A DNA stretch of 64,000 nt, taken from the NCBI GenBank assembly GCA_016839165.1, contig CP069300.1, forward strand, positions 6,138,001-6,202,000, given 5' to 3'. Both the position numbers and the translations under genes were made by a program. Below, piece after piece: positions 1 to 64,000 of this stretch; the first letter of the stretch is position 1; every line of letters begins with the position of its first letter. The stretch is from Bradyrhizobium sp. PSBB068 (GTDB lineage: Bacteria > Pseudomonadota > Alphaproteobacteria > Rhizobiales > Xanthobacteraceae). The notes under the pieces are model-generated. The model searched no databases and had not been told where the DNA came from. It saw only the letters and a list, made by a program, of their open reading frames with translations.

Positions 1-1257
1 TCGCAGGTGGCGTACGCCCTCGTCTATGGCGGCGATTGGGCCGGGGCGGTGATCCTGACCTCGATCGCGATCGGCGCGACGGTTGCGATCTTCCTGCATC
101 TGCTCAGCCCGTATTTCGATCCCGCGCGCGCATTCCTGATCGCGGCGCTGGCGCTGGTTCTATCGACGATCCACTTCTTCGCGCGGCCGCATGTGTTGGC
201 GCTGCCGGTGTTGCTGGCGTTCATCGGTGGCTTGATGGCGTCAGCGGATCGCCGCACTTATCCATCATGGTGGCTGCTGCCGCTGATGACGCTGTGGGCC
301 AATCTGCATGGCGGCTTCGTTCTCGGCCTGACGCTGATCGGTCCGATCGGACTTGAGGCGGTGTGGAGCGCGGAGCCCGGCCGCCGCCGTCAGCTCGTCG
401 TGCGATGGGGATTGTTCGGCATCGCCGCGCTGGCCGCGAGCTGCGTGACGCCCTACGGCTGGAACAGCCTGCTCGGCGCGACCAAGATCCTCAGCCTCGG
501 CAAGCTGCTGACGCTGATCGGCGAATGGATGCCCGCGGATTTCAGCAAGCCGAGCTTCTTCGAAGCCACCCTGCTCGGCCTGATCGGCCTCATCTGCTAT
601 CGCGGGCTGACCCTGTCGGTGCCGCGGATCCTGCTGCTGCTCGGGCTGGTCTGGATGGCGCTGAGCCATATCCGCAACATCGAGGTGTTCGCGTTCATCG
701 CGCCGCTGGTGCTCGCGAAGCCGATGTCAGAACAATGGGGGATGGCGGTCGTCACCGCCGCCCGCTTCGAGGAACGCCGCTCCCTCCCCGTCGTCACGAT
801 GCTGGCTGCCGTCGCGATGGTGATCGGGGCGTGGGTGACGACGACGACTTTCGTCGCGCAGCATGAGTTCAAATTCCTTCCGGCATTCTGGCCCGCTGCG
901 GCGGTCGACGTGCTCCAGCAGCACAAGGCGCAGCGCGTGTTCAATACCGCGCCGTTCGGCGGCTATCTGGTGAGCCGCGACATCAAGGTGTTCATCGACG
1001 GTCGCGCCGAGTTGTATGGCGAGCAATTCGTGCTCGACTATTACGCCGCGCTCGACGCCCGCGACACCGGCCAGCTGCTGGACCTGCTCGACAGATACCG
1101 GATCGACGCCACGCTGCTGAGCTCGGGCTCTCCGGCCGGAAACGTGCTCGACCACCTCAAGGGCTGGAAGCGGCTCTACAAGGACGACGTCGCCGTCATC
1201 CATGTGCGGTCGGACGACAAGGCCGCCGCGGCGCCGGCGGCCGGGAGCTCGAACTAG
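1..1257 (+). CDS. Polytopic membrane protein, 5'-truncated by window edge
   Basis: The reading frame is open to the first base, so the true start lies outside the window; an in-frame GTG at 7 need not be the start. About 416 residues are visible. The first two thirds is a series of hydrophobic segments typical of a multi-pass inner-membrane protein, possibly of the GT-C glycosyltransferase type. The last ~120 residues are soluble and contain NTAPFGGYL and VFIDGRAELYG, phrases that recur at the C-terminus of large bacterial membrane proteins of unknown function. No catalytic residue can be assigned from the part seen. Membrane location is well supported; function is not. Confidence 0.6.
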   Translation, partial: SQVAYALVYGGDWAGAVILTSIAIGATVAIFLHLLSPYFDPARAFLIAALALVLSTIHFFARPHVLALPVLLAFIGGLMASADRRTYPSWWLLPLMTLWANLHGGFVLGLTLIGPIGLEAVWSAEPGRRRQLVVRWGLFGIAALAASCVTPYGWNSLLGATKILSLGKLLTLIGEWMPADFSKPSFFEATLLGLIGLICYRGLTLSVPRILLLLGLVWMALSHIRNIEVFAFIAPLVLAKPMSEQWGMAVVTAARFEERRSLPVVTMLAAVAMVIGAWVTTTTFVAQHEFKFLPAFWPAAAVDVLQQHKAQRVFNTAPFGGYLVSRDIKVFIDGRAELYGEQFVLDYYAALDARDTGQLLDLLDRYRIDATLLSSGSPAGNVLDHLKGWKRLYKDDVAVIHVRSDDKAAAAPAAGSSN

Positions 1258-1294
1258 ACTGATGATAGAAGGCGCGCGCGCCATGTCATTCTTC

Positions 1295-1380
1295 CGTCAT
1301 TGCGAGCTAAGCGAAGCAATCCATCGGACCGCATACGCGGAACGATGGATTGCTTCGTCGCTTCGCTCCCCGCAATGACG
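1295..1380. repeat. Intergenic inverted repeat, 'cattgcgag/gcaatccat' family
   Basis: Two arms, cgtcattgcgag...gaagcaatccat and atggattgcttcg...cgcaatgacg, face each other across a short loop and could fold into a long imperfect hairpin. The same element occurs at 57988-58068. It lies between two convergent genes and may act in transcript ending or as a REP-like dispersed element. Confidence 0.75.
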
Positions 1381-1403
1381 CCGAGAGACGAGCGGCGGGC
1401 CTC

Positions 1404-2603
1404 TCAGTTCCCCGTCTGAAGCTCCCCGAAGCGATCCCAGGTCTTGCCGTTGAAGCGCATCAGCTGCATCTGGTCGACCGGCACATGGTCGACCGAGGAC
1501 GTGTTGACCTTGATGCCCGGCAGCAGCATCGGCAATTCCAGATCCCTGATCGCGAACGCCTGCCGCAGAATGTTCTCGGTCGAGAGATCGTCGCCGCAGG
1601 CCTTCAGCACCGCCTCCAACGCCATCGCGCTGTTATAAGCGTTGACGTAGTTGGTGTCGTGCTGATCGCCTTCAGGCAGGTATCTGGTCATGAAGTCGCG
1701 CCAGCCCTTCATGCCGGGATCATCCTTCCAGACCGGATCGTCCGGATCCTTCACATAAGCCGTTGAGATGATGCCGGTGCCGGCTTCGACGCCAGCCGGC
1801 TGCATCACGGTCGAGATCCATACCGCAGTGTTGGACAGGAAAGTCATCGGCCGCCAGCCGATCTCGAAGGCTTTGCGGATCGACTGCGCGGCGAATTTCG
1901 GCGTCGCCGCGATCACAAAGACGTCGGCATTGGTGGCCTTCAGCTTGACGATCTGCGAGTCGATCGTCGGGTCCGATATCTCATAGGTCGCAACGGTGAC
2001 GAGAGAATCATACTTGTCGCCTAGCACATCCTTGATACCTGCAAGATAGTCGCGGCCGTAATCGTCGTTCTGCGAGATCACCGCAAATCGCGCGTTCGGA
2101 TTCTTCGCCAGCGCATAGCGCGCGTAGAGCCGCGCTTCGTAGCGGAACGGCGCCTGCACGCCCATCGTCGCCTGCGGGAATTGCGCAATGTCGCCGAACT
2201 TCGAGGCGCCGGAGGCCAAGAACAGCTGCGGGATGTTCTTGCCCTGCAGATACTTTGCGATCGCCGTGTTGTGCGCGGTTCCGATCGAAGAGAAGATCAG
2301 CGCGACCTCGTCGCTCTCGACGAGGCGGCGCGTCTGCTCCACCGTCTTCGGCGGAGCATAGGAATCGTCCAGCGAGATGAAGTTGATCTTGCGGCCGTTG
2401 ATGCCGCCGTGCTCGTTGAGCATCCTGAAATAGCCGGCCTCGCCCTTGCCCAGCGCGCCGAACGCAGACACCGGCCCGCTATAGGGCATGGTCTGGCCGA
2501 TCCTGATTTCGGTTGATGTGATGCCACGCATCTCAGCGGGGAATGAAACGGCAGGCAGCAGCAGGAACGAAATGGCGCCAAGCGCGCCGAATGCCTTGCG
2601 CAT
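1404..2603 (-). CDS. ABC transporter substrate-binding protein, branched-chain amino acid (Peripla_BP_6) type
   Basis: Periplasmic ligand-binding protein of the Leu/Ile/Val or amide-binding class, about 399 residues from the chosen ATG at 2603. That start is preceded by a strong ribosome site (GGGGGAGG) and begins a signal peptide (MRKAFGALGAISFLLLP...). A longer frame to 2690 exists, but its Arg-rich N-terminus would mask the signal. The mature part has the family opening ITSTEIRIGQTMPYSGP and the receptor core VALIFSSIGTAHNTAIAKYL. No permease or ATPase gene is nearby, so it is an orphan binding protein; such orphans are common in Bradyrhizobium. The ligand cannot be read from sequence. Confidence 0.88.
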   Translation of the reverse strand: MRKAFGALGAISFLLLPAVSFPAEMRGITSTEIRIGQTMPYSGPVSAFGALGKGEAGYFRMLNEHGGINGRKINFISLDDSYAPPKTVEQTRRLVESDEVALIFSSIGTAHNTAIAKYLQGKNIPQLFLASGASKFGDIAQFPQATMGVQAPFRYEARLYARYALAKNPNARFAVISQNDDYGRDYLAGIKDVLGDKYDSLVTVATYEISDPTIDSQIVKLKATNADVFVIAATPKFAAQSIRKAFEIGWRPMTFLSNTAVWISTVMQPAGVEAGTGIISTAYVKDPDDPVWKDDPGMKGWRDFMTRYLPEGDQHDTNYVNAYNSAMALEAVLKACGDDLSTENILRQAFAIRDLELPMLLPGIKVNTSSVDHVPVDQMQLMRFNGKTWDRFGELQTGN

Positions 2604-2720
2604 CGGCCTCCCCCTCTTCCTTGCCGCGCTTCTCGGACGACGCGGCCGTGCCGTTTGACGACTTGGCATGAAGATGCCACGGCGCCCCAATGGAGGCCAA
2701 GCACATTCGCCGCGGCGATC

Positions 2721-3134
2721 TCAGCGCTGGCCGCGTTCCTTGACCGGGATCACGAATTTCAGGCCCGACCAGACCGCGTCGACGGCGCAGACCTTGACGT
2801 CGATCAAGCCGCTCGCAAGCCCGGTTTCGCGAACCACCACATCGGTGAGATCGGTCGCGACGCCTGAGCTCTTCTTCGGCCACGACACCCAGATCATGCC
2901 GTCAGGCGCGATCGCCTCCCGGTAGCGCCGCAGCCTGGCCGAGAGCCCCCTGGCCTCGGCAGCGAAAAGATGCACGGCATCGAGTGGCGCCCGCGCGGTC
3001 TTCGCGATCCGCAGGTCGGCCGGCAGCTCGCCGACGATGTCGCGGTAAGGAACGGACAGCCCGTCGACAAAAATGCAAAAGCCCGGCTTGAGGCCGAGCT
3101 TTTGCACAATCGGTTTGCCGGACGTGCCGGCCAT
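2721..3134 (-). CDS. DUF3052 family protein
   Basis: Small soluble protein of 137 residues with no signal or membrane segment. The middle carries IAPDGMIWVSWPKKSSG and the end VKVCAVDAVWSGLKFVIPV, which match the DUF3052 family as I know it; the molecular role is unknown. It starts 8 bases after the ftsH stop on the same strand, so it is probably read from the ftsH transcript. Assignment to the family is fairly firm; no function is proposed. Confidence 0.8.
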   Translation of the reverse strand: MAGTSGKPIVQKLGLKPGFCIFVDGLSVPYRDIVGELPADLRIAKTARAPLDAVHLFAAEARGLSARLRRYREAIAPDGMIWVSWPKKSSGVATDLTDVVVRETGLASGLIDVKVCAVDAVWSGLKFVIPVKERGQR

Positions 3135-3142
3135 GGCGAGGC

Positions 3143-5065
3143 TTATGCCTGCGGCTGCGGTTCCATCCCGGTGTCCGGATCGGGACGCGGACGCGGCTTG
3201 CCGGCCGGCGGCACCGCGGACGCGCGCGGACCGATCGGCTCCAGGACCGACTCGCGGCTCGGCTTCTTGCCGTTCAGCAGGTCCTTGATTTCATCGCCGG
3301 ACAGCGTTTCGAACTCCAGCAACGCCTTTGCCAAGGTTTCGAAATCGACCTTCTTCTCCGTCAGGATACGCCGCGCAGTCTCGTAGCCTTCTTCAACCAG
3401 ACGCCTGACTTCGGCATCGATCTTCTGAGCCGTCGCTTCCGAGATACTCTGCTGGCGTCCCATCGACATGCCGAGGAACACCTCTTCCTGATTGTCGCCA
3501 TAGGCGACGGTACCGAGTTGGTCGGAGTAACCGAGCTGCGTGACCATGGCCTTGGCCATCTTGGTCGCCTGCTGGATATCGCTCGACGCGCCGGACGTGA
3601 TGTTGTCCTTGCCGAAGGTAATCTCCTCGGCGACGCGCCCGCCCATGGCGACCGCGAGCTGGGAGGTGAACTCCTTGTACTTCATCGAATAACGATCACC
3701 CTCAGGCAGGAACTTGACCATGCCCATCGCACGGCCGCGAGGAATGATCGTCGCCTTGTGGACCGGAATGCCGGCCGGGACGTTGAGGCCGACGATCGCA
3801 TGACCGGCCTCATGATAGGCCGTGAGCATCTTCTCTTCCTCACTCATGACGAGCGACTTGCGCTCGGCACCCATCATCACCTTGTCCTTGGCCTCTTCGA
3901 ACTCGGCCTGCGTCACCATCCGCTTGTTGCGACGCGCGGCAGTCAGCGCCGCCTCGTTGACGAGGTTCATCAGGTCGGCGCCGGAGAAGCCCGGGGTGCC
4001 GCGCGCGATGGTCTTGAGGTTGATATCCGGTGCCAGCGGCACCTTGCGGACGTGAACCTTCAGTATCTGCTCGCGACCACCGACATCCGGGTTCGGCACC
4101 ACGACCTGACGGTCGAAGCGGCCGGGACGCAGCAGCGCGGGATCGAGCACGTCGGGACGGTTGGTCGCTGCGATCAGGATCACGCCTTCATTGGCCTCGA
4201 AGCCGTCCATCTCGACCAGCAACTGGTTCAGCGTCTGCTCGCGCTCGTCATTGCCACCGCCGAGACCGGCGCCGCGATGACGGCCGACCGCGTCGATTTC
4301 GTCGATGAAGATGATGCACGGCGCATTCTTCTTGGCCTGCTCGAACATGTCGCGGACGCGGCTTGCGCCGACGCCGACGAACATTTCAACGAAGTCCGAA
4401 CCGGAGATAGTGAAGAATGGCACATTGGCTTCGCCCGCGACCGCACGCGCGATCAGCGTCTTGCCGGTGCCGGGAGGGCCGACCAGCAGCACGCCGCGCG
4501 GAATGCGTCCGCCGAGCCGCTGGAATTTGCCGGGGTCGCGGAGGAATTCGACGATCTCCTGCAGATCGAGCTTGGCTTCGTCGACGCCGGCAACGTCCTC
4601 GAAAGTGACGCGGCCGTGCGCCTCGGTCAGCATCTTGGCGCGCGACTTGCCGAAGCCCATCGCCTTGCCGGCGCCGCCCTGCATCTGCCGCGACAGGAAG
4701 ATCCAGACGCCGATCAGCGCGATGAACGGCAACCAGGAGACCAGCAGCGAGACGAACCACGGCACGTTGTCGCCGGGCGCCTTCGCGGTGATCTGCACCT
4801 TGGCGTCATAGAGCCGCTTCACGAGCGTCGGATCGCTCGGCGCGTAGGTCTGGAAGCTCGTGCCGTTGTTGAAGGTGCCGTGAATCTCGGGCCCCTGAAT
4901 CACGACGTCGCGGACATGGCCCTGATCGACCTCAGTGAGAAGCTGCGAGAAGGAGATGTCCGATGACGACGAGCGTTGGCCAGGATTCTGGAAAAGCGTG
5001 AACAACGCCAGCAACAGCAGGACAATAATGACCCAGAGGGCGAAATTCCGCAGATTGGCGTTCAT
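3143..5065 (-). CDS. ftsH: ATP-dependent zinc metalloprotease FtsH
   Basis: Inner-membrane AAA+ protease that degrades membrane and short-lived regulatory proteins. All family parts are present in 640 residues: two N-terminal membrane segments (about 8-25 and 104-124) around a periplasmic domain, Walker A GPPGTGKT at 196-203, Walker B IIFIDE near 251-256, the second region of homology ([19 protein letters not shown], near 300-318), and the zinc motif HEAGH at 418-422. The C-terminal tail is Pro/Arg-rich. It lies downstream of tilS, a neighbour order typical of proteobacteria. The 259 bases upstream of its start hold no gene and probably its promoter. Confidence 0.98.
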
Positions 5066-5324
5066 GGTCTTCCTTCGGTGGTCGCGCGGATCGCGGCCTC
5101 TCTCTATCCTTGGGCAGGGTCTGTGGGAATCCCCAGGGAATCCATCCCGTCGATGCCCTACAATCTAGGTGCCGCTGGGGTCGATGCCAAGGGAACCACG
5201 CACGACTATTTACCGCATCCTAGCGCGATTCCCGGTCAAAAAATGACGCAGAATCCGGTGTTTTTCCGGGGTGGTTAAGCCGCCTTGCCGGATTATGACA
5301 ACGGTTGAAACAATCGAACCCGGC

Positions 5325-6359
5325 TCAGCGGGAACGTGCCCGGCGGGGCGGCGCCGGGCTGATCCTGATGCGGCCGGAAGCGACGCTGATCACGGCTCCG
5401 GCAAGCGTCTGTTTCAGCTTGGATTCGCGTGGTCCCAAGGCCCCATCCAGGGCCTGATCGACCGCGGCGAGCAGGGCTTCGACCTTGCCGAGTTCGGCCG
5501 GCCCTTCGTGTCCCGCGCGGTCGATGGCGCGCTTGAGCAGACGGAGGCGGATCTCGTCCGGCATCACTGCGAACAATGCGGCGTCGAAGCCCGCGTCGGG
5601 GTTATCCTCGCTTTTCAACGCAAGATAGCGCTCGGCGCCATCGACCAGCACCTCCAGCGCGGCGTTGGCGCGCGCGATCCGCGCGGCGAGCCGCGCCAGG
5701 TTCCGCGCGTCGCCGCCTTCCTCGGCCAGCAGCGGCATCAGCGCGCGCAGCCGTGGGCGCGTGAAGGACGGATCGCGATTGGTCGGATCGTCGGCAAAGC
5801 CGATGCGCGCCTTCTGCAGCGTCGCGATCAGCTGTGCCTTGGAAATATCGAGCAGCGGTCGGATCAGTCGAATGCCGTCGCGCTCGGTCTCGCGCGCCAT
5901 CGCCGAGAGGCCCGCGACGCCGCTGCCGCGCAGCATCCGCATCAACAGCGTCTCGGCTTGATCGTCACGGGTGTGCGCGGTCAGGATATGGGTGGCGCCG
6001 TACTTGCGCGCGGCTTGCGCGAGCAGGCGGTAGCGGGCCGCGCGCGCGGCTGCCGGCACGCCGGCCCCGGGTTTCGGTCCGCTCCAGCGCAGCGTCTGAT
6101 GCGGCAGGTCCAGGCTTCGCGCCAGCCGCTTGACGTCGCGCGCCTCGCGGGCCGCTTCAGGACGCAGACCATGATCGACGGTGACCGCCACCAGCCGCGG
6201 TCCTTGCGCGAGAGCGCGGCGCCAGCGCGCGGCGAGCCACATCAGCGCGACTGAATCGGGACCGCCCGACACCGCGAGCACGATCGCCGGCGCGCGCACG
6301 AGGCCTGCGAACAGGCGCTTGGCGTCCCTTGCCGGGATGGCGGATTGGTCGTCAGGCAT
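5325..6359 (-). CDS. tilS: tRNA(Ile)-lysidine synthase TilS
   Basis: Modifies cytidine 34 of the tRNA-Ile that reads AUA codons to lysidine, using ATP and lysine. The N-type ATP pyrophosphatase loop SGGPDS is at residues 31-36, followed by VTVDHGLR and HTRDDQAETLLMR, both conserved in TilS. At 344 residues it is shorter than the E. coli protein and lacks much of the C-terminal region, as is usual in alphaproteobacteria. It sits between cpoB and ftsH in the same direction. Confidence 0.95.
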   Translation of the reverse strand: MPDDQSAIPARDAKRLFAGLVRAPAIVLAVSGGPDSVALMWLAARWRRALAQGPRLVAVTVDHGLRPEAAREARDVKRLARSLDLPHQTLRWSGPKPGAGVPAAARAARYRLLAQAARKYGATHILTAHTRDDQAETLLMRMLRGSGVAGLSAMARETERDGIRLIRPLLDISKAQLIATLQKARIGFADDPTNRDPSFTRPRLRALMPLLAEEGGDARNLARLAARIARANAALEVLVDGAERYLALKSEDNPDAGFDAALFAVMPDEIRLRLLKRAIDRAGHEGPAELGKVEALLAAVDQALDGALGPRESKLKQTLAGAVISVASGRIRISPAPPRRARSR

Positions 6360-6408
6360 CGCAGAACCAGCGGATCGCGGGAAGGCCGGAAGCGGCCTCC
6401 CTGCTGGT

Positions 6409-7455
6409 TTAGCACTTCACGCGCTTCTGCTCGCGGTCAACCGCAGCCTTGACCCCGCCGGAGGCGCGCGGGTACTTCCGGGCGATCTCGCCGAACGCGG
6501 CGCAGGCGGCTTCCTTTTCCTTCAGCGCCGCCAGCGACTGGCCGAGCCGCAACAGCGCGTCGGGCGCCTTCGCGGACTTGTCGAACTTGGTGGTCACGCC
6601 GAGGAAGGTTTCCGCAGCGTCGCGATATTGCTGGCGCTGGAAATAGCTCTCGCCGAGCCAGTATTGCGAGTCGGCCACCAGTGGATCGGTCGGATATTTC
6701 ACGGCGAAGTTCTTCATCGTCTCTTCGGCGAGCGCGTAGTCCTTGCGCTGCATGTAGCCGATGCCGAGGTCGAATTCGTCCTTCGGTGTCGCCGACGGCG
6801 GCAAGGTGGTCAGCGCCGCGCTCGCGCCGGGGGCGCGCTGCGGGCTGGTGTTGCCAAGCTCGAGCGGCTCGCCGGCCCCGCGGCCGCCGGGCGCACCGAC
6901 CGCCGCCTCATTCTGCATCGGCATCTGGCCGCCGCCACCGAGCACACGCGGGGCGCCGGGGGCATTCGGGTTCTGGGTCGGATCGAAGGCGTCGCCGCGT
7001 CCACGGCGGCCTGGAGCCGCTGCCGGTGGCGGCTCCTGTACGATCGGCTGGGGCGCAGCGATCTGCTGCTGGTCATAGCCACCTTGCGGTTGCCGGCCAT
7101 AGCCTTGCTGGGGCTGCCCGTATCCCTGTTGCGGCTGGGCGTAGCCCGGCTGGACTTGCGGGTAAGCCTGCGGCTGCTGTGCCGGAGGCACCGCCGCGAC
7201 ATTGGGTTGGCCGGCCGGAGCCTGTCCAGGAGCGCCGCCCGGCTGGCCGCCGAGCTGGCGCAGCCGCTCCTCGAGCTGGCGGTTGCGGTACTGCAACTCC
7301 TCGTTCTGACCGGTCAGCTGCCGCAGCTGGTTTTCAAGCCGCTCGATCCGCATCTCGGCATCGGAATCGTCGGATTGGGCAAACACTGGTGCAGAAACGG
7401 CGAACAGCGCCGCGATCGCCGCGGCGGAGGAAAGAAAATGAAACCTGGATGACAT
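6409..7455 (-). CDS. cpoB: Tol-Pal system TPR protein CpoB (YbgF)
   Basis: Periplasmic partner of the Tol-Pal machine that links outer-membrane constriction with peptidoglycan synthesis. The chosen ATG at 7455 gives 348 residues and starts a clear signal peptide (MSSRFHFLSSAAAIAALFA...VFAQ); the longer frame to 7536 would bury it. After the signal comes a coiled coil rich in Glu, Arg, Leu and Gln (about 35-70), then a long low-complexity linker of Pro, Gln and Gly with repeated QQGYGQPQ-like units, then three TPR-type repeats starting near DEFDLGIGYMQRKDYALAEE. The end reads KRVKC. It follows pal after a strong terminator, so it may need its own promoter. Confidence 0.93.
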   Translation of the reverse strand: MSSRFHFLSSAAAIAALFAVSAPVFAQSDDSDAEMRIERLENQLRQLTGQNEELQYRNRQLEERLRQLGGQPGGAPGQAPAGQPNVAAVPPAQQPQAYPQVQPGYAQPQQGYGQPQQGYGRQPQGGYDQQQIAAPQPIVQEPPPAAAPGRRGRGDAFDPTQNPNAPGAPRVLGGGGQMPMQNEAAVGAPGGRGAGEPLELGNTSPQRAPGASAALTTLPPSATPKDEFDLGIGYMQRKDYALAEETMKNFAVKYPTDPLVADSQYWLGESYFQRQQYRDAAETFLGVTTKFDKSAKAPDALLRLGQSLAALKEKEAACAAFGEIARKYPRASGGVKAAVDREQKRVKC

Positions 7456-7663
7456 TTTGCCCTGACGACGAGATCGACGTGAAAAGCGAGCGACATTGAG
7501 GGACGGAGTACGCCGGAATTGTGACTGGCAGTTCAAATCCGGGATAGCGTCTCAAGACAGCGTCGCTGACACCGGTTTAGTACGGACGCTGGAACAAGCA
7601 AGCGGCCAATTGCACGCAGCCTCGTCCATCTTGATGAAAGCCGGTTTGTGCCTTCGCGCGGCC

Positions 7664-7692
7664 AAAACAAAACCGGCGCCCGAAGGCGCCGG
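7664..7692 (-). terminator. Rho-independent terminator after pal
   Basis: Minus-strand RNA would form CCGGCGCC, a TTCG loop, then GGCGCCGG followed by TTTTGTTTT. The stem is perfect (7673-7692), the tetraloop is the very stable UUCG type, and the T-rich tract covers 7664-7672. It lies 26 bases beyond the pal stop. Confidence 0.9.
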
Positions 7693-7717
7693 CTTGGAAA
7701 ACCCATCCAGGATCGCG

Positions 7718-8200
7718 TCAGGAGCTGGCGTTCAGCACGGTGACGGCGCGACGGTTCTGCGACCAGCAGGAAATGTCGTTGCAGACCGCGACCGGCCGCT
7801 CCTTGCCGTAGGAGATGGTGCGCATGCGGCTCGGATCGATACCGCGCGAGGCGAGATAGGCGCGAACCGACTGCGCGCGGCGCGCACCGAGCGCGATGTT
7901 GTACTCGCGCGTGCCGCGCTCGTCGGCATGGCCTTCGATGGTGAAGGAATAGCGGTTGTAGGTCTGCAGCCACTGCGCCTGCTTGTCGAGGGTCGCGGTC
8001 GCCTGCGGGCTGAGATCGGTCTGATCGCTCTCGAAGAACACGCGGTCGCCGACATTGACCACGAAGTCCTGCTGGCTGCCCGGGGTCGCGGCGCCCCCAA
8101 TCGCACCATTGGCGTCCAACGGGTTCTTGTTGGCGCAGGCACCCATCGACAGCGCCACCGCCAGAACCGCAACCAGCTTCATACCCTGGAGATATTTCAT
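7718..8200 (-). CDS. pal: Peptidoglycan-associated lipoprotein Pal
   Basis: Outer-membrane lipoprotein that anchors the envelope to peptidoglycan and binds TolB. The ATG at 8200 has a good ribosome site (GGAGGCTCCGGG) and gives 160 residues. The lipobox LSMGAC puts the lipidated cysteine at residue 22. The OmpA-like domain contains the diaminopimelate-binding pattern ADERGTREYNIALGARRA. The frame extends to 8308 but that would hide the lipoprotein signal. Unusually, it is separated from tolB by two unrelated genes. Confidence 0.97.
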   Translation of the reverse strand: MKYLQGMKLVAVLAVALSMGACANKNPLDANGAIGGAATPGSQQDFVVNVGDRVFFESDQTDLSPQATATLDKQAQWLQTYNRYSFTIEGHADERGTREYNIALGARRAQSVRAYLASRGIDPSRMRTISYGKERPVAVCNDISCWSQNRRAVTVLNASS

Positions 8201-8471
8201 TCCCGGAGCCTCCACGCTCACGCTCTTCGTACTACCCAATCGGTCTACAGGGCGATGGTTAAGCGAACGTTCCGTCAACCTTGACGAGACCTTGCTGGAC
8301 CCCATCAAATGCCAGGCAATGCCGGAAAGCGCCCCCGATGGTTAATGGGTGGCAAATGTGGCGCGATGGTGAAGGGAAGGCAAGGTTCGCGGGAACCGGC
8401 CGCTTTTGCAAGACAATTTGGTCCGCGGGCAACAGCCGGCCAACGTCAGATCGATGCGAATGCCGGTTTTC

Positions 8472-9206
8472 TCAGGGATTCGGCACGATCGACGCGCGCT
8501 CGAACGGCCGGACCATACCATCGGGCTGCAATTGGCCTTCCCGATCGAACAGCATCCGGCGCTCGAAGGCACTCGAGCGCAGGAACGGATAGCGGGCCAG
8601 CACGCGTTCCCGCACCGTCGGCAGATGCGACGCCATTAACCCGACCGGCTTCACGAGCCCCGGGTAGAGGCGCGGCTCCGACCAGGTCTCGTGCAGGAAC
8701 ACGCGCCGGTAGAACGCCATGTGCTCGGGCCGGACCGGCGCCAGGCCGTAATCGGCATTGAAATGCACGCCCGCGGTCGAGCCGAGCCGCACCGTGACAT
8801 AGGGCAGTTCCGGATTGTTCCGCGCCTTCTCGGGGTCCGCGACGAAGCGCGTCGAATCGATGAAGACCAGCCCCTGATCGAGTTTCGGCAGCAGCACATC
8901 GCCGAACACGTCGAGCGTCGGCGAGGAGCGCCACTCCGGTGTCACCACCGTGATGCGGATCGAACTGCAGAGCTCACCTTGCAGATAGACGCCGAACACC
9001 CAGGCATTCGGCGCATCATCGAACGCATCGACCACACGCTCATCTGCCGAGGGCCGGATCGCGCCCTCGCGCAGATAGGCGCGGTAACGCAGCCGGTAGA
9101 TCTCGTCTTTCTGTTCCGGGGTCTGAGCGAGGCGGTAGTCGACTTGATCGAGAGGGTCCGCAAGCCTTCCTGTCGCGGGCTTAATGGCTTCGGCCGCGGA
9201 CCTCAT
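8472..9206 (-). CDS. FeeM/autoinducer-synthase-like N-acyltransferase
   Basis: A 244-residue soluble protein of the GNAT-like fold used by N-acyl amino acid synthases (FeeM) and acyl-homoserine lactone synthases. Visible family traits are the N-terminal substrate entry pattern EIYRLRYRAYLREG, the acidic DAFDDAPNAWVFGVYL, SSIRITVV, and the mid-protein FIDSTRFVADPE, equivalent to the E-x-R-F region of LuxI-type enzymes. No luxR-type regulator lies beside it. The ATG at 9206 has GGGGAG at proper spacing. It is placed between the GGDEF-EAL gene and pal, all on the minus strand. The product acylated and the acyl donor are unknown; the family call is an inference from motifs. Confidence 0.7.
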   Translation of the reverse strand: MRSAAEAIKPATGRLADPLDQVDYRLAQTPEQKDEIYRLRYRAYLREGAIRPSADERVVDAFDDAPNAWVFGVYLQGELCSSIRITVVTPEWRSSPTLDVFGDVLLPKLDQGLVFIDSTRFVADPEKARNNPELPYVTVRLGSTAGVHFNADYGLAPVRPEHMAFYRRVFLHETWSEPRLYPGLVKPVGLMASHLPTVRERVLARYPFLRSSAFERRMLFDREGQLQPDGMVRPFERASIVPNP

Positions 9207-9380
9207 GCGGTACTCCCCTAACAACCCAACAACTTCAACGCGCGTGCCAAAAAGATTAACAGCTTCTTAATTTTCGTCAAAGCAATCGAGGCAATACGGT
9301 TAACTTCCGACCGCAAGGCTGCATTTCAAATCGTGCGGTCGAATGTTCCCACAACTATCGATTGAGCCTATTGCGCTGGA

Positions 9381-11705
9381 TCAAGCAATTGAGCGCGAGG
9401 GAACCACTTGCAGCTGCTCATCGGTCCGCCGGCCATGCGACGCATTGAGCAGCTGGCGGATGCGGACCGCGGGAACCGGCCGGCTGAACAGGTATCCCTG
9501 GGCTTCGGTCACCGCGCCGTCGGCGCTGATCAGTTCGAGCTGCTCGTTGGTCTCGATGCCCTCGACCACGACCGACATGCCGAGGTCCGCCGACAGCCGC
9601 GCCACGCCGCGCAGCAGGGTCAGCGGCCGATCGCTGTCGATGCCTTCGAGGAAGGAACGGTCGATCTTGACCTTCTGCAACGGGAAATTGTGCAGGTAGC
9701 TGAGCGACGAGTAGCCGGTGCCGAAATCGTCCAGCGAAATCCGCACGCCGAGCGAGCGCAGTTGCGACAGCACGTCGTGGGTCAGCTCGGTGTTGTGCAG
9801 CAGCGAGGATTCGGTGATCTCGATCTCGAGCCGGTGCGCCGGCAGGCCGGAGACCTCGAGCGCGTAGCGAACCTCGCTCAGCACGTCGCGCTGGTGGAAC
9901 TGCTGCGGCGAGAAATTGACCGCGACGCTGACCGCCTCCGGCCACTTCATGCATTCCATGCAGGCCTTGCGCAGGATCCAGCGGCCGAGATCGACGATCA
10001 GGCCCATGTCCTCAGCGACCGGAATGATGTCGACCGGAGAGACGGTGCCGCGCGCTGGATGGTTCCAGCGCAGCAGCGCCTCGCAGGTGCTCACCTTGCC
10101 GGACTTCAGATTGATCAGCGGCTGATAAAACAGCTCGAATTCCTCGTTGGCCAGCGCCTTGCGCAGGTCGAGCTCGAGGATGCGGCGGGCCTCGACGGTT
10201 TGCGCCATCTCGTCGCGGAAGAAGCAGAAGGTGCCGCGGCCGTCGGCCTTGGCGCGGTAGAGCGCCATGTCGGCGTTCTTCAGCAACGTGTCGGCGCTGA
10301 CACCAGGCGCAGTCATCGCGATGCCGACGCTGGCGCCGATCTCGACCAGGTGGTTGTCGATCTTGTAGCGCTCGCTGAGGCGGTCGACGATGCGCCGCGC
10401 CAGTGCGGCGGCGTCCTCGTGCGATTGGATGTTCTGCTGGAACACGACGAACTCGTCGCCGCCGAACCGCGCCACGAAATCCTCCGGACGCAGCATCTCG
10501 CGCAGCCGCTCGGCGACCGCGCAGAGCAGCTGGTCGCCGCAGGGATGGCCGAGCGTATCGTTGACCTGCTTGAACTGGTCGAGGTCGACGAACAGCAAGG
10601 CGGAGCGGTGGTCGCCGCGCTGCATGGCGAGCAGCCGGCCGATCTCGTCGCGGAAATTGACGCGGTTGGGCAGCGCAGTCAGTTCGTCGTAACGTGCGAG
10701 GTGGCTGATCCTCGCCTCGGCGTCCTTGCGCTCGGTGATGTCCTCGACCAGCACCACCATGCCGCCGCCGACCATCGGCTGGAACGTCCAGTCGAGCGAG
10801 CGGTTCTGGGCCGGATCGGGATCGCTGGTGACGATGTCGCCGCGCTGCGAACTCTCGATCTCGTAGAGAATCTGTTGCGCGGCCGCGACCGAGATCACGC
10901 CGGACAGCACGCACGCATTGCAGATGTCGGTTGCGCTGGCGCCGCGCTGCACGAAGTCGTCGGACAGCTCCATCATCTCGATGAAGCGGTGGTTCATCAC
11001 CGCAAGGCGTCCGTCGGCGCGGAACATGCACAAGCCGTGCGGCATGTTGTTCAGCGCGGTATCAAATTGATGCGCCAGCGCCGCCTCGCGCTCCTTGGCG
11101 ATCCAGGCATTGACGTAGATGCGCTGCAGGCTCGTGGTGAGGTGGCGGATGGCGCTGAAGAATACCAGGCTGAGCAGCGCAAGCGCGATGTGATAGGGAC
11201 CGCCGACATACATCAGCGCGGCGATCAGGGGACCGATCGACATCAACAGATGCAGATGGAAAATCTGCGGCCGGCCGAAGGTCCGTCCGACCCCCGCCGA
11301 GGTATAAGCGACCACCGTGGTCACGCAGAGCATATGGGCTGCGGCATCGTTGGTAGTGACCAAGACGGCAGCGCCCCACAGGCCGAGCGCAATGCCGTAG
11401 GCGAGGCTGCCGATCCGGTAGCGCTTCTCCCACGTCACGGATTCTTCGACGGTGAGCCGGGAATTGCGCTGCTGGTAGCGGTACATCTGCCACGCGCGCG
11501 CCAGACCGACCACGATGAACAGCGGCACGCACAGCCAGGACAACAGATTTCCGGTGACGAACGCAATCACGGCGCCCGCGATCGCAGGGCCGAAAGCGCC
11601 GAAGATCATGGGCGCAGGGTTCATGAACAGGGAATCGACCAGCGCCGCGGAGATCGTCGGCGACATCGACTGGTCCGGTTCTCCCGTCTGACTTGCAAAC
11701 TGCAT
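9381..11705 (-). CDS. Membrane-bound PAS-GGDEF-EAL cyclic-di-GMP protein
   Basis: Predicted to make and/or break the second messenger cyclic di-GMP at the inner membrane. The 774 residues hold several N-terminal membrane segments (about 30-185), a PAS-like domain (about 215-320), a GGDEF domain with an intact GGDEF active site at about 415-419, and an EAL domain with the EAL motif near 542, DDFGTGYSSLSYLHN, KIDRSF and VVEGIET. Both catalytic halves keep their key residues, so either activity is possible. It lies between tolB and pal on the same strand, an unusual position that may tie cyclic-di-GMP signalling to envelope genes. Confidence 0.93.
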   Translation of the reverse strand: MQFASQTGEPDQSMSPTISAALVDSLFMNPAPMIFGAFGPAIAGAVIAFVTGNLLSWLCVPLFIVVGLARAWQMYRYQQRNSRLTVEESVTWEKRYRIGSLAYGIALGLWGAAVLVTTNDAAAHMLCVTTVVAYTSAGVGRTFGRPQIFHLHLLMSIGPLIAALMYVGGPYHIALALLSLVFFSAIRHLTTSLQRIYVNAWIAKEREAALAHQFDTALNNMPHGLCMFRADGRLAVMNHRFIEMMELSDDFVQRGASATDICNACVLSGVISVAAAQQILYEIESSQRGDIVTSDPDPAQNRSLDWTFQPMVGGGMVVLVEDITERKDAEARISHLARYDELTALPNRVNFRDEIGRLLAMQRGDHRSALLFVDLDQFKQVNDTLGHPCGDQLLCAVAERLREMLRPEDFVARFGGDEFVVFQQNIQSHEDAAALARRIVDRLSERYKIDNHLVEIGASVGIAMTAPGVSADTLLKNADMALYRAKADGRGTFCFFRDEMAQTVEARRILELDLRKALANEEFELFYQPLINLKSGKVSTCEALLRWNHPARGTVSPVDIIPVAEDMGLIVDLGRWILRKACMECMKWPEAVSVAVNFSPQQFHQRDVLSEVRYALEVSGLPAHRLEIEITESSLLHNTELTHDVLSQLRSLGVRISLDDFGTGYSSLSYLHNFPLQKVKIDRSFLEGIDSDRPLTLLRGVARLSADLGMSVVVEGIETNEQLELISADGAVTEAQGYLFSRPVPAVRIRQLLNASHGRRTDEQLQVVPSRSIA

Positions 11706-11888
11706 TGTGAGAGCGCATGTCCTTTTCAGCTCGCACTCTTACTGGTCGCTGGTGAAGTCTTTCTGAGGGAATATCGTTAGCGAGTCCTTGCAATGGACCG
11801 CCAAAGGCCGGAATACACCATTAAATTCAGTGCGCTAGATGATAAGCGCCGACGGCTACCGTGGTTCCCCGTGGCCGTCGACGAAAGC

Positions 11889-13259
11889 TCATGACAACAG
11901 CGGCGACCAGGCGGGATCGGAGGCAAAACCCGGGGTCGGCACCCGCAGCTCGTTGCGCCCGGAGACGTCGATGGTGAACAGCGACGGTCCGCTGTTACCG
12001 CCCGGATCGCGGAAGAACATCACGACGCGCCCGTTCGGCGCAAACGTCGGACCCTCATTGTGGAAGCCCGAGGTCAGGATGCGCTCGCCCGAGCCGTCCG
12101 GCTTCATGATGCCGATCGCGAACTGCCCGCCGCCCTGCTTGGTGAAGGCGATGTAGTCGCCGCGCGGCGACCACACCGGCGTCGAATAGGTGCCGTCGCC
12201 GAACGAGATGCGCTGCGCCTGGCCGCCGGTTGCCGCCATCACATAGATCTGCGGCTTGCCGCCGCGATCGGACTCGAAGCACAGCCGGGTGCCGTCGGGT
12301 GCGTAGGACGGCGAAGTGTCGATCGCCGGCGTGTCGGTCAGCCGCGTCATCGACTTCGAGCGCAGATCCATCACGAACAAATTGGAGTTGCCGCCCTGCT
12401 GCAGGCTCATGATGACGCGCTGGCCGTCGGGCGAGAAGCGCGGCGAGAACGACATGCCCGGGAAGTTGCCGACGATCTCGCGCTGGCCGGTCTCGATGTT
12501 GAGCAGATAGACGCGCGGGTCGCCCTGCCCGAACTCCATATAGGTGATTTCCTGGGTCGACGGCGAGAAGCGCGGCGTCAGCACGAGATCCGAGCCGCGA
12601 GTGAGATAGCGCACATTGGCGCCGTCCTGGTCCATCAGCGCGAGCCGCTTGACGCGGCGATCCGCCGCGCCGCTCTCGTCGACGAACACGACGCGGGTAT
12701 CGAAATAACCCTTCTCGCCGGTCATGCGCTCGTAGATCTGGTCGGAGATGATGTGCGCGATGCGGCGCCAGTATTCGGCCGAGGTGTCATACTGCTGGCC
12801 GGCCAGCTGCTGGCCGGTGTTGACGTCCCAGAGCCGGAATTCCGCCTTCACGCGGCCGCTGCCCTGGCGCGTCATCCGGCCGGTCACCAGCGCCTGCGCG
12901 TTGATGCTCTTCCAATTGTTGAAGTTCGGCGCCGCGTCGATGTTGATCTGCTTCTCGAGATAGGCGGCCTGATCGATCGGCGCGAACAATCCGCTGCGTT
13001 TCAGATTGTTGGTGATCACCTGCGTGACGCCGACGCCGACTTCGGCATCGCCGGGCGTGCCGGCAGCGAAATTCGGAATTGCGATCGGCACCGGGGCAAA
13101 CTCGCCTCCTGGAATCTGAATCTGCTTGCGCCCACCCTCCTGTCCGATGGCTTGACGGAAGGGGCCGCCAGCCAGCGCTCCAAGCGCGGCCATGCCGGAA
13201 ATCATCTGTCGGCGGTTGAGGCGATCTCTCATCGCGCACCAATTATTCTTGTCTGTCAT
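11889..13259 (-). CDS. tolB: Tol-Pal periplasmic protein TolB
   Basis: Periplasmic beta-propeller protein that binds Pal and takes part in outer-membrane constriction. It has 456 residues from the first ATG; a second ATG at residue 10 (13232) is equally plausible as neither has a strong ribosome site. The N-terminus has a twin arginine ([15 protein letters not shown]), suggesting Tat export. The N-terminal domain is followed by six propeller blades with repeats such as [20 protein letters not shown] and [14 protein letters not shown]. Gene order tolQ-R-A-B is canonical; pal is displaced downstream. Confidence 0.97.
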
Positions 13260-13305
13260 CGTCGGTAGACTTTGGTTGATGTTGGCAAAAGCATCGCCGC
13301 TAATC

Positions 13306-14268
13306 TCACGTATTATTCTCTTTGAACACTGGTGCGAATGCCTTCCATTCGTCGTACCAGCCCGCGGGCAGATTGTACGGCTGGCAGGCGATAATCGCGC
13401 GCATGGCGCTTTCCTGATAAACGCGCATATAGGGCGTCGCCGGCGTGTCTACTGCTACCGGCATGCGTGCGAGCGTGCCGTCGCGCTTCAGATCGATATC
13501 GAACACCACCTGGGTCCGCTGCTCCTCGAGACTGCCGTAAGGTTTGTTTTTCCAGCAGCGTTCGACCTGCTGCCTGAACATCGCGCCCCAGCTGGCGGAA
13601 TTGTCGGCGGACTTGCCCTTTGCCGTACCGAGCGCCGCGTTGGCGTTCATTGTGTCACCGGTGATCGACGCGCGTGTCGGATCGCGCTTGTCGAGTAGAG
13701 CCGCGATCTTGCTCTGGTCGAACACGCGATCCTTCGGCTTCTGCTCCTGTGGCGGCTTGGCGGCCTGCTGGACCGGCTTAGGCGGCGGCTTCTTCTCTTC
13801 CTTCTTGATCGCTTCCGCGATCGGATCTGGCTTCACCGGATCGGGCTTCTTCTCGACCGGCTTCGGCTCTTCCTTCGGCTTGTTCTCGACCTTCTTCGGC
13901 GGATCCGGCTTCCTGTCTTCCGGCTTCTCCACCTTCGGTGTCGGCGCCGGGGCCATATCGGTCACCACCGGCGGCTTCTTGTCCTCGATCTTGCCGACGG
14001 CATCGTCAACCGGCTTGGCTTCGGCGACCTTCTCGACCAACGGCTTGGGATTTTCCTTCTTGCCGTCCTTTTGGCCGGCCATGGCTTTGGAGAGCTGGCT
14101 GGCGTCGATCACGTCGACCGCGACCGCGTCCTCTTCCGGCATGACGAAGGCCCTGGTCGAAAACGACACCAAGCCCCACCCGATCACGAGGACGTGCAGG
14201 ACAATCGATGCCGCCAGAGTCTTGTCGACCTTGACCTTCAAATCAGGCTTCCCCGTGCCTTGTCGCAC
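13306..14268 (-). CDS. tolA: Tol-Pal energy-transducing protein TolA
   Basis: Inner-membrane anchored protein that spans the periplasm and transmits force from TolQR. One membrane helix is near residues 18-38 ([13 protein letters not shown]). It is followed by a long Lys/Pro/Glu-rich region (about 60-185, with [15 protein letters not shown] runs) and a C-terminal globular domain that keeps [16 protein letters not shown] and a cysteine pair (CW...IACQPY). Its ATG is 7 bases past the tolR stop, and the end of tolR supplies the ribosome site (GGAAGGCGG), so the two are translationally linked. Confidence 0.93.
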
Positions 14269-14275
14269 ATGGTGG

Positions 14276-14743
14276 TTATCCGCCTTCCGGGATGATGACG
14301 ATGTTCGCCTTGAATCCCGCGGCCCGGACTTCCCCGAGCAGTTTCATCATATCCGTGTAACAGACGTCCTTGTCGCCGCGCAGATAGACCACTTTTTCAG
14401 CGTCCGACCGGGCGTCTCCGATCGCCTTGATCTTGGCCGGGAAATCGACTGCCGTGACCGGCGCGTCGCCGAGATACAGCTCGACATTCGAGTTGCAGCC
14501 GCCGCCGGTCCGCTTGACCGACAATGTCAGCGGCGGCTGGTTCGACGAGATCGACTTGCCGCCGCTCGCGACCGGCAGGTCGATGTCGATGTTCGACGTC
14601 ATCAGCGGCGCCGCCACCATGAAGATGATCAAGAGCACCAGCATCACGTCGACCATCGGCGTGACGTTGATCTCGGCCATCACCGGCTTGCGCCCGCGGC
14701 GGCGCCTGCCGCCACCGCCGGACCCTGCCATGCTCATCGCCAT
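14276..14743 (-). CDS. tolR: Tol-Pal proton-channel protein TolR
   Basis: ExbD/TolR-family partner of TolQ. It has 155 residues with a basic, Gly-rich cytoplasmic N-terminus, a single membrane helix (about 30-48) in the pattern INVTPMVDVMLVLLIIFMVA that carries the proton-carrying aspartate (D32), and a periplasmic domain. A short insert with Cys (GGGCNSNVELYLG and KDVCYTDMMKLLG) is seen in the periplasmic part. It follows tolQ by 34 bases. Confidence 0.97.
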   Translation of the reverse strand: MAMSMAGSGGGGRRRRGRKPVMAEINVTPMVDVMLVLLIIFMVAAPLMTSNIDIDLPVASGGKSISSNQPPLTLSVKRTGGGCNSNVELYLGDAPVTAVDFPAKIKAIGDARSDAEKVVYLRGDKDVCYTDMMKLLGEVRAAGFKANIVIIPEGG

Positions 14744-14777
14744 GATCGTGCGCTCACAACAGTGACCATCATTGGTC

Positions 14778-15491
14778 TCAGCCCCGCTCGTCGATCTGAC
14801 GCGACAGGATGGCCGAGAACTCGTCGGCGAACCCCTCCAGGCGCGCGGCCTGCCGGTTCACCTCCGAGGTGAACTTATTGTAGAAAATAGTCGCCGGAAT
14901 TGCGGCAATCAGGCCGATTGCGGTCGCAAACAGCGCCTCGGCGATGCCGGGCGCCACCACCGCCAAAGAGGTATTTTTCGAGGCCGCGATCGACTGGAAG
15001 CTCGACATGATGCCCCAGACGGTGCCGAACAGGCCAACGAAGGGGCCGGCCGAGCCGACGGTAGCGAGCACCAGGAGCCGGCGTTCCAGCCGCTCCACCT
15101 CGCGGGCGATCGAGACGTTCATGACCTTCTCGATTCTGGCCTGCAGGCCGGCAAACGACCGCGACTGGCTCTCGAAGGAGCGCTTCCATTCGCGCATTGC
15201 GGCCACGAAACAGGCCGCCATCGACTGGGTCGGCTTGGCCGAGAGCGCCCGGTAGAGTTCCTCGATCGACTGGCCGGACCAGAACGCCTGCTCGAACTTG
15301 TCCATCGCCCGCTTGGTGCGGGCGTAGAGCAGGATCTTGTCGATCGCGATCGCCCAAACCCACACCGAGCAGGACAGAAGTCCCAGCATCACGCATTTGA
15401 CGACCCAATGGGCCTGCCAAAACAACGCGATGAGCGACACATCGCTCGATGCCAGTGGCAGAGTTGACTGAGCCACATCGGCGGGATTCAT
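14778..15491 (-). CDS. tolQ: Tol-Pal proton-channel protein TolQ
   Basis: MotA/TolQ/ExbB-family inner-membrane protein that forms the proton-driven motor with TolR. The ATG at 15491, with GAGAGGA upstream, gives 237 residues; the frame extends to 15539 without a ribosome site. Three membrane regions are visible: SLIALFWQAHWVVKCVML near the start, LVLATVGSAGPFVGLFGTVW in the middle, and ATAIGLIAAIPATIFYNKF near the end. The conserved GPFVGLFGTVWGIM stretch is intact. It is first of the tol genes; no ybgC thioesterase gene is found upstream. Confidence 0.97.
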   Translation of the reverse strand: MNPADVAQSTLPLASSDVSLIALFWQAHWVVKCVMLGLLSCSVWVWAIAIDKILLYARTKRAMDKFEQAFWSGQSIEELYRALSAKPTQSMAACFVAAMREWKRSFESQSRSFAGLQARIEKVMNVSIAREVERLERRLLVLATVGSAGPFVGLFGTVWGIMSSFQSIAASKNTSLAVVAPGIAEALFATAIGLIAAIPATIFYNKFTSEVNRQAARLEGFADEFSAILSRQIDERG

Positions 15492-15817
15492 CGGCAATAT
15501 CCTCTCAACGCAAGTGTCCCCAATTCGGCGGGCCGCCAATCGGCGCCCCTTCCACGGCCACGCGCCCGGCGCGGCAAAACTGCGCGAGAGCCTCTTACAT
15601 CTGTCGCATGGGGGGCCCGTCCAAAGCCGGGCCTTGCTTCCCCTGCCAACATGTCAAAACGAGGGCTTTTCACGCGTCATTCCGACCCTAACCAGACGCT
15701 AATCATGGTTAAGGCGAGGTTACCAAAGGGAAATTTGGAGGCGGGAAACGCCGCCGGCGGAGGGCGTTGGCGAGTTCCCGGGATGAACGGTTTGCCGCCG
15801 GGTGGCGGGGTGGCTCC

Positions 15818-15941
15818 CCGTCGTCCTGGCGAAAGCCAGGACCCATAACCACCGCATTCGGTAACGGACGGGATCGTGGACCCGGCATCGCGCAGCAATT
15901 GAGATTTGGGTAATGGGTCCTGGCTTTCGCCAGGACGACGG
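15818..15941. repeat. Pair of facing copies of a 29-base palindromic element
   Basis: The element ccgtcgtcctggcgaaagc and its following bases (core palindrome tcctggc-gaaa-gccagga) appears at 15818-15846 and in inverted orientation at 15913-15941. Each copy is itself a hairpin and the two could pair over about 65 bases. This looks like a dispersed REP-type element. Confidence 0.75.
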
Positions 15942-15980
15942 TGGTGGAATGGTCGCGATCCCACTGCCACACCACCGGTG

Positions 15981-16060
15981 TCCCGGAATCCATTCATCCA
16001 TCCGATGCGCCGCCTGATCGATTCCGGGCTCTCGCTTCGCAAGCCCCGGAACGACGACGG
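15981..16060. repeat. Intergenic inverted repeat, 'cccggaatcc/ggattccggg' family
   Basis: The stretch starts with tcccggaatccattcatcc and ends with gattccgggctctcgcttcg followed by aagccccggaacgacg. The arms are complementary and match the elements at 48963-49064 and 50708-50813. Confidence 0.65.
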
Positions 16061-16087
16061 AATGGTGATCGCCTCGCTAACCTCGGC

Positions 16088-16474
16088 TCAGGTCAAATGC
16101 CGCACAATCGCCAATCCGGCAAACAGCCCCATGATCGACAGCGCCACCGAGCCCACGACATACAGCGCCGCCAGCCCCAGCTCGCCGCGCTCATAGAGCA
16201 GTGCGGTGTCGAGCGAGAAGGCGGAGAAGGTGGTGTAGCCGCCGAGGATGCCGGTCATCAGGAACAGCCGCCAGGGCTGCGAGGCCTCGCCCCTGAAGGC
16301 GAGATAGCCGGCGATCAGGCCCATCACGGTCGAGCCGGTGATGTTGATGATGAAGGTGCCCCAAGGAAATGCGGTGCCGATGGAGCGCGCACAGGTGACG
16401 TTGACCAGATGACGCAACGTCGCGCCGAGACCGCCGCCGAAGAAGACGAGGAGATAGCTTGTCAGTTGCCCCAT
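16088..16474 (-). CDS. crcB: Fluoride channel CrcB (Fluc)
   Basis: Small inner-membrane fluoride channel of 128 residues that works as a dual-topology dimer. Four hydrophobic helices are visible and the family core GTFIINITGSTVMGLIAGY is present, as are the N-terminal FFGGGLGATLRHL and the later GILGGYTTFSAFS with the conserved Thr/Phe/Ser pattern of the ion path. The ATG at 16474 matches the usual CrcB start; longer frames run into the sodB terminator. No fluoride riboswitch was recognised upstream. Confidence 0.93.
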   Translation of the reverse strand: MGQLTSYLLVFFGGGLGATLRHLVNVTCARSIGTAFPWGTFIINITGSTVMGLIAGYLAFRGEASQPWRLFLMTGILGGYTTFSAFSLDTALLYERGELGLAALYVVGSVALSIMGLFAGLAIVRHLT

Positions 16475-16513
16475 GAGGGCTTTGTGCCGCATGGCGGCCG
16501 ATGTCGCAAGAAA

Positions 16514-16544
16514 ACAAAAAGGGCGGCAATCGATGATGCCGCCC
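16514..16544 (-). terminator. Rho-independent terminator between sodB and crcB
   Basis: On the minus strand GGGCGGCA and TGCCGCCC (16537-16544 and 16521-16528) form an 8-base-pair stem with an 8-base loop, followed by TTTTTGTTTT. It closes the sodB transcript before crcB begins. Confidence 0.85.
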
Positions 16545-16562
16545 TCTTCCAAAAAATCTCGT

Positions 16563-16625
16563 CGTCATTCCCCGGTGCGCAATTGCGCACCTGAGGGCGG
16601 TCCGCAGGACCGAACCCGGAATGAC
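16563..16625. repeat. Inverted repeat between sodB and its terminator
   Basis: Arms gtcattcc and ggaatgac enclose two further hairpins (gtgcgcaattgcgcac and gcggtccgcaggaccg). The outer arms resemble the 'cattccggg' elements elsewhere in the window. Confidence 0.65.
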
Positions 16626-16636
16626 AGCCGATGTGT

Positions 16637-17236
16637 TTAGCCGGCCTTGCCGAACAGCTCGTCGACGTAGTCCCAGTTGACGAGGCTGTCGACGAACGCC
16701 TTCAGATAGTCCGGACGGCGGTTGCGGTAGTCGATGTAGTAGGAGTGCTCCCAGACGTCGACGCCGAGGATCGGCACCGCGCCGTGGACCAGCGGGTTCT
16801 CGCCGTTCGGGGTCTTGGCGATCTCGAGCTTGCCGCCCTTGACCTGCAGCCAGGCCCAGCCGGAGCCGAACTGGCCGACGCCGGCGGCGGCGAAGTCGGT
16901 CTTGAACTTCTCGAAGCCGCCGAGGTCTTCGTTGATCTTCTTCTCGAGCCGGCCGGGCAGCTTGCTGCCGCCGCCATTCGGCTTCATCCACTTCCAGAAA
17001 TGGATGTGGTTGTAGTGCTGACCGGCATTGTTGAAGACGGCCGCGTTCTTGCCGAACGAGCCCTTCACGATCTCCTCGAGGGACTTGCCTTCGAATTCGG
17101 TCCCCTTGATCGCGTTGTTGCCGTTGGTGACGTAGGCCTGGTGATGCTTGTCGTGGTGAAACTCCAGCGTTTCCTTGGACATGTAGGGCGCAAGGGCGTC
17201 GTGGGCGTAGGGCAGATCGGGTAGCGTGAAGGTCAT
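16637..17236 (-). CDS. sodB: Superoxide dismutase, Fe type
   Basis: Cytoplasmic enzyme that converts superoxide to peroxide and oxygen. The 199 residues show the N-terminal helical hairpin with ligand His (LEFHHDKHHQAYV), the second ligand region (QHYNHIHFWKWM), and the C-terminal DVWEHSYYIDYRNRRPDYL with the Asp and His ligands. The residue pattern fits iron or cambialistic enzymes rather than Mn-only forms. Short leader upstream; a terminator lies downstream. Confidence 0.97.
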   Translation of the reverse strand: MTFTLPDLPYAHDALAPYMSKETLEFHHDKHHQAYVTNGNNAIKGTEFEGKSLEEIVKGSFGKNAAVFNNAGQHYNHIHFWKWMKPNGGGSKLPGRLEKKINEDLGGFEKFKTDFAAAGVGQFGSGWAWLQVKGGKLEIAKTPNGENPLVHGAVPILGVDVWEHSYYIDYRNRRPDYLKAFVDSLVNWDYVDELFGKAG

Positions 17237-17375
17237 GGGGTAATGTCCAACAGAGGGTGGGAGACTACACTTAACGGGTCCCCCTTATAGAAGGTTCCAC
17301 GGCGGAGAAACACCGCATTTTCAGATCGTGTATGACTGGCCGGCAGAGCCCGAGACCACACCCAGGACGGCGACG

Positions 17376-17906
17376 ATGAGCATCGAAATCGACATTCTCA
17401 ACGGAGATGCGTCATGGCAGCGCGCCGAGCCGCTGCTTCGGGCGGTCTGGAGCCCGGAAGTCATGCGGAATAAGAGCTGGGCCGATATCAGATGGGCTCA
17501 CGCGGATTTGCGCGTGCTGCTCGATGCGCCCGACGACAGCGGGCTGGCCTGCCATGTCGGTATCTATTTCCGGACCATCACCTGGAATGGCCACAAGGTG
17601 CATGTCGGCGGCATCGGCGGAGTTGCGACCCGCGAGGACTGCCGACGACGCGGCTATGCGTCGCTCGCGCTCGACGCCGCCGTACACACCATTCGTGCCA
17701 ATGACGCGGTGAAATTTGCAATCTTATTCTGCGAGCCGCACAATTTCGCGTTCTACGAGGCGCGCGGCTGGCATCCCTTCAGCGGCGAAGTCACTTGCGA
17801 ACAGCCCTCTGGGCAGATTCGGTTCGAGGCAATGGCGCCGTTCGTCAACGACATCGTCCGCGCCCCGCGCCAGGGCAGGATCGACCTATGCGGCCTGCCG
17901 TGGTGA
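17376..17906 (+). CDS. GNAT N-acyltransferase with NodA/AAC(2')-like features
   Basis: A 176-residue single-domain enzyme of the GNAT fold. The acetyl-CoA site pattern appears in VGGIGGVATREDCRRRGYAS. The lead-in SWADIRWAHADLRVLL, the following CHVGIYFRTITWNG, and the ending RIDLCGLPW resemble, in order, regions of NodA (the Nod-factor acyltransferase) and of aminoglycoside 2'-N-acetyltransferases. The similarity is by eye only. The ATG at 17376 has AGGACGG upstream; a frame to 17328 lacks a ribosome site. No nod or resistance genes are nearby, so the substrate is open. Confidence 0.75.
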   Translation: MSIEIDILNGDASWQRAEPLLRAVWSPEVMRNKSWADIRWAHADLRVLLDAPDDSGLACHVGIYFRTITWNGHKVHVGGIGGVATREDCRRRGYASLALDAAVHTIRANDAVKFAILFCEPHNFAFYEARGWHPFSGEVTCEQPSGQIRFEAMAPFVNDIVRAPRQGRIDLCGLPW

Positions 17907-18046
17907 CCCCTGCACGCGCGCGGGTGGTTCGCGGAGGCCGCGCACCGTAACATGTCGATCATCATTTATTGATTCCGAGATGATCGATTGACGTCGAACA
18001 GCGCCCGCATCGGCAACATGCCCCCTCTCCCGCGGGTCGCCGACGC

Positions 18047-19432
18047 ATGACCATTGAAGCCTCGATCGACGATGCACGTTCCGCCGCGGCCGCGCCTGCG
18101 GTAGCGGTCGATCACCTGCTCACCGCACCGATCCTGCCGACGCTTCTAAGGCTCGCGGTCCCCAACACCATCGCGATGTTCGGCTCGACGCTGGTTGCGG
18201 TCGCCGAGACCTCCTATATCGGCCGGCTCGGCACCGAGCCGCTGGCCGGCATCGCGCTGGTGTTTCCGTTCGCGATGCTGAACCAGATGATGTCGGCAGG
18301 CGCGATGGGCGGCGGCGTCTCCTCGGCGATCAGCCGCGCGCTCGGCGCCGGCGACCGTGACCGCGCGGCCGACCTGGCGCTGCATGCGGCGATCATCGGG
18401 GTTGGCCTCGGCCTGTTCTTCACCGTGATGATGCTGGGCTTCGGCAGCAACTTCTACGCGCTGCTCGGCGGACGCGGCGGCGTGCTCGAACAGTCCTTGC
18501 ATTACTCGCAGGTGCTGTTCTCCGGCGCGATCTCGATCTGGCTGGTCAACACGCTGGCCTCCGTCGTACGCGGCACCGGCGACATGCGAATTCCCTCGAT
18601 GACGCTGATCACGGTTTCGATGGTCCAGATCGCGGTCGGCGGTGTGCTCGGGCTCGGGCTGTTCGGCGTGCCGAGCTTCGGTATGCGCGGCGTCGCTGCC
18701 GGCCAGCTCACCGCCTTCACGTGTGGCGCGATCTTCCTGGCCTGGTATCTCGCCTCTGGCCGCAGCCGCCTGAAGCTCGACATCGCCGCCTTCAGATTCC
18801 AGCGCGCGATGTTTCTCGACATCCTCAAGGTCGGCGCGATCTCCTGTCTGTCGCCGCTGCAGAGCGTGCTGACCATCCTGATCTTCACCAAGATCCTGGC
18901 GGGCTTCGGCACCGAGACGCTGGCCGGATACGGCATGGGCTCCCGGCTTGAATTTCTGTTGATCCCGATCGCATTCGCGGTCGGCGTCGCCTCCGTGCCG
19001 ATGGTCGGCATGGCGATCGGCGCCGGACTTGTCACGCGGGCCCGCAAGGTGGCGTGGACCGCCGGCACGGTCGCCGGACTTGTCGTCGGATTGGTCGGGC
19101 TTGTGGTCGCCCTCAAGCCGACGCTGTGGATCGCGCTGTTCACCACCGATCCCGGCGTGACGGCCGCGGCTTCGTCGTACTTCGCGCTGGCCGGACCGGG
19201 CTTCGGCTTCTTCGGCGTCGGCGTTTGTCTTTATTTCTCCTCACAAGGCGCGGCCAAGGTCGGCGGGCCCGTGCTGGCCGGCACCATCCGTCTGTTCATG
19301 GTCGGCATCGGCGGCTGGTGGCTCGCAACCGCGAGCGCCCCGGCTTGGACGCTGTTTGCGCTGGTCGGGGCGGCGATGATGGCATTCGGCCTCGCTACCA
19401 TCATATCGATTCGGCTAACCCGCTGGGAATAG
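18047..19432 (+). CDS. MATE family multidrug/metabolite exporter
   Basis: Inner-membrane cation-coupled exporter of 461 residues with about twelve hydrophobic segments in two related halves. The first half opens PILPTLLRLAVPNTIAMFGS, with YIGRLGTEPLAGIALVFPF; the second opens with ISCLSPLQSVLTILIFTKIL and TLAGYGMGSRLEFLLIP, both typical of the family. A hydrophilic N-terminal ~25 residues precedes helix 1. Substrate cannot be inferred. Confidence 0.9.
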   Translation: MTIEASIDDARSAAAAPAVAVDHLLTAPILPTLLRLAVPNTIAMFGSTLVAVAETSYIGRLGTEPLAGIALVFPFAMLNQMMSAGAMGGGVSSAISRALGAGDRDRAADLALHAAIIGVGLGLFFTVMMLGFGSNFYALLGGRGGVLEQSLHYSQVLFSGAISIWLVNTLASVVRGTGDMRIPSMTLITVSMVQIAVGGVLGLGLFGVPSFGMRGVAAGQLTAFTCGAIFLAWYLASGRSRLKLDIAAFRFQRAMFLDILKVGAISCLSPLQSVLTILIFTKILAGFGTETLAGYGMGSRLEFLLIPIAFAVGVASVPMVGMAIGAGLVTRARKVAWTAGTVAGLVVGLVGLVVALKPTLWIALFTTDPGVTAAASSYFALAGPGFGFFGVGVCLYFSSQGAAKVGGPVLAGTIRLFMVGIGGWWLATASAPAWTLFALVGAAMMAFGLATIISIRLTRWE

Positions 19433-19567
19433 CATCGCCTTACCTGAGCATGGCGGCCGCGGAAACTATCTACAGAATTTTTTGGATCATACGCGCCTGA
19501 TCGCGCGAATATGACATTGCAGAAATCTTTCGACTTGTTATGCAGGCCGACCTTTTGGGGAATTGCC

Positions 19568-20011
19568 ATGACCTGCAAACTCGGATTCGTGATCGCAATC
19601 ATCGCAACGGCGCTTGCCGTACCTGTCGCGCATGCACAGGGCGCGCCTGAACCTTTCGGCGTCTGGCAGACCCAGGCGGGCGACGCCCGCGTCAAGATCA
19701 GCAAATGCGGCGGCGGCATCTGCGGCGTGGTGGTGAGCCTGCGTGACCCGATCGATCCGATGACCGGCAAGCCGCAGGTCGACAACAAGAATCCCAACCC
19801 GTCGCTGGCCAACCGGCCGATCATCGGACTGTCGTTGTTCTCCGCCATGCAGCCGGTCGCCGCGGGCAAATGGTCCGGCCAGATCTACAATGCCGACGAT
19901 GGCGGCACCTATGCGAGCAGCGTCTCGGTCACCAGCGAGAGCACGCTGCGCGTCGAAGGCTGCGTCGGGGCCCTGTGCGGCGGCGAGACCTGGACGCGGG
20001 TGGGACGGTGA
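19568..20011 (+). CDS. DUF2147 family secreted protein
   Basis: A 147-residue protein with a Sec signal peptide (MTCKLGFVIAIIATALA...AHAQ) that ends near residue 24. The mature part has FGVWQTQAGDARVKISKCG, then GICGVVVSLRDPIDPMTGK, and closes with LRVEGCVGALCGGETWTRV, the Trp/Cys pattern of DUF2147 proteins, which are small periplasmic beta-barrels of unknown role. The ATG at 19568 has a GGGGA ribosome site and exposes the signal peptide; the longer frame does not. Confidence 0.85.
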   Translation: MTCKLGFVIAIIATALAVPVAHAQGAPEPFGVWQTQAGDARVKISKCGGGICGVVVSLRDPIDPMTGKPQVDNKNPNPSLANRPIIGLSLFSAMQPVAAGKWSGQIYNADDGGTYASSVSVTSESTLRVEGCVGALCGGETWTRVGR

Positions 20012-20039
20012 TTTCTGGCTAGGACCGCGAAGAAGGTGC

Positions 20040-20068
20040 GCTCCCTCTCCCGCTTGCGGGGGAGGTGC
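20040..20068. repeat. Short hairpin 'ctctcccgc-tt-gcgggggag'
   Basis: The arms ctcccgc and gcgggggag pair around tt. The same 'ctccc..cgcaag..gggag' style element recurs at 63907-63929, and it lies between two convergent genes. Confidence 0.5.
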
Positions 20069-20093
20069 GTCGAGTTTGCGGCATCAATCGAAA

Positions 20094-21242
20094 CTAAATC
20101 GCGCGTGCCTTCAGCACGGTAGCGGCGGAGGCATAACCGCCGCGGGCGCCGTCGATGAAGTGAACGTGGTCGGCGCGCATCACCGACGGCGTAAAGCAGG
20201 TCATCATCGCCGCATCCTGTTCGTGCAGGCCGTAGCGCACGACGCCCTGCGCGGCTGCGGCGACGAGGCGCTGCTCGAGCTCCGCGGCGAGCTCCGCCGT
20301 GCAGTCCAGGATCATGCGCAGGCCGTCGTCAAACTTGCGGAAGTCGGAATTCTCGACCAGCTGCCGCACATAGGCCTTCGGCACAAATTTGCCGACCGGG
20401 ATGTTGAACCGCATCAACGTGTACGCCCACAGCGTGAAAGCGAGCACGACCGCACGCCGCAGCGCGAGCGAGCCACCGCGCCGCGCACGCGCTTCGTATT
20501 CCAGCCCTTGCGGCGGCCAGCGCAGCGGCGGGCCATTGGCGGGCACCGGCCGTCCGGCATCGGGACTTTTCTCGACGCGCCCGACGATGTCCTCGATCAC
20601 CCTGCGGAAGGAATCCGGATCGGCACCCTTCGCCGGCAGCACCAGTACCGAGAGGATGACACCACGCGCCGAGGGCATCACCTCGAAACGGCAGGACAGG
20701 CCCGACAGATCGGGCTGCGTACCGGGCGGCGCCGGATCGACCGCGAACTCACCGCGCTTCATCGCGGCATCGGCGTAAGCCAGACCGCCGCCGGAGAACA
20801 TCGCATAGGAGAGATTGGCCGACGGCCCGAACCGCGCGACGCGCACATCGAAGCCCGCGGCGCGGATCGCGGACATCGGCACCAGCGCCACCCGCAGCAC
20901 CAGGTCGAGGTCGTCGCGCACCCAGCGCGCGGTCGCGGCCAGCGCTTCGCGCGCTCGCTCGAGATCGGCGGGCGCAACCGCGAAGCTCGCACCGTCGCCA
21001 CCGAACACGAACGGAAAATCGCGACCCTCCAGCGCATTGGTGACGGAAGCGACCACCGCGGCACCGGCCATGTTGACCGCCTTGTAGCGCTGCGCTGCGA
21101 TCGCCTTGGTCGATTCCACGATGTCGGCGACGCCGACCGTCCAGTCACCGGGCAGCGGCGCATACAGCGCCGGATCCATCAGGCGCGCGAAGCCGCGAAA
21201 CACCGGAATGCCGCTGTAGAAGACCTCGCTGCCGCCCGCCAT
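20094..21242 (-). CDS. DUF3095 family protein
   Basis: A soluble protein of 382 residues from the ATG at 21242; the frame runs back to 21407, but the added N-terminus is low-complexity and overlaps a repeat-like stretch. The core contains VGVADIVESTKAIAAQRYKA and FVFGGDGASFAVAP, which look like the catalytic segments of class III nucleotide cyclases (an Asp after the first strand, and G-G-D-G-A in place of the usual hairpin). It matches DUF3095, a cyclase-like family with no settled function. Whether it makes a cyclic nucleotide is not known. Confidence 0.8.
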   Translation of the reverse strand: MAGGSEVFYSGIPVFRGFARLMDPALYAPLPGDWTVGVADIVESTKAIAAQRYKAVNMAGAAVVASVTNALEGRDFPFVFGGDGASFAVAPADLERAREALAATARWVRDDLDLVLRVALVPMSAIRAAGFDVRVARFGPSANLSYAMFSGGGLAYADAAMKRGEFAVDPAPPGTQPDLSGLSCRFEVMPSARGVILSVLVLPAKGADPDSFRRVIEDIVGRVEKSPDAGRPVPANGPPLRWPPQGLEYEARARRGGSLALRRAVVLAFTLWAYTLMRFNIPVGKFVPKAYVRQLVENSDFRKFDDGLRMILDCTAELAAELEQRLVAAAAQGVVRYGLHEQDAAMMTCFTPSVMRADHVHFIDGARGGYASAATVLKARAI

Positions 21243-21537
21243 CGCAACGCCGTGTTGTTTCCTTGCCCAGAGCAGACTCTCTAGCAGATACGCGGGGAAT
21301 TGGGGCGGGGTTTTGCCGCGTAGCCCGGTCCCGTCATCCCCGCGCAAAGGCTTCGCCTTTGTCGCTGGAGGAGCCGCGAAGCGGCGTCTCGAAGGATCGA
21401 CAGCCACCAGCCGGGCCGATTCATCCTTCGAGGCTCGTCCAGCGGCGCAAGTGCCCGCAAGGCTCGCGCCTCAGGATGACGGGACTTGCACCATCCGCGG
21501 GACAAGGCATCCGACCATGTCGATGAATTTGGTGGCG

Positions 21538-22743
<1,206 letters not shown>

Positions 22744-22801
22744 CGAGATCAAACAGTTGCTGGAGGGACAGGCGGCGGCGGGACATGCGGCATTCACTAG
22801 A

Positions 22802-22821
22802 TGTAATGTTATAACATAACA
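22802..22821 (-). promoter_or_regulatory. Zur-box-like operator
   Basis: The perfect 12-base palindrome ATGTTATAACAT (22806-22817) extends to a 20-base near-palindrome, tgtaATGTTATAACATaaca, with one mismatched pair. This agrees with the A/T-rich Zur consensus of alphaproteobacteria (GTTATAATATAAC-like). It is in a locally AT-rich island directly ahead of the zinc-type GTPase gene. Confidence 0.8.
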
Positions 22822-23002
22822 ACAATAGTCCACGGCCTTGTCAAGATGGAAGCTGCCTTCAGCGGAGACGGCGGCTTGTCGAATGCGCGCACCGGCCCCG
22901 TCGCGAAAAGCATCCACTCAAATGTGGGCCGCTTCACGCGCGCGTCTCATCTCAGGTTGTAGGTTTGGAAGAATGCCCGCCTGAACCCGAAAGGAACACG
23001 CC

Positions 23003-23668
23003 GTGACCCTCGCCTACGGATTCGTCAAGACCAAGGTGACCTCCGAGCCCACGCTGAAGCCGTCACGCCACGGGCACGAGACGCAATATCACCTGCACTG
23101 CAATCTCGATGTCGACGGCGAGCAATGGGACGTTGCAATCAATGTCGGCACCAATGACGCGGACGATCTGCTGAAATACAAGCTGGTGTTCGACTTCCGC
23201 CATCCGGTCATCCAGACGCTTGCGGCTGCGGCCGGCGGTTCGCAGGATCTAACCGGGCAAAGGAAATTGCCGGCGCTCGATTTCCTGCGCAGCAACCTGC
23301 TCGACAACACCGGCAAATGGCGCGACAGCGACGTGATGGACGGCTCCGACGACACCGAGCCGGCGGCGACGCTGAAGCGGCTGCTGTCGCGCGCGCATCG
23401 GGAGAGCCGCGACGTCTACATCTTCGGCCGCTTCTACGCGCAGGGCGACGGCCTGCACGACGTCCATCTCAACCAGGGCTCGAGCAAGGGTTTCATCCAT
23501 CGCCCGGGCGATGACTCCAACGACCACAACGACATCTGGCAGGACGGCGCCGTCATGGTCGATCTCGGCGAGCCGGAATGGGCGGCCTATTTCTCCGCCT
23601 TCACCCAGCAGTTGGTACCGACCGACGATCTCGGCAATCCGCAGCCGGACGCAACCACGATCGGCTGA
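23003..23668 (+). CDS. DUF2278 (YukJ-like) family protein
   Basis: A 221-residue soluble protein. It opens TLAYGFVKTKVTSEPTL, then HYLHC-like YHLHCNLDVDGEQWDVAINV, and later VYIFGRFYAQGDGLHDVHLN and GSSKGFIHRPGDDSNDHN, the histidine- and aspartate-rich pattern of YukJ/DUF2278 proteins. These occur widely in bacteria; the role is unknown. It has an AAGGAA ribosome site and ends 6 bases before the convergent htpG gene. Confidence 0.85.
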   Translation: MTLAYGFVKTKVTSEPTLKPSRHGHETQYHLHCNLDVDGEQWDVAINVGTNDADDLLKYKLVFDFRHPVIQTLAAAAGGSQDLTGQRKLPALDFLRSNLLDNTGKWRDSDVMDGSDDTEPAATLKRLLSRAHRESRDVYIFGRFYAQGDGLHDVHLNQGSSKGFIHRPGDDSNDHNDIWQDGAVMVDLGEPEWAAYFSAFTQQLVPTDDLGNPQPDATTIG

Positions 23669-23674
23669 ACAGGG

Positions 23675-25540
23675 CTACCCCTTCCCCAAGCCGCGCAGCA
23701 CTAGCTGGTTCATACGGCTGGCGAACGCGGCGGGGTCGGCAGGCATCTCACCGTCGAGGATCTGCGCCTGCTCGAACAGCAACAGCGCGAGGTCCTTTGC
23801 CTGTGCCGTGTCGGTCGCGAGCGCTGCGACCAGCGGGTGGCGCAGATTGATCTCGAGGATCGGTTTGGTGATCTCGCCGCGGTTTTGCTGCGCCAGCAGC
23901 CGCTCGAGCGCGCGGTCGCGCGCATCGCCACCGGCGACGAGGCACGACGCGCTCGCAGTCAGCCGCTGCGAGGCGCGCACGTCAGAGACGCGCTCGCCGA
24001 GCGCATCCTTGATCACGGCGATCGTGGTCGCGGCATCGGCCGCGGGCTCGTCCGTCTTGTCCTGCTTGTCGTCGGCGAGCGGAATCAGGCCGAAATCGAC
24101 ATCGCCCTGGCTCAGCGACTTCAGCGGCTTGCCGCCGAAATCGATCGGCGCCGAGGTCCAGAACGCATCGACGGGATCGGTCAGCAGCAGCACTTCGATG
24201 CCGCGGGCGCGCGCCGATTCCAGCTTCGGGTTCGATTTCAGCCGCTCGACGCTGTCGCCGACCAGGTAATAGATCTCAGTCTGGTTCGGCTTGAAGTCGT
24301 CGACAATCTGCTTCAGCGAGCGGTTCTCGCCCGACGTCGTGGTGAAGCGCGAAAGCGCCAGCAGCTTCTCGCGGCGCTCGAAATCCTCCCACAGGCCTTC
24401 CTTGATGACAGGGCCGAACGCATCCCAGATCTTGCCGAAGCTCTCGGGCTCCTTCTCGCTGAGCGTCTCCAGCTCGCCGACGACGCGGCTGGTGACCGCC
24501 TTGCGGATCTGCGCGAGTTGCGGATTGTTCTGCAGCATCTCGCGCGAGATGTTGAGCGGCAGATCCTCGCTGTCGATCACGCCGCGGATGAAGCGCAGGT
24601 AGGCCGGCAGCAGCTCGGCGTCGTCGGCGATGAAGACGCGGCGGACATAGAGCTTGACCTTGCCCTTGCGCTCGACCTGGAACAGGTCGAACGGCTTTTG
24701 CGACGGCGCGAACAGCAGCACCGCGTAGGACTGGCGGCCCTCGGCGCGGTAATGCAGCGTCATCGCCGGCTCGTCGAACGCGCCCGCGATCTGCTTGTAG
24801 GCCTGCGCATAATCCTCCGGCTTCAGCTCGGATTTCGAGCGCTGCCACAGCGCGCTCGCCGAATTGATCTGGCGCGGCTCGCCCTCCTCCGGCACCAGCA
24901 GGATCGGAAACTGGATGTTGTCGGAATATTCGCGGACGATGCGCTCGATCTCGTAAGCCTCGAGATATTTGGCGGCGTCCTTCTTCAGATGCAGCACGAT
25001 CTCGGTGCCGCGCGCGACGCGCTGGGCTGCCTCCTCGCTGGCCGGCGCGATCTCGAAACCGCTGCCGCCTTCCGACGTCCACACCCAGACCTCGTCGGAG
25101 CCGGCGCGGCGGCTGGTGACGATGATTTTGTCGGCGACCATGAAGGCGGCATAGAAGCCGACGCCGAACTGGCCGATCAGATTGGCGCCGTCCTTGGCTT
25201 CGGTCAGCTTCGACAGGAACGATTTGGTGCCGGAGCGCGCGATGGTACCGAGATTGTCGATCAGCTCCGCCCGCTCCATGCCGATGCCGGTATCGACCAC
25301 GGACAGCGTGTCGGCCGCCTTGTTCGGGATGATCCTGATCTCCGGCGGCGTGCCATCGGTGATCAGGCCGGGATTGGCAATCGCCTCATAGCGCAGCTTG
25401 TCGCAGGCATCAGACGCGTTCGAGATCAATTCGCGCAGGAAGATGTCGGTCTCGGAATAGACCGAATGCACCATCAGGTGCAGCAATTCGGCAACCTCGG
25501 CCTGGAACGGCTGGGATTCAGCGGCGGCAGTTGTGGTCAT
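23675..25540 (-). CDS. htpG: Molecular chaperone HtpG (Hsp90)
   Basis: Cytoplasmic ATP-dependent chaperone. The 621-residue frame has the GHKL ATPase start [34 protein letters not shown], and nucleotide lid segments [20 protein letters not shown] and [14 protein letters not shown]. The middle domain keeps RRVFIADD and [11 protein letters not shown]. The ATG at 25540 gives the family N-terminus ([20 protein letters not shown]); upstream extension is unlikely coding. Confidence 0.97.
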
Positions 25541-25629
25541 GCGGGAAACTCGGACAAACGTGAGGTGGCGGAAAGCCCTGATATAGCGCGATCGCGCCCC
25601 GTGGCAAGATTTGCGAGCCGAGGGAACCG

Positions 25630-26436
25630 TCAATCCGATATCGCGGAGAGATAGCGCTGCACCGATCGGTCGAACGCTGCCTTGGCATCGGAGGCGATGT
25701 TCTTGCCCCACCAGGCGCCGTAGATGCGATCATACGCCAACAGCTCGACCGCGCGCGCGACGCGGCGGACCGCTGACGCATTGAGCGGGATGTAGTTCGG
25801 ATAGGAATACATGAAACTGACCGAGCGGCGGTCCATCGCCACCATCGCAATGTCGCCGGTGAGCAGCGCACCGCGCCCGTCGGCGCCCCTGCGCCAATGC
25901 AGCATGGTGGCGCCGGCGAAATGCCCCCCGGCCCGCACCAGCACGATGTCGTCGGAGATGCGATGGCTGTCACCCTGCCACGGTACGATCGACCGATAGG
26001 GCCGCGTCACCCATTGCGCGTCGTCGCCGTGCAGATAGACCGGCGCGTCGTCGAACGCGGCGCTCCAGTCGGCGACCGCACCATAATAATGCGGATGCGA
26101 GATCGCGATCGCCTTCAGCCCGCCGAGCGATCTGACATGTGCGATCGCCTCGGCTGTCGCCAGCGGCACGCAGTCCCACATCACGCAGCCGCCGCGATCC
26201 GGCACCAGCAGCGCGCGCTGCCCGATCGCAAATGACGGCTCGAGCGCCAACCCGACGAGGCCGAGATCGTCGCGCCAGACGAGCTTGTGCCGGCCTGCGA
26301 GCTGCTCGCGAGTCAGCCACGCCTGCCCGTTCCAGTTGACATATTGCCGCTCGTCCTCGCAGATCGGGCAGCACGGCGGCGGCGCCGCGGTTTCGGGAAA
26401 TTGGGCGCCGCATTGTTCGCAGGTCCAGAGAGGCAT
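25630..26436 (-). CDS. Metallo-beta-lactamase-fold protein with N-terminal zinc ribbon
   Basis: A 268-residue soluble protein. The first ~30 residues form a rubredoxin-like zinc ribbon ([12 protein letters not shown]...PPPCCPIC, two CxxC-type pairs). The rest is an MBL-fold hydrolase with [14 protein letters not shown] in place of the usual HxHxDH (the first two histidines are kept, the aspartate is not obvious), and a downstream [11 protein letters not shown]. The loss of the full motif raises doubt about classical hydrolase action. Substrate unknown. Confidence 0.8.
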
Positions 26437-26498
26437 GAGAGCACACGCGTTGGGGTGAAGCCGTACGCCTGCTGTACGTCAGCAGCGGAAGACGTTCA

Positions 26499-26819
26499 AT
26501 GCCGGCGCCCCAGTTCCATCTGCATCTCGGCGACCAAGCTGTTCGGCCAGTGGGGTATCGACGGCACCTCGCTCACCGACGTCGCTGGGGTGGCGAAAGT
26601 ACCGCTCTCCAGCATCTACGACTATTTCGAGGACAAGCGCGCGCTGGTGCTCGACGTGCCCGAAGGCAATTACGAAGCGCTGTATCAGAAGACCGAGCCG
26701 CTGCTGGTGAAGGGCGGCGACCCGGTCGAGCAGCTTCGCATCACGGCCGCAAATACGACCTGGTGAAGAAGGGCGGGACGCTGTTCACCACCCTGCACAA
26801 CGGGTTCGTTCAGCACTAA
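26499..26819 (+). pseudogene. Remnant of a TetR-family regulator
   Basis: One reading frame (about 26520-26766) holds a recognisable TetR helix-turn-helix: ATKLFGQWGIDGTSLTDV, then VPLSSIYDYFEDKRALVLDV. There is no proper start, the preceding frame reads as unrelated sequence, and it stops after ~85 residues. A second frame continues with VKKGGTLFTTLHNGFVQH to 26819, suggesting a frameshift. The ligand domain is missing. It follows the MBL gene divergently and is probably dead. Confidence 0.7.
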
Positions 26820-26869
26820 AGCGCGAGAGGTTGGGTTGAATCGTCATCGCGCTTTGGTTCGTTGCTTGA

Positions 26870-26914
26870 GCATGATCTTTTCGGAAAACCGCTTCGCACT
26901 TTTCCGGGTCATGC
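26870..26914. repeat. Dispersed inverted repeat 'gcatgatc..ttttcgg/ccgg..gcatgc'
   Basis: The arms gcatgatcttttcggaaa and cttttccgggtcatgc are complementary around ccgcttcgca. The form is a well-known intergenic repeat type in Rhizobiales; a half copy (cgcacttttccggatcatgc) occurs at 62509-62528. Confidence 0.7.
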
Positions 26915-27073
26915 TTTAGGCGTGCCCTCGACGCGCCGGCCGTGCAAATGACGACGGTTTGGTACAAGCGATCGTTGCAGAAAATCGTTACACAGTCTTG
27001 CCGATCATGTTCTAGTGTGACACGGCGACGCCCCGCGGCCGGACGCGCGGGCACCGGGGATGGGAGCGAACCG

Positions 27074-28246
27074 ATGGACGTCAAGGCTGTTCTGCCGCCG
27101 CGAGGCCGCGACTATCGGCTCGATCTTCTGCGCGGCTTCGCCAATTGGGCGATCTATCTCGATCACATCCCGAACAACGCGGTGAACTGGATCACGCAGA
27201 AGAACTTCGGCTTCAGCGACGCGGCCGATCTGTTCGTGTTCATCTCCGGCTACACCGCATCCTTCGTCTACGCGCGCATGATGCTCGAACGCGGGACGGT
27301 GATCGGCGCCACCCGACTGATCAAGCGGGCCTGGCAGATCTATGTCGCGCACGTCCTGCTGTTCGTGATCTACATCGCCGAGATCGGCTACCTCGCGCAG
27401 CGCTACCACGACCCCAATCTGGAGAACGAATTCAACGTCGCGGGCTTCATGCAGAATCCGGCCGAGACGCTCTATCAGGGCCTGATCCTGGCGTTCAAGC
27501 CGGTCAACATGGACGTGCTGCCGCTCTATATCGCGCTGATGCTGGTCTATCCGCTGGTGCTGTGGGCAATGCTGCGGAAGCTCAATCTGACGCTGGCAGC
27601 CTCGTTCCTGCTCTATCTCGCCGCACGCCATTTCGGCTGGAACCTGCCGGCCTATCCGTCCGGCACATGGTACTTCAACCCGTTCTGCTGGCAGTTCCTG
27701 TTCGTGTTCGGCGGCTGGTTCGCGCTCGGCGGCGCCAGCGAATCGATCAATTTCATCCGCTCGCGCGCCTTCCTGTGGCTCGGCGGCGCCTATCTGCTGT
27801 TCGCACTGGTCATGACCCTGGCGGGCCGCTTCCCCGAACTCGGCCAGGCGATGCCGCCCTGGCTCTATGATGCGTTCAACCCGAACGACAAGACCAACCT
27901 CGCCCCCTATCGCGTGCTGCACTTCGTGGTGCTCGCCTTCTTCGTCACGCGCTTCCTGCCGCGCGAATGGCCGGGCTACGAATGGCCGATCATGCAGCCG
28001 ATCATCAAATGCGGTCAGCAGTCGCTCGAAGTGTTCTGCACCGGCGTCTTCCTCGCGGTGGTCGCGCATGTGGTGCTGGTCGAGGTGTCCGGCAGCCTCT
28101 GGATGCAGATCGTGGTGAGCATTGTCGGCATCGTGCTGATGACCGTGCTCGCTTATTACCGCTCCTGGTCGAAGAAGGTCGACAAGGCGCCCGCGAAGAA
28201 GCAAGTGGCTGCGCAGGCGCCGGCGGCCGCAAATCCGGCGGAATAG
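27074..28246 (+). CDS. OpgC-like membrane protein
   Basis: Inner-membrane protein of 390 residues with about ten hydrophobic segments, of the OpgC/acyltransferase-3-like family. In relatives, OpgC adds succinyl groups to periplasmic glucans. Visible marks are the start DYRLDLLRGFANWAIYLDHI, the conserved FSDAADLFVFISGY, WQIYVAHVLLFVI and the C-terminal FCTGVFLAVVAH. The chosen ATG at 27074 has GGGAGC upstream; the longer frame to 26942 is Arg-rich and not hydrophobic. No glucan synthase gene is near, so the acceptor is inferred only from the family. Confidence 0.85.
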   Translation: MDVKAVLPPRGRDYRLDLLRGFANWAIYLDHIPNNAVNWITQKNFGFSDAADLFVFISGYTASFVYARMMLERGTVIGATRLIKRAWQIYVAHVLLFVIYIAEIGYLAQRYHDPNLENEFNVAGFMQNPAETLYQGLILAFKPVNMDVLPLYIALMLVYPLVLWAMLRKLNLTLAASFLLYLAARHFGWNLPAYPSGTWYFNPFCWQFLFVFGGWFALGGASESINFIRSRAFLWLGGAYLLFALVMTLAGRFPELGQAMPPWLYDAFNPNDKTNLAPYRVLHFVVLAFFVTRFLPREWPGYEWPIMQPIIKCGQQSLEVFCTGVFLAVVAHVVLVEVSGSLWMQIVVSIVGIVLMTVLAYYRSWSKKVDKAPAKKQVAAQAPAAANPAE

Positions 28247-28310
28247 CCGGCAGGCCTCTCAAGGCCGGCGCGGGTGGCCAGCGGCGCTCTCGATGCGCTA
28301 GAGTGGTGGG

Positions 28311-29020
28311 ATGTCCCGCGCCTTTGTTCACGACCATCCCGACATCCTGCAACTCGAAGCCGACGTGCTCGACGCACGGCCCGGCGCAATCCTGGTCGAA
28401 CACTCGCCGTTCTTTCCGGGCGGTGGCGGCCAACTCGCCGACCGCGGGTTCTGAGATGGTCGGGCGGCGAGCTGTTGGTGACCGGGCTCGCGCGTGACGA
28501 ACGCGGCCTCTGGCACATGGTGGAGGATGATCGCCTGATCTTCGGCAAGGTCATGCTCGAGATCGAGCCGACATTTCGCGCGTTGATGTGCGAGCTGCAC
28601 ACGCTCGCCCATGTCATCAACGCGCTGGTCTACACGCGGTTCGGCGGCGCGCTTCTGACCGGGGCGCAACTCAATGCCGACGGCACCTTCCGGGTCGATT
28701 TCGACCTGCCCGGCGCCGACAATGAAGGCCTGCGGGCGCTCGAGGCGCCGCTGAACGACATCATCCGGCAGGACCTTCCGGTCAGTGCCGCCTTCATGGC
28801 GCATACCGAGGCGCAAGCCATCCCCGGATTGTTCCGCAGCAAGGCCGTCGCGCCGCCGGTCGGCGAAGACGGCCTCGTCCGGATCGTCGAGATCCTCGGT
28901 CTCGACCGGCAGGCCTGCGGCGGCACCCATCTGGCCTCGACCGGGCAATCGCGCCCTGCGCGTATCGTCAAGATCGACAACAAGGGCCGCCAGAACCGCA
29001 GGATCAAGCTCGCGGTCTGA
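28311..29020 (+). pseudogene. Alanyl-tRNA editing protein AlaX, frameshifted
   Basis: A free-standing editing domain that hydrolyses mischarged Ser- or Gly-tRNA-Ala. The ATG at 28311 begins SRAFVHDHPDILQLEADVLD and continues HSPFFPGGGGQLADRGF, then hits TGA at 28452. From there the +1 frame resumes exactly where the family continues (RWSGGELLVTGL) and carries the zinc motifs HTLAH and CGGTH to the stop at 29018. One missing base near 28451 (ttctg for ttcctg) explains the break. All catalytic residues are otherwise kept, so the break is recent or a sequencing error. Confidence 0.85.
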
Positions 29021-29165
29021 CCGGCCCCGGCAAGCCTTGCACCGAGCAACCCTTACGCCACCAACGTCCTGGTCGTGCCTGGGGACGGCGTTGCGAGCGG
29101 GTGCTCGACGGGGCGCGATCGGCTTGTTAAGTCGCGTCTTCGCAAGGATGATTTGAGTCGAGGAC

Positions 29166-30677
29166 ATGACCGTAGCGATCGAGATGGGACAAACGACGGC
29201 CGGCGCCGCGGCGGCCATCGACCTCGAGGAGCTATTGGCCACGCGCCTGCTGGTGCAGGGCAATTCGGGTTCCGGCAAGTCCCATCTGTTGCGCCGTCTG
29301 CTGGAGCAGAGCGCGCCCTGGGTGCAGCAGACCATCATCGATCCCGAGGGCGACTTCGTGACCCTGGCTGAGCGATTCGGTCACCTCGTGATCGACGCCG
29401 AGGATCACACCGAGCGCAGCCTGCAGGTCGCCGGCGAACGGGTACGCATCCATCGCGTCTCCACGGTACTCAATCTCGAGGGGCTCGACGCCGAGAATCA
29501 GATGCGGCGCGCTGCGGCCTTCCTCGGCGGCTTGTTCGACGTTGCCCGCGACCACTGGTATCCGATGCTCGTGGTGGTGGACGAGGCGCAGCTGTTCGCG
29601 CCCGCGATCGCAGGCGAGGTGTCCGACGAGGCGCGCAAGCTGTCGCTTGGTGCGATGACCAATTTGATGTGCCGCGGCCGCAAGCGCGGGCTTGCCGGGA
29701 TCATCGCGACCCAGCGGCTGGCGAAGCTCGCCAAGAACGTCGCGGCCGAGGCCTCGAACTTCCTGATGGGCCGGACCTTCCTGGATATCGACATGGCGCG
29801 CGCCGCCGATCTGCTCGGCATGGAGCGGCGGCAGGCGGAAGCCTTCCGCGATCTCGAGCGCGGACAATTCATGGCGCTGGGACCGGCGCTTTCGCGCCGA
29901 CCGCTCGGCCTGCGCATCGGTCCGACCGACACACAGCCGCGCAATGCGGCCCCGCGCCTGATGCCGCTGCCTGAAGCGACACTGGAGGACGCGCGCGCCA
30001 TCATCCTCGCGGCCCCGCCGCCCGAAACGACCGCCAGGCCGCCGCGCCGGGCGCCGGCACCCGACCTGCTCAGCCAGCTGATGGCCGCCAGGCCGGCGGT
30101 GCCGGAGTTCGATCCCGAGGCCGCGGAGCCGTCGCCGAGCGCCGAGCAACTGGCCGAGCGGCGTGAGCGGCTGGATCGTATCCTGCGCGCCATTCTCGCC
30201 GAGCCCGATGCCGGCTTCCGCGCCATCGGCGTGCTCTATCAGGAGTTCGTGGTGCGCTGCCGGATCGAGGGTCTCGGAGCCGTGGTGCCGGAGCTGACCG
30301 ATTTCCGCCGCATGCTGACGCGCGCCCGCGCCGGACTTGGCACCGAGATGGCGGAAGACGACGCCTGGCAGGATGTGCAGCTGCGCGCCGCGATCCTGCC
30401 CGAGGACATGCAGGGCGTCTTCATGATGATCGCGCGCGCTGCGAAGGAAGGCTGGCCCTGCCCGAGCGATGCCGCGATCGCCCGCGCCTACGGCACGCAC
30501 TCGCTGCGCCGCGCGCGGCATCTTCTGACCTATATCGAAGAGCAGGGCCTGATCGTCTGCCAGCTCGACGGCGCCGGAAGGCGGATCGTGACGCTGGTGG
30601 AACTGGCCTGGGCGACCGCGGCCGCCGACCCGAACGCCGACGACGTGGCAACGGAGGCGGCCAGCTCGCCGCTGTGA
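29166..30677 (+). CDS. HerA-like ATPase (DUF87)
   Basis: Soluble 503-residue P-loop ATPase of the HerA/FtsK superfamily. Walker A is QGNSGSGKSHLL near residues 37-48, Walker B is MLVVVDEAQLFAP, and the arginine-rich MCRGRKRGLAGIIATQRLA follows. HerA proteins work with NurA nuclease in archaea or with Sir2/nuclease partners in phage defence; none is seen beside this one. The C-terminal half (after ~280) is Pro/Arg-rich, then helical, without a known motif. A strong two-way terminator follows. Confidence 0.85.
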   Translation: MTVAIEMGQTTAGAAAAIDLEELLATRLLVQGNSGSGKSHLLRRLLEQSAPWVQQTIIDPEGDFVTLAERFGHLVIDAEDHTERSLQVAGERVRIHRVSTVLNLEGLDAENQMRRAAAFLGGLFDVARDHWYPMLVVVDEAQLFAPAIAGEVSDEARKLSLGAMTNLMCRGRKRGLAGIIATQRLAKLAKNVAAEASNFLMGRTFLDIDMARAADLLGMERRQAEAFRDLERGQFMALGPALSRRPLGLRIGPTDTQPRNAAPRLMPLPEATLEDARAIILAAPPPETTARPPRRAPAPDLLSQLMAARPAVPEFDPEAAEPSPSAEQLAERRERLDRILRAILAEPDAGFRAIGVLYQEFVVRCRIEGLGAVVPELTDFRRMLTRARAGLGTEMAEDDAWQDVQLRAAILPEDMQGVFMMIARAAKEGWPCPSDAAIARAYGTHSLRRARHLLTYIEEQGLIVCQLDGAGRRIVTLVELAWATAAADPNADDVATEAASSPL

Positions 30678-30749
30678 TCGAACGGTGAGCCGCGCGCCGC
30701 CGGGCACGGTGCGTACCCCGGAAGCACGGCATGAGACGAACATGAAACG

Positions 30750-30777
30750 AAAAGGCCCACCGAGTGGTGGGCCTTTT
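30750..30777. terminator. Two-way rho-independent terminator
   Basis: A perfect 12-base-pair stem (AAAAGGCCCACC / GGTGGGCCTTTT) with a GAGT loop lies between the convergent HerA-like gene and the giant repeat protein. It has T runs on both strands, so it can stop both transcripts. Confidence 0.92.
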
Positions 30778-30841
30778 GTCTCTGCCGACGGGCGGAACCA
30801 CCTACCTTGGTGGCGGCCCCGCATGCCTATCCTTCAAACCT

Positions 30842-33800
30842 TCACGCGTGCTGTGGCTGCGCCAGCTGACTGACCTGCGTCGCCGGCGGATCGACAACCA
30901 GGGTGCCGCCATGGCCATCACTCGAGGCCGTGAATGTCGAGGCCATGTAGTTGCCCAGCAGCGCAACACTTGCCGTGACGGTGCCGTCCGTCACCGTGAG
31001 CGTTCCTCGCGTGGTGTTTCCGCTGAAGGTCGGCGTGTGAACATTCGCAAAACTGATGTTCGCGAAATCGATCGCGTCCGAACCCATCATGCCGGCGACG
31101 GTGCCGTTAAAGCTCGCGGAATTGTCGAGCTTCAGCGTTCCTGTCGAGCTCTGGAACAACACGGTGGCGTTCGAAGCCCCCGGCAATTCCAGCGTGGCAC
31201 CCGATGCGATGGTCGCATTGCTGGAGCTCTCCCCCGTCACGTTGAATGGCTGCCAGGCCCCCCACGCGATGCCGTCATTGGCCCGGATCCAGAGCTGATC
31301 GGTGCCCGAGCCGGCCAGATAGGTCGCCGTGGCAAGTTGTGCCGCGGTGAGGTCGATCTCGGTGTTCGCCGGCTGCGTCGCGTTGTTGACGATCCACGCT
31401 CCGTTCGTGTTGGAATCCCACAACGCATATTTCGTTATGGTATCGCCATCCGCGTCGGTCGCGCTGAACAGGCTCGATGCGGCGAAGGTCTGGCCGGAGA
31501 CCGTCACCACGTTCGAGGCCGACACCGTCGGCGCCTGGTTGGTTGCGGTCGCCGAGAACGCCGTCCAGTTCCCCCACAACATGCCGTCATTGGCGCGCAC
31601 GTAGAGCAGATCCGCCGGCGAACCGCCGGGGCCGAACACGTAGCTCACCTGCGACAGGTTCGCCGCCGACACATCGATCTCGGTGTTGGCCGCCTGCGCG
31701 ACACCATTCACCACCCAGTGACCGTTGCCGCCGGTGTCCCAGAACGCATACTTGGCGATCGCGTCGTTGTCGGCGTCCGTGGCCGTGAACAGGCTGGTAG
31801 CCGCGACCGAATGGTCGTGAATCCCGGTCGCGCTCGACGCCGTCACGACCGGAGCCTGGTCGGGCCCCGGTGTTGCCGTGAACGCCGTCCAGCTGCCCCA
31901 CAAAAGGCCATCGTTGGCCCTGACGTATAGGAGGTCGGGCGGGGTGCCGGTCGGCCCGAACACGTAGCTCACCTGCGACAGGTTCGCCGCCGACACGTCG
32001 ATCTCGGTGTTGGCTGCCTGCGCGACACCATTCACTGCCCAGTGGCCGTTGCCGCCGGTGTCCCAGAACGCGTACTGGGTAATGGCGTTGTGGTCGGCAT
32101 CCGTGGCCGTGAACAGGCTCGTGGCAAGCGCTGACGTCTCTCCGTGGACTGCTGCCACGTTCGGCGCCGTCACGACCGGCGGATGATCGGACCCTGACGG
32201 TGCCGTGAACGCCGTCCAGGCGCCCCACAAGTAGCCATCGTTGGCCCTGATGTACAAGGTATCGGATGGCGCCCCCGACGGCCCGAATACGTAGCTCACC
32301 TGCGACAGGTTCGCCGCCGACACATCGATCTCGGTGCTGGCCGCCTGCGCGACACCATTCACGACCCAATGGCCATTGCCGCCGGTGTCCCAGAACGCGT
32401 ACTGGGTGATGGCGTCGTGATCGGCGTCCGTCACCGAGAACAGGTTCGAGGCGAGTACTGACGTCTCTCCTGCGGTTACGGTCACGTTCGGCGCCGTTAC
32501 AACCGGCGCCTGATCAGGCCCCGGTGTTGCCGTGAACGCCGTCCAGGCGCCCCACAAGAAGCCATCGTTGGCCCTAACGTACAGCGTATCGGGTGTCGAC
32601 CCTGTCGGTCCGAACACATAGCTCACCTGCGACAGGTTCGCCGCCGACACATCGATCTCGGTGTTGGCTGCCTGCGCGACACCATTCACCACCCAGTGGC
32701 CATTGCCGCCGGTGTCCCAGAACGCGTACTGGGTGATGGCGTTGCCCGTGGCCGAGAACAGGCTCGTGGCGAGCGCTGACGTCTCTCCATGGATCGCGGT
32801 CACGTTCTGCGCCGTAACCACCGGCGGAGTGTCGGCCCCCGGTGGCGCCGTGAACGCCGTCCAGGCGCCCCACAGGTAGCCATCATTGGCCCTGACGTAC
32901 AGCGTATCGGGCATCGAGCCGGGCGCACCGAACACATAGCTCACCTGCGACAGGTTCGCCGCCGACACATCGATCTCGGTGTTGGCCGCCTGCGCGACAC
33001 CATTCACCACCCAGTGGCCATTGCCGCCGGTGTCCCAGAACCCGTACTGGGTGATCGCGTCGTGGTCGGCGTCCGTGGTCGTGAACAGGTTCGAGGCGAG
33101 TACTGTCGTCTCTCCCTGGGTTACCGTCACGTTCGGCGCCGTCACAACCGGCGCCTGGTCAGGCCCCGGTGTTGCCGTGAACGCCGTCCAGGCGCCCCAC
33201 AAGAATCCATCGTTGGCCCTGATATACAGCGTATCGGGTGCCGAGCCTGTTGGTCCGAACACGTAGCTCAACTGCGACAGGTTCGCCGCCGACACATCGA
33301 TCTCGGTGTTCGCTGCCTGCGCAACACCATTCACCGTCCAGTGGCCATTGCCGCCGGTGTCCCAGAACGCGTACGTGGTGATGGCGTCGTGGTCGGCATC
33401 CGTGGCTGTGAACAGGCTCGTGGCGAGCGCCGATGCCTCTCCATGGATTGCTGTCACGTTCGGCGCCGTCACAACCGGAGCCTGGTCAGGCCCCGGCGTC
33501 GCCGTGAATCCGGTCCAGGCGCCCCACAGCATTCCGTCGTTCGCTCTTATGTACAGCGTATCGGGCGCCGACCCTGTCGGCCCGAAGACATAGCTCACCT
33601 GCGACAGGTTCGCCGCCAACACATCGATCTCGGTGTTTGCCAGCTCGGTGATGCCGTTCACCACCCAGTGGCCGTTACCGCCCGTGTCCCAGAACGCGAA
33701 CTGGGTGATCGATTGCCCAACATCCGGATCGGTCACTGTGAACAGGGTCGATGCCGCAACCGACGTTTGGCCGTGCGCCGCAGTGACGTTGCTGTTGTTG

Positions 33801-36800
33801 GCGATCACGGTCGGCGGCGTATCGACAAACGCCTTGGCCGTGAATTGAGTCCAGCCGCCCCAGGCCGTGCCGTCATTGGCCCGTACGAACAGCGTATCGG
33901 TCGAACCGCTCGGACCGAACACGTAGCTCACCTGCGACAGGTTCGCCGCGGGAACATCGATCTCCTGGTTGGTAGCCTGGGTGACGCCGTTGATAGCCCA
34001 GTGTCCGTTACCTTGCGTGTCCCAGAACGCATATTGGGTGATGACATCGCCATCGGCGTCCGAGACGCTGAAGAGGGCGGAGGACAGCACGGAGCTCTCA
34101 CCAAGGATTGCCGTGACATTGGCTGCCGTCGTAACCGGCGGGTTATCTGCATGCGTCGTGACCAGAGTGCCGGTACCGCCCGTGTCCACGCTGACGCTGA
34201 ACCGCACAGCGGGTGTCTGATCGAGCTGCAGACTGTAGGAAGAACCACCCTCCGTGACCCGCAGGACATTGCCCGGGAGCAAGGTCGCCGAGCCGCCGGA
34301 AGAGAAAGTGACGCCGGCCAGATCGATGCTGTCGCCCAGCACCAGCCCGCTGATCGTAGTGGTCGGCATCGACGTGCCGTCAATCTTGAGCTGCCCGCCG
34401 GAACCGCTGAAGGTGATGCCGCCGCTCGCGACGCTTCCCGCCTGCAATTCAACCTGGCCGCCGGCAATCGTGACAGGCCCCGTGGAGCCGCCCGACGATA
34501 CCAGCTCGATACCTCCGGCGAACACCCCGATGTTGTTCGTCACCGCGCCGGCAACATTGAGCACACCGCCGCTCGAAACACCGACGAACGCCGCTGAACC
34601 ACCGGCCAGAACGTTCAAGATACCGCCGGCGGAGACGCCGGTGCCCGAGCCGATCGCGCCGGAAATGAGACCGCCCGACAGCACGTTCTCGACGCCGCCG
34701 GCGCGGACCCCGACCATGCTGAGCGTCGTGCCGGCCACGTTGAAGATGCCGCCGCTCGACACGCCGACATAGCTGGCCGAACCGCCTGCCGATACGTTGA
34801 CCGTACCGCCCGAAATGCCGGTGCCGGAACCGCTCGCGCCGGAAATCGATCCGCCCGACAACACGTTCTCGATGCCGCCGCTGTAGACGGCTGTGTTGCT
34901 GAGCACCTGGCCTGCAACATTGAAGGTGCCGCCGCTCGACACACCGATGTGAACAGCCGACCCGCCGGCCGAAACGTTCAGGATGCCTCCGGAGGCAACT
35001 CCGGTTCCCGAGCTCGTGACACCGGAGATCAGTCCGCCGGACAGGACGTTCTCGACGCCGGTGTCCGTGACGTACGTGTTGCTGGTGATCGTGCCTGCAA
35101 CATTCATGGTGACGCCACTCGACACCGTAATGTTGTGCGCCGTACCACCGGCGGAGACGTTCAGAACGCCACCGTTCCAGGCCGTCACGTAAGCAAGCGA
35201 ACCGCCTGACGACACGTTGAGTGTGCCGCCGGAAATGGCGGTCCCCGAGCCCGACGCGCCTCCGACAACGCCACCCGCGAGGACGTTCTCGATGGCGCCG
35301 GAAGATACGGTCACGTTGCTGAGCACGGTGCCCGCCACGTTGAACGTGCCGCCGCTCGAAACGGTCAGGAAGGCCCCGGTACCACCGGCCAGAACATTCA
35401 CGGTGCCGGCAGCGGAAATGAGAGTCCCCGAGCCGAACGTGCCGGAGATCAATCCACCGGACAGCACGTTCTCGACACCGCCGCTCGAGACCGTCACGTT
35501 GCTGGTCATGGTGCCGGCAACGTTGAGCGTGCCGCTCGACACCACCACGTTGTGCGCCGTGCCCCCGGCGGACACATTCATCGTGCCGCTCGAAACGGTC
35601 AGATGATCCAGTGCTCCGCCCGCAAACACATTGACGGTGCCGCCGGACACACCTGTCCCAGAGCCGGGCACGCCAGTAACAACACCACCGGAGAGGACAT
35701 TCTCAACACCGCCGCTAACGACGCTCACATTGCTGAGCACCGTGCCCGCAACGTTGAAGATGCCGCCGCTAGACACGCCGACGAATGCCGCCGAGCCGCC
35801 GGCCAACACGTTGAGCGTACCGCCCGAAACTCCCGTTCCAGACCCGATCGCCCCGGAGATAGATCCGCCTGACGACACGTTCTCGACGCCGCCGCTGTAA
35901 ACGGCGGCATTACTCAGCACATTGCCGAAGACGTTGAATGTGCCGCCGCTCGACACACCAACATGCGTAGCCGAACCGCCGGCCAGCAAGTTCAACACGC
36001 CTCCGGCGGAGACGCCGGTTCCGGAACTCGTGGCTCCGGAAATCAGCCCGCCTGACAGCACGTTCTCGACACCGCCGCTGGCGACGCCGCCCTCGCTGAC
36101 GACCGTGCCCGCGACGTTCAGGGTGCCGCCACTATACGCCTTGATGAAAGCGGCCGAACCGCCCGCCGACACATTGACAGTGCCGCCCGAAATTCCCGTT
36201 CCGGAGCCGAACGTGCCCGAGATGAATCCGCCGGACAGGACGTTCTCGACACCGCCGCCGAAGACCGCCGTGTTGCTGGTCATCATGCCCGCGACATTCA
36301 AGGTGCCGCCGCTCGACACCAGGACGGCGTGCGCCGTACCGCCGGCGGAGACGTTGAGCACACCGCCGTTGCTGACAACGGCGTTTTGCTCGGCTCCGAA
36401 GACATTCTCGGTGCCACCACTGAGTACGGTGCCGACCGTCGTTCCGCCGGACAGGACGTTGAGCGTCTGACCGCTGCTGATGACCAGCCCCACGTCGGTC
36501 TGGCCGCTGCTCACGGTGATGTTGCCGCTGCCACCGCTGCTGGTGAAGAGGAAGATGTCGGTGCCGGTGGCATCGCCCGCGCGGCCGAACGGATTGGTAA
36601 AGGTCTGGCTCGGGTCCAGCTGAAGCGTCAGCGTGCCGTTATCGGTGGTCGCTATCTGAAGAACGTTGTTCGCGCCGAGGCCCACGCTGGTGACGTGCGA
36701 AGCGCTCTCGCTGGTAAGGTTGATCGTGTCGCCGACGACGAAGCCGGAGATGGTGGCTCCGGGCATCGTGGTGCCATCAATCTCCAGCTTGCCGCCATTG

Positions 36801-37729
36801 CCCGAGAACCCGGTCCCACCGGAAACGCCAGGCCCGGAGAAGTCAAACTCGCCGGCGGAGCCGCCAACCTGGAGCTCGACCGTGCCGCCCCAGACGCCGA
36901 TGCTGCCCGCCGATCCGGCAACATTGGCGATGCCACCGGAAAATACATCGAAACGCGTCGCCGAGCCGCCTGCCTGGAGATTGAGCGTACCGTAATCGCC
37001 CGTGAACGTGCCGCCCGACCCTGAGATCAAGCCGCCCGACAACACGTTCTCGACGCCACCGCTCGAGATCACACTATTGCTGAGAATGACGCCGGCCACA
37101 TTCGCCGTGCCGCCGCTGTTCACGCCCACAAAGGCTCCCGACCCGCCGGCAGAGATGTTCAGGGTGCCTCCCGCATAAACCCCCGTGCCCGAATGCGGGG
37201 CGCCACTGATGAAGCCGCCCGAAAGGACGTTCTCGACGCCTCCCGAAATACCGACGGTGCTCAGCGTTTCGCCGGCGACGTTCAGGACACCGCCGCCATA
37301 GACCGCGATAAAAGCCGCGGAACCACCGGCCAGGACGTTCTCCACGCCACCTGAAAAAACGCCGGTGCCCGAACCGATACCACCGCTGGTAGAGCCGCCC
37401 GACGATATGTTCAGCACGCCGCCGCCGCCGACGCGGATATGATCCACCACGCCGCCGGCCAGCACGTTGACAGTGCCGTTGTCGCTGTTGAAAACGCCTG
37501 TGCTGCCGCTGCCGGTGCCGCTCATCGCGCCGCCGGCGCTGATCGTCGCGCTGCCGCCGCTCGAAATCGTGGTCGCGGCTGCGTAGCCGCCGGAATCGAC
37601 CAGGAGCTGACCACCGCTGCTCAGCGTCGTCGAGACCGCCGAGCCTCCGTTGAGGACTTCGAGCGTGTTGCCGCCCGTTTCGATCAAACCTGAGCTGGTA
37701 ACACCCGAGCTTACGAAAGTGGTGCTCAT
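30842..37729 (-). CDS. Giant strand-loop-strand (AIDA-type) repeat adhesin, probable type I secretion substrate
   Basis: A 2295-residue protein without a Sec signal, transmembrane helix or autotransporter beta-barrel. Layout: AIDA-type strand-loop-strand repeats (units such as VSSGGTFNVAGTVLSN and GGVENVLSGGLISG; about 1-310); a spacer starting KLEIDGTTMPGATISGF (about 313-393); a second repeat block (about 395-1110); a second spacer LKIDGTSMPTTTISGLV (about 1113-1193); nine modules of ~107 residues (about 1195-2163) each with FWDTGGNGHWVVNG and YVRANDG.LWGAWTAF; and a third spacer-like C-terminus (LKLDNSASFNGTVAGM ... SDGHGGTLVVDPP) of a kind seen in type I-secreted rhizobial proteins. ATG at 37729 follows a G-rich ribosome site; a TTG at 37747 is less likely. 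It lies 51 bases after the heptosyltransferase gene, implying co-expression and glycosylation of the repeats. Confidence 0.85.
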   Translation of the reverse strand: MSTTFVSSGVTSSGLIETGGNTLEVLNGGSAVSTTLSSGGQLLVDSGGYAAATTISSGGSATISAGGAMSGTGSGSTGVFNSDNGTVNVLAGGVVDHIRVGGGGVLNISSGGSTSGGIGSGTGVFSGGVENVLAGGSAAFIAVYGGGVLNVAGETLSTVGISGGVENVLSGGFISGAPHSGTGVYAGGTLNISAGGSGAFVGVNSGGTANVAGVILSNSVISSGGVENVLSGGLISGSGGTFTGDYGTLNLQAGGSATRFDVFSGGIANVAGSAGSIGVWGGTVELQVGGSAGEFDFSGPGVSGGTGFSGNGGKLEIDGTTMPGATISGFVVGDTINLTSESASHVTSVGLGANNVLQIATTDNGTLTLQLDPSQTFTNPFGRAGDATGTDIFLFTSSGGSGNITVSSGQTDVGLVISSGQTLNVLSGGTTVGTVLSGGTENVFGAEQNAVVSNGGVLNVSAGGTAHAVLVSSGGTLNVAGMMTSNTAVFGGGVENVLSGGFISGTFGSGTGISGGTVNVSAGGSAAFIKAYSGGTLNVAGTVVSEGGVASGGVENVLSGGLISGATSSGTGVSAGGVLNLLAGGSATHVGVSSGGTFNVFGNVLSNAAVYSGGVENVSSGGSISGAIGSGTGVSGGTLNVLAGGSAAFVGVSSGGIFNVAGTVLSNVSVVSGGVENVLSGGVVTGVPGSGTGVSGGTVNVFAGGALDHLTVSSGTMNVSAGGTAHNVVVSSGTLNVAGTMTSNVTVSSGGVENVLSGGLISGTFGSGTLISAAGTVNVLAGGTGAFLTVSSGGTFNVAGTVLSNVTVSSGAIENVLAGGVVGGASGSGTAISGGTLNVSSGGSLAYVTAWNGGVLNVSAGGTAHNITVSSGVTMNVAGTITSNTYVTDTGVENVLSGGLISGVTSSGTGVASGGILNVSAGGSAVHIGVSSGGTFNVAGQVLSNTAVYSGGIENVLSGGSISGASGSGTGISGGTVNVSAGGSASYVGVSSGGIFNVAGTTLSMVGVRAGGVENVLSGGLISGAIGSGTGVSAGGILNVLAGGSAAFVGVSSGGVLNVAGAVTNNIGVFAGGIELVSSGGSTGPVTIAGGQVELQAGSVASGGITFSGSGGQLKIDGTSMPTTTISGLVLGDSIDLAGVTFSSGGSATLLPGNVLRVTEGGSSYSLQLDQTPAVRFSVSVDTGGTGTLVTTHADNPPVTTAANVTAILGESSVLSSALFSVSDADGDVITQYAFWDTQGNGHWAINGVTQATNQEIDVPAANLSQVSYVFGPSGSTDTLFVRANDGTAWGGWTQFTAKAFVDTPPTVIANNSNVTAAHGQTSVAASTLFTVTDPDVGQSITQFAFWDTGGNGHWVVNGITELANTEIDVLAANLSQVSYVFGPTGSAPDTLYIRANDGMLWGAWTGFTATPGPDQAPVVTAPNVTAIHGEASALATSLFTATDADHDAITTYAFWDTGGNGHWTVNGVAQAANTEIDVSAANLSQLSYVFGPTGSAPDTLYIRANDGFLWGAWTAFTATPGPDQAPVVTAPNVTVTQGETTVLASNLFTTTDADHDAITQYGFWDTGGNGHWVVNGVAQAANTEIDVSAANLSQVSYVFGAPGSMPDTLYVRANDGYLWGAWTAFTAPPGADTPPVVTAQNVTAIHGETSALATSLFSATGNAITQYAFWDTGGNGHWVVNGVAQAANTEIDVSAANLSQVSYVFGPTGSTPDTLYVRANDGFLWGAWTAFTATPGPDQAPVVTAPNVTVTAGETSVLASNLFSVTDADHDAITQYAFWDTGGNGHWVVNGVAQAASTEIDVSAANLSQVSYVFGPSGAPSDTLYIRANDGYLWGAWTAFTAPSGSDHPPVVTAPNVAAVHGETSALATSLFTATDADHNAITQYAFWDTGGNGHWAVNGVAQAANTEIDVSAANLSQVSYVFGPTGTPPDLLYVRANDGLLWGSWTAFTATPGPDQAPVVTASSATGIHDHSVAATSLFTATDADNDAIAKYAFWDTGGNGHWVVNGVAQAANTEIDVSAANLSQVSYVFGPGGSPADLLYVRANDGMLWGNWTAFSATATNQAPTVSASNVVTVSGQTFAASSLFSATDADGDTITKYALWDSNTNGAWIVNNATQPANTEIDLTAAQLATATYLAGSGTDQLWIRANDGIAWGAWQPFNVTGESSSNATIASGATLELPGASNATVLFQSSTGTLKLDNSASFNGTVAGMMGSDAIDFANISFANVHTPTFSGNTTRGTLTVTDGTVTASVALLGNYMASTFTASSDGHGGTLVVDPPATQVSQLAQPQHA
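31225..34150 (-). repeat. Nine tandem ~320-base modules in the giant adhesin gene
   Basis: Each module encodes about 107 residues beginning APVVTAPNV and holding NGHWVVNGVAQAANTEIDVS, LSQVSYVFG and RANDG. The inner modules are nearly alike in DNA as well as protein; the first, second and ninth are more diverged. The fifth lacks five residues (DADHD region). Confidence 0.9.
34400..37700 (-). repeat. Strand-loop-strand repeat region of the giant adhesin gene
   Basis: Dozens of ~19-residue units combine into a higher-order unit of about 60-65 residues with the order NVAG, GGVENVLSGG, ISG..GSGTGVSGG, NVSAGGSA. The region is interrupted by one spacer (about 36550-36790). Such regions in AIDA-I and TibA form a beta-helix whose serines carry heptose. 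Confidence 0.85.
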
Positions 37730-37780
37730 GGCAGCGCGCCCCCCCAATGAAAAAGGCTAGTCAGTTCTTGAAAAAATCGG

Positions 37781-39091
37781 CTAGAGCTTGAATCCGGGAA
37801 TAGTCCTGATCACCGATTTGACGTGATCCACCGTGATCAGCCTTGTGCACTCGAACTGACGCGGCGTCCCCTTGTGGCGGGGACACCAGAAGAAATCCTT
37901 GTGGTCGAAGCGAACTGCCGGATCGTTCCAGCAGCTGTTGCAGGCGTGATAGTTGACGACGCGATAGGGCGTAGCAAATTCGTTTGTCGGATGCGTGAAG
38001 CCCGAGATCATGACCACCGGCGTGCCGACCGCCCAGGCCAGCCACGCAAGTCCGCTCGATAGACCGACAAAAAATTCCGCGTGCTTGATGAGATTCGCGC
38101 GCTCCTGAATCGGCCGGTCACCGGTCCAGTCCTCCGCGCCGTTCGGAATGTGATTCCATACCAGTTCGTGACCGTGCGTCGGCTTCTGATCGATGCAGAT
38201 CACGCGATAGCCGGCCTCTTTGAGAAAACTGGTCAGCTCACGCCAGCCGTTGGGGTTATTCCAGTACTTGCATTGCGTGGTACTCTGTACCGCGATGCAG
38301 ACGTAAGGCTCGGGGATCGGCCTTTGGTCATCGGCCAGCGAGATGCGCGGCGCGACTTCAGTCGGATCGACGCCGAGGATATATCCGGCGGTCCGGTGCA
38401 GTCCGACAAAGCGGAAGTCGCATGGTTGATAGACGAAGTTCTTGTCGTCGAAAAACAATCCGACGCTGTAGGTGGCGTAGTAGCGGTCGGTTTGAATCTC
38501 CTCGTGCGTGACGAAGTTGATGTCGGGGTACGCATCCCGAAACAGCGGAATCAACTTTTCCGCCATTGCACAGGTCAGCCTGCAATTGTGAGCTTCCCTG
38601 AACTTCGCCACATAGGGAAACCAGCCGATCGTATCTCCCAGCGTCCCGATCGGAAGCTGGATCAAAACGTGACGATCCGTCGCGTTGTACTCGTGCGAGA
38701 AGACGACATCATCGCCCTGCAAGACTTCGATGCGGAAGCGAATGTAGTAGCGCTTTGAGCTGTTGACGCGACCGCCCGCGAACTGCGTCTCGAAGAGAAG
38801 GTTGCCGGTCTCGGCGTCCCAGAGCCGCACGCGCCATGGGATTTCTCCCTGGGGACAAAACACCCGGGCGCCGTCGTTGAAGTCGAAGCGCAGCCCCTTC
38901 GGACCCAATTGGGTCGGCTGTTCGGCTGCAGGGGGATAGGCAGGCTTCGGCGCGTCGGCACCCGACGAAACGGCTTCCGACTTGCCCGATATAGCGCTCG
39001 TCGAACGATCGACGATTATTTTGGGTTGGTCGGTGACATCGTCAATCGAGCGCTTCAGCCCAATCGCCGGCGCAACGGCAATGGCATTCAC
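37781..39091 (-). CDS. Autotransporter-type O-heptosyltransferase (BAHT; Aah/TibC family)
   Basis: Cytoplasmic glycosyltransferase predicted to move heptose from ADP-heptose onto serines of the strand-loop-strand adhesin. Diagnostic marks: IGTLGDTIGWFPYVAKFRE with the catalytic Asp, the nucleotide-sugar region YVCIAVQSTTQCKYWNNP, FFVGLSSGLAWLAWAVGTPV, and four cysteines (residues 384, 387, 403 and 415) in HACNSCW, FFWCPRHKG and QFECTR, equivalent to the iron-binding cysteines of TibC. A GTG at 39091 with AGGGGA upstream is preferred (436 residues); an ATG at 39139 has no ribosome site. The N-terminal ~75 residues are a variable extension. The gene is upstream of its likely acceptor, as in aah-aidA. 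Confidence 0.92.
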   Translation of the reverse strand: MNAIAVAPAIGLKRSIDDVTDQPKIIVDRSTSAISGKSEAVSSGADAPKPAYPPAAEQPTQLGPKGLRFDFNDGARVFCPQGEIPWRVRLWDAETGNLLFETQFAGGRVNSSKRYYIRFRIEVLQGDDVVFSHEYNATDRHVLIQLPIGTLGDTIGWFPYVAKFREAHNCRLTCAMAEKLIPLFRDAYPDINFVTHEEIQTDRYYATYSVGLFFDDKNFVYQPCDFRFVGLHRTAGYILGVDPTEVAPRISLADDQRPIPEPYVCIAVQSTTQCKYWNNPNGWRELTSFLKEAGYRVICIDQKPTHGHELVWNHIPNGAEDWTGDRPIQERANLIKHAEFFVGLSSGLAWLAWAVGTPVVMISGFTHPTNEFATPYRVVNYHACNSCWNDPAVRFDHKDFFWCPRHKGTPRQFECTRLITVDHVKSVIRTIPGFKL

Positions 39092-39240
39092 GAAATATCC
39101 CCTGCCCTGAAATAATAAACAGCCTCTTAAAAAGTGCATGGAAGGTAAGCGAGATTGACAACCGCGTCAACGGACGAAAACCTTAGCGGGTACCCCTTCG
39201 CAGCCGTTCCTTAACGGCATACACAAAGAAACACACCACG
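39092..39240. promoter_or_regulatory. Divergent promoter region, heptosyltransferase / methyltransferase
   Basis: A 149-base spacer between oppositely read genes includes the AT-rich stretch aataataaacagcctcttaa (39110-39129), lower in GC than its surroundings. No exact promoter boxes were identified, but both gene starts must be served from here. Confidence 0.5.
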
Positions 39241-40044
39241 ATGAGCCGCACTCCCAGCAAGATCCCGTTTGTGATCGCAGCATCGGCGCATGGCCCGCTG
39301 ATCGTCAACCGGCTGGACTATCACACGGCGGGCGGCCACACTTTTGGAGTCGGGATTCAGATTCTCGAGCATGGCGCGTTCGACGTCACTGAAATCGAGC
39401 TGACGAAGGGTCTTCTTGCACTGCGAAGAACCTACCGGGGCGATGGCGTGGTCGCGATCGACTGCGGGGCGAACATCGGTGTTCACACCATCGAATGGTC
39501 CAAGCACATGGACGGCTGGGGCTCGGTCGTTGCCATCGAGGCGCAGGAACGGGTCTACTACGCGCTTGCCGGCAATATCGCCGTCAACAACTGCTTCAAT
39601 GCGCGGGCGATGCACGCGGTGATTTCGTCGGAAACCGGGAAAACTTGGGTGCCGACTCTCAGTCATCAAGAGCCCGCCAGTTTCGGCAGCCTGGAGATAA
39701 CGCAACGCTCCGCCACGGAGCAGATCGGTCAGAAGATCGATTATTCAGCGGCCAGCGGCACCGAAACGGCGATGGTCACCCTGGACTCCCTGAATTTGAG
39801 CCGCTGTGACCTGATCAAGATCGACGTCGAAGGGATGGAGTTGAAGGTGCTGGAGGGGGCCAGCGTCACGATCCGGCAGCATCACCCCATCATTCATGCG
39901 GAATTCATCAAGACCGACAAGGCCGCACTCGTTCACAAGCTGAACGATCAAGGATACCGGACATACGACGCCGGCCAAAACTGCCTTGCGATCCATGAAT
40001 CCGATCCAAGCCTGAGCCACGTGGAAGCCCGAACCACGTCGTGA
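39241..40044 (+). CDS. FkbM family methyltransferase
   Basis: SAM-dependent O-methyltransferase of 267 residues. The FkbM core is visible: GDGVVAIDCGANIGVHTIEW (SAM-binding loop), VVAIEAQERVYYALAGNIAV, and the later DLIKIDVEGMELKVLEGA with the closing HPIIHAEF. FkbM enzymes often methylate sugars. It is divergent from the heptosyltransferase and directly adjoins the secretion genes, so a role in capping the adhesin glycan is a reasonable inference, not shown. The ATG at 39241 lacks a strong ribosome site. Confidence 0.88.
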   Translation: MSRTPSKIPFVIAASAHGPLIVNRLDYHTAGGHTFGVGIQILEHGAFDVTEIELTKGLLALRRTYRGDGVVAIDCGANIGVHTIEWSKHMDGWGSVVAIEAQERVYYALAGNIAVNNCFNARAMHAVISSETGKTWVPTLSHQEPASFGSLEITQRSATEQIGQKIDYSAASGTETAMVTLDSLNLSRCDLIKIDVEGMELKVLEGASVTIRQHHPIIHAEFIKTDKAALVHKLNDQGYRTYDAGQNCLAIHESDPSLSHVEARTTS

Positions 40045-40066
40045 CTGCCTGACTTGCTGCACTCCA

Positions 40067-41482
40067 TCACCGCTCTCGCAGAGCATCCTGCCGGTAGCGC
40101 ACGATCGGCGACAGCAAATAGCTCATGATGCTGCGGGCGCCCGTCCTGATTTCGACGGTGACGGTCATTCCCGGCGAAAGATTGATCTCCTTGTCATCGA
40201 CGACCATCTTGGTCCGGTCGATCGAGACATGCGCGATATAGACCGGCCCCTGTCCCTTTGGCTCGCTGCTGCTCCCCTCCGTCGCTGCGCCATTGGGCTC
40301 GCGGGCGGAATCCCGCGCCTTGTCGCGGGAGACGGAATCGGGCGAGACGCTGACGATCTTGCCGTGCAGCAGGCCGTAACGCGTGAAGTTGAAGGTATCG
40401 ACCTTGATTTCGGCGTCCTGGCCCGGGTGCACAAAGCCGATATCGCGATTTGAGACCATCGCTTCGATTTCAATCAGATTGTCGCTCGGCACGACCACCG
40501 CAAGCGTCTGGGCCGGCGTGACGACACCGCCGACAGTGTGCACGGCCAATTGCTGCACCACGCCGTCGATCGGCGCCGCGAGCTTCTGAAGGTTGGTCCG
40601 GTGCTCGGCTTTGGACACCTCGTCCTTGAGGCTGCCGGCCTTCTGCGTCGCCTTGGCCAGATCGTCGTACAGGCGGTGGCGGTACTCCGAGACAAGCTTG
40701 GCGCGCGTCTCATCGAGTGCGGCCACGGCTGCGTCGGCTTCCTGGAGCTTGCTCCGCTGCACCAGGATGTCCTGCTGCATCCCGACCAGTTCCTGAAGCT
40801 CCTGCAAATATTGCAGCTTTGAGCCGTACTCCCGGTCCGCCAGATACTTGCGAACGCTGACGCGCTCCTGCAGCACCGGCAGCAGAGCTTCGATCTTGGC
40901 GATGCTGGCGTCGATCGTCTTGGTCTCCGCCACCTTCTGCACCCGCTGCCGATCCAGCTCGGACAATTTGGCGCGCTGCTCGGAATCCTGACTTCGCAGG
41001 TATTCCATGTGCATTTGGACCAGGGCGGGCGGCGCGTCGTCCGGCGCGCCGTCAAGCCCGCTCGTGTTTCCATCAAGCGCGGAACGCGTGCGTGCGATGT
41101 CCAGCAATGCGGCGAGAAGATCGTTTTTCTGGTGCTGAAGCTCCGCCTGGTTGCTGGTCGGATCCAGCTCGATCAGAATCTCGCCGGCCTTGACGGTTTG
41201 GCCGTCGCGGACGTGAATCGCCCGCACCACCCCGATCTCGAGCGGCTGGACCAGCTTGACGCGGTCGCCCGGCACGATCTTGCCGGGGGCGGAGGCCACG
41301 ATGTCGATCTTGCCGAGGCCGGCCCAGGCCACGGCGCAACAGAACAGGGCAGCCAGCAAGACGGCAGTCAGCCTGGCAGTGGGCGATGGCGGCGTCTCGA
41401 CGATTTCGAGGGCGGCCGGCAGGAAAGCCAGCTCGTCCCGGGTTTTGCGCCCGGCCGCAGGCGCTTCACGAGCCGACTTCAT
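40067..41482 (-). CDS. Type I secretion membrane-fusion protein (HlyD family)
   Basis: Periplasmic adaptor that joins the ABC exporter with an outer-membrane TolC-type channel. The 471 residues have a short cytoplasmic tail, a membrane helix (38-57), a barrel/lipoyl half (SAPGKIVPGDRVKLVQPLE), long coiled coils (about 115-310) and the second lipoyl half (KLAAPIDGVVQQLAVHTVGG), ending with GMTVTVEIRTGARSIMSYLL, the HlyD family signature. Its start overlaps the end of the exporter gene by 17 bases, so the two are co-translated. No tolC-like gene is in this window. Confidence 0.95.
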   Translation of the reverse strand: MKSAREAPAAGRKTRDELAFLPAALEIVETPPSPTARLTAVLLAALFCCAVAWAGLGKIDIVASAPGKIVPGDRVKLVQPLEIGVVRAIHVRDGQTVKAGEILIELDPTSNQAELQHQKNDLLAALLDIARTRSALDGNTSGLDGAPDDAPPALVQMHMEYLRSQDSEQRAKLSELDRQRVQKVAETKTIDASIAKIEALLPVLQERVSVRKYLADREYGSKLQYLQELQELVGMQQDILVQRSKLQEADAAVAALDETRAKLVSEYRHRLYDDLAKATQKAGSLKDEVSKAEHRTNLQKLAAPIDGVVQQLAVHTVGGVVTPAQTLAVVVPSDNLIEIEAMVSNRDIGFVHPGQDAEIKVDTFNFTRYGLLHGKIVSVSPDSVSRDKARDSAREPNGAATEGSSSEPKGQGPVYIAHVSIDRTKMVVDDKEINLSPGMTVTVEIRTGARSIMSYLLSPIVRYRQDALRER

Positions 41483-43607
41483 GGATCCCCGCCTGCAACC
41501 GGTAAAGCGACGCGTATCTTCCGCCCGAGCTCAGCAGCTCCTCGTGGGACCCCTGTTCAACCAGCCTGCCGCGATCGATGGTGATGATTCGATCAGTACG
41601 CCGCACGGCGGACAGCCGATGCGCAATGACAAAGACCGTTCGCCCCTTCACGATCCGGTTCATATTGTCCTGAATGACTCGTTCGCTTTCGTAGTCCAGC
41701 GAACTGGTCGCTTCGTCGAAGATCAGGATGCGCGGATCGGTGATCAGGGCGCGCGCGATCGCGATGCGCTGCCGTTGCCCTCCCGACAGACTGGAGCCGC
41801 GCTCGCCCACGACGGTGTCGTAGCCTTCGGGGAGCTCAAGAATGAATTCGTGGGCTCCCGCAAGCTGGGCCGCGGCGATCACCTGCTGCATCGGAGCGGC
41901 CGGGTCGGCGAGCGCGATGTTTTCCCGGACGCTGCGATTGAACAGCACGTTTTCCTGCAGCACGACGCCGACCTGGCGGCGCAGCCACGCCGGATCGACC
42001 ATCGCAAGGTCGACGCCGTCGACGAGGACCCTGCCCTTCTCCGGAACGTAAAGGCGCTGAACGAGCTTCGTGAAGGTGCTCTTGCCTGAACCGGACGGGC
42101 CGACGATGCCGACGACCTGGCCGGCTGGAATGTTGATGTTGATCTCGTGCAGCACCTCGGGTCCATCCACTCGATACCGGAAGGACACGTGCTCGAGCGT
42201 GACCTGCCCCTTGATGGGGGGCGGCACGGCGCGACCGGGGTTGAACGTCTGCTCCGCCGGCGTGTTCAGGATATCGCCGAGCCGCGCGATCGAGAGCCTG
42301 GCCTGATGGAAGTCCTGCCAGAGCTGCGCCAGCCTCAGAACCGGCGCGCTGACGCGTGACGCGAACATGTTGAAGGCGATCAGCTCGCCGACCGTGAGGC
42401 TGCCGTCGATCACCAGTTTGGCGCCGGCATAAAGGATCACCGCGGTGACGAGCTTGCTCACGAACTGGACCGACTGGCTCGCAACATTGGCGAGGCTGAG
42501 CACACGGAAACTCGCCGCCACGTATTCGGCAAGCTGCTCCTCCCAGCGGCGCTGCATCTGCGGCTCGAGCGCCATCGCCTTGATGGTTTCGACCCCGGTC
42601 ACGCTCTCGACCAGAAACGCCTGGTTCTCGGCCCCGCGCTCGAATTTGGTGTCCAGCCGCTGACGGAACAGCGGCGTCGCGCCGGCGGAGATGCCGACAT
42701 AGAGCGGGAAGGATCCGAGCACGATCCAGGTCAGGATCGGCGAGTAGACGAACATCACCGCGATGAAGACGACGGTGAAGAACAGGTCGATCACGACCGT
42801 CAGGGCCGAGCCGGTCAGGAAGTTGCGGATGTTCTCGAGCTCGCGGACCCGCGCAACCGAATCGCCGACCCGGCGAGCCTGAAAATAGGCAATGGGCAGT
42901 CCGATCAGGTGCCGAAACAAGCGGGCCCCCAGTTCGACATCGATCCTGTTCGTCACATGGGAGAACAGGTAGGTCCTCAATATTGCGAGGGCCGTCTCGA
43001 AAACCGCGATGCCGATCAAGCCTACGACGAGCACATCGAGTGTGCTGAGTGTGTGATTGACCAGGACCTTGTCGATCACCACCTGAAAGAACAGCGGCGA
43101 CACCAGCGCAAACAGCTGCAGGAAAAAAGAGGCGATCAGCACCTCCACGAAATGGTACCGATATTTGTGGATCGCTCCCAGAAACCATGACAGGTCGAAG
43201 CGGCGTGCAAGATTGACCAGCCCCGCCCGGCGGCTCACCAGGATCAACTGGCCGGTCCACACTGCCTCCAGATCAGCCCGCGTTATCAACTCCGGGCGCT
43301 CCGACAGCGGCGATTGAACGAGGATCTTGTCGGCGCCCACCTTGGCAAGGATCAAATGACCACCGTCGCGCAACAACGCGATGGCGGGAAGCGGCGCCTT
43401 CTCCAGCCTTAGCCAGTTGGTGGTCACCTCCCGGGCCTTGACGCCGGTCGAGCGCGCGTGGCGCAGCATCTCCGGCGTTCCGAACGGGCCATTGCCGACT
43501 TGATGACGAATCTGGTCGACATCGGCCGCGATGCCGTGAAAACGCAGCAGCATCGCGAGTGCAACGATCCCGCTGTCTGCTGCCGTACCACTCCGCGTTT
43601 CAATCAT
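41466..43607 (-). CDS. Type I secretion ABC exporter with C39-like domain (HlyB/RtxB class)
   Basis: Inner-membrane exporter of 713 residues. The N-terminal ~125 residues are a C39-like domain in which the peptidase cysteine position reads SGIVALAMLLRFHGI, so it cannot cleave a leader and probably binds the substrate, as in HlyB. A six-helix membrane domain follows (about 155-440; LFALVSPLFFQVVIDKVLVN is typical), then an ATPase with Walker A GPSGSGKST (about 501-509), signature LSGGQRQRIA (about 606) and Walker B ILIFDEATSSLD (about 625). The likely substrates are the two flanking module-containing proteins. Confidence 0.95.
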   Translation of the reverse strand: MIETRSGTAADSGIVALAMLLRFHGIAADVDQIRHQVGNGPFGTPEMLRHARSTGVKAREVTTNWLRLEKAPLPAIALLRDGGHLILAKVGADKILVQSPLSERPELITRADLEAVWTGQLILVSRRAGLVNLARRFDLSWFLGAIHKYRYHFVEVLIASFFLQLFALVSPLFFQVVIDKVLVNHTLSTLDVLVVGLIGIAVFETALAILRTYLFSHVTNRIDVELGARLFRHLIGLPIAYFQARRVGDSVARVRELENIRNFLTGSALTVVIDLFFTVVFIAVMFVYSPILTWIVLGSFPLYVGISAGATPLFRQRLDTKFERGAENQAFLVESVTGVETIKAMALEPQMQRRWEEQLAEYVAASFRVLSLANVASQSVQFVSKLVTAVILYAGAKLVIDGSLTVGELIAFNMFASRVSAPVLRLAQLWQDFHQARLSIARLGDILNTPAEQTFNPGRAVPPPIKGQVTLEHVSFRYRVDGPEVLHEININIPAGQVVGIVGPSGSGKSTFTKLVQRLYVPEKGRVLVDGVDLAMVDPAWLRRQVGVVLQENVLFNRSVRENIALADPAAPMQQVIAAAQLAGAHEFILELPEGYDTVVGERGSSLSGGQRQRIAIARALITDPRILIFDEATSSLDYESERVIQDNMNRIVKGRTVFVIAHRLSAVRRTDRIITIDRGRLVEQGSHEELLSSGGRYASLYRLQAGIHEVGS

Positions 43608-44061
43608 CTCACGATTTAATCTGCTCAGTAGCTGAAAATGACTGCCGTCGAACGCGAGCCGACACTGTCGTGAGCGCGCCCCCTGCCCTTTCGGCCTCGC
43701 CGTCAGCGCAAGCTGACTATTCGTAACGAACCGGTAGAGCAGCAGATGAATATGACGGCCAGAGTACTATGGCTCTCCGGCGAGATGCAATTGGCGTTGT
43801 CCGCGACCAAGCAGAATTCGCGAACAACATCATGCCGATCCCAGAATCGATCGTTGGAACCGTTCGCAGCCGAAGCAGGCTCCGTAGTCTTACGGGTCGC
43901 CGTGCTTGATATCGCCTCCAACGGGGTCACCCGGATGAGCTCGTCGGCCGTTCGGTGCAATAGAGAGCATGCCTTTCTGGTCTTGCAGGATACAGAAATG
44001 ACTGGTCACATGAATATTAATTATTATTGGTACGCTACCATAGATTGAAGGCTCGACCAAT
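43608..44061. other. Gene-free divergent region ahead of the zincin-module gene
   Basis: About 450 bases between two divergent genes. Short frames on both strands look like chance frames with no family resemblance. The last ~80 bases (43985-44061) are AT-rich (gaatattaattattattgg), in contrast to the GC-rich rest, and are the likely promoter and leader for the gene starting at 44062. Confidence 0.6.
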
Positions 44062-47061
44062 ATGACTTGGAATTATTCCGTAACGTTGAATGATTCTTCG
44101 AGCGCAGGCGGATCGGCCGAGGCCTCTCTCGTTTACGATCTCGAGCAGGCCCTCAATGTCTGGCAGCGATACATCCTGGGCAATGGCACCCTGGTGGTGC
44201 AGCTCAACATCCTGCCCACCACCGTTGGCCGCGCCGATGGCGGGCCTACCTCGAGCTACAACGTCGGCACAAACGGCGGGCTCGCGGTGTATGAGCCGTC
44301 AAGCCAGTACGAGCTGACCACCGGACAGCATGTCGCCGGCACCACAAGCGACATCACCATCAACATCGATCCCGGCTACTTCCAATATATCGACATGGAT
44401 TATGGCCTGACCTACGCCAGTCAGGTGCCCGCAAACGTGATCAATCCGATCGACGTTTTTCTTCATGAGCTCATGCACGGCTTCGGCATGACGGGCTGGT
44501 ACAACCAGAGCGGCCAGCTGCCCGGCGCCTACGAATCGACGTTCGACACCCTGATCCAAAAGAGCGGCATGGGCGCCTACTTCGTCGGCGCGAATGCCGA
44601 GGCCGCCTACGGTGGCCCGGTGCCCCTGACCACGAACAGCACCACCCAGAACTACTACCATTTCGGCAACCAGCAATCCGACCTCTACGCCACCCCGTCG
44701 ACGGTCAAGGACCCGCTCACGCTGGACTTGATGAACGGGATCGTTTTCTTCTCCGATTACCAGTACGCGATCTCCAACCTGGACATCGGAATTCTGAAGG
44801 ATCTCGGATACAGCATCCGGACGACACCGGTCGTGACGGCCGGCGATCAGGCCGCGGGCCGAAATCAGGTTTTCGCGGCCTCATCGCTGTTCTCGGTGAA
44901 CATGGCCGCCGGCGATTCCGTTACCGAATATTCCTTTTGGGACAGCAACGGCAACGGTCACTGGACGGTGGGAGGAACAGTCCAGGGCACCAAGACCGAG
45001 ATCGACATCAGCGCGTCGCAGCTGGCGCAAACGAGCTATCAGGCTGGACCCGGCGCCGACACTTTGTGGGTAAGAGCCTTCGACGGCTATTTGTGGAGCG
45101 ACTGGAAATCCTTTGTGATCTCGCCGGCCGATCACGCGCCGGTGGTCACGGCGGCGAACGTCACCGTTCCATACACGCAACTCGCGGCGACCGGTTCGTC
45201 CCTGTTCTCCGCCAGCGACTCAGACGGCGACACGATCACCAAATATGGGCTGTGGGACACCGAGGGTCACGGGTACTGGATGATCGGCGGCGTTGCGCAA
45301 GCCACCGACGCCGAGATCGACGTCTCGGCGGCCAGCCTCTCACAGGTGAGCTATGTATTCGGAACGGCCCCGGACACGCTCTGGGTCCGGGCCTATGATG
45401 GATATCTCTGGGGAGCATGGGTCCCGTTCACGGCCACGCAAAATGTGGATCACCCTCCGGTCGTCTCGGCTTCCGGCTTCACGGCGGCGCACGGACAAGC
45501 TTCGGTCGCGGCTTCCGGGCTGTTCAGCGCCACCGACCAGGATCACGATGCGATCACCCAATACGCACTCTGGGACAGCAACGGCAACGGCCACTGGGTG
45601 GTGAACGGTGCCGTTCAGGCCACCGAAGTGGAAATCGACATCACCGCGGCGCAGCTTGCCCAGACCAGCTACCAGTTTGGCCAGGCTCCAGACCAGCTCT
45701 GGGCGAGGGCCTATGATGGATATCTCTGGGGAGCATGGGTCCCGTTCACGGCCACGCCAGGTCCGAATCATGCACCGGTGGTCAGCGCGTCTGATGCCAC
45801 CGCCACACACGGTCAGGACATCGCCGCGTCCCATCTGTTCAGCGTCAACGATGCCGACAACGACACGATCACCGCCTATCAACTCTGGGATTCAACGAGT
45901 GATCCCGCCAGCGGGCACTGGGTGGTCGGCGGCGTCGCGCAGGCTGCCGGCATCGCGATCGATGTGTCGCCCGCTCAGTTGACGAGCACCTCGTTCCAGT
46001 CGGGCTCCGGTTCGGATGACCTCTGGGCGCGGGCCAATGACGGCATCACATGGGGGGCCTGGAAAGAATTCCACGTCACCGCGCCGATCGACCAGGGTCC
46101 CGTGGCCAGCGCGTCTGATGTGACCGCCACACATGGTCAGGACATCGCCGCGTCGAACCTGTTCACGGTCAGCGATGCCGATGGGGACTCTATCACAGCC
46201 TATCAGCTCTGGGATTCAACGAGTGATCCCGCCAGCGGGCACTGGGTGGTCGGTGGCGTCGCGCAGGCTGCCGGCATCGCGATCAATGTGTCGCCGGCTC
46301 AGTTGACGAGCACCTCGTTCCAGTCGGGCTCCGGTTCGGATGACCTCTGGGCGCGAGCCTTCGATGGCATCACATGGGGGGCCTGGAAAGAATTCCACGT
46401 CACCGCTCCGATCGACCAGGGTCCCGTGGCCAGCGCGTCTGATGTGACCGCCACGCATGGTCAGGACATCGCCGCGTCGAACCTGTTCACGGTCAGCGAT
46501 GCCGATGGCGACACGATCACCGCCTATCAGCTTTGGGATTCGACCAGCGATCCCGCCAGCGGTCATTGGGTGGTCGGCGGTGTGGCGCAGGCCGCCGGCA
46601 TCGCGATCAATGTGTCGCCGGCTCAGTTGACGAGCACCTCGTTCCAGTCGGGCTCCGGTTCGGATGACCTGTGGGTGCGGGCCAATGACGGTTTCACATG
46701 GGGGGCCTGGAAAGAATTCCACGTCAACGCACCGCTTGACCATGCTCCTGTCGTCACCGCAGCTGACTTCCACGCGACCGTCCTCAACCAGAACGTGGCC
46801 GCCACCAGCCTGTTCTCGGTCGCCGACGCCGACGGGGACAGCATCACCCAATATCAAGTCTGGGATTCGACATCGTCAGCCGGCAGCGGCCACTGGAGCA
46901 TCGGCGGCGTCGCGCAGCCCGCCAGCACCGCTATCAACGTCAGCCCCGCCCAGCTCGCCGGCACGACCTTCCAGGGCGGCACCGTGACTGACGACCTCTG
47001 GGTTCGCGCCAACGACGGCATGATGTGGAGCGCCTGGCAGGAATTTCATTTCATCGTCTAG
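44062..47061 (+). CDS. Zincin-domain protein with seven C-terminal modules, probable type I secretion substrate
   Basis: A 999-residue protein without Sec signal or membrane helix. The N-terminal ~250 residues resemble a bacterial metalloprotease: zinc motif HELMHGFGM at 135-143, and later LTLDLMNGIVFFSDYQYAIS and ISNLDIGILKDLGYSI, a pattern seen in secreted zincin-type proteins. From about residue 253 there are seven modules of ~105-108 residues homologous to those of the giant adhesin (LWDSNGNGHWVVNG, LWVRAYDGYLWGAW). It ends EFHFIV with no RTX nonapeptides. Divergent from the exporter gene and ended by a strong terminator. Secretion by the neighbouring type I system and protease activity are inferences. 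Confidence 0.8.
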   Translation: MTWNYSVTLNDSSSAGGSAEASLVYDLEQALNVWQRYILGNGTLVVQLNILPTTVGRADGGPTSSYNVGTNGGLAVYEPSSQYELTTGQHVAGTTSDITINIDPGYFQYIDMDYGLTYASQVPANVINPIDVFLHELMHGFGMTGWYNQSGQLPGAYESTFDTLIQKSGMGAYFVGANAEAAYGGPVPLTTNSTTQNYYHFGNQQSDLYATPSTVKDPLTLDLMNGIVFFSDYQYAISNLDIGILKDLGYSIRTTPVVTAGDQAAGRNQVFAASSLFSVNMAAGDSVTEYSFWDSNGNGHWTVGGTVQGTKTEIDISASQLAQTSYQAGPGADTLWVRAFDGYLWSDWKSFVISPADHAPVVTAANVTVPYTQLAATGSSLFSASDSDGDTITKYGLWDTEGHGYWMIGGVAQATDAEIDVSAASLSQVSYVFGTAPDTLWVRAYDGYLWGAWVPFTATQNVDHPPVVSASGFTAAHGQASVAASGLFSATDQDHDAITQYALWDSNGNGHWVVNGAVQATEVEIDITAAQLAQTSYQFGQAPDQLWARAYDGYLWGAWVPFTATPGPNHAPVVSASDATATHGQDIAASHLFSVNDADNDTITAYQLWDSTSDPASGHWVVGGVAQAAGIAIDVSPAQLTSTSFQSGSGSDDLWARANDGITWGAWKEFHVTAPIDQGPVASASDVTATHGQDIAASNLFTVSDADGDSITAYQLWDSTSDPASGHWVVGGVAQAAGIAINVSPAQLTSTSFQSGSGSDDLWARAFDGITWGAWKEFHVTAPIDQGPVASASDVTATHGQDIAASNLFTVSDADGDTITAYQLWDSTSDPASGHWVVGGVAQAAGIAINVSPAQLTSTSFQSGSGSDDLWVRANDGFTWGAWKEFHVNAPLDHAPVVTAADFHATVLNQNVAATSLFSVADADGDSITQYQVWDSTSSAGSGHWSIGGVAQPASTAINVSPAQLAGTTFQGGTVTDDLWVRANDGMMWSAWQEFHFIV
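45772..46743 (+). repeat. Three tandem 324-base repeats in the zincin-module gene
   Basis: Units at 45772-46095, 46096-46419 and 46420-46743 each encode 108 residues with SDPASGHWVVGGVAQAAGIA and WGAWKEFHV. The second and third are nearly identical in DNA, showing recent duplication; the flanking modules are much more diverged. Confidence 0.92.
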
Positions 47062-47080
47062 CGGGAGGCTCGAGCCAAAC

Positions 47081-47109
47081 AAAAATGGCCCGCGAGATGC
47101 GGGCCATTT
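47081..47109. terminator. Two-way terminator after the zincin-module gene
   Basis: The stem AAATGGCCCGC / GCGGGCCATTT (11 perfect pairs) with a GAGAT loop lies between this gene and the convergent tRNA. It has A and T runs on its sides and can act on both transcripts. Confidence 0.88.
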
Positions 47110-47133
47110 CATCGGAACCGTTGGGTCCGAACT

Positions 47134-47210
<77 letters not shown>

Positions 47211-47526
47211 TTAAACCGTTGCATGCCTTGCAGAAAGAGTGCCCGAACCTGCCGGCCAACGCTGCTAACGGCGCCGATCGATCCGTCCGGAGAGCTTCCT
47301 GAGAAGGCGACCCAGGCCGAAGCCGTCGGGTGCGGGGCGTATGTATCAACGTGTGCCCGGTTTGGAAAGCCCCGGATGCGGGTTTTTGAGGATTTTGTGA
47401 CGTCCAAATCACCGGTTTTCCTGACAAATTTACCGCCGGGAACCGGGCCTTGCCAGATCGTGCGTAAAAGCGGAGCTTGGCGCCAACAAAATCCGTCAAG
47501 GAAACGTCATCCGAGGGGAAACGCTG
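47211..47526. other. Intergenic region between tRNA-fMet and the aldehyde dehydrogenase gene
   Basis: About 316 bases without a credible gene on either strand. It must contain the promoter of the tRNA (minus strand) and that of the dehydrogenase gene (plus strand). The GAGGGGAAACGCTG upstream of 47527 serves as the latter's ribosome site. No palindromic operator was seen. Confidence 0.6.
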
Positions 47527-48960
47527 ATGGACCGGCCATTGAAGAGCCCGGGGCTGCACGCGCTTGAGGAGGCCTTTCACCGCCAATTCGAGCTGTCGCG
47601 CAGCGAGCCGGCGCCGACCTTGCAGGCGCGGCTGGACCGGCTGCGGCGCCTGCGCGCCGCGCTGACCGAAAACGAGGCCCGATTCGCGGCCGCGATCTCG
47701 GCCGATTTCGGCCACCGCTCCACCGTCGAGACCGCGATCGCAGAGACCATGCTGGTGCTCGGCGAGATCAAGCATGCCGCCAAGCACCTCAAGGGCTGGA
47801 TGGCGCCCGAAAGGATCCCGACCACGGTACAGTTCGCGCCGGCCAAGAACCGGCTGATCCCGCAGCCGCTCGGCGTGGTCGGGATCATCGCGCCGTGGAA
47901 TTATCCGCTGCAGCTGACGCTGGCGCCCGCGGTCGCGGCGATCGCAGCCGGCAACCGCGCCATCATCAAGCCGAGCGAGCTGGTGCCGCGGTTCTCCGAA
48001 TTGCTGATGGAGGCGATCGCGAAGAAATTCGACACCGCCGAACTCGCGGTCACCGATATCGACGACGACATCGCGAAAGCCTTTGCCGCGCTGCCGTTCG
48101 ATCATCTGATCTTCACCGGATCGACCCGGATCGGCCGGCTGGTCGCCGAGGCCGCCGGCCGCAACCTCACACCGGTCACGCTCGAGCTCGGCGGCAAATC
48201 GCCCGCGATCGTCGACGGCTCCGCCGACATCGACGAGGCCGCGCAACGCATCGCCTACGGCAAGCTGCTCAATGCCGGCCAGACCTGCATCGCGCCCGAC
48301 TACGTGCTGGTGCCGCAAGCCTCGGTGCAGCCGTTCGCGATGCGGTTGCAGGGCCACATGCAGCACATGTTCGGCACCGATCCGAAAAATCCCGACTACA
48401 GCTCGATCGTCTCCGACCGGCATTACGCCCGGCTCGAGGCCCTCGTCGCCGACGCCGCCGCGAAGGGCGCGACCATCATGCAGCCGGCTGCGCCGAACGA
48501 TCCCGAGTGGAAGGAGCGGCGCAAATTCCCGCCGACGGTCATCGTCGATGCGACGCCCGACATGACCGTGATGCAGGAAGAGATCTTTGGGCCGGTGTTG
48601 CCGGTCGTCGGTACCCGCGACGCAGCGGAAGCGATCGCCTTCATCAACAAGCGCGACCGCCCGCTCGCGCTGTACTGGTTCGGCACCGATCACGCCGCCC
48701 GCGACGCGGTGCTGGCGCGCACGGTGTCCGGTGGCGTCACCGTCAATGACTGCCTGTTCCATTTCGCGCAGGCCTATCAGCCAATGGGCGGCGTCGGCGC
48801 CTCAGGCAGCGGCGCCTATCACGGCGAATGGGGATTCAGGACGCTGACCAAGCTGAAGCCGGTGTTCTACCGCTCGCGCTTCAACCGGCTCGCTGATCTC
48901 TATCCGCCCTATGGCGCGAAGGTCGCGCGGCTGGAGAAGCTGATGCGGTTGTTGTCTTAG
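47527..48960 (+). CDS. Coniferyl-aldehyde-type NAD(P)+ aldehyde dehydrogenase
   Basis: Soluble aldehyde dehydrogenase of 477 residues. The family frame is complete: PLGVVGIIAPWNYPLQLTL near the start of the cofactor domain, GNRAIIKPSE, FTGSTRIGRLVAEAA, the general-base glutamate in LELGGKSP, and the catalytic cysteine in LNAGQTCIAPDYVL. The short N-terminus and the C-terminal NDCLFHFAQAYQPMGGVGAS match coniferyl aldehyde dehydrogenases, which oxidise lignin-derived aldehydes. The precise substrate is inferred from that resemblance. Confidence 0.85.
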   Translation: MDRPLKSPGLHALEEAFHRQFELSRSEPAPTLQARLDRLRRLRAALTENEARFAAAISADFGHRSTVETAIAETMLVLGEIKHAAKHLKGWMAPERIPTTVQFAPAKNRLIPQPLGVVGIIAPWNYPLQLTLAPAVAAIAAGNRAIIKPSELVPRFSELLMEAIAKKFDTAELAVTDIDDDIAKAFAALPFDHLIFTGSTRIGRLVAEAAGRNLTPVTLELGGKSPAIVDGSADIDEAAQRIAYGKLLNAGQTCIAPDYVLVPQASVQPFAMRLQGHMQHMFGTDPKNPDYSSIVSDRHYARLEALVADAAAKGATIMQPAAPNDPEWKERRKFPPTVIVDATPDMTVMQEEIFGPVLPVVGTRDAAEAIAFINKRDRPLALYWFGTDHAARDAVLARTVSGGVTVNDCLFHFAQAYQPMGGVGASGSGAYHGEWGFRTLTKLKPVFYRSRFNRLADLYPPYGAKVARLEKLMRLLS

Positions 48961-48962
48961 CA

Positions 48963-49064
48963 GTCATTCCGGGACGCGCGCAGCGCGAGCCCGGAATCCA
49001 TTCATCCACGTCACTGCAACGCGATGGATTCCGGGCTCGATGCTTCGCATCGCCCCGGAATGAC
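48963..49064. repeat. Intergenic inverted repeat, 'cattccggg/cccggaatg' family
   Basis: Arms gtcattccgggacgcgcgca... and ...ccccggaatgac flank an inner pair (cccggaatccattcatcc / atggattccgggctcg). A second, closely related element is at 50708-50813, so the GMC oxidoreductase gene is bracketed by two copies. Confidence 0.8.
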
Positions 49065-49092
49065 AAATAAAAGTAAGCATGGGGAAACAAGA

Positions 49093-50700
49093 ATGACTGA
49101 CACATTCGATTTCGTGGTGGTGGGCGGAGGCTCCGGCGGCTGCGCGGTGGCAGGGCGGTTGTCGGAGGATCCGGCGACCTCGGTGGCGATGCTCGATGCC
49201 GGCGGAAAGAACGACAATTGGGTGGTGACCACGCCCGGCGCCATCATTCTGATGCTCTCGAGCAAGCTCAACAACTGGGCGTTCGACACGGTGCCGCAGA
49301 AAGGCTTGAACGGCCGCATCGGCTATCAGCCGCGCGGCAAGGGCCTCGGCGGCTCGTCGGCCATCAATGCCATGGTCTACATCCGCGGCCATCGCGCCGA
49401 CTACGACCACTGGGCTTCGCTCGGCAATACCGGCTGGAGCTACGCCGACGTGCTGCCCTACTTCAAGCGCTCGGAGAACAACACCGAGCTCGACGGCGAG
49501 TATCACGGCAAGGGCGGGCCGCTCAACGTCACCGGCCTGCAGTCCGACAATCCGGTCAAGGAGATGTTCCTGCAGGGCGCGCGCGAGGCGCAGTTCCGGA
49601 TCCGCGACGATTTCAACGGCGCCGAACAGGAAGGATTAGGCATCTATCAGGTGACCCAGAAGAATGGAGAGCGCTGGAGCGCGGCGCGCGGCTACATCCA
49701 TCCGCACATGGGCCGCCGGCCCAATCTGCGCATCGAGACCCAGGCACATGCGACCCGCATCATCTTCGAGGGCAAGCGTGCCGTCGCCGTCGAATACATG
49801 CAAGGCAAGGAGAAGAAGGTGCTGCGCGCAAAGCGCGAGGTCATCCTCTCGGCCGGCGCGTTCCAGTCGCCGCAACTGATGATGCTGTCGGGCGTCGGCG
49901 ATGCCGCAGCGCTCGGCAAGCACGGGATCGCCAGCGTGCATCACCTGCCGGGTGTCGGACAGAACCTGCAGGATCACCCTGATTTCGTGTTCGGCTTCGC
50001 CTCCGACGCACCTTATTTCTCGGGACTGTCGTGGGGCGGCATCGGCCGGATCATCAAGGGCATCGGGCAATACCGGCGCGAGCGGCGCGGCCCGATGACC
50101 TCGAACGTCGCCGAATGCGGCGGCTTCCTGAAGACGCGGCCTGACCTCGACATCCCCGACATTCAGCTGCATTTCTGCATGGCCATGGTGGAAGACCATG
50201 GCCGCAAGCCGCGCTGGGGCACCGGCTTCTCCTGCCATGTCTGCCTGCTGCGCCCGGCAAGCCGCGGCAGCGTGTGGCTGAACAGCGCCGACCCGCTCGC
50301 AGCGCCCGCGATCGATCCGAATTTCTTCGGCGAGGACAGCGACGTCGAGACCATGGTCGCCGGCTTCAAGATGACGAAGCGGCTGCTCGACGCGCCGGCG
50401 CTGCGCGCGCTGCAGCAGAAGGACATGTTCACCGCGGATGTCCGCACCGACGACGACATCCGCGGCATCCTGCGGGCGCGCTCGGACACCGTCTATCACC
50501 CGGTCGGCACCTGCAAGATGGGCACCAATGATCCGCTCGCGGTGGTCGATCCGACGCTGCGCGTGCATGGGATCGAGGGCCTGCGCGTGGTCGATGCCTC
50601 GATCATGCCGACGCTGATCGGCGGCAACACCAATGCGCCGACCATCATGATCGGCGAGAAGGCCGCGGACATGATCCGGGCAGAGATGCGCGCGGGGTGA
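49093..50700 (+). CDS. GMC family FAD-dependent oxidoreductase (choline-dehydrogenase-like)
   Basis: Flavoenzyme of 535 residues that oxidises an alcohol. The FAD-binding start is DFVVVGGGSGGCAVAGRL; GMC signature 1 is GKGLGGSSAINAMVYIRG; signature 2 covers VILSAGAFQSPQLMMLSGVG. The C-terminus has YHPVGTCKMG, with the catalytic His, and IMPTLIGGNTNAPTIMIGE, with the partner Asn. It is more like choline/alcohol dehydrogenases than cholesterol oxidase. The ATG at 49093 fits a dinucleotide-binding start; an ATG at 49024 falls inside the repeat. Substrate unknown. Confidence 0.9.
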   Translation: MTDTFDFVVVGGGSGGCAVAGRLSEDPATSVAMLDAGGKNDNWVVTTPGAIILMLSSKLNNWAFDTVPQKGLNGRIGYQPRGKGLGGSSAINAMVYIRGHRADYDHWASLGNTGWSYADVLPYFKRSENNTELDGEYHGKGGPLNVTGLQSDNPVKEMFLQGAREAQFRIRDDFNGAEQEGLGIYQVTQKNGERWSAARGYIHPHMGRRPNLRIETQAHATRIIFEGKRAVAVEYMQGKEKKVLRAKREVILSAGAFQSPQLMMLSGVGDAAALGKHGIASVHHLPGVGQNLQDHPDFVFGFASDAPYFSGLSWGGIGRIIKGIGQYRRERRGPMTSNVAECGGFLKTRPDLDIPDIQLHFCMAMVEDHGRKPRWGTGFSCHVCLLRPASRGSVWLNSADPLAAPAIDPNFFGEDSDVETMVAGFKMTKRLLDAPALRALQQKDMFTADVRTDDDIRGILRARSDTVYHPVGTCKMGTNDPLAVVDPTLRVHGIEGLRVVDASIMPTLIGGNTNAPTIMIGEKAADMIRAEMRAG

Positions 50701-50707
50701 TTTCCTT

Positions 50708-50813
50708 CGTCATTCCGGGGCTCGCCGTAGGCGAGAACCCGGAATCCATTCATCCACCGAACCTGCGGCCCAATGGATTCCGGGCTCGCGCTGACGCGCG
50801 CCCCGGAATGACG
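50708..50813. repeat. Intergenic inverted repeat, 'cattccggg/cccggaatg' family
   Basis: The arms cgtcattccggggctcgccg and ccccggaatgacg flank gaatccattcatcc and ggattccgggctcg, as in the element at 48963-49064. It lies right after the GMC oxidoreductase stop. Confidence 0.8.
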
Positions 50814-50973
50814 GCGAGCGTCGGCGACGAGGATGATTTCTTTACCGGCATCGAATAGGCCAGACATCGACAGGTTGCCGGAAGCGGGCGATTGATCGCT
50901 ACAATTGTCCTTGATGCAAAACCGGTTTCATCAACCCGGGAACCGTAGGAGATCGGGCAGGAAATCCTTACCC

Positions 50974-51489
50974 ATGAACCTCTTCGACCTCGCCGTGACC
51001 ATCGGCTTGCTGTTTGCGGTCGTGACCGGCTTCACGACCGGCCTGCTGCGCAGCGCGGTCACCATCCTGGCCTATCTCGTTGCGATGCCGCTCGCGGTCG
51101 CAGCGCTGGCGATGATCGGGCCCCACATCGCGACGCTGCCGTCCTCGCCCTTTCCGCCCAACGGCGTGCTGCTGTTCGGCCTGTTCCTCGTGATCGGCGT
51201 CATCCTCGGAAAGATGGCGCGGACAATGCTCGACGACACGATGGGCGCAGAGATCGGGATCGGCGACCGACTCGGCGGCGCGCTGCTTGGCGCCGTCAGG
51301 GTCGGCCTCGTCGTGACCACGCTGGTGCTGGTGTTCGACCAGCTGGTGCCGCTGGCGAGACAGCCGCAATTCCTCAACGGATCACAATTGCGCCCCTGGT
51401 TCTCCGCGGCCGGACAGGCCGGCTTCCGGTCGCTGCTGCCCGAAGCCACCATGGCGATCGAGCGGCTGCGGCGCGAGCAGCGCATCTAG
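50974..51489 (+). CDS. CvpA family membrane protein
   Basis: Inner-membrane protein of 171 residues with four hydrophobic segments, starting MNLFDLAVTIGLLFAVVTGF, then GLLRSAVTILAYLVAMPLAV, GVLLFGLFLVIGVILGKMA and GALLGAVRVGLVVTTLVLV. The layout and the ...G.LLGAVRG-like turn match the CvpA family. The start ATG at 50974 follows AGGAAA. Its role is uncertain; CvpA is needed for colicin V production and envelope stress tolerance in E. coli. Confidence 0.8.
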   Translation: MNLFDLAVTIGLLFAVVTGFTTGLLRSAVTILAYLVAMPLAVAALAMIGPHIATLPSSPFPPNGVLLFGLFLVIGVILGKMARTMLDDTMGAEIGIGDRLGGALLGAVRVGLVVTTLVLVFDQLVPLARQPQFLNGSQLRPWFSAAGQAGFRSLLPEATMAIERLRREQRI

Positions 51490-51625
51490 CTCGCCGCGTT
51501 CGCCCGGCTGTTCCTGCCCGGCATGCACTTATGCATTGCACATCCCTTATCGGCGCTGCCTAGCTTGGCTAGAATGCATCCATCAAACCTTTACAAACCG
51601 ACCCGACATCACAGGGAGCGAACTC

Positions 51626-52408
51626 GTGGATCTTGGAATCAAAGGCCGCCGTGCCATCGTCTGCGCATCGAGCAAGGGACTGGGCCGCGCCTGCGCGATC
51701 GCGCTCGCCAATGAGGGGGTGCATGTCACCCTGACGGCGCGCGGCGCCGAGGCGCTGAAGCAGACCGCCGACGAGATCCGCAAGGCGCATCCGTCCGTCA
51801 CCGTGACCGAGATCGTCGGCGACATCACGACGCCGGCGGGTCGCGAAGCCGTGCTCAAGGCCTGCCCTGAACCGGACATCTTGATCAACAATGCCGGCGG
51901 CCCGCCGCCCGGCGATTTCCGCAACTGGACCCGCGACGACTGGATCAAGGCGATCGACGCCAACATGCTGACACCGATCGAGCTGATCAAGGCGACCGTC
52001 GACGGCATGATGGCGCGCAAGTTCGGCCGCATCGTCAACATCACTTCGGCGGCGGTGAAGGCGCCGATCGAGATTCTCGGCCTGTCCAACGGCGCCCGCG
52101 CCGGCCTCACCGGCTTCGTCGCCGGCCTGTCGCGCAAGACCGTGATCAACAACGTCACCATCAACGGCCTGCTGCCAGGCCCGTTCGACACCGACCGCCT
52201 GCGCGGCACCGCCAAGCCCGAGGCCGAGAAGCGCGGCATCTCGGCCGACCAGGTCCTGAGCGAGCGCGCCAATCTGAACCCCGCCGGCCGCTTCGGCCGT
52301 CCCGACGAGTTCGGCTATGCCTGCGCCTTCCTGTGCGGTGACAAGGCCGGCTTCATCACCGGGCAGAACATCCTGCTCGATGGCGGCGCCTTCCCGGGCA
52401 CGTTATGA
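51626..52408 (+). CDS. Short-chain dehydrogenase/reductase family protein, catalytic Tyr missing
   Basis: Rossmann-fold protein of 260 residues. The dinucleotide-binding turn ASSKGLGRA and the family NNAGG are present, as is IVNITSAAV with the serine position. At the usual YxxxK site the sequence reads LSNGARAGL, so the catalytic Tyr and Lys are absent; this version is known in a divergent SDR branch and may be non-classical in reaction. A GTG start at 51626 has GGGAGCG upstream. It ends by overlapping the next gene by 4 bases (ATGA), so it is the first gene of an operon with the MDR and MBL genes. Confidence 0.88.
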   Translation: MDLGIKGRRAIVCASSKGLGRACAIALANEGVHVTLTARGAEALKQTADEIRKAHPSVTVTEIVGDITTPAGREAVLKACPEPDILINNAGGPPPGDFRNWTRDDWIKAIDANMLTPIELIKATVDGMMARKFGRIVNITSAAVKAPIEILGLSNGARAGLTGFVAGLSRKTVINNVTINGLLPGPFDTDRLRGTAKPEAEKRGISADQVLSERANLNPAGRFGRPDEFGYACAFLCGDKAGFITGQNILLDGGAFPGTL

Positions 52409-53394
52409 GAGCCGTCTGGTACGAGCGAACCGGCGCGGCGCCGACGGTGCTCACCGTCGGCGAGATGCCGACGCCCGACGCAGGTCCCGGCGAGGTCCGG
52501 GTTCGCCTCGAGGCCTCCGGCGTCAATCCGGCCGATGTCGGCCGGCGCAGCGGCAATTATCGCGCGATGGAGTTTCCCCGCGTGATCCCGAACAGCGACG
52601 GCGCCGGGATCGTCGACCAGATCGGCGAAGGCGTGACGCGCTTTGCCGTCGGCGACCGTGTCTGGCTGTTCAACGGCCAGCGCAACGGCCGTGCCTTCGG
52701 CACCGCAGCCGAATACATCACGCTCGCCGACTATCTGGTGACGCCGCTGCCACATGACGTGTCGTTCGCGGCAGGAGCCACGCTCGGCATTCCCTGCATG
52801 ACGGCATGGTGCGCGCTGTTTGCCGACGGTCCGGTCGCGGGCCAGACGGTACTGGTCACCGGCGGCGCCGGCGCGGTCGGCCACTACGCCGTGCAACTGG
52901 CGAAGTGGGGCGGCGCGCGGGTGATCGCGACCGTGAGTTCGCAGGTCAAAGACGTCGAGGCGCGGCTTGGCGGCGCCGACATGGTCGTCAACTATCGGAC
53001 CGAGGACGTCGTCTCCAGGGTGATGGCGTTCACCGAGAACCGCGGCGTCGACCGCGTCATCGACGTCGATTTCGGCGGCAACCTCGCGACCACGCTGAAA
53101 CTCATGGCGCTGAACTCGACCATCGCGGTCTACGCCACCAACGGCAACCGTACACCCACGCTGCCGGTGCGCGAATTGATGGAGAAGTGCATCACGGTGC
53201 GCTCGCTGGTGCTGTTCGCGCTGCCGCCGCCGCTGCTCGCCGCCGCGCAGGCCGACATCACGAAATGGCTGGAATCGGGCACCCGCGTGCACAACATCGC
53301 CGGGCAATTCGCGCTTGCCGAGACCGCCGATGCCCATCTCGCCGTCGAGAAGGGCGACAAGATCGGCACGGTGATCGTCGACTGCGCCAGATAA
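52405..53394 (+). CDS. NADPH:quinone-reductase-like MDR family oxidoreductase
   Basis: Medium-chain dehydrogenase of 329 residues without the catalytic zinc ligands, like quinone oxidoreductases. The N-terminal GroES-like domain (VRVRLEASGVNPADVGRRSG) and the NADP-binding VLVTGGAGAVGHYAVQLAKW are clear, as is the later GVDRVIDVDFGGN. It overlaps the SDR gene by 4 bases and is followed after 21 bases by the MBL gene. Its substrate is unknown. Confidence 0.92.
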   Translation: MRAVWYERTGAAPTVLTVGEMPTPDAGPGEVRVRLEASGVNPADVGRRSGNYRAMEFPRVIPNSDGAGIVDQIGEGVTRFAVGDRVWLFNGQRNGRAFGTAAEYITLADYLVTPLPHDVSFAAGATLGIPCMTAWCALFADGPVAGQTVLVTGGAGAVGHYAVQLAKWGGARVIATVSSQVKDVEARLGGADMVVNYRTEDVVSRVMAFTENRGVDRVIDVDFGGNLATTLKLMALNSTIAVYATNGNRTPTLPVRELMEKCITVRSLVLFALPPPLLAAAQADITKWLESGTRVHNIAGQFALAETADAHLAVEKGDKIGTVIVDCAR

Positions 53395-53415
53395 CAAGAA
53401 CCGAGGATACGCCGC

Positions 53416-54267
53416 ATGCACTGGACCGTAGGCAAGGTCAAAATCACCAAGGTCGTCGAACTCGAGACCGTCGGCAGCACACGCTTCATCCTGCCGCTCG
53501 CGGGCCGAGAGGAGATCCAGAGCCTGCCCTGGCTGATCCCGCATTTCGCCAATGAGGACGGCCGGCTGAAAATGTCGATCCATTCGCTGCTGGTGGAGAC
53601 CCCGGAGCACCGCATCATCGTCGACACTGGGCTCGGCAACGACAAGCAGGGCCGCAACGTGCCGACCTGGAACAACCGCAGCGATCCGTTCCTGGAGAAA
53701 CTGACCGCGGCGGGATTTGCCCCCGACAGCATCGACACCGTGCTGTGCACGCATCTGCATGTCGACCATGTCGGCTGGAACACCAAGCTCGCCGGCGGCA
53801 ACTGGGTGCCGACCTTCGCCAATGCGCGCTACGTGTTCGGCAAGACCGAGTATGAGCACTGGCGCGACCACAGCGACGATGCGGCGCATGCCGCCGTGTT
53901 CGCCGATTCAGTGAAGCCGATCGCGGATGCCGGCAAGGCCGAGCTGGTGCCGAGCGACCACCGGCTGACCGAAGAGATCACGCTGATCCCGACGCCGGGA
54001 CACAGCCCCGGCCATGTGAGCATCCACATCAAGTCGGCCGGAGAGGAAGGGCTGCTGACCGGCGACGTCGCGCATCATCCCTGCCAGATGTACCATCTCG
54101 ACTGGTCGTCGACCGCGGATTCCGACCAGAAGCAATCGGCGGCTACGCGGCGCGACCTGTTCTCGCGCTTTGCCGACACGCCGACGCTGGTGATCGGCGG
54201 ACATTTCGACGCCGGGCACATCAAGCGCGATGGCGACGCATTCAGGTTCATCGCGCCCGAGAGCTGA
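53416..54267 (+). CDS. Metallo-beta-lactamase-fold hydrolase (paralogue A)
   Basis: Soluble zinc hydrolase of 283 residues with the intact metal motif THLHVDHVGW near residue 113-121 and later metal ligands in TPGHSPGHVSIHI, LTGDVAHHP and GGHFDAGH. It resembles the lactonase/quorum-quenching-like subgroup by layout, but no such activity can be assigned. It is the last gene of the SDR-MDR operon and is a clear paralogue of the gene at 59999 (THLHVDHVGWNT in both). Confidence 0.9.
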   Translation: MHWTVGKVKITKVVELETVGSTRFILPLAGREEIQSLPWLIPHFANEDGRLKMSIHSLLVETPEHRIIVDTGLGNDKQGRNVPTWNNRSDPFLEKLTAAGFAPDSIDTVLCTHLHVDHVGWNTKLAGGNWVPTFANARYVFGKTEYEHWRDHSDDAAHAAVFADSVKPIADAGKAELVPSDHRLTEEITLIPTPGHSPGHVSIHIKSAGEEGLLTGDVAHHPCQMYHLDWSSTADSDQKQSAATRRDLFSRFADTPTLVIGGHFDAGHIKRDGDAFRFIAPES

Positions 54268-54268
54268 G

Positions 54269-54640
54269 CTAACTCAGACTGGCACGCGCGAGGAACAGCG
54301 CGTCGGCCTCGCTGGCCGCGATCGCTGCCGGATAGGGCAAGGCCTTGGCACGGCCGGGCAGGCTGCGCTCGAGCTCCGCGCGTTCCTCGTCGTCATCAGC
54401 GATATAGACCGTGACCCGGATCAACCGGCCGAGCTCGGCCTTGTGCGCCTTCATCCACAGCACCATCGGCTTGCCGGCGGCGACCTCCGGCTGATCGTTG
54501 ACGTTGACGATCACGGCGAGCGGCCGGTTCGCGGCCAGCAGCTCGGAATATTCCACGGTCCAGTCACAACCATCCTGCTCGGTCTGCAAGCAGCCGGTCG
54601 CGATGAAGATGCCGGGTTCGGCTTCGTGAAAGAATTTCAT
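54269..54640 (-). CDS. Small conserved hypothetical protein
   Basis: A 123-residue soluble protein beginning MKFFHEAEPGIFIATGCLQT with AGGAG at proper spacing. The protein has LLAANRPLAVIVNVNDQPEV and PMVLWMKAHKAELGRLIRVT, a pattern that suggests a small alpha/beta fold like the STAS/SpoIIAA-like domain, but I do not recognise the family. It is downstream of the MFS gene on the same strand (32 bases) and its stop lies one base from that of the convergent MBL gene. Confidence 0.7.
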   Translation of the reverse strand: MKFFHEAEPGIFIATGCLQTEQDGCDWTVEYSELLAANRPLAVIVNVNDQPEVAAGKPMVLWMKAHKAELGRLIRVTVYIADDDEERAELERSLPGRAKALPYPAAIAASEADALFLARASLS

Positions 54641-54672
54641 GGGCGAGACTCCTTGGTGCGGATGAGGTGTGA

Positions 54673-56199
54673 TCATGACTTTCTGGCGAACGCAGATCCC
54701 GGCAGTGTCCGCCGCGCCTGCAACGCAGCGGCTGCAAGCGTTGCCGCCGCCAGCAGCGCGAACAGACCGGCCAGCGTGGCCGCGGCGGAAAAACCGCGGG
54801 CGAGCGCACTCGCCAGCATGGCGTGAAAGGTGTCCGGTGCTATGCCGAGACCGCCCGGCATTTCGTGACGCCGGATCGCGATGGAGGCAAGTTCAGCCGC
54901 GTTGCCGACCTTGGCATTCATCAGGGCGGTCGTGAGCGACGCAGTTGCGGTGGTGGCCAGCACTGTGCCGAGCAGGGAGATGGAGATCGTCATGCCGCTC
55001 TGCCGCAGGGCGTTCATCGTCGCGGACGCGATACCACTGCGCTCGCGCGGCGCCACCGCCATGGTCGCAGCGCCCGTCGCCGGCACCGAGAGCCCCAGGC
55101 CCGCACCGAGCAGCGCGAACAGTGGTGCGATCACGGCATAGGGCGTCGCTTCCGTGAACGAGCTCATGCCGAGCATGGCAACGCCAAGCAGAACATACCC
55201 AACGATCATCAGCCGGCGCAGCCCGAAACGCGCCGCCCAGCGGCCGAACAGCAGCGATCCAGTCGCCGCGACGACAAACACCGGCGCGATTCCGCTGCCA
55301 GCCTGGGCGGCCGACCAGCCCTGCGCTTGCTGCAAGAACAGAGAGAACGGGAACAGGCTGCTGTAGCCGGAAAAGCCGAGCGCGAACGAGGCGAAGTTCA
55401 CCGCCGCGAAGGCGAGATCGCGAAACAGATCGACCGGCACCAACGGGCGCGCGGCGCGCCGCTCGACCATGACGAACAGCGCCAGCGCAGCTGCCGCGAC
55501 GGCGAAGGCCGTCAAGGTGGCCGGCGCAGTCCAGCCACCGCCGGCGGCGATAAAGGCGTAGGTCAGCGCGCCGAGAAACACGACGCTCAAGACTTGGCCG
55601 GCCGGATCGAGCTCGGCGTGGTCGGGATCGGCGCTCTCGTCGATGCCGTATAGTCCGAGGCCGAGTGCGACCGCGCCGACCGGCAGGTTGATCAGGAACA
55701 CGCTCCGCCAATCGACGGTGTCGACCAGGATGCCGCCCAGCATCGGGCCAAGGATGAGCGACACGGCGCTGAAGGACGACCAGCCGCCGATCGCATGCGC
55801 GCGTCCGGCCGGATCGGGGAACGCCTGGGCCAGGATCGACAAGGCGCCCGGAATGACCAGCGCGCCGGCAACGCCCTGTAGCGCGCAGCCGGCAATCAGG
55901 ACCGCAAGCGACGGCGCGGTCACGGAGGTGGCCGAGCCGAGCGTGAACAGCACGACGCCGAACAGCCAGGCGCGCTTGCGGCCGTAGCGATCGCCGATCG
56001 GCCCGGCCGAGAGCATGCAGGCGGACAGGCTCAGCGCGTAGGCACCGACCACCCACTGCAACCCGGCAAGCTCAGCCCCGAGGCCGGCTTGGATGGCAGG
56101 CAGCGCCACGGTGACGATGCTGATCGCAACCGTTGCCATGCAGGTGCCGAGATAGACCGCAAGAACGGCCGCGGATTTGCGGGACAGGGACATGGGCAT
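54673..56199 (-). CDS. MFS multidrug exporter, DHA2 (EmrB/QacA) family
   Basis: Inner-membrane proton antiporter of about 508 residues with fourteen predicted helices. Family marks are LQWVVGAYALSLSACMLSAG, the antiporter motif GDRYGRKRAWL, VIPGALSILAQAF and SVFLINLPVGAVALGLGL in the first half. Three possible ATGs (56226, 56199, 56193) are in frame; the middle one gives the usual short N-terminus. It is divergent from a TetR gene with a palindrome between them, a common arrangement for a drug- or metabolite-induced pump. Confidence 0.93.
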   Translation of the reverse strand: MPMSLSRKSAAVLAVYLGTCMATVAISIVTVALPAIQAGLGAELAGLQWVVGAYALSLSACMLSAGPIGDRYGRKRAWLFGVVLFTLGSATSVTAPSLAVLIAGCALQGVAGALVIPGALSILAQAFPDPAGRAHAIGGWSSFSAVSLILGPMLGGILVDTVDWRSVFLINLPVGAVALGLGLYGIDESADPDHAELDPAGQVLSVVFLGALTYAFIAAGGGWTAPATLTAFAVAAAALALFVMVERRAARPLVPVDLFRDLAFAAVNFASFALGFSGYSSLFPFSLFLQQAQGWSAAQAGSGIAPVFVVAATGSLLFGRWAARFGLRRLMIVGYVLLGVAMLGMSSFTEATPYAVIAPLFALLGAGLGLSVPATGAATMAVAPRERSGIASATMNALRQSGMTISISLLGTVLATTATASLTTALMNAKVGNAAELASIAIRRHEMPGGLGIAPDTFHAMLASALARGFSAAATLAGLFALLAAATLAAAALQARRTLPGSAFARKS

Positions 56200-56235
56200 G
56201 CCGCCGATTGTTGGACACGGCGGCACAAATACGTA

Positions 56236-56254
56236 TTGACTGACGGTCGGTCAA
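56236..56254. promoter_or_regulatory. Probable TetR operator between the MFS and TetR genes
   Basis: The palindrome TTGACTGACGGTCGGTCAA has nine-base arms around a central G, with one mismatch. It sits between the divergent starts (56199 and 56287), in a lower-GC segment. The type 'TTGAC.GAC' is typical of TetR-family operators and would let the regulator repress both genes. Confidence 0.8.
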
Positions 56255-56286
56255 TATAACCAAGCTATTTCAAAGTCATTCTAAAT

Positions 56287-56970
56287 ATGCGATTCAAAAT
56301 CGGACATCAGGCGCAGGTGGATGCTGACGGCATGATCGGGAAGCGGCAGACGGCGGCGCCACGCGGCGCAGCGCAGCGTTGGAGACGGACTCAGCCCGCC
56401 GAGGTCAGGGTGGACGACCTGATGTCGGCGGCAGCCGCCCTGTTCATCGCGAAGGGCATCGAGGCCACCACGATCGACGACATCGTCGCCCGAGCCGGCG
56501 TCGCTAAGGGCACCTTCTATCATTACTTCTCGACCAAGGCCGACGTGATCATCGGCCTGCGCGCACGCTTCTCGCAGGACTTCCTCGCCCGCGTCGCGGC
56601 GTCGATCGCCGAGCGTGCTCCCGACGATCATGCTGGGCGGCTGTCGGCATGGCTGCGTGGCGCGGTTGGAACCTATCTCGCCAATGTCGAACTGCACGAC
56701 GTCGTGTTTCACGATTTCCCGCATCATCAGCGTCAGTCGCAGGAAAAGGACGACGTGATCGCCCAGATCGTTGCTGTGCTGGAGGATGGCCGGAAGGCCG
56801 GCATCTGGGCCTTCCCGGATGCCCGCAGCGCAGCGTTGATCGTGTTCGACGGAATGCACGCAGTGGCCGACGATGCGATCGTCGCCGGCACGCGCGATCC
56901 GGAGCCGCCATGCCGGCTGCTGGAAGACATGTTCACACGGATGCTGGCGGCGCCGCGCCAGCAATCATGA
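56287..56970 (+). CDS. TetR/AcrR-family transcriptional regulator
   Basis: A 227-residue one-component repressor. The DNA-binding helix-turn-helix is TIDDIVARAGVAKGTFYHYF (about residues 64-83), preceded by a long, basic N-terminus; the start may instead be an ATG at 56332. The C-terminal ligand domain has no recognised motif. Placed head to head with an MFS exporter, it most likely represses the pump and itself through the palindrome between them. Confidence 0.92.
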   Translation: MRFKIGHQAQVDADGMIGKRQTAAPRGAAQRWRRTQPAEVRVDDLMSAAAALFIAKGIEATTIDDIVARAGVAKGTFYHYFSTKADVIIGLRARFSQDFLARVAASIAERAPDDHAGRLSAWLRGAVGTYLANVELHDVVFHDFPHHQRQSQEKDDVIAQIVAVLEDGRKAGIWAFPDARSAALIVFDGMHAVADDAIVAGTRDPEPPCRLLEDMFTRMLAAPRQQS

Positions 56971-57126
56971 CAGGCATTTGAACAAACCGTTCAAGGCCGC
57001 CACGCTGGGAGGTGATGGCTGCAATGCCGCGACCGTGAAGCGGTTGAATTTCCGCCCGCGCTGTTCCATGAAGCGTGTCGAGGTATACCAGCAACAATCC
57101 TCAGGACACCGTAGGGAGTGATCAAC

Positions 57127-57969
57127 ATGAAGCTTGTTCGTTATGGCGAAAAGGGTGCGGAAAAGCCCGGTCTGATCGATAAATCCGGCCAGCTGCGCGA
57201 CCTCTCGGCCCATCTGAAAGACCTGACCGGCGACGCCTACGCGCCGGAATCGCTGAAGAAGCTTGCTGCCCTCGATCCCGCCTCCCTGCCCGCCGTCTCC
57301 GGCAAGCCGCGCTTCGGCGCCCCGGTCACCGGCATCTCGAAGTTCGTCGCGATCGGCCTGAACTATTCCGACCACGCCAAGGAAACCGGCGCAGCGATCC
57401 CGACCGAACCGATCATCTTCATGAAGGCGAACACCTCGCTGTCCGGCCCGAACGATGCGGTCGAGAAGCCGCGCGGCTCGACCAAGCTTGACTGGGAAGT
57501 CGAGATCGCCGCGATCATCGGCAGCCGCGCCAAGTACGTCTCGGAAGCCGACGCGCTCAACCACGTCGCCGGCTATTGCGTCTGCAACGACGTCTCCGAG
57601 CGCAACTTCCAGACCGAGCGGCTCGGACAATGGACCAAGGGCAAGTCGCACGACACGTTCGGACCGGTCGGCCCTTGGCTCGTCACCAAGGATGAAATCG
57701 CCGACGTGCAGAACCTGTCGATGTGGCTCGACGTCAACGGCCAGCGCCGCCAGACCGGCTCGACCAAGACCATGATCTTCACGATGGCGAAATGCATCTC
57801 CTACGTTTCGCAGTTCATGACGCTGCTGCCCGGCGACATCATCACGACGGGCACCCCGCCCGGCGTCGGCCTCGGCATGAAGCCGCCGACCTTCCTCAAT
57901 GTCGGCGACGTCGTGACGCTCGGCATCGAGGGCCTCGGCGAGCAGCGCCAGGAAATCGTCGCGGCTTGA
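57127..57969 (+). CDS. Fumarylacetoacetate hydrolase family protein
   Basis: Soluble metal-dependent hydrolase of 280 residues. Core motifs are VAIGLNYSDHAKETG, then KLDWEVEIAAIIG with the metal-binding glutamates, and later DIITTGTPPGVGLGM. The layout matches the family branch that includes ureidoglycolate lyase and 2,4-diketo-3-deoxy-L-sugar hydrolases, which cleave C-C or C-N bonds in catabolism. The ATG at 57127 has GGGAGTG upstream. It is followed by a repeat and a glutathione transferase gene, suggesting an aromatic or sugar acid pathway, not proven. Confidence 0.9.
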   Translation: MKLVRYGEKGAEKPGLIDKSGQLRDLSAHLKDLTGDAYAPESLKKLAALDPASLPAVSGKPRFGAPVTGISKFVAIGLNYSDHAKETGAAIPTEPIIFMKANTSLSGPNDAVEKPRGSTKLDWEVEIAAIIGSRAKYVSEADALNHVAGYCVCNDVSERNFQTERLGQWTKGKSHDTFGPVGPWLVTKDEIADVQNLSMWLDVNGQRRQTGSTKTMIFTMAKCISYVSQFMTLLPGDIITTGTPPGVGLGMKPPTFLNVGDVVTLGIEGLGEQRQEIVAA

Positions 57970-57987
57970 GGTCCTGTTAGCACCAGC

Positions 57988-58068
57988 CGTCATTGCGAGG
58001 AGCGAAGCGACGAAGCAATCCATTCATCCGCGCGTGTGGGCAGATGGATTGCTTCGCTCGCAATGACG
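57988..58068. repeat. Intergenic inverted repeat, 'cattgcgag/gcaatccat' family
   Basis: The arms cgtcattgcgaggagcgaag and gattgcttcgctcgcaatga face one another; this is the second copy of the element at 1295-1380. It separates the FAH-family gene from the transferase gene. Confidence 0.8.
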
Positions 58069-58096
58069 GTTCAATCCGACAGCATAGGGGCCTCCC

Positions 58097-58711
58097 ATGA
58101 AACTCACCTTCTCTCCCGCCTCCCCGTTCGCTCGCAAGGTGCGCATCGCGGCGATCGAGCTCGGCCTGATCGACAAGATCGAGCTGGTGCCGGCCAGCGT
58201 CGCACCGGGCACGGCCAACGAGGAATACTCGAAGATCTCGCCGCTGAAGAAACTGCCGGTACTGATCCTCGATCATGGCGACGTGATTTTGGATTCCTAC
58301 GTCATCGTCGAATACCTCAACGAGATCGGCGGCGGCCGGCTGATCCCGGGTTACGGCCCGCGGCGCTGGAAGCTGAAGACCGATCATTCGCTGATCAACG
58401 GCATGCTCGATTCCATGCTGCTGTGCCGTTACGAGAAGATGGTGCGACCGCAGGGCTCGCTGTGGCAGGCTTGGCATGACGATCACTGGAACAGGGCCTG
58501 GGCCGGCATGGCGCGATTCGAGCAGCGCCCCGACGTGCTGGACGGCTCGTCGTTCGACATCGCGCAGATCGGCCTCGTCTGCGTGCTCGGCTACGCCGAC
58601 TTCCGCTTCGCCGATTGCGGCTGGCGCAAGGCCTATCCGAAGCTCGACGCGTTCTACCAGCGCATGCTGGAGCGGCCGTCGGTGAAGATTTCCGCGCCGC
58701 CAGCGGCATAG
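58097..58711 (+). CDS. Glutathione S-transferase family protein
   Basis: Soluble enzyme of 204 residues. The thioredoxin-like N-terminal domain starts MKLTFSPASPFARKVRIAAI, with the active-site Ser/Arg pair in SPFARK, and DSYVIVEYLNEIGGGRLIPG gives the glutathione-gamma-Glu site. The C-terminal domain is all-helical. It follows an FAH-family gene, a pairing often seen with maleylacetoacetate or dehalogenation routes. Confidence 0.9.
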   Translation: MKLTFSPASPFARKVRIAAIELGLIDKIELVPASVAPGTANEEYSKISPLKKLPVLILDHGDVILDSYVIVEYLNEIGGGRLIPGYGPRRWKLKTDHSLINGMLDSMLLCRYEKMVRPQGSLWQAWHDDHWNRAWAGMARFEQRPDVLDGSSFDIAQIGLVCVLGYADFRFADCGWRKAYPKLDAFYQRMLERPSVKISAPPAA

Positions 58712-58727
58712 CGTGCAAGGTGGGGGG

Positions 58728-59924
58728 ATGAGGATGCGCCATCGCCTCCCCCGCCTGCTGCTTATCGGCGCGAGCCTCGTGCTCGCGTTGACGGCCTCCA
58801 TCACCACACTGAGGGCCGACGACATGAAAGCTGGACATGACCAGCCCTGCGGGTCGCCGACCGCGCTCGACGATGGCTGGCCGATCGCGTCACCCGACAG
58901 CGTCGGCATGGATGGCGAGCGGCTGTGCGGCATCGCCGCGCGGCTCGGCCTGCGCAGCAGCGAGGTGCATTCCGTCGTTGTGGCGCGGCACGGCAGACTG
59001 GTGTTCGAGCAATATTTCGCCGGCATCGACCAGCCATGGGGGTACAAGGAAGGCCGCACCGAATTCACGGCGACGACCAGGCACGACATACGTTCGGCAT
59101 CGAAGAGCGTGACGTCGCTGCTGGTCGGCACCGCCATCGACCGCAAGCTGATCGCCGGCGTTGACGAGCCCGTGGTGAAATTCTTCCCCGAACACCGGTC
59201 GGTAAAGTCGGCCGGATGGGACGCGATCACGCTGCGCCATCTCTTGACGATGTCGTCAGGCATCAAATGGGACGAGACGCTGCCCTGGACCCATCCCGAC
59301 AACGACGAGCCGCATCTCGCCTTCGATGCCGATCCGATCGGCTATGTCCTGGCCAAGCCGATCGCAGCGTCGCCGGACACGCTCTGGACCTACAATGGCG
59401 GCGGCACGGATCTGCTCGGCAACATCATTGAACAGGTCTCCGGCAAACCGCTCGAAGCCTTCGCGCGGGAGACGCTGTTCCAGCCGCTCGGCATCACCGA
59501 TCTTGAGTGGAAGACCTATCCGAAGAACGGCAAGATTGCCGCCGCTGCCGGCCTCCGCTTGCGGCCGCGCGATGCCGCGAAAATCGGCCAGCTCTTGCTC
59601 AATGGCGGGAAATGGAACGGACAGCAGATCATCTCGGCCGAGTGGATCGCGCAATCGATCGTGCCGCGCTTCCAGGCCGTCGGCTATTTCGGCGGCACGC
59701 TGTTCTATGGCTATCAGTGGTGGATGGGCCGCTCGCTGTCCGACGGCAAGGAAGTGAAATGGGTCGGCGCCTTTGGCTGGGGCGGTCAACGCATCATCGT
59801 CGTGCCCGATCTCGATCTTGTGATGATGACGACGGCAGCCCAGTACGGCCAGCCCAAGGAAGGGCTTGCGGCGATGGACATCCTTGCCAACATCATCATT
59901 CCCGCCGTGCGCGACGCGCACTGA
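58728..59924 (+). CDS. Serine hydrolase, class C beta-lactamase-like
   Basis: Exported serine hydrolase of 398 residues with a signal peptide (MRMRHRLPRLLLIGASLVLA...). The penicillin-binding fold is shown by SxxK in RSASKSVTSLL (serine near residue 124), a YxN-type site in WTYNGGGTDLL, and the closing VGAFGWGGQRIIVVPD. It lacks the typical KTG triad wording, so it is more like an esterase or peptidase of this fold than a true AmpC. An ATG at 58734 is an alternative start with better ribosome-site spacing. Confidence 0.85.
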   Translation: MRMRHRLPRLLLIGASLVLALTASITTLRADDMKAGHDQPCGSPTALDDGWPIASPDSVGMDGERLCGIAARLGLRSSEVHSVVVARHGRLVFEQYFAGIDQPWGYKEGRTEFTATTRHDIRSASKSVTSLLVGTAIDRKLIAGVDEPVVKFFPEHRSVKSAGWDAITLRHLLTMSSGIKWDETLPWTHPDNDEPHLAFDADPIGYVLAKPIAASPDTLWTYNGGGTDLLGNIIEQVSGKPLEAFARETLFQPLGITDLEWKTYPKNGKIAAAAGLRLRPRDAAKIGQLLLNGGKWNGQQIISAEWIAQSIVPRFQAVGYFGGTLFYGYQWWMGRSLSDGKEVKWVGAFGWGGQRIIVVPDLDLVMMTTAAQYGQPKEGLAAMDILANIIIPAVRDAH

Positions 59925-59998
59925 CCCTTTTCTACGCGTTTTCTTCACGCGAACCGGACTCCACTTCGCTCGAAAACGCTAACGCCAAGGAATCACCC

Positions 59999-60868
59999 AT
60001 GAGCCTGAAATTTGCGGCCGGCGATCTCACCATTCATCGCATCGTGGAGGAGGAAGGCAAGTTCCTGCCTGCGCAAGACATGTTGCCCGAACTGACACCG
60101 GAGCTGCTTGCGGAGAACCGAGCCTGGATGAAAGCGGCCCGGGCGCTCGACGACAGCGACACGTTGATCCTTGCGTTCCAGTCCTACGTCGTGAAGACGC
60201 CGCACCACACCATCCTGATCGACAGCTGCATCGGCAATCACAAGCCGCGGCCGGGTCGGCCGAGCTGGAACATGAAGACCGACGACAGCTATCTGCGCGG
60301 CCTTGCGTCCGCCGGCTTCTCGGTCGGCGACATCGACTACGTGATGTGCACGCATCTGCATGTCGACCATGTCGGCTGGAATACGCGGCTCGAGAACGGC
60401 CGCTGGGTGCCGACCTTCCCGAACGCGCGCTATGTGTTCGACAAGACCGAGTTCGACTACTGGACCGAGACCAATGCCAAGGCGGAAGTCCCGCCATTCG
60501 TCGACAGCGTGCTGCCGGTGGTCGAAGCCAAGCGGGCCGAGCTGGTCGGCAATGATTTCGCGATCGGCGACCACATGCGCATCCTGCCGACGCCCGGCCA
60601 CACGCCGGGCCATCTCGCCTTCACCTTCGGTCGCGGCAAGGACGACGCGGTGTTTGCCGGCGATTTGATGCACTCGCCGATCCAGACGCTCTATCCGGAA
60701 CTGTCGCCGAAATTCGACGTCGACCCGGCGCAGGCGGCGAAGACACGTCGCAGCTTCCTCGAGCGCTATTGCGACACCGACACGCTGTGCTGTCCCGCGC
60801 ACTTCCCCTCGCCATCGGTCGGCAAGATCAGGCGGAAGGGGAATGGGTTTGTGTGCGAGACGGCGTGA
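59999..60868 (+). CDS. Metallo-beta-lactamase-fold hydrolase (paralogue B)
   Basis: Soluble zinc hydrolase of 289 residues. The metal motif is THLHVDHVGWNTRLENGRWV, with later ligands TPGHTPGHLAF, FAGDLMHSP and PAHFPSPSVGK. It is a close relative of the gene at 53416. The ATG at 59999 with AAGGAA upstream matches the paralogue's start position. It follows the serine hydrolase by 74 bases; substrate unknown. Confidence 0.9.
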   Translation: MSLKFAAGDLTIHRIVEEEGKFLPAQDMLPELTPELLAENRAWMKAARALDDSDTLILAFQSYVVKTPHHTILIDSCIGNHKPRPGRPSWNMKTDDSYLRGLASAGFSVGDIDYVMCTHLHVDHVGWNTRLENGRWVPTFPNARYVFDKTEFDYWTETNAKAEVPPFVDSVLPVVEAKRAELVGNDFAIGDHMRILPTPGHTPGHLAFTFGRGKDDAVFAGDLMHSPIQTLYPELSPKFDVDPAQAAKTRRSFLERYCDTDTLCCPAHFPSPSVGKIRRKGNGFVCETA

Positions 60869-60905
60869 GGTGAGCTGAATTCGCGGCGAACTCGCAACCA
60901 CTCAA

Positions 60906-60936
60906 CCCTGGAGGGATCGTTTCTCGCCCTCCAGGG
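60906..60936. other. Hairpin between convergent genes
   Basis: The arms ccctggaggg and ccctccaggg form a 10-base-pair stem around atcgtttctcg between the MBL paralogue B and the convergent methyltransferase gene. There is no T run, so a terminator role is only possible. Confidence 0.5.
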
Positions 60937-60956
60937 GAGGATAGAAGAGCATTCGC

Positions 60957-61499
60957 TCAATCAAACAAACTCGGCGTGTGGTTCACCGCCGCGCCTTCGA
61001 TCTGCAGCATCTTCAGCTTGGTGACCACGCCGCCATTGGCCGAGAAGCCGCCCGGCTTGTTGCCCGCCGCCAGCACCCGGTGGCAGGGCACCACGATCGG
61101 GCACGGGTTGCGGCCGAGCGCCTGGCCGACGTCGCGCGACAGCTCGACGCCGCCGAGCTGCTTGGCGATGTCGCCATAGGTCACGGTCTTGCCCGGCGGA
61201 ATCTTCCGCGCGATGTCGTAGACGCCGCGGTTGAACTCCGGCACGCCGTCGAGATCGAGCACGATGTCGGCGAGATCGTTCGGCTTGCCGGCGAGCAGCT
61301 CGATCATGCCGTCGATCGCGTGCTGCACCTCGGCCGGCGGCGCCGCCTCGGTGAGGTCGCCGTTACGCTGGGCAATCCGCTTGCGGGTCTTCTCTTCGTT
61401 GCCCATCGGCAGCTGCACGCCGGTAACGCCATGCTCGCCCCAGACGACGCCGCAGGCGCCGATCATGGTCTCGAAGATTGCAAAATGCTGGCCGGTCAT
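60957..61499 (-). CDS. ogt: Methylated-DNA-[protein]-cysteine S-methyltransferase
   Basis: DNA repair protein of 180 residues that moves the alkyl group from O6-methylguanine to itself. The active-site motif PCHRVLAAGN (cysteine near residue 138) is preceded by RDVGQALGRNPCPIVV, and GKTVTYGDIAKQL marks the DNA-binding helix. It has the two-domain layout of Ogt-type enzymes. It is convergent with the preceding gene. Confidence 0.95.
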   Translation of the reverse strand: MTGQHFAIFETMIGACGVVWGEHGVTGVQLPMGNEEKTRKRIAQRNGDLTEAAPPAEVQHAIDGMIELLAGKPNDLADIVLDLDGVPEFNRGVYDIARKIPPGKTVTYGDIAKQLGGVELSRDVGQALGRNPCPIVVPCHRVLAAGNKPGGFSANGGVVTKLKMLQIEGAAVNHTPSLFD

Positions 61500-61645
61500 G
61501 GCTCACTCCAGATATTCGTTAGGCTCACAAACTGAAGCCTGCTGTTGATCTGAAATCTAGGCTTGGAGAATGTTGCTATCCACCCGAATTCCGTGGGAAC
61601 TTGGGCTCAATCAACAACATCTCCTGCCCTCCGCGAGCCCTTCAA

Positions 61646-62455
61646 ATGCACAGCCTCCACGTCAACGGTTTCGACATGCCCTATCTCGATATCGGAGCGG
61701 GGCCGCCGCTGGTCTGCGTGCATGGTTCGCTGTGCGACTTCCGGATCTGGTCGGCCGTGCTCGGCCCGCTGATCCGCCACCATCGCGTGATCGCGGTCAG
61801 CCTGCGGCATTTCTTCCCCGAGCATTGGGACGGCGTCGGCGACACCTATTCGATCGCGCAGCATGTCGACGACGTGATCGCCTTCATCGAGGCCTTCGAT
61901 ACCAAACCGGTCGACCTGATGGGGCATTCCCGCGGCGGGCATATCTGCTTCCGCGCCGCGCAGCGGCGGCCGGACCTGCTGCGCAGGCTGATCCTGGCCG
62001 AGCCCGGCGGCGAGCTCGACGAGAGCCTTGATCCCGACTTCAAGCCGGGCCCCTCGCCGCTGGCGGCACGTTTCGCGGCATGCGCCGCGGAAATCGCCAA
62101 GGGCGACATCGACGGCGGCCTGCAGATCTTCATGGATGCGCTCGAAGGTCCCGGTGCCTGGAAACGGATTCCGGCGACCTCCAAGCAGCTGTTGCGCGAC
62201 AACGCGACCACGCTGATCGGCCAGACCCGCGACCAGCGACCGCCCTTCTCGAAGGCCGATGCAGAGGCGATCAGGACGCCGACGCTGTTAATCGGCGGCG
62301 CCAACACCAAGGGCGTGCTGCCGAAGGTGCTGCACGCCCTCGCCGCAAACGTGCGGGGATCACGCACCGAGATGATCCCGGGCACCACGCATCCGATGTT
62401 CGAGCAGGCCCCGCAGCGCTATTGCGAGATCGTGCTGGAGTTTCTGGCAAGCTGA
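61646..62455 (+). CDS. Alpha/beta hydrolase
   Basis: Soluble hydrolase of 269 residues. The oxyanion region is PLVCVHGSLCDFRIW, the nucleophile elbow is GHSRGGH, and the catalytic histidine is probably in TTHPMFEQAPQRY. The ATG at 61646 fits the family start; a TTG at 61601 lacks a ribosome site. Substrate unknown; esterase or lactonase activity is possible. Confidence 0.9.
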   Translation: MHSLHVNGFDMPYLDIGAGPPLVCVHGSLCDFRIWSAVLGPLIRHHRVIAVSLRHFFPEHWDGVGDTYSIAQHVDDVIAFIEAFDTKPVDLMGHSRGGHICFRAAQRRPDLLRRLILAEPGGELDESLDPDFKPGPSPLAARFAACAAEIAKGDIDGGLQIFMDALEGPGAWKRIPATSKQLLRDNATTLIGQTRDQRPPFSKADAEAIRTPTLLIGGANTKGVLPKVLHALAANVRGSRTEMIPGTTHPMFEQAPQRYCEIVLEFLAS

Positions 62456-62506
62456 CCGCCCGCGCGCACGAACCTCGTCGCTTGCGGGGCGAGGTATCGT
62501 CCGCCT

Positions 62507-62530
62507 GTTCGCACTTTTCCGGATCATGCG
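62507..62530. repeat. Half copy of the 'gcatgatc..ttttccgg' repeat
   Basis: The stretch cgcacttttccggatcatgc matches one arm of the element at 26870-26914. The other arm is absent here. Confidence 0.55.
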
Positions 62531-62567
62531 TTAGTGTCTCCTTCCGCTCATGCCTGGGAGGACAATC

Positions 62568-63824
62568 ATGAAATTATCCGTCAAATTGCTCGCGTCGGCC
62601 GGTCTGCTTTCGCTCGCCCTCGCCTCGTCCCACGCCCTTGCCGCCGCGGATGAAAAGCTGCGCGCGGCCGCCGAACAGGCCCAACCGGCGGTGATCGAAA
62701 GCCTGCACGACATGGTGCTGATCGAGTCGGGCTCCGGCGATGTCGAAGGCCTGAAGAAGATGGCCGACTACACCGAGGCGCGGCTCAAGGCGCTTGGCGC
62801 CAAGACCGAGCGCCGCAAGACCACCAAGGGCGCCGGCGCCGATATGGTGATCGGCACCTTCGAAGGCACCGGCAGCAGGAAGCTGATGCTGATCGCGCAT
62901 ATGGACACGGTCTACGAGCACGGCATCCTCGACACCCAGCCCTACAAGGTCGACGGCAACAAGATCTATGGACCCGGCATTGCCGACGACAAGGGCGGCA
63001 TCGCCGTCATCCTGCATTCCCTGAAGATCCTGAACGATGCCGGCTGGCGCGACTACGCCAAGCTCACGGTGTCGTTCAATCCGGATGAAGAGGTCGGCTC
63101 GATCGGCTCCGGCGAGATCATCGCCGAGCTCGCCGACCAGCACGACGTGGTGCTGTCCTGCGAGCCGACGGTCGCACCGCCGGTGGCCAAGAATGAAAGC
63201 CTGCTGCTCGGCGCCAGCGGCACCGCGACCGGCACGCTGGACGTGAAGGGCAAGGCCTCGCATGCCGGCGCCGCGCCGCAGCTCGGCCGCAACGCGCTGA
63301 TCGAGCTCGCGCATCAATTGCTGCAGACCCAGGACGTCGCGAAATCGATTCCGGGCACGCAGCTGAACTGGACCACCGCGACGGCCGGCACCGTGCGCAA
63401 CCAGATCCCCGATCATGCCTCTGCCGGTGCCGACATCCGCCTCACCATTCCGGACGGCGTGCAGAAGCTGCAGGCGGCGCTCGACGAGAAGGTGAAGGAC
63501 AGGCTGATCGCGGACACCGAGGTAACGGTGAAGGTCGCCGCGGGCCGCCCGCCCTTCGTCGCTGACGATCGCGGCCGCGCGCTCGCCAAGCAGGGACAGG
63601 CGATCTACGCCGAGCTCGACCGCACGCTGGATATCGCGGAGATGACCGGCGGCGCGACCGATGCCGGATACGCCGCGCGCAGCGGCAAGGCGGTGGTCGT
63701 CGAGAGCTTCGGGCTCGCCGGCTGGGGCTATCACGCGCGCGACGAATACATCGACACCAACTCGATCGTGCCGCGGCTCTATCTGATGACGCGGATGCTG
63801 ATGGAGCTGGGCAAGGCGAAGTAG
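62568..63824 (+). CDS. M20 family metallopeptidase (glutamate carboxypeptidase type)
   Basis: Exported zinc peptidase of 418 residues, with a signal peptide (MKLSVKLLASAGLLSLALASSHALA). The di-zinc site is visible in LMLIAHMDTV, GPGIADDKGGIAV and NPDEEVGSIGS, and the dimerisation domain contains VKGKASHAGAAPQLGRNA. The layout matches carboxypeptidase G2-like enzymes that remove glutamate from folates or peptides. The ATG at 62568 has GGGAGGA upstream and exposes the signal. Confidence 0.92.
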   Translation: MKLSVKLLASAGLLSLALASSHALAAADEKLRAAAEQAQPAVIESLHDMVLIESGSGDVEGLKKMADYTEARLKALGAKTERRKTTKGAGADMVIGTFEGTGSRKLMLIAHMDTVYEHGILDTQPYKVDGNKIYGPGIADDKGGIAVILHSLKILNDAGWRDYAKLTVSFNPDEEVGSIGSGEIIAELADQHDVVLSCEPTVAPPVAKNESLLLGASGTATGTLDVKGKASHAGAAPQLGRNALIELAHQLLQTQDVAKSIPGTQLNWTTATAGTVRNQIPDHASAGADIRLTIPDGVQKLQAALDEKVKDRLIADTEVTVKVAAGRPPFVADDRGRALAKQGQAIYAELDRTLDIAEMTGGATDAGYAARSGKAVVVESFGLAGWGYHARDEYIDTNSIVPRLYLMTRMLMELGKAK

Positions 63825-63906
63825 CGGGGCGAGATCAGCGGCAATGGCGCTGAGACGGTAGCACCGATCTTTTAGGCCAGCGCCCGGGCCCCCCCCCCTC
63901 TCCCCA

Positions 63907-63929
63907 CCCTCCCCCGCAAGGGGGGAGGG
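63907..63929. repeat. Short hairpin 'ccctccccc-gcaa-ggggggaggg'
   Basis: The arms pair around gcaa, and a cytosine-rich stretch precedes them. It resembles the element at 20040-20068 and continues as partial copies up to the end of the window. Confidence 0.55.
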
Positions 63930-64000
63930 AGCCCAACCCATGCGCTCGCCTCACTTAGCTAATCATCCGCCGGCACTGGGGCACCCCCTCTCCCCCAACC

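Follow-up and report, generated by a model that had tools for sequence, protein, structure and literature searches.

The locus described here raises the question of how a long adhesin, which resembles AIDA-I and TibA and whose gene directly follows that of an Aah/TibC-family heptosyltransferase (BAHT), could leave the cell when no beta-barrel and no Sec-type N-terminus is found in it. The window, by which we mean the whole stretch of 64,000 nucleotides analysed, is part of the 7.67-Mb genome of Bradyrhizobium sp. PSBB068. A first-pass annotation made from its letters had proposed that the adhesin is heptosylated in the cytoplasm and exported by a type I system encoded nearby. On the basis of profile searches and a survey of other genomes, we consider it probable (roughly 0.73) that the adhesin receives O-linked heptose in the cytoplasm, perhaps with methylation by an FkbM-type enzyme, and is then exported by an HlyB-HlyD pair together with a TolC-type protein.

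Gene content of the locus

The genes concerned and the parts of the adhesin are as follows.

30842..37729, minus strand: adhesin; 2295 aa from the ATG, or 2301 aa from a TTG start at 37747
34208..37729, minus strand: strand-loop-strand (AIDA/TibA-like) half of the adhesin; SGG repeats and TIGR04415 stretches; extent approximate
31250..34195, minus strand: cadherin-like repeat half of the adhesin; nine motif matches, PF16184; extent approximate
30842..31213, minus strand: C-terminal module of the adhesin (residues 2179-2301); a candidate for the type I signal region, or else a solenoid cap
37781..39139, minus strand: Aah/TibC-family O-heptosyltransferase (BAHT), 452 aa as listed; TIGR04414
39241..40044, plus strand: FkbM-type methyltransferase, divergent from the BAHT gene; PF05050, 70.4 bits
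40067..41482, minus strand: HlyD-type membrane fusion protein; TIGR01843, 410.3 bits
41466..43607, minus strand: ABC exporter of the HlyB type whose N-terminal domain is C39-like; TIGR01846, 1030 bits; PF03412, 58.6 bits
44062..47061, plus strand: 999-aa protease-like protein, HELMH motif at residue 135; divergent from hlyB

The order of transcription on the minus strand is HlyB (43607-41466), HlyD (41482-40067), BAHT (39139-37781) and adhesin (37747/37729-30842), with the plus-strand FkbM gene placed between the HlyD and BAHT genes; the TTG start of the adhesin lies 34 nt past the end of the BAHT gene. A 2295-residue strand-loop-strand protein had been reported directly after a BAHT, and both open reading frames are indeed as described, each passing the cut-off of its family profile. 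The exporter genes had also been placed within 3 kb, which is correct for the HlyD gene (2.3 kb from the adhesin start) but not for the ABC gene (3.7 kb); measured from the BAHT gene, the two lie at 0.9 and 2.3 kb, respectively. A promoter scan of positions 38900-44300 gave three sigma-70-like sites, 0.7 being expected.

The transferase scored 651.5 bits against TIGR04414 (cut-off 200), covering model positions 1-374 of 374, and about 460 bits over 375 residues against the TibC structures 4rb4 and 4rap. Its closest named relatives are Bradyrhizobium proteins (96% for B. macuxiense and 91% for B. elkanii), and relatives with a length of 436 aa point to the GTG at 39091 as the start instead of that of the listed 452-aa form. 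The available text of PMC4358343 gives Asp-110 as the catalytic residue of TibC and Thr-226, Lys-230, Arg-286 and Trp-305 as donor-binding ones, together with an iron finger of four cysteines. The aligned equivalents in the window are D169, T287, K291, R347 and W366, and the iron-finger cysteines are present as C400, C403, C419 and C431. The equivalents of Asp-110, Lys-230, Arg-286 and Trp-305 and the four cysteines are invariant in all 90 aligned BAHTs, and the Thr-226 position is occupied by Thr in 66 and by Ser in 24 of them. At the position of donor choice (Pro-300 in TibC, Ser-294 in AAH), Ser is found in the window's BAHT and in 85/90 aligned proteins; a serine here permits both ADP-D,D- and ADP-L,D-heptose according to the same available text (PMC4358343), and given this residue either ADP-heptose epimer should serve the window's enzyme. 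HldE and HldD are encoded next to each other elsewhere in the genome. A special heptose supply in BAHT-bearing genomes was considered and rejected, since HldE passed its cut-off in 45 of the 46 genomes examined (26 with a BAHT, 20 lacking one).

The adhesin scored 88.8 bits against TIGR04415 (cut-off 30), with 11 stretches passing individually, and matched the TibA structure 4q1q at 1.2e-8; against the AIDA-I model it scored 135.8 bits, under that model's cut-off of 1200. The Pfam search gave Cadherin_3 (PF16184) at 69.9 bits and AIDA at 25.2 bits, below the cut-off of 27. SGG repeats are found at residues 44-1150 of the 2301-aa form, and this strand-loop-strand half is the presumed heptose acceptor; the second half is made up of cadherin-like repeats, roughly nine in number and each some 108 residues long (nine motif matches, residues 1242-2110). 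The Pfam search at E up to 0.1 gave no match to the PF03797 barrel in the adhesin. Counted from the ATG, the first 60 residues contain no Lys or Arg (best 15-residue hydropathy 0.87) and therefore provide no Sec-type n-region. The statement of the first-pass annotation that barrel and Sec signal are both absent thus stands, in its second part by a heuristic based on residue composition and hydropathy. Basic residues in the first 60 number 0-4 in eleven other exporter-linked or orphan adhesins examined, and 7-10 in seven Burkholderiales adhesins examined. The protein has no Cys, no match to the RTX motif GGxGxDxUx and no RTX Pfam match. A second, orphan adhesin is encoded in the same genome, with only a BAHT remnant and no exporter beside it.

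Both exporter proteins pass their profile cut-offs (208.65 for TIGR01843 and 725.55 for TIGR01846), and the ABC protein aligns over nearly its whole length with the HlyB structure 7sgr (819 bits). In this alignment its C39-like domain has Ser at the position that we take to be that of the catalytic Cys of C39 peptidases, and from this substitution an uncleaved C-terminal signal would be expected on the cargo. Among the matches listed there is no TolC-type gene in the locus; three are over cut-off elsewhere in the genome. Gene orders similar to that of the window are called type A below, and an FkbM gene is present in 9/9 other loci of this type within the family sample. BAHTs of other lineages have one nearby too (FkbM-like genes in 16 of the 80 named loci); moreover, one BAHT from the protein search (P0079) carries methyltransferase Pfam domains. 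On these grounds, methylation of the heptose by the FkbM enzyme is a fair guess. The protease-like protein, which bears the same cadherin-like repeats as the adhesin, is a probable second cargo of the exporter; counterparts occur in 9/9 other type A loci of the family sample and are divergent from hlyB, except in L059, where the copy is co-directional with hlyB and has a variant motif.

Recurrence of the BAHT-exporter linkage

We searched a family sample of 391 genomes, in which at most a few BAHT candidates were scored per genome and flanks of up to 20 kb were used. TIGR04414 was over cut-off in 26 of these genomes, which hold 28 intact BAHT genes when the G263 gene, split over two contigs, is counted as one; one degenerate BAHT (G314:C4) was also over cut-off, and remnants below it occur both in G371 and in the genome from which the window comes. 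An ABC exporter and an HlyD protein are encoded within 10 kb of the BAHT in 25 of the 28 intact loci (23 of L049-L074, G263 and the window). As for the remaining three, L049 has HlyB and HlyD about 13 kb off, upstream of the adhesin, which is very long, and contig ends truncate both L053 and L057. The gene set first noticed in the window therefore recurs among its relatives. Its description as a joining of two systems normally seen apart remains apt for the published enteric cases and for the Burkholderiales loci of this survey, but not for this bacterial family, in which the linkage is the rule.

We counted 37 HlyB genes in about 187 Mb from 24 Bradyrhizobium genomes, a background at which the odds of a random place lying within 10 kb of HlyB are about 0.4%. 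The argument would be overstated if related loci were treated as independent, but even with four distinct gene orders out of seven, the seven being our own choice, chance linkage would have a probability of about 1e-8. An order-wide sample gave a BAHT in 2 of 397 genomes, both already known. In a survey of named proteins, restricted to the best 80 of 446 named BAHT loci, an exporter was present inside the fetched flanks of 22 (18 HlyB and 4 PrtD); L111, whose exporter lies just beyond the fetched flank, was counted via L223, making a total of 23. By record title and taxonomy, all exporter-bearing named loci belong to Alphaproteobacteria. The fetched DNA of 58 of the 80 contains no exporter, and 32 of these 58 have less than 8 kb on one side and 26 do not. 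An AIDA-like ORF lies beside the BAHT in 54 of the 80 and was not detected in the fetched DNA of 26. Such an ORF was not detected beside the BAHT in four exporter-linked named loci or in the PrtD type; L087, L100 and L115 have an exporter and no detected AIDA-like ORF.

The exporter-linked loci show the following gene orders.

Type A (the window and nine loci of the family sample): HlyB-HlyD, FkbM opposite, BAHT-adhesin, protease-like gene by hlyB
Type B (11 loci of the family sample, including the split G263): PrtD-type exporter, HlyD, BAHT, His-rich-tail protein(s)
Type C (L067, L070 and L108): BAHT and a 580-aa adhesin, HlyB-HlyD divergent
Reyranella/Enhydrobacter (L103, L106, L110 and L123): HlyD-HlyB divergent from adhesin-BAHT
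L223 (on the L111 contig, Bradyrhizobium sp. SSUT77): HlyB-HlyD-adhesin-BAHT-FkbM, all on one strand; BAHT, HlyD and HlyB assigned by NCBIfam

In nine type B loci the BAHT has a length of 707-719 aa, and in L065 one of 431 aa; TPR was found towards the C-terminus of the single type B BAHT that was scanned. The BAHT is followed by one His-rich-tail protein or, in most loci, by two, and those scanned gave no TIGR04415 match. TIGR04415 was confirmed in the L103 and L106 adhesins, and the L223 adhesin extends over 3841 codons from stop to stop.

A quick tree of 90 BAHT rows places the PrtD group in one clade (99*) and requires 2 changes for the barrel group; the HlyB label requires 9 changes, at least 5 of them forced by starred branches, and some of these may be artefacts, because some rows labelled 'other', including L049 and L111, have an exporter outside the fetched DNA. 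The HlyB tree, likewise a quick one, has 54 rows. Its type A exporters fall into a clade that consists of 11 linked genes only (100*), and those of type C (3/3) and Reyranella/Enhydrobacter (4/4) also form linked-only clades apart from the sampled unlinked HlyBs. The second HlyB of the window's own genome is in another clade, and the G297 exporter (that of L049) is nested among unlinked HlyBs. From these placements, exporters have been joined to BAHTs more than once, or have been swapped.

C-termini of the adhesins

Complete adhesin ORFs from the 80 named loci provide a control for the absence of the barrel. PF03797 was found in 15 of 34 such ORFs, including 15/15 from Burkholderiales, and in 0/19 from outside this order; the barrel adhesins are therefore exactly the 15 Burkholderiales ones. 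A Hint domain was found in 4 of the 19. The fetched flanks of the 15 barrel loci contain no exporter, L135, L145 and L149 having less than 6 kb on one side, and 10 of the 15 barrel genomes have an HlyB-like match elsewhere at E up to 1e-150 (7 over cut-off). An exporter thus lies beside 7/19 non-barrel and 0/15 barrel adhesins (Fisher p 0.011, uncorrected for kinship). A barrel profile built from the autotransporters of the window's own genome was discarded as too narrow, since none of the loci matched it even at E up to 1, and Pfam was used instead.

The final ~120 residues of the window's adhesin are common to adhesins of other gene orders and genera, and this module can be aligned across Bradyrhizobium, Reyranella and Enhydrobacter adhesins. 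When we searched the last 450 residues with HMMER without filters, the default filters having missed the module in adhesins longer than 3000 aa, it was strong (99 bits or more) in 15/15 other distinct complete exporter-linked adhesins, duplicates being counted once, and was found in 0/15 barrel adhesins; seven of the 15 exporter-linked adhesins supplied rows of the profile and match by construction, and the others supplied none. The module ends at most 2 residues from the C-terminus in 13 of these 15, and 107-111 residues follow it in L049 and L111/L223, which are exporter-linked, and also in L104. An AlphaFold model of it is nearly all beta with a mean pLDDT of 81, the last 11 residues being below 50, and a fold search of the PDB with the module gave none at E <0.001 (best E 0.031). 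A weak copy is also present inside the window's adhesin at residues 1101-1205 (27 bits in one search and 34 bits in another).

We have therefore rejected the view that the module is a proven export signal, on account of the weak internal copies, the lack of a significant PDB fold and the extra tail in L049, L104, L111 and L223. The same internal copy, trailing residues and fold search mean that its role may be that of a cap rather than of a signal; we treat it as a solenoid cap in which the type I signal may lie as well. Two other proteins of the genome end in the module: one is the orphan adhesin, and the other, of 1275 aa, has the same cadherin-like repeats and looks papain/calpain-like by motif reading.

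Proposed modification and export, and known systems

The comparative evidence, namely linkage in 25 of 28 loci and exporters of several clades and types, favours heptosylation followed by type I export, as the first-pass annotation had suggested. The BAHT would add O-linked heptose to Ser/Thr of the strand-loop-strand half in the cytoplasm, with ADP-heptose from the LPS pathway as the presumable donor, and the FkbM enzyme may then methylate the sugar. The HlyB protein would recognise the adhesin near its C-terminus without cleaving a leader, as its C39-like domain appears to be without the catalytic Cys, and exit would occur via HlyB-HlyD and a TolC-type protein encoded elsewhere; the adhesin may have a role in attachment. 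A C-terminal signal would be read post-translationally, and this would let modification finish before export begins.

Several points count against this explanation. It is widely accepted that type I exporters require their cargo to be unfolded. BAHTs, on the other hand, modify folded or partly folded beta-helices according to the available text of PMC8151025, in which later unfolding and export are posed as a question. The exporter is missing from the fetched DNA of 58 of the 80 named loci and from beside the orphan adhesin, several exporter-linked loci have no detected AIDA-like ORF next to the BAHT, and the C-terminal module may be a cap. The RTX motif is absent, and the exporter could mainly serve its protease-like neighbour. 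If it served that protein only, the heptosylated adhesin would leave by an unrecognised route or stay in the cell; hlyB has the protease-like gene beside it in the window as well as in the nine other type A loci of the family sample, and the product of this gene shares the cadherin-like repeats, but an exporter also occurs near the BAHT where no protease-like gene was detected (L067, L070, L108, L103, L106, L110, L123, L223 and the PrtD type), and we regard this alternative as unlikely.

The BAHT might instead modify another protein, such as a barrel autotransporter encoded elsewhere, the adjacency of the exporter being historical. There are eight PF03797 places elsewhere in the genome, the fetched DNA of 26 of the 80 named loci gave no AIDA-like ORF, and some BAHTs sit away from their targets in the available text of PMC8151025; nevertheless, 17/17 TIGR04415 matches listed in the genome fall in the window's adhesin or the orphan adhesin and none at a PF03797 place, and an AIDA-like ORF adjoins the BAHT in 54 of the 80, so that this proposal appears quite improbable. 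We give hardly any credence to the view that truncation or decay of an autotransporter, with loss of its barrel, produced the adhesin and that the exporter stands near it by chance. The BAHT remnant beside the orphan adhesin does indicate that parts of such loci decay, but the barrel is missing from all 19 complete adhesins outside Burkholderiales, many genomes encode the barrel-less form in long uninterrupted frames and with a C-terminus that is conserved, and chance proximity amounts to only about 0.4% per locus.

Heptosylation followed by type I export has partial parallels in known systems. The E. coli pairs aah-aidA and tibC-tibA (type Va) share with the window the enzyme family, the active-site and iron-finger residues, the strand-loop-strand cargo and the order of enzyme then adhesin, this order being given in the available text of PMC3125207; they differ from it in that the window's cargo has no signal sequence or beta-barrel and carries cadherin-like repeats, and in that its locus includes a type I exporter and an FkbM methyltransferase. 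BAHT loci of Burkholderia, Paraburkholderia and Trinickia likewise have the BAHT near a strand-loop-strand adhesin, but that adhesin has a PF03797 barrel (in the 15 complete ones) and a basic N-terminus (in the seven examined), with no exporter in the fetched flanks. In the HlyC-HlyA-HlyB-HlyD system, cytoplasmic acylation is followed by type I export. The window resembles it in encoding a cytoplasmic modifier and HlyB/HlyD export in one locus, and differs in that the modification would be TibC-type glycosylation and the cargo is without the RTX motif. The Rap proteins of Rhizobium leguminosarum and their exporter PrsD-PrsE, as described in the available portions of the literature, are a rhizobial case of type I export of extracellular proteins with cadherin-like domains, and Rap proteins act in biofilm; compared with them, the window adds an AIDA-like half and a heptosyltransferase. 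Cadherin-type Pfam matches here are PF16184 in the window's adhesin and a weak PF17803 in a relative.

The available portions of the literature on BAHTs and glycosylated adhesins contain no report in which type I secretion is linked with a BAHT or with a heptosylated adhesin, and this recurrent pairing of two known systems, wider than first noted, is apparently unreported. A broader reading, which we put forward tentatively and rate somewhat below an even chance, is that alphaproteobacterial BAHTs are general cytoplasmic protein heptosyltransferases whose cargo goes to type I exporters, joined to them more than once (HlyB and PrtD types, four or more gene orders). They would act on strand-loop-strand adhesins and, in the PrtD branch of Bradyrhizobium (BTAi1, STM 3843 and others), on the quite different His-rich-tail proteins, and the heptose would often be O-methylated by a methyltransferase that is adjacent or fused. 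This would amount to a class of glycoprotein secretion yet undescribed. If heptosylation followed by type I export is true, cytoplasmic O-heptosylation would not be tied to type V secretion, the family name 'autotransporter' heptosyltransferase would mislead the annotation of many genes, and rhizobia would have an unreported class of glycosylated surface protein. Export after modification of a folded form, as by the TibC ring, would also become a testable question.

Second adhesin, relatives and exporter in the same genome

Features found elsewhere in the strain's own genome are listed below, with coordinates within each fetched locus (L number) and on contig C1 in parentheses.

L019 10686-16872 (C1:3516686-3522872): second adhesin, 1984 aa, of the same kind as the window adhesin
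L179 9180-13007 (C1:5140180-5144007), (-): 1275-aa protein, papain/calpain-like by our reading
L170 8723-12884 (C1:2534723-2538884): second HlyB-HlyD pair

The second adhesin shares 98% identity with the window adhesin over the final 125 residues; it is preceded by only a short remnant of a BAHT (Aah/TibC-family O-heptosyltransferase) gene, and no exporter was found near it in the 18 kb of fetched DNA. Similar adhesin copies, also with BAHT remnants, occur in genomes G371 (L077) and G314 (L078) of the family sample. The 1275-aa protein shares with the window adhesin both its cadherin-like repeats and its C-terminal module, and neither HlyB nor BAHT lies near it among the matches listed in the genome searches. 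The second HlyB-HlyD pair sits within an exopolysaccharide-like cluster, and its ABC protein (916 aa) appears, as read from the sequence, to carry two consecutive C39-like domains. In the window itself, a tRNA-Met (CAT) gene (47134-47210, -) lies immediately beyond the protease-like gene.

BAHT beside PrtD-type exporters

L063 5377-17634: example of the type B arrangement, with ten similar loci in the family sample

In type B loci, which are also found in Bradyrhizobium strains BTAi1 (L136) and STM 3843 (L126), a PrtD-type exporter and HlyD are followed by BAHT and then by one or two related proteins, whose His-rich tails terminate in HMW[A/G]. The BAHT has a long C-terminal extension in nine loci, with TPR in the extension of the one scanned. 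Because the adhesin repeat model TIGR04415 had no match in those of the His-rich-tailed proteins that were scanned, the target of BAHT in these loci may be a protein of another kind.

Variation in adhesin C-termini and in BAHT

A Hint domain (PF13403) is present in 4 of the 19 adhesin C-termini from outside Burkholderiales (alignment A4), and is a third kind of C-terminus among BAHT partners. Adhesins of L049, L104 and L111/L223 continue for 107-111 residues after the C-terminal module, ending in AASWNG or AAAWH[S/G]; this tail is perhaps another export tail.

The protein search gave a 694-aa BAHT (P0079) with methyltransferase Pfam domains within the same polypeptide, which fits the occurrence, in several lineages, of FkbM genes close to BAHT. 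BAHT genes were also found under non-Proteobacteria labels, in a Solirubrobacterales MAG (L122) and a Thermomicrobiaceae MAG (L088); the latter is likely a misbinned contig, because its BAHT falls among Bradyrhizobium rows in the BAHT tree.
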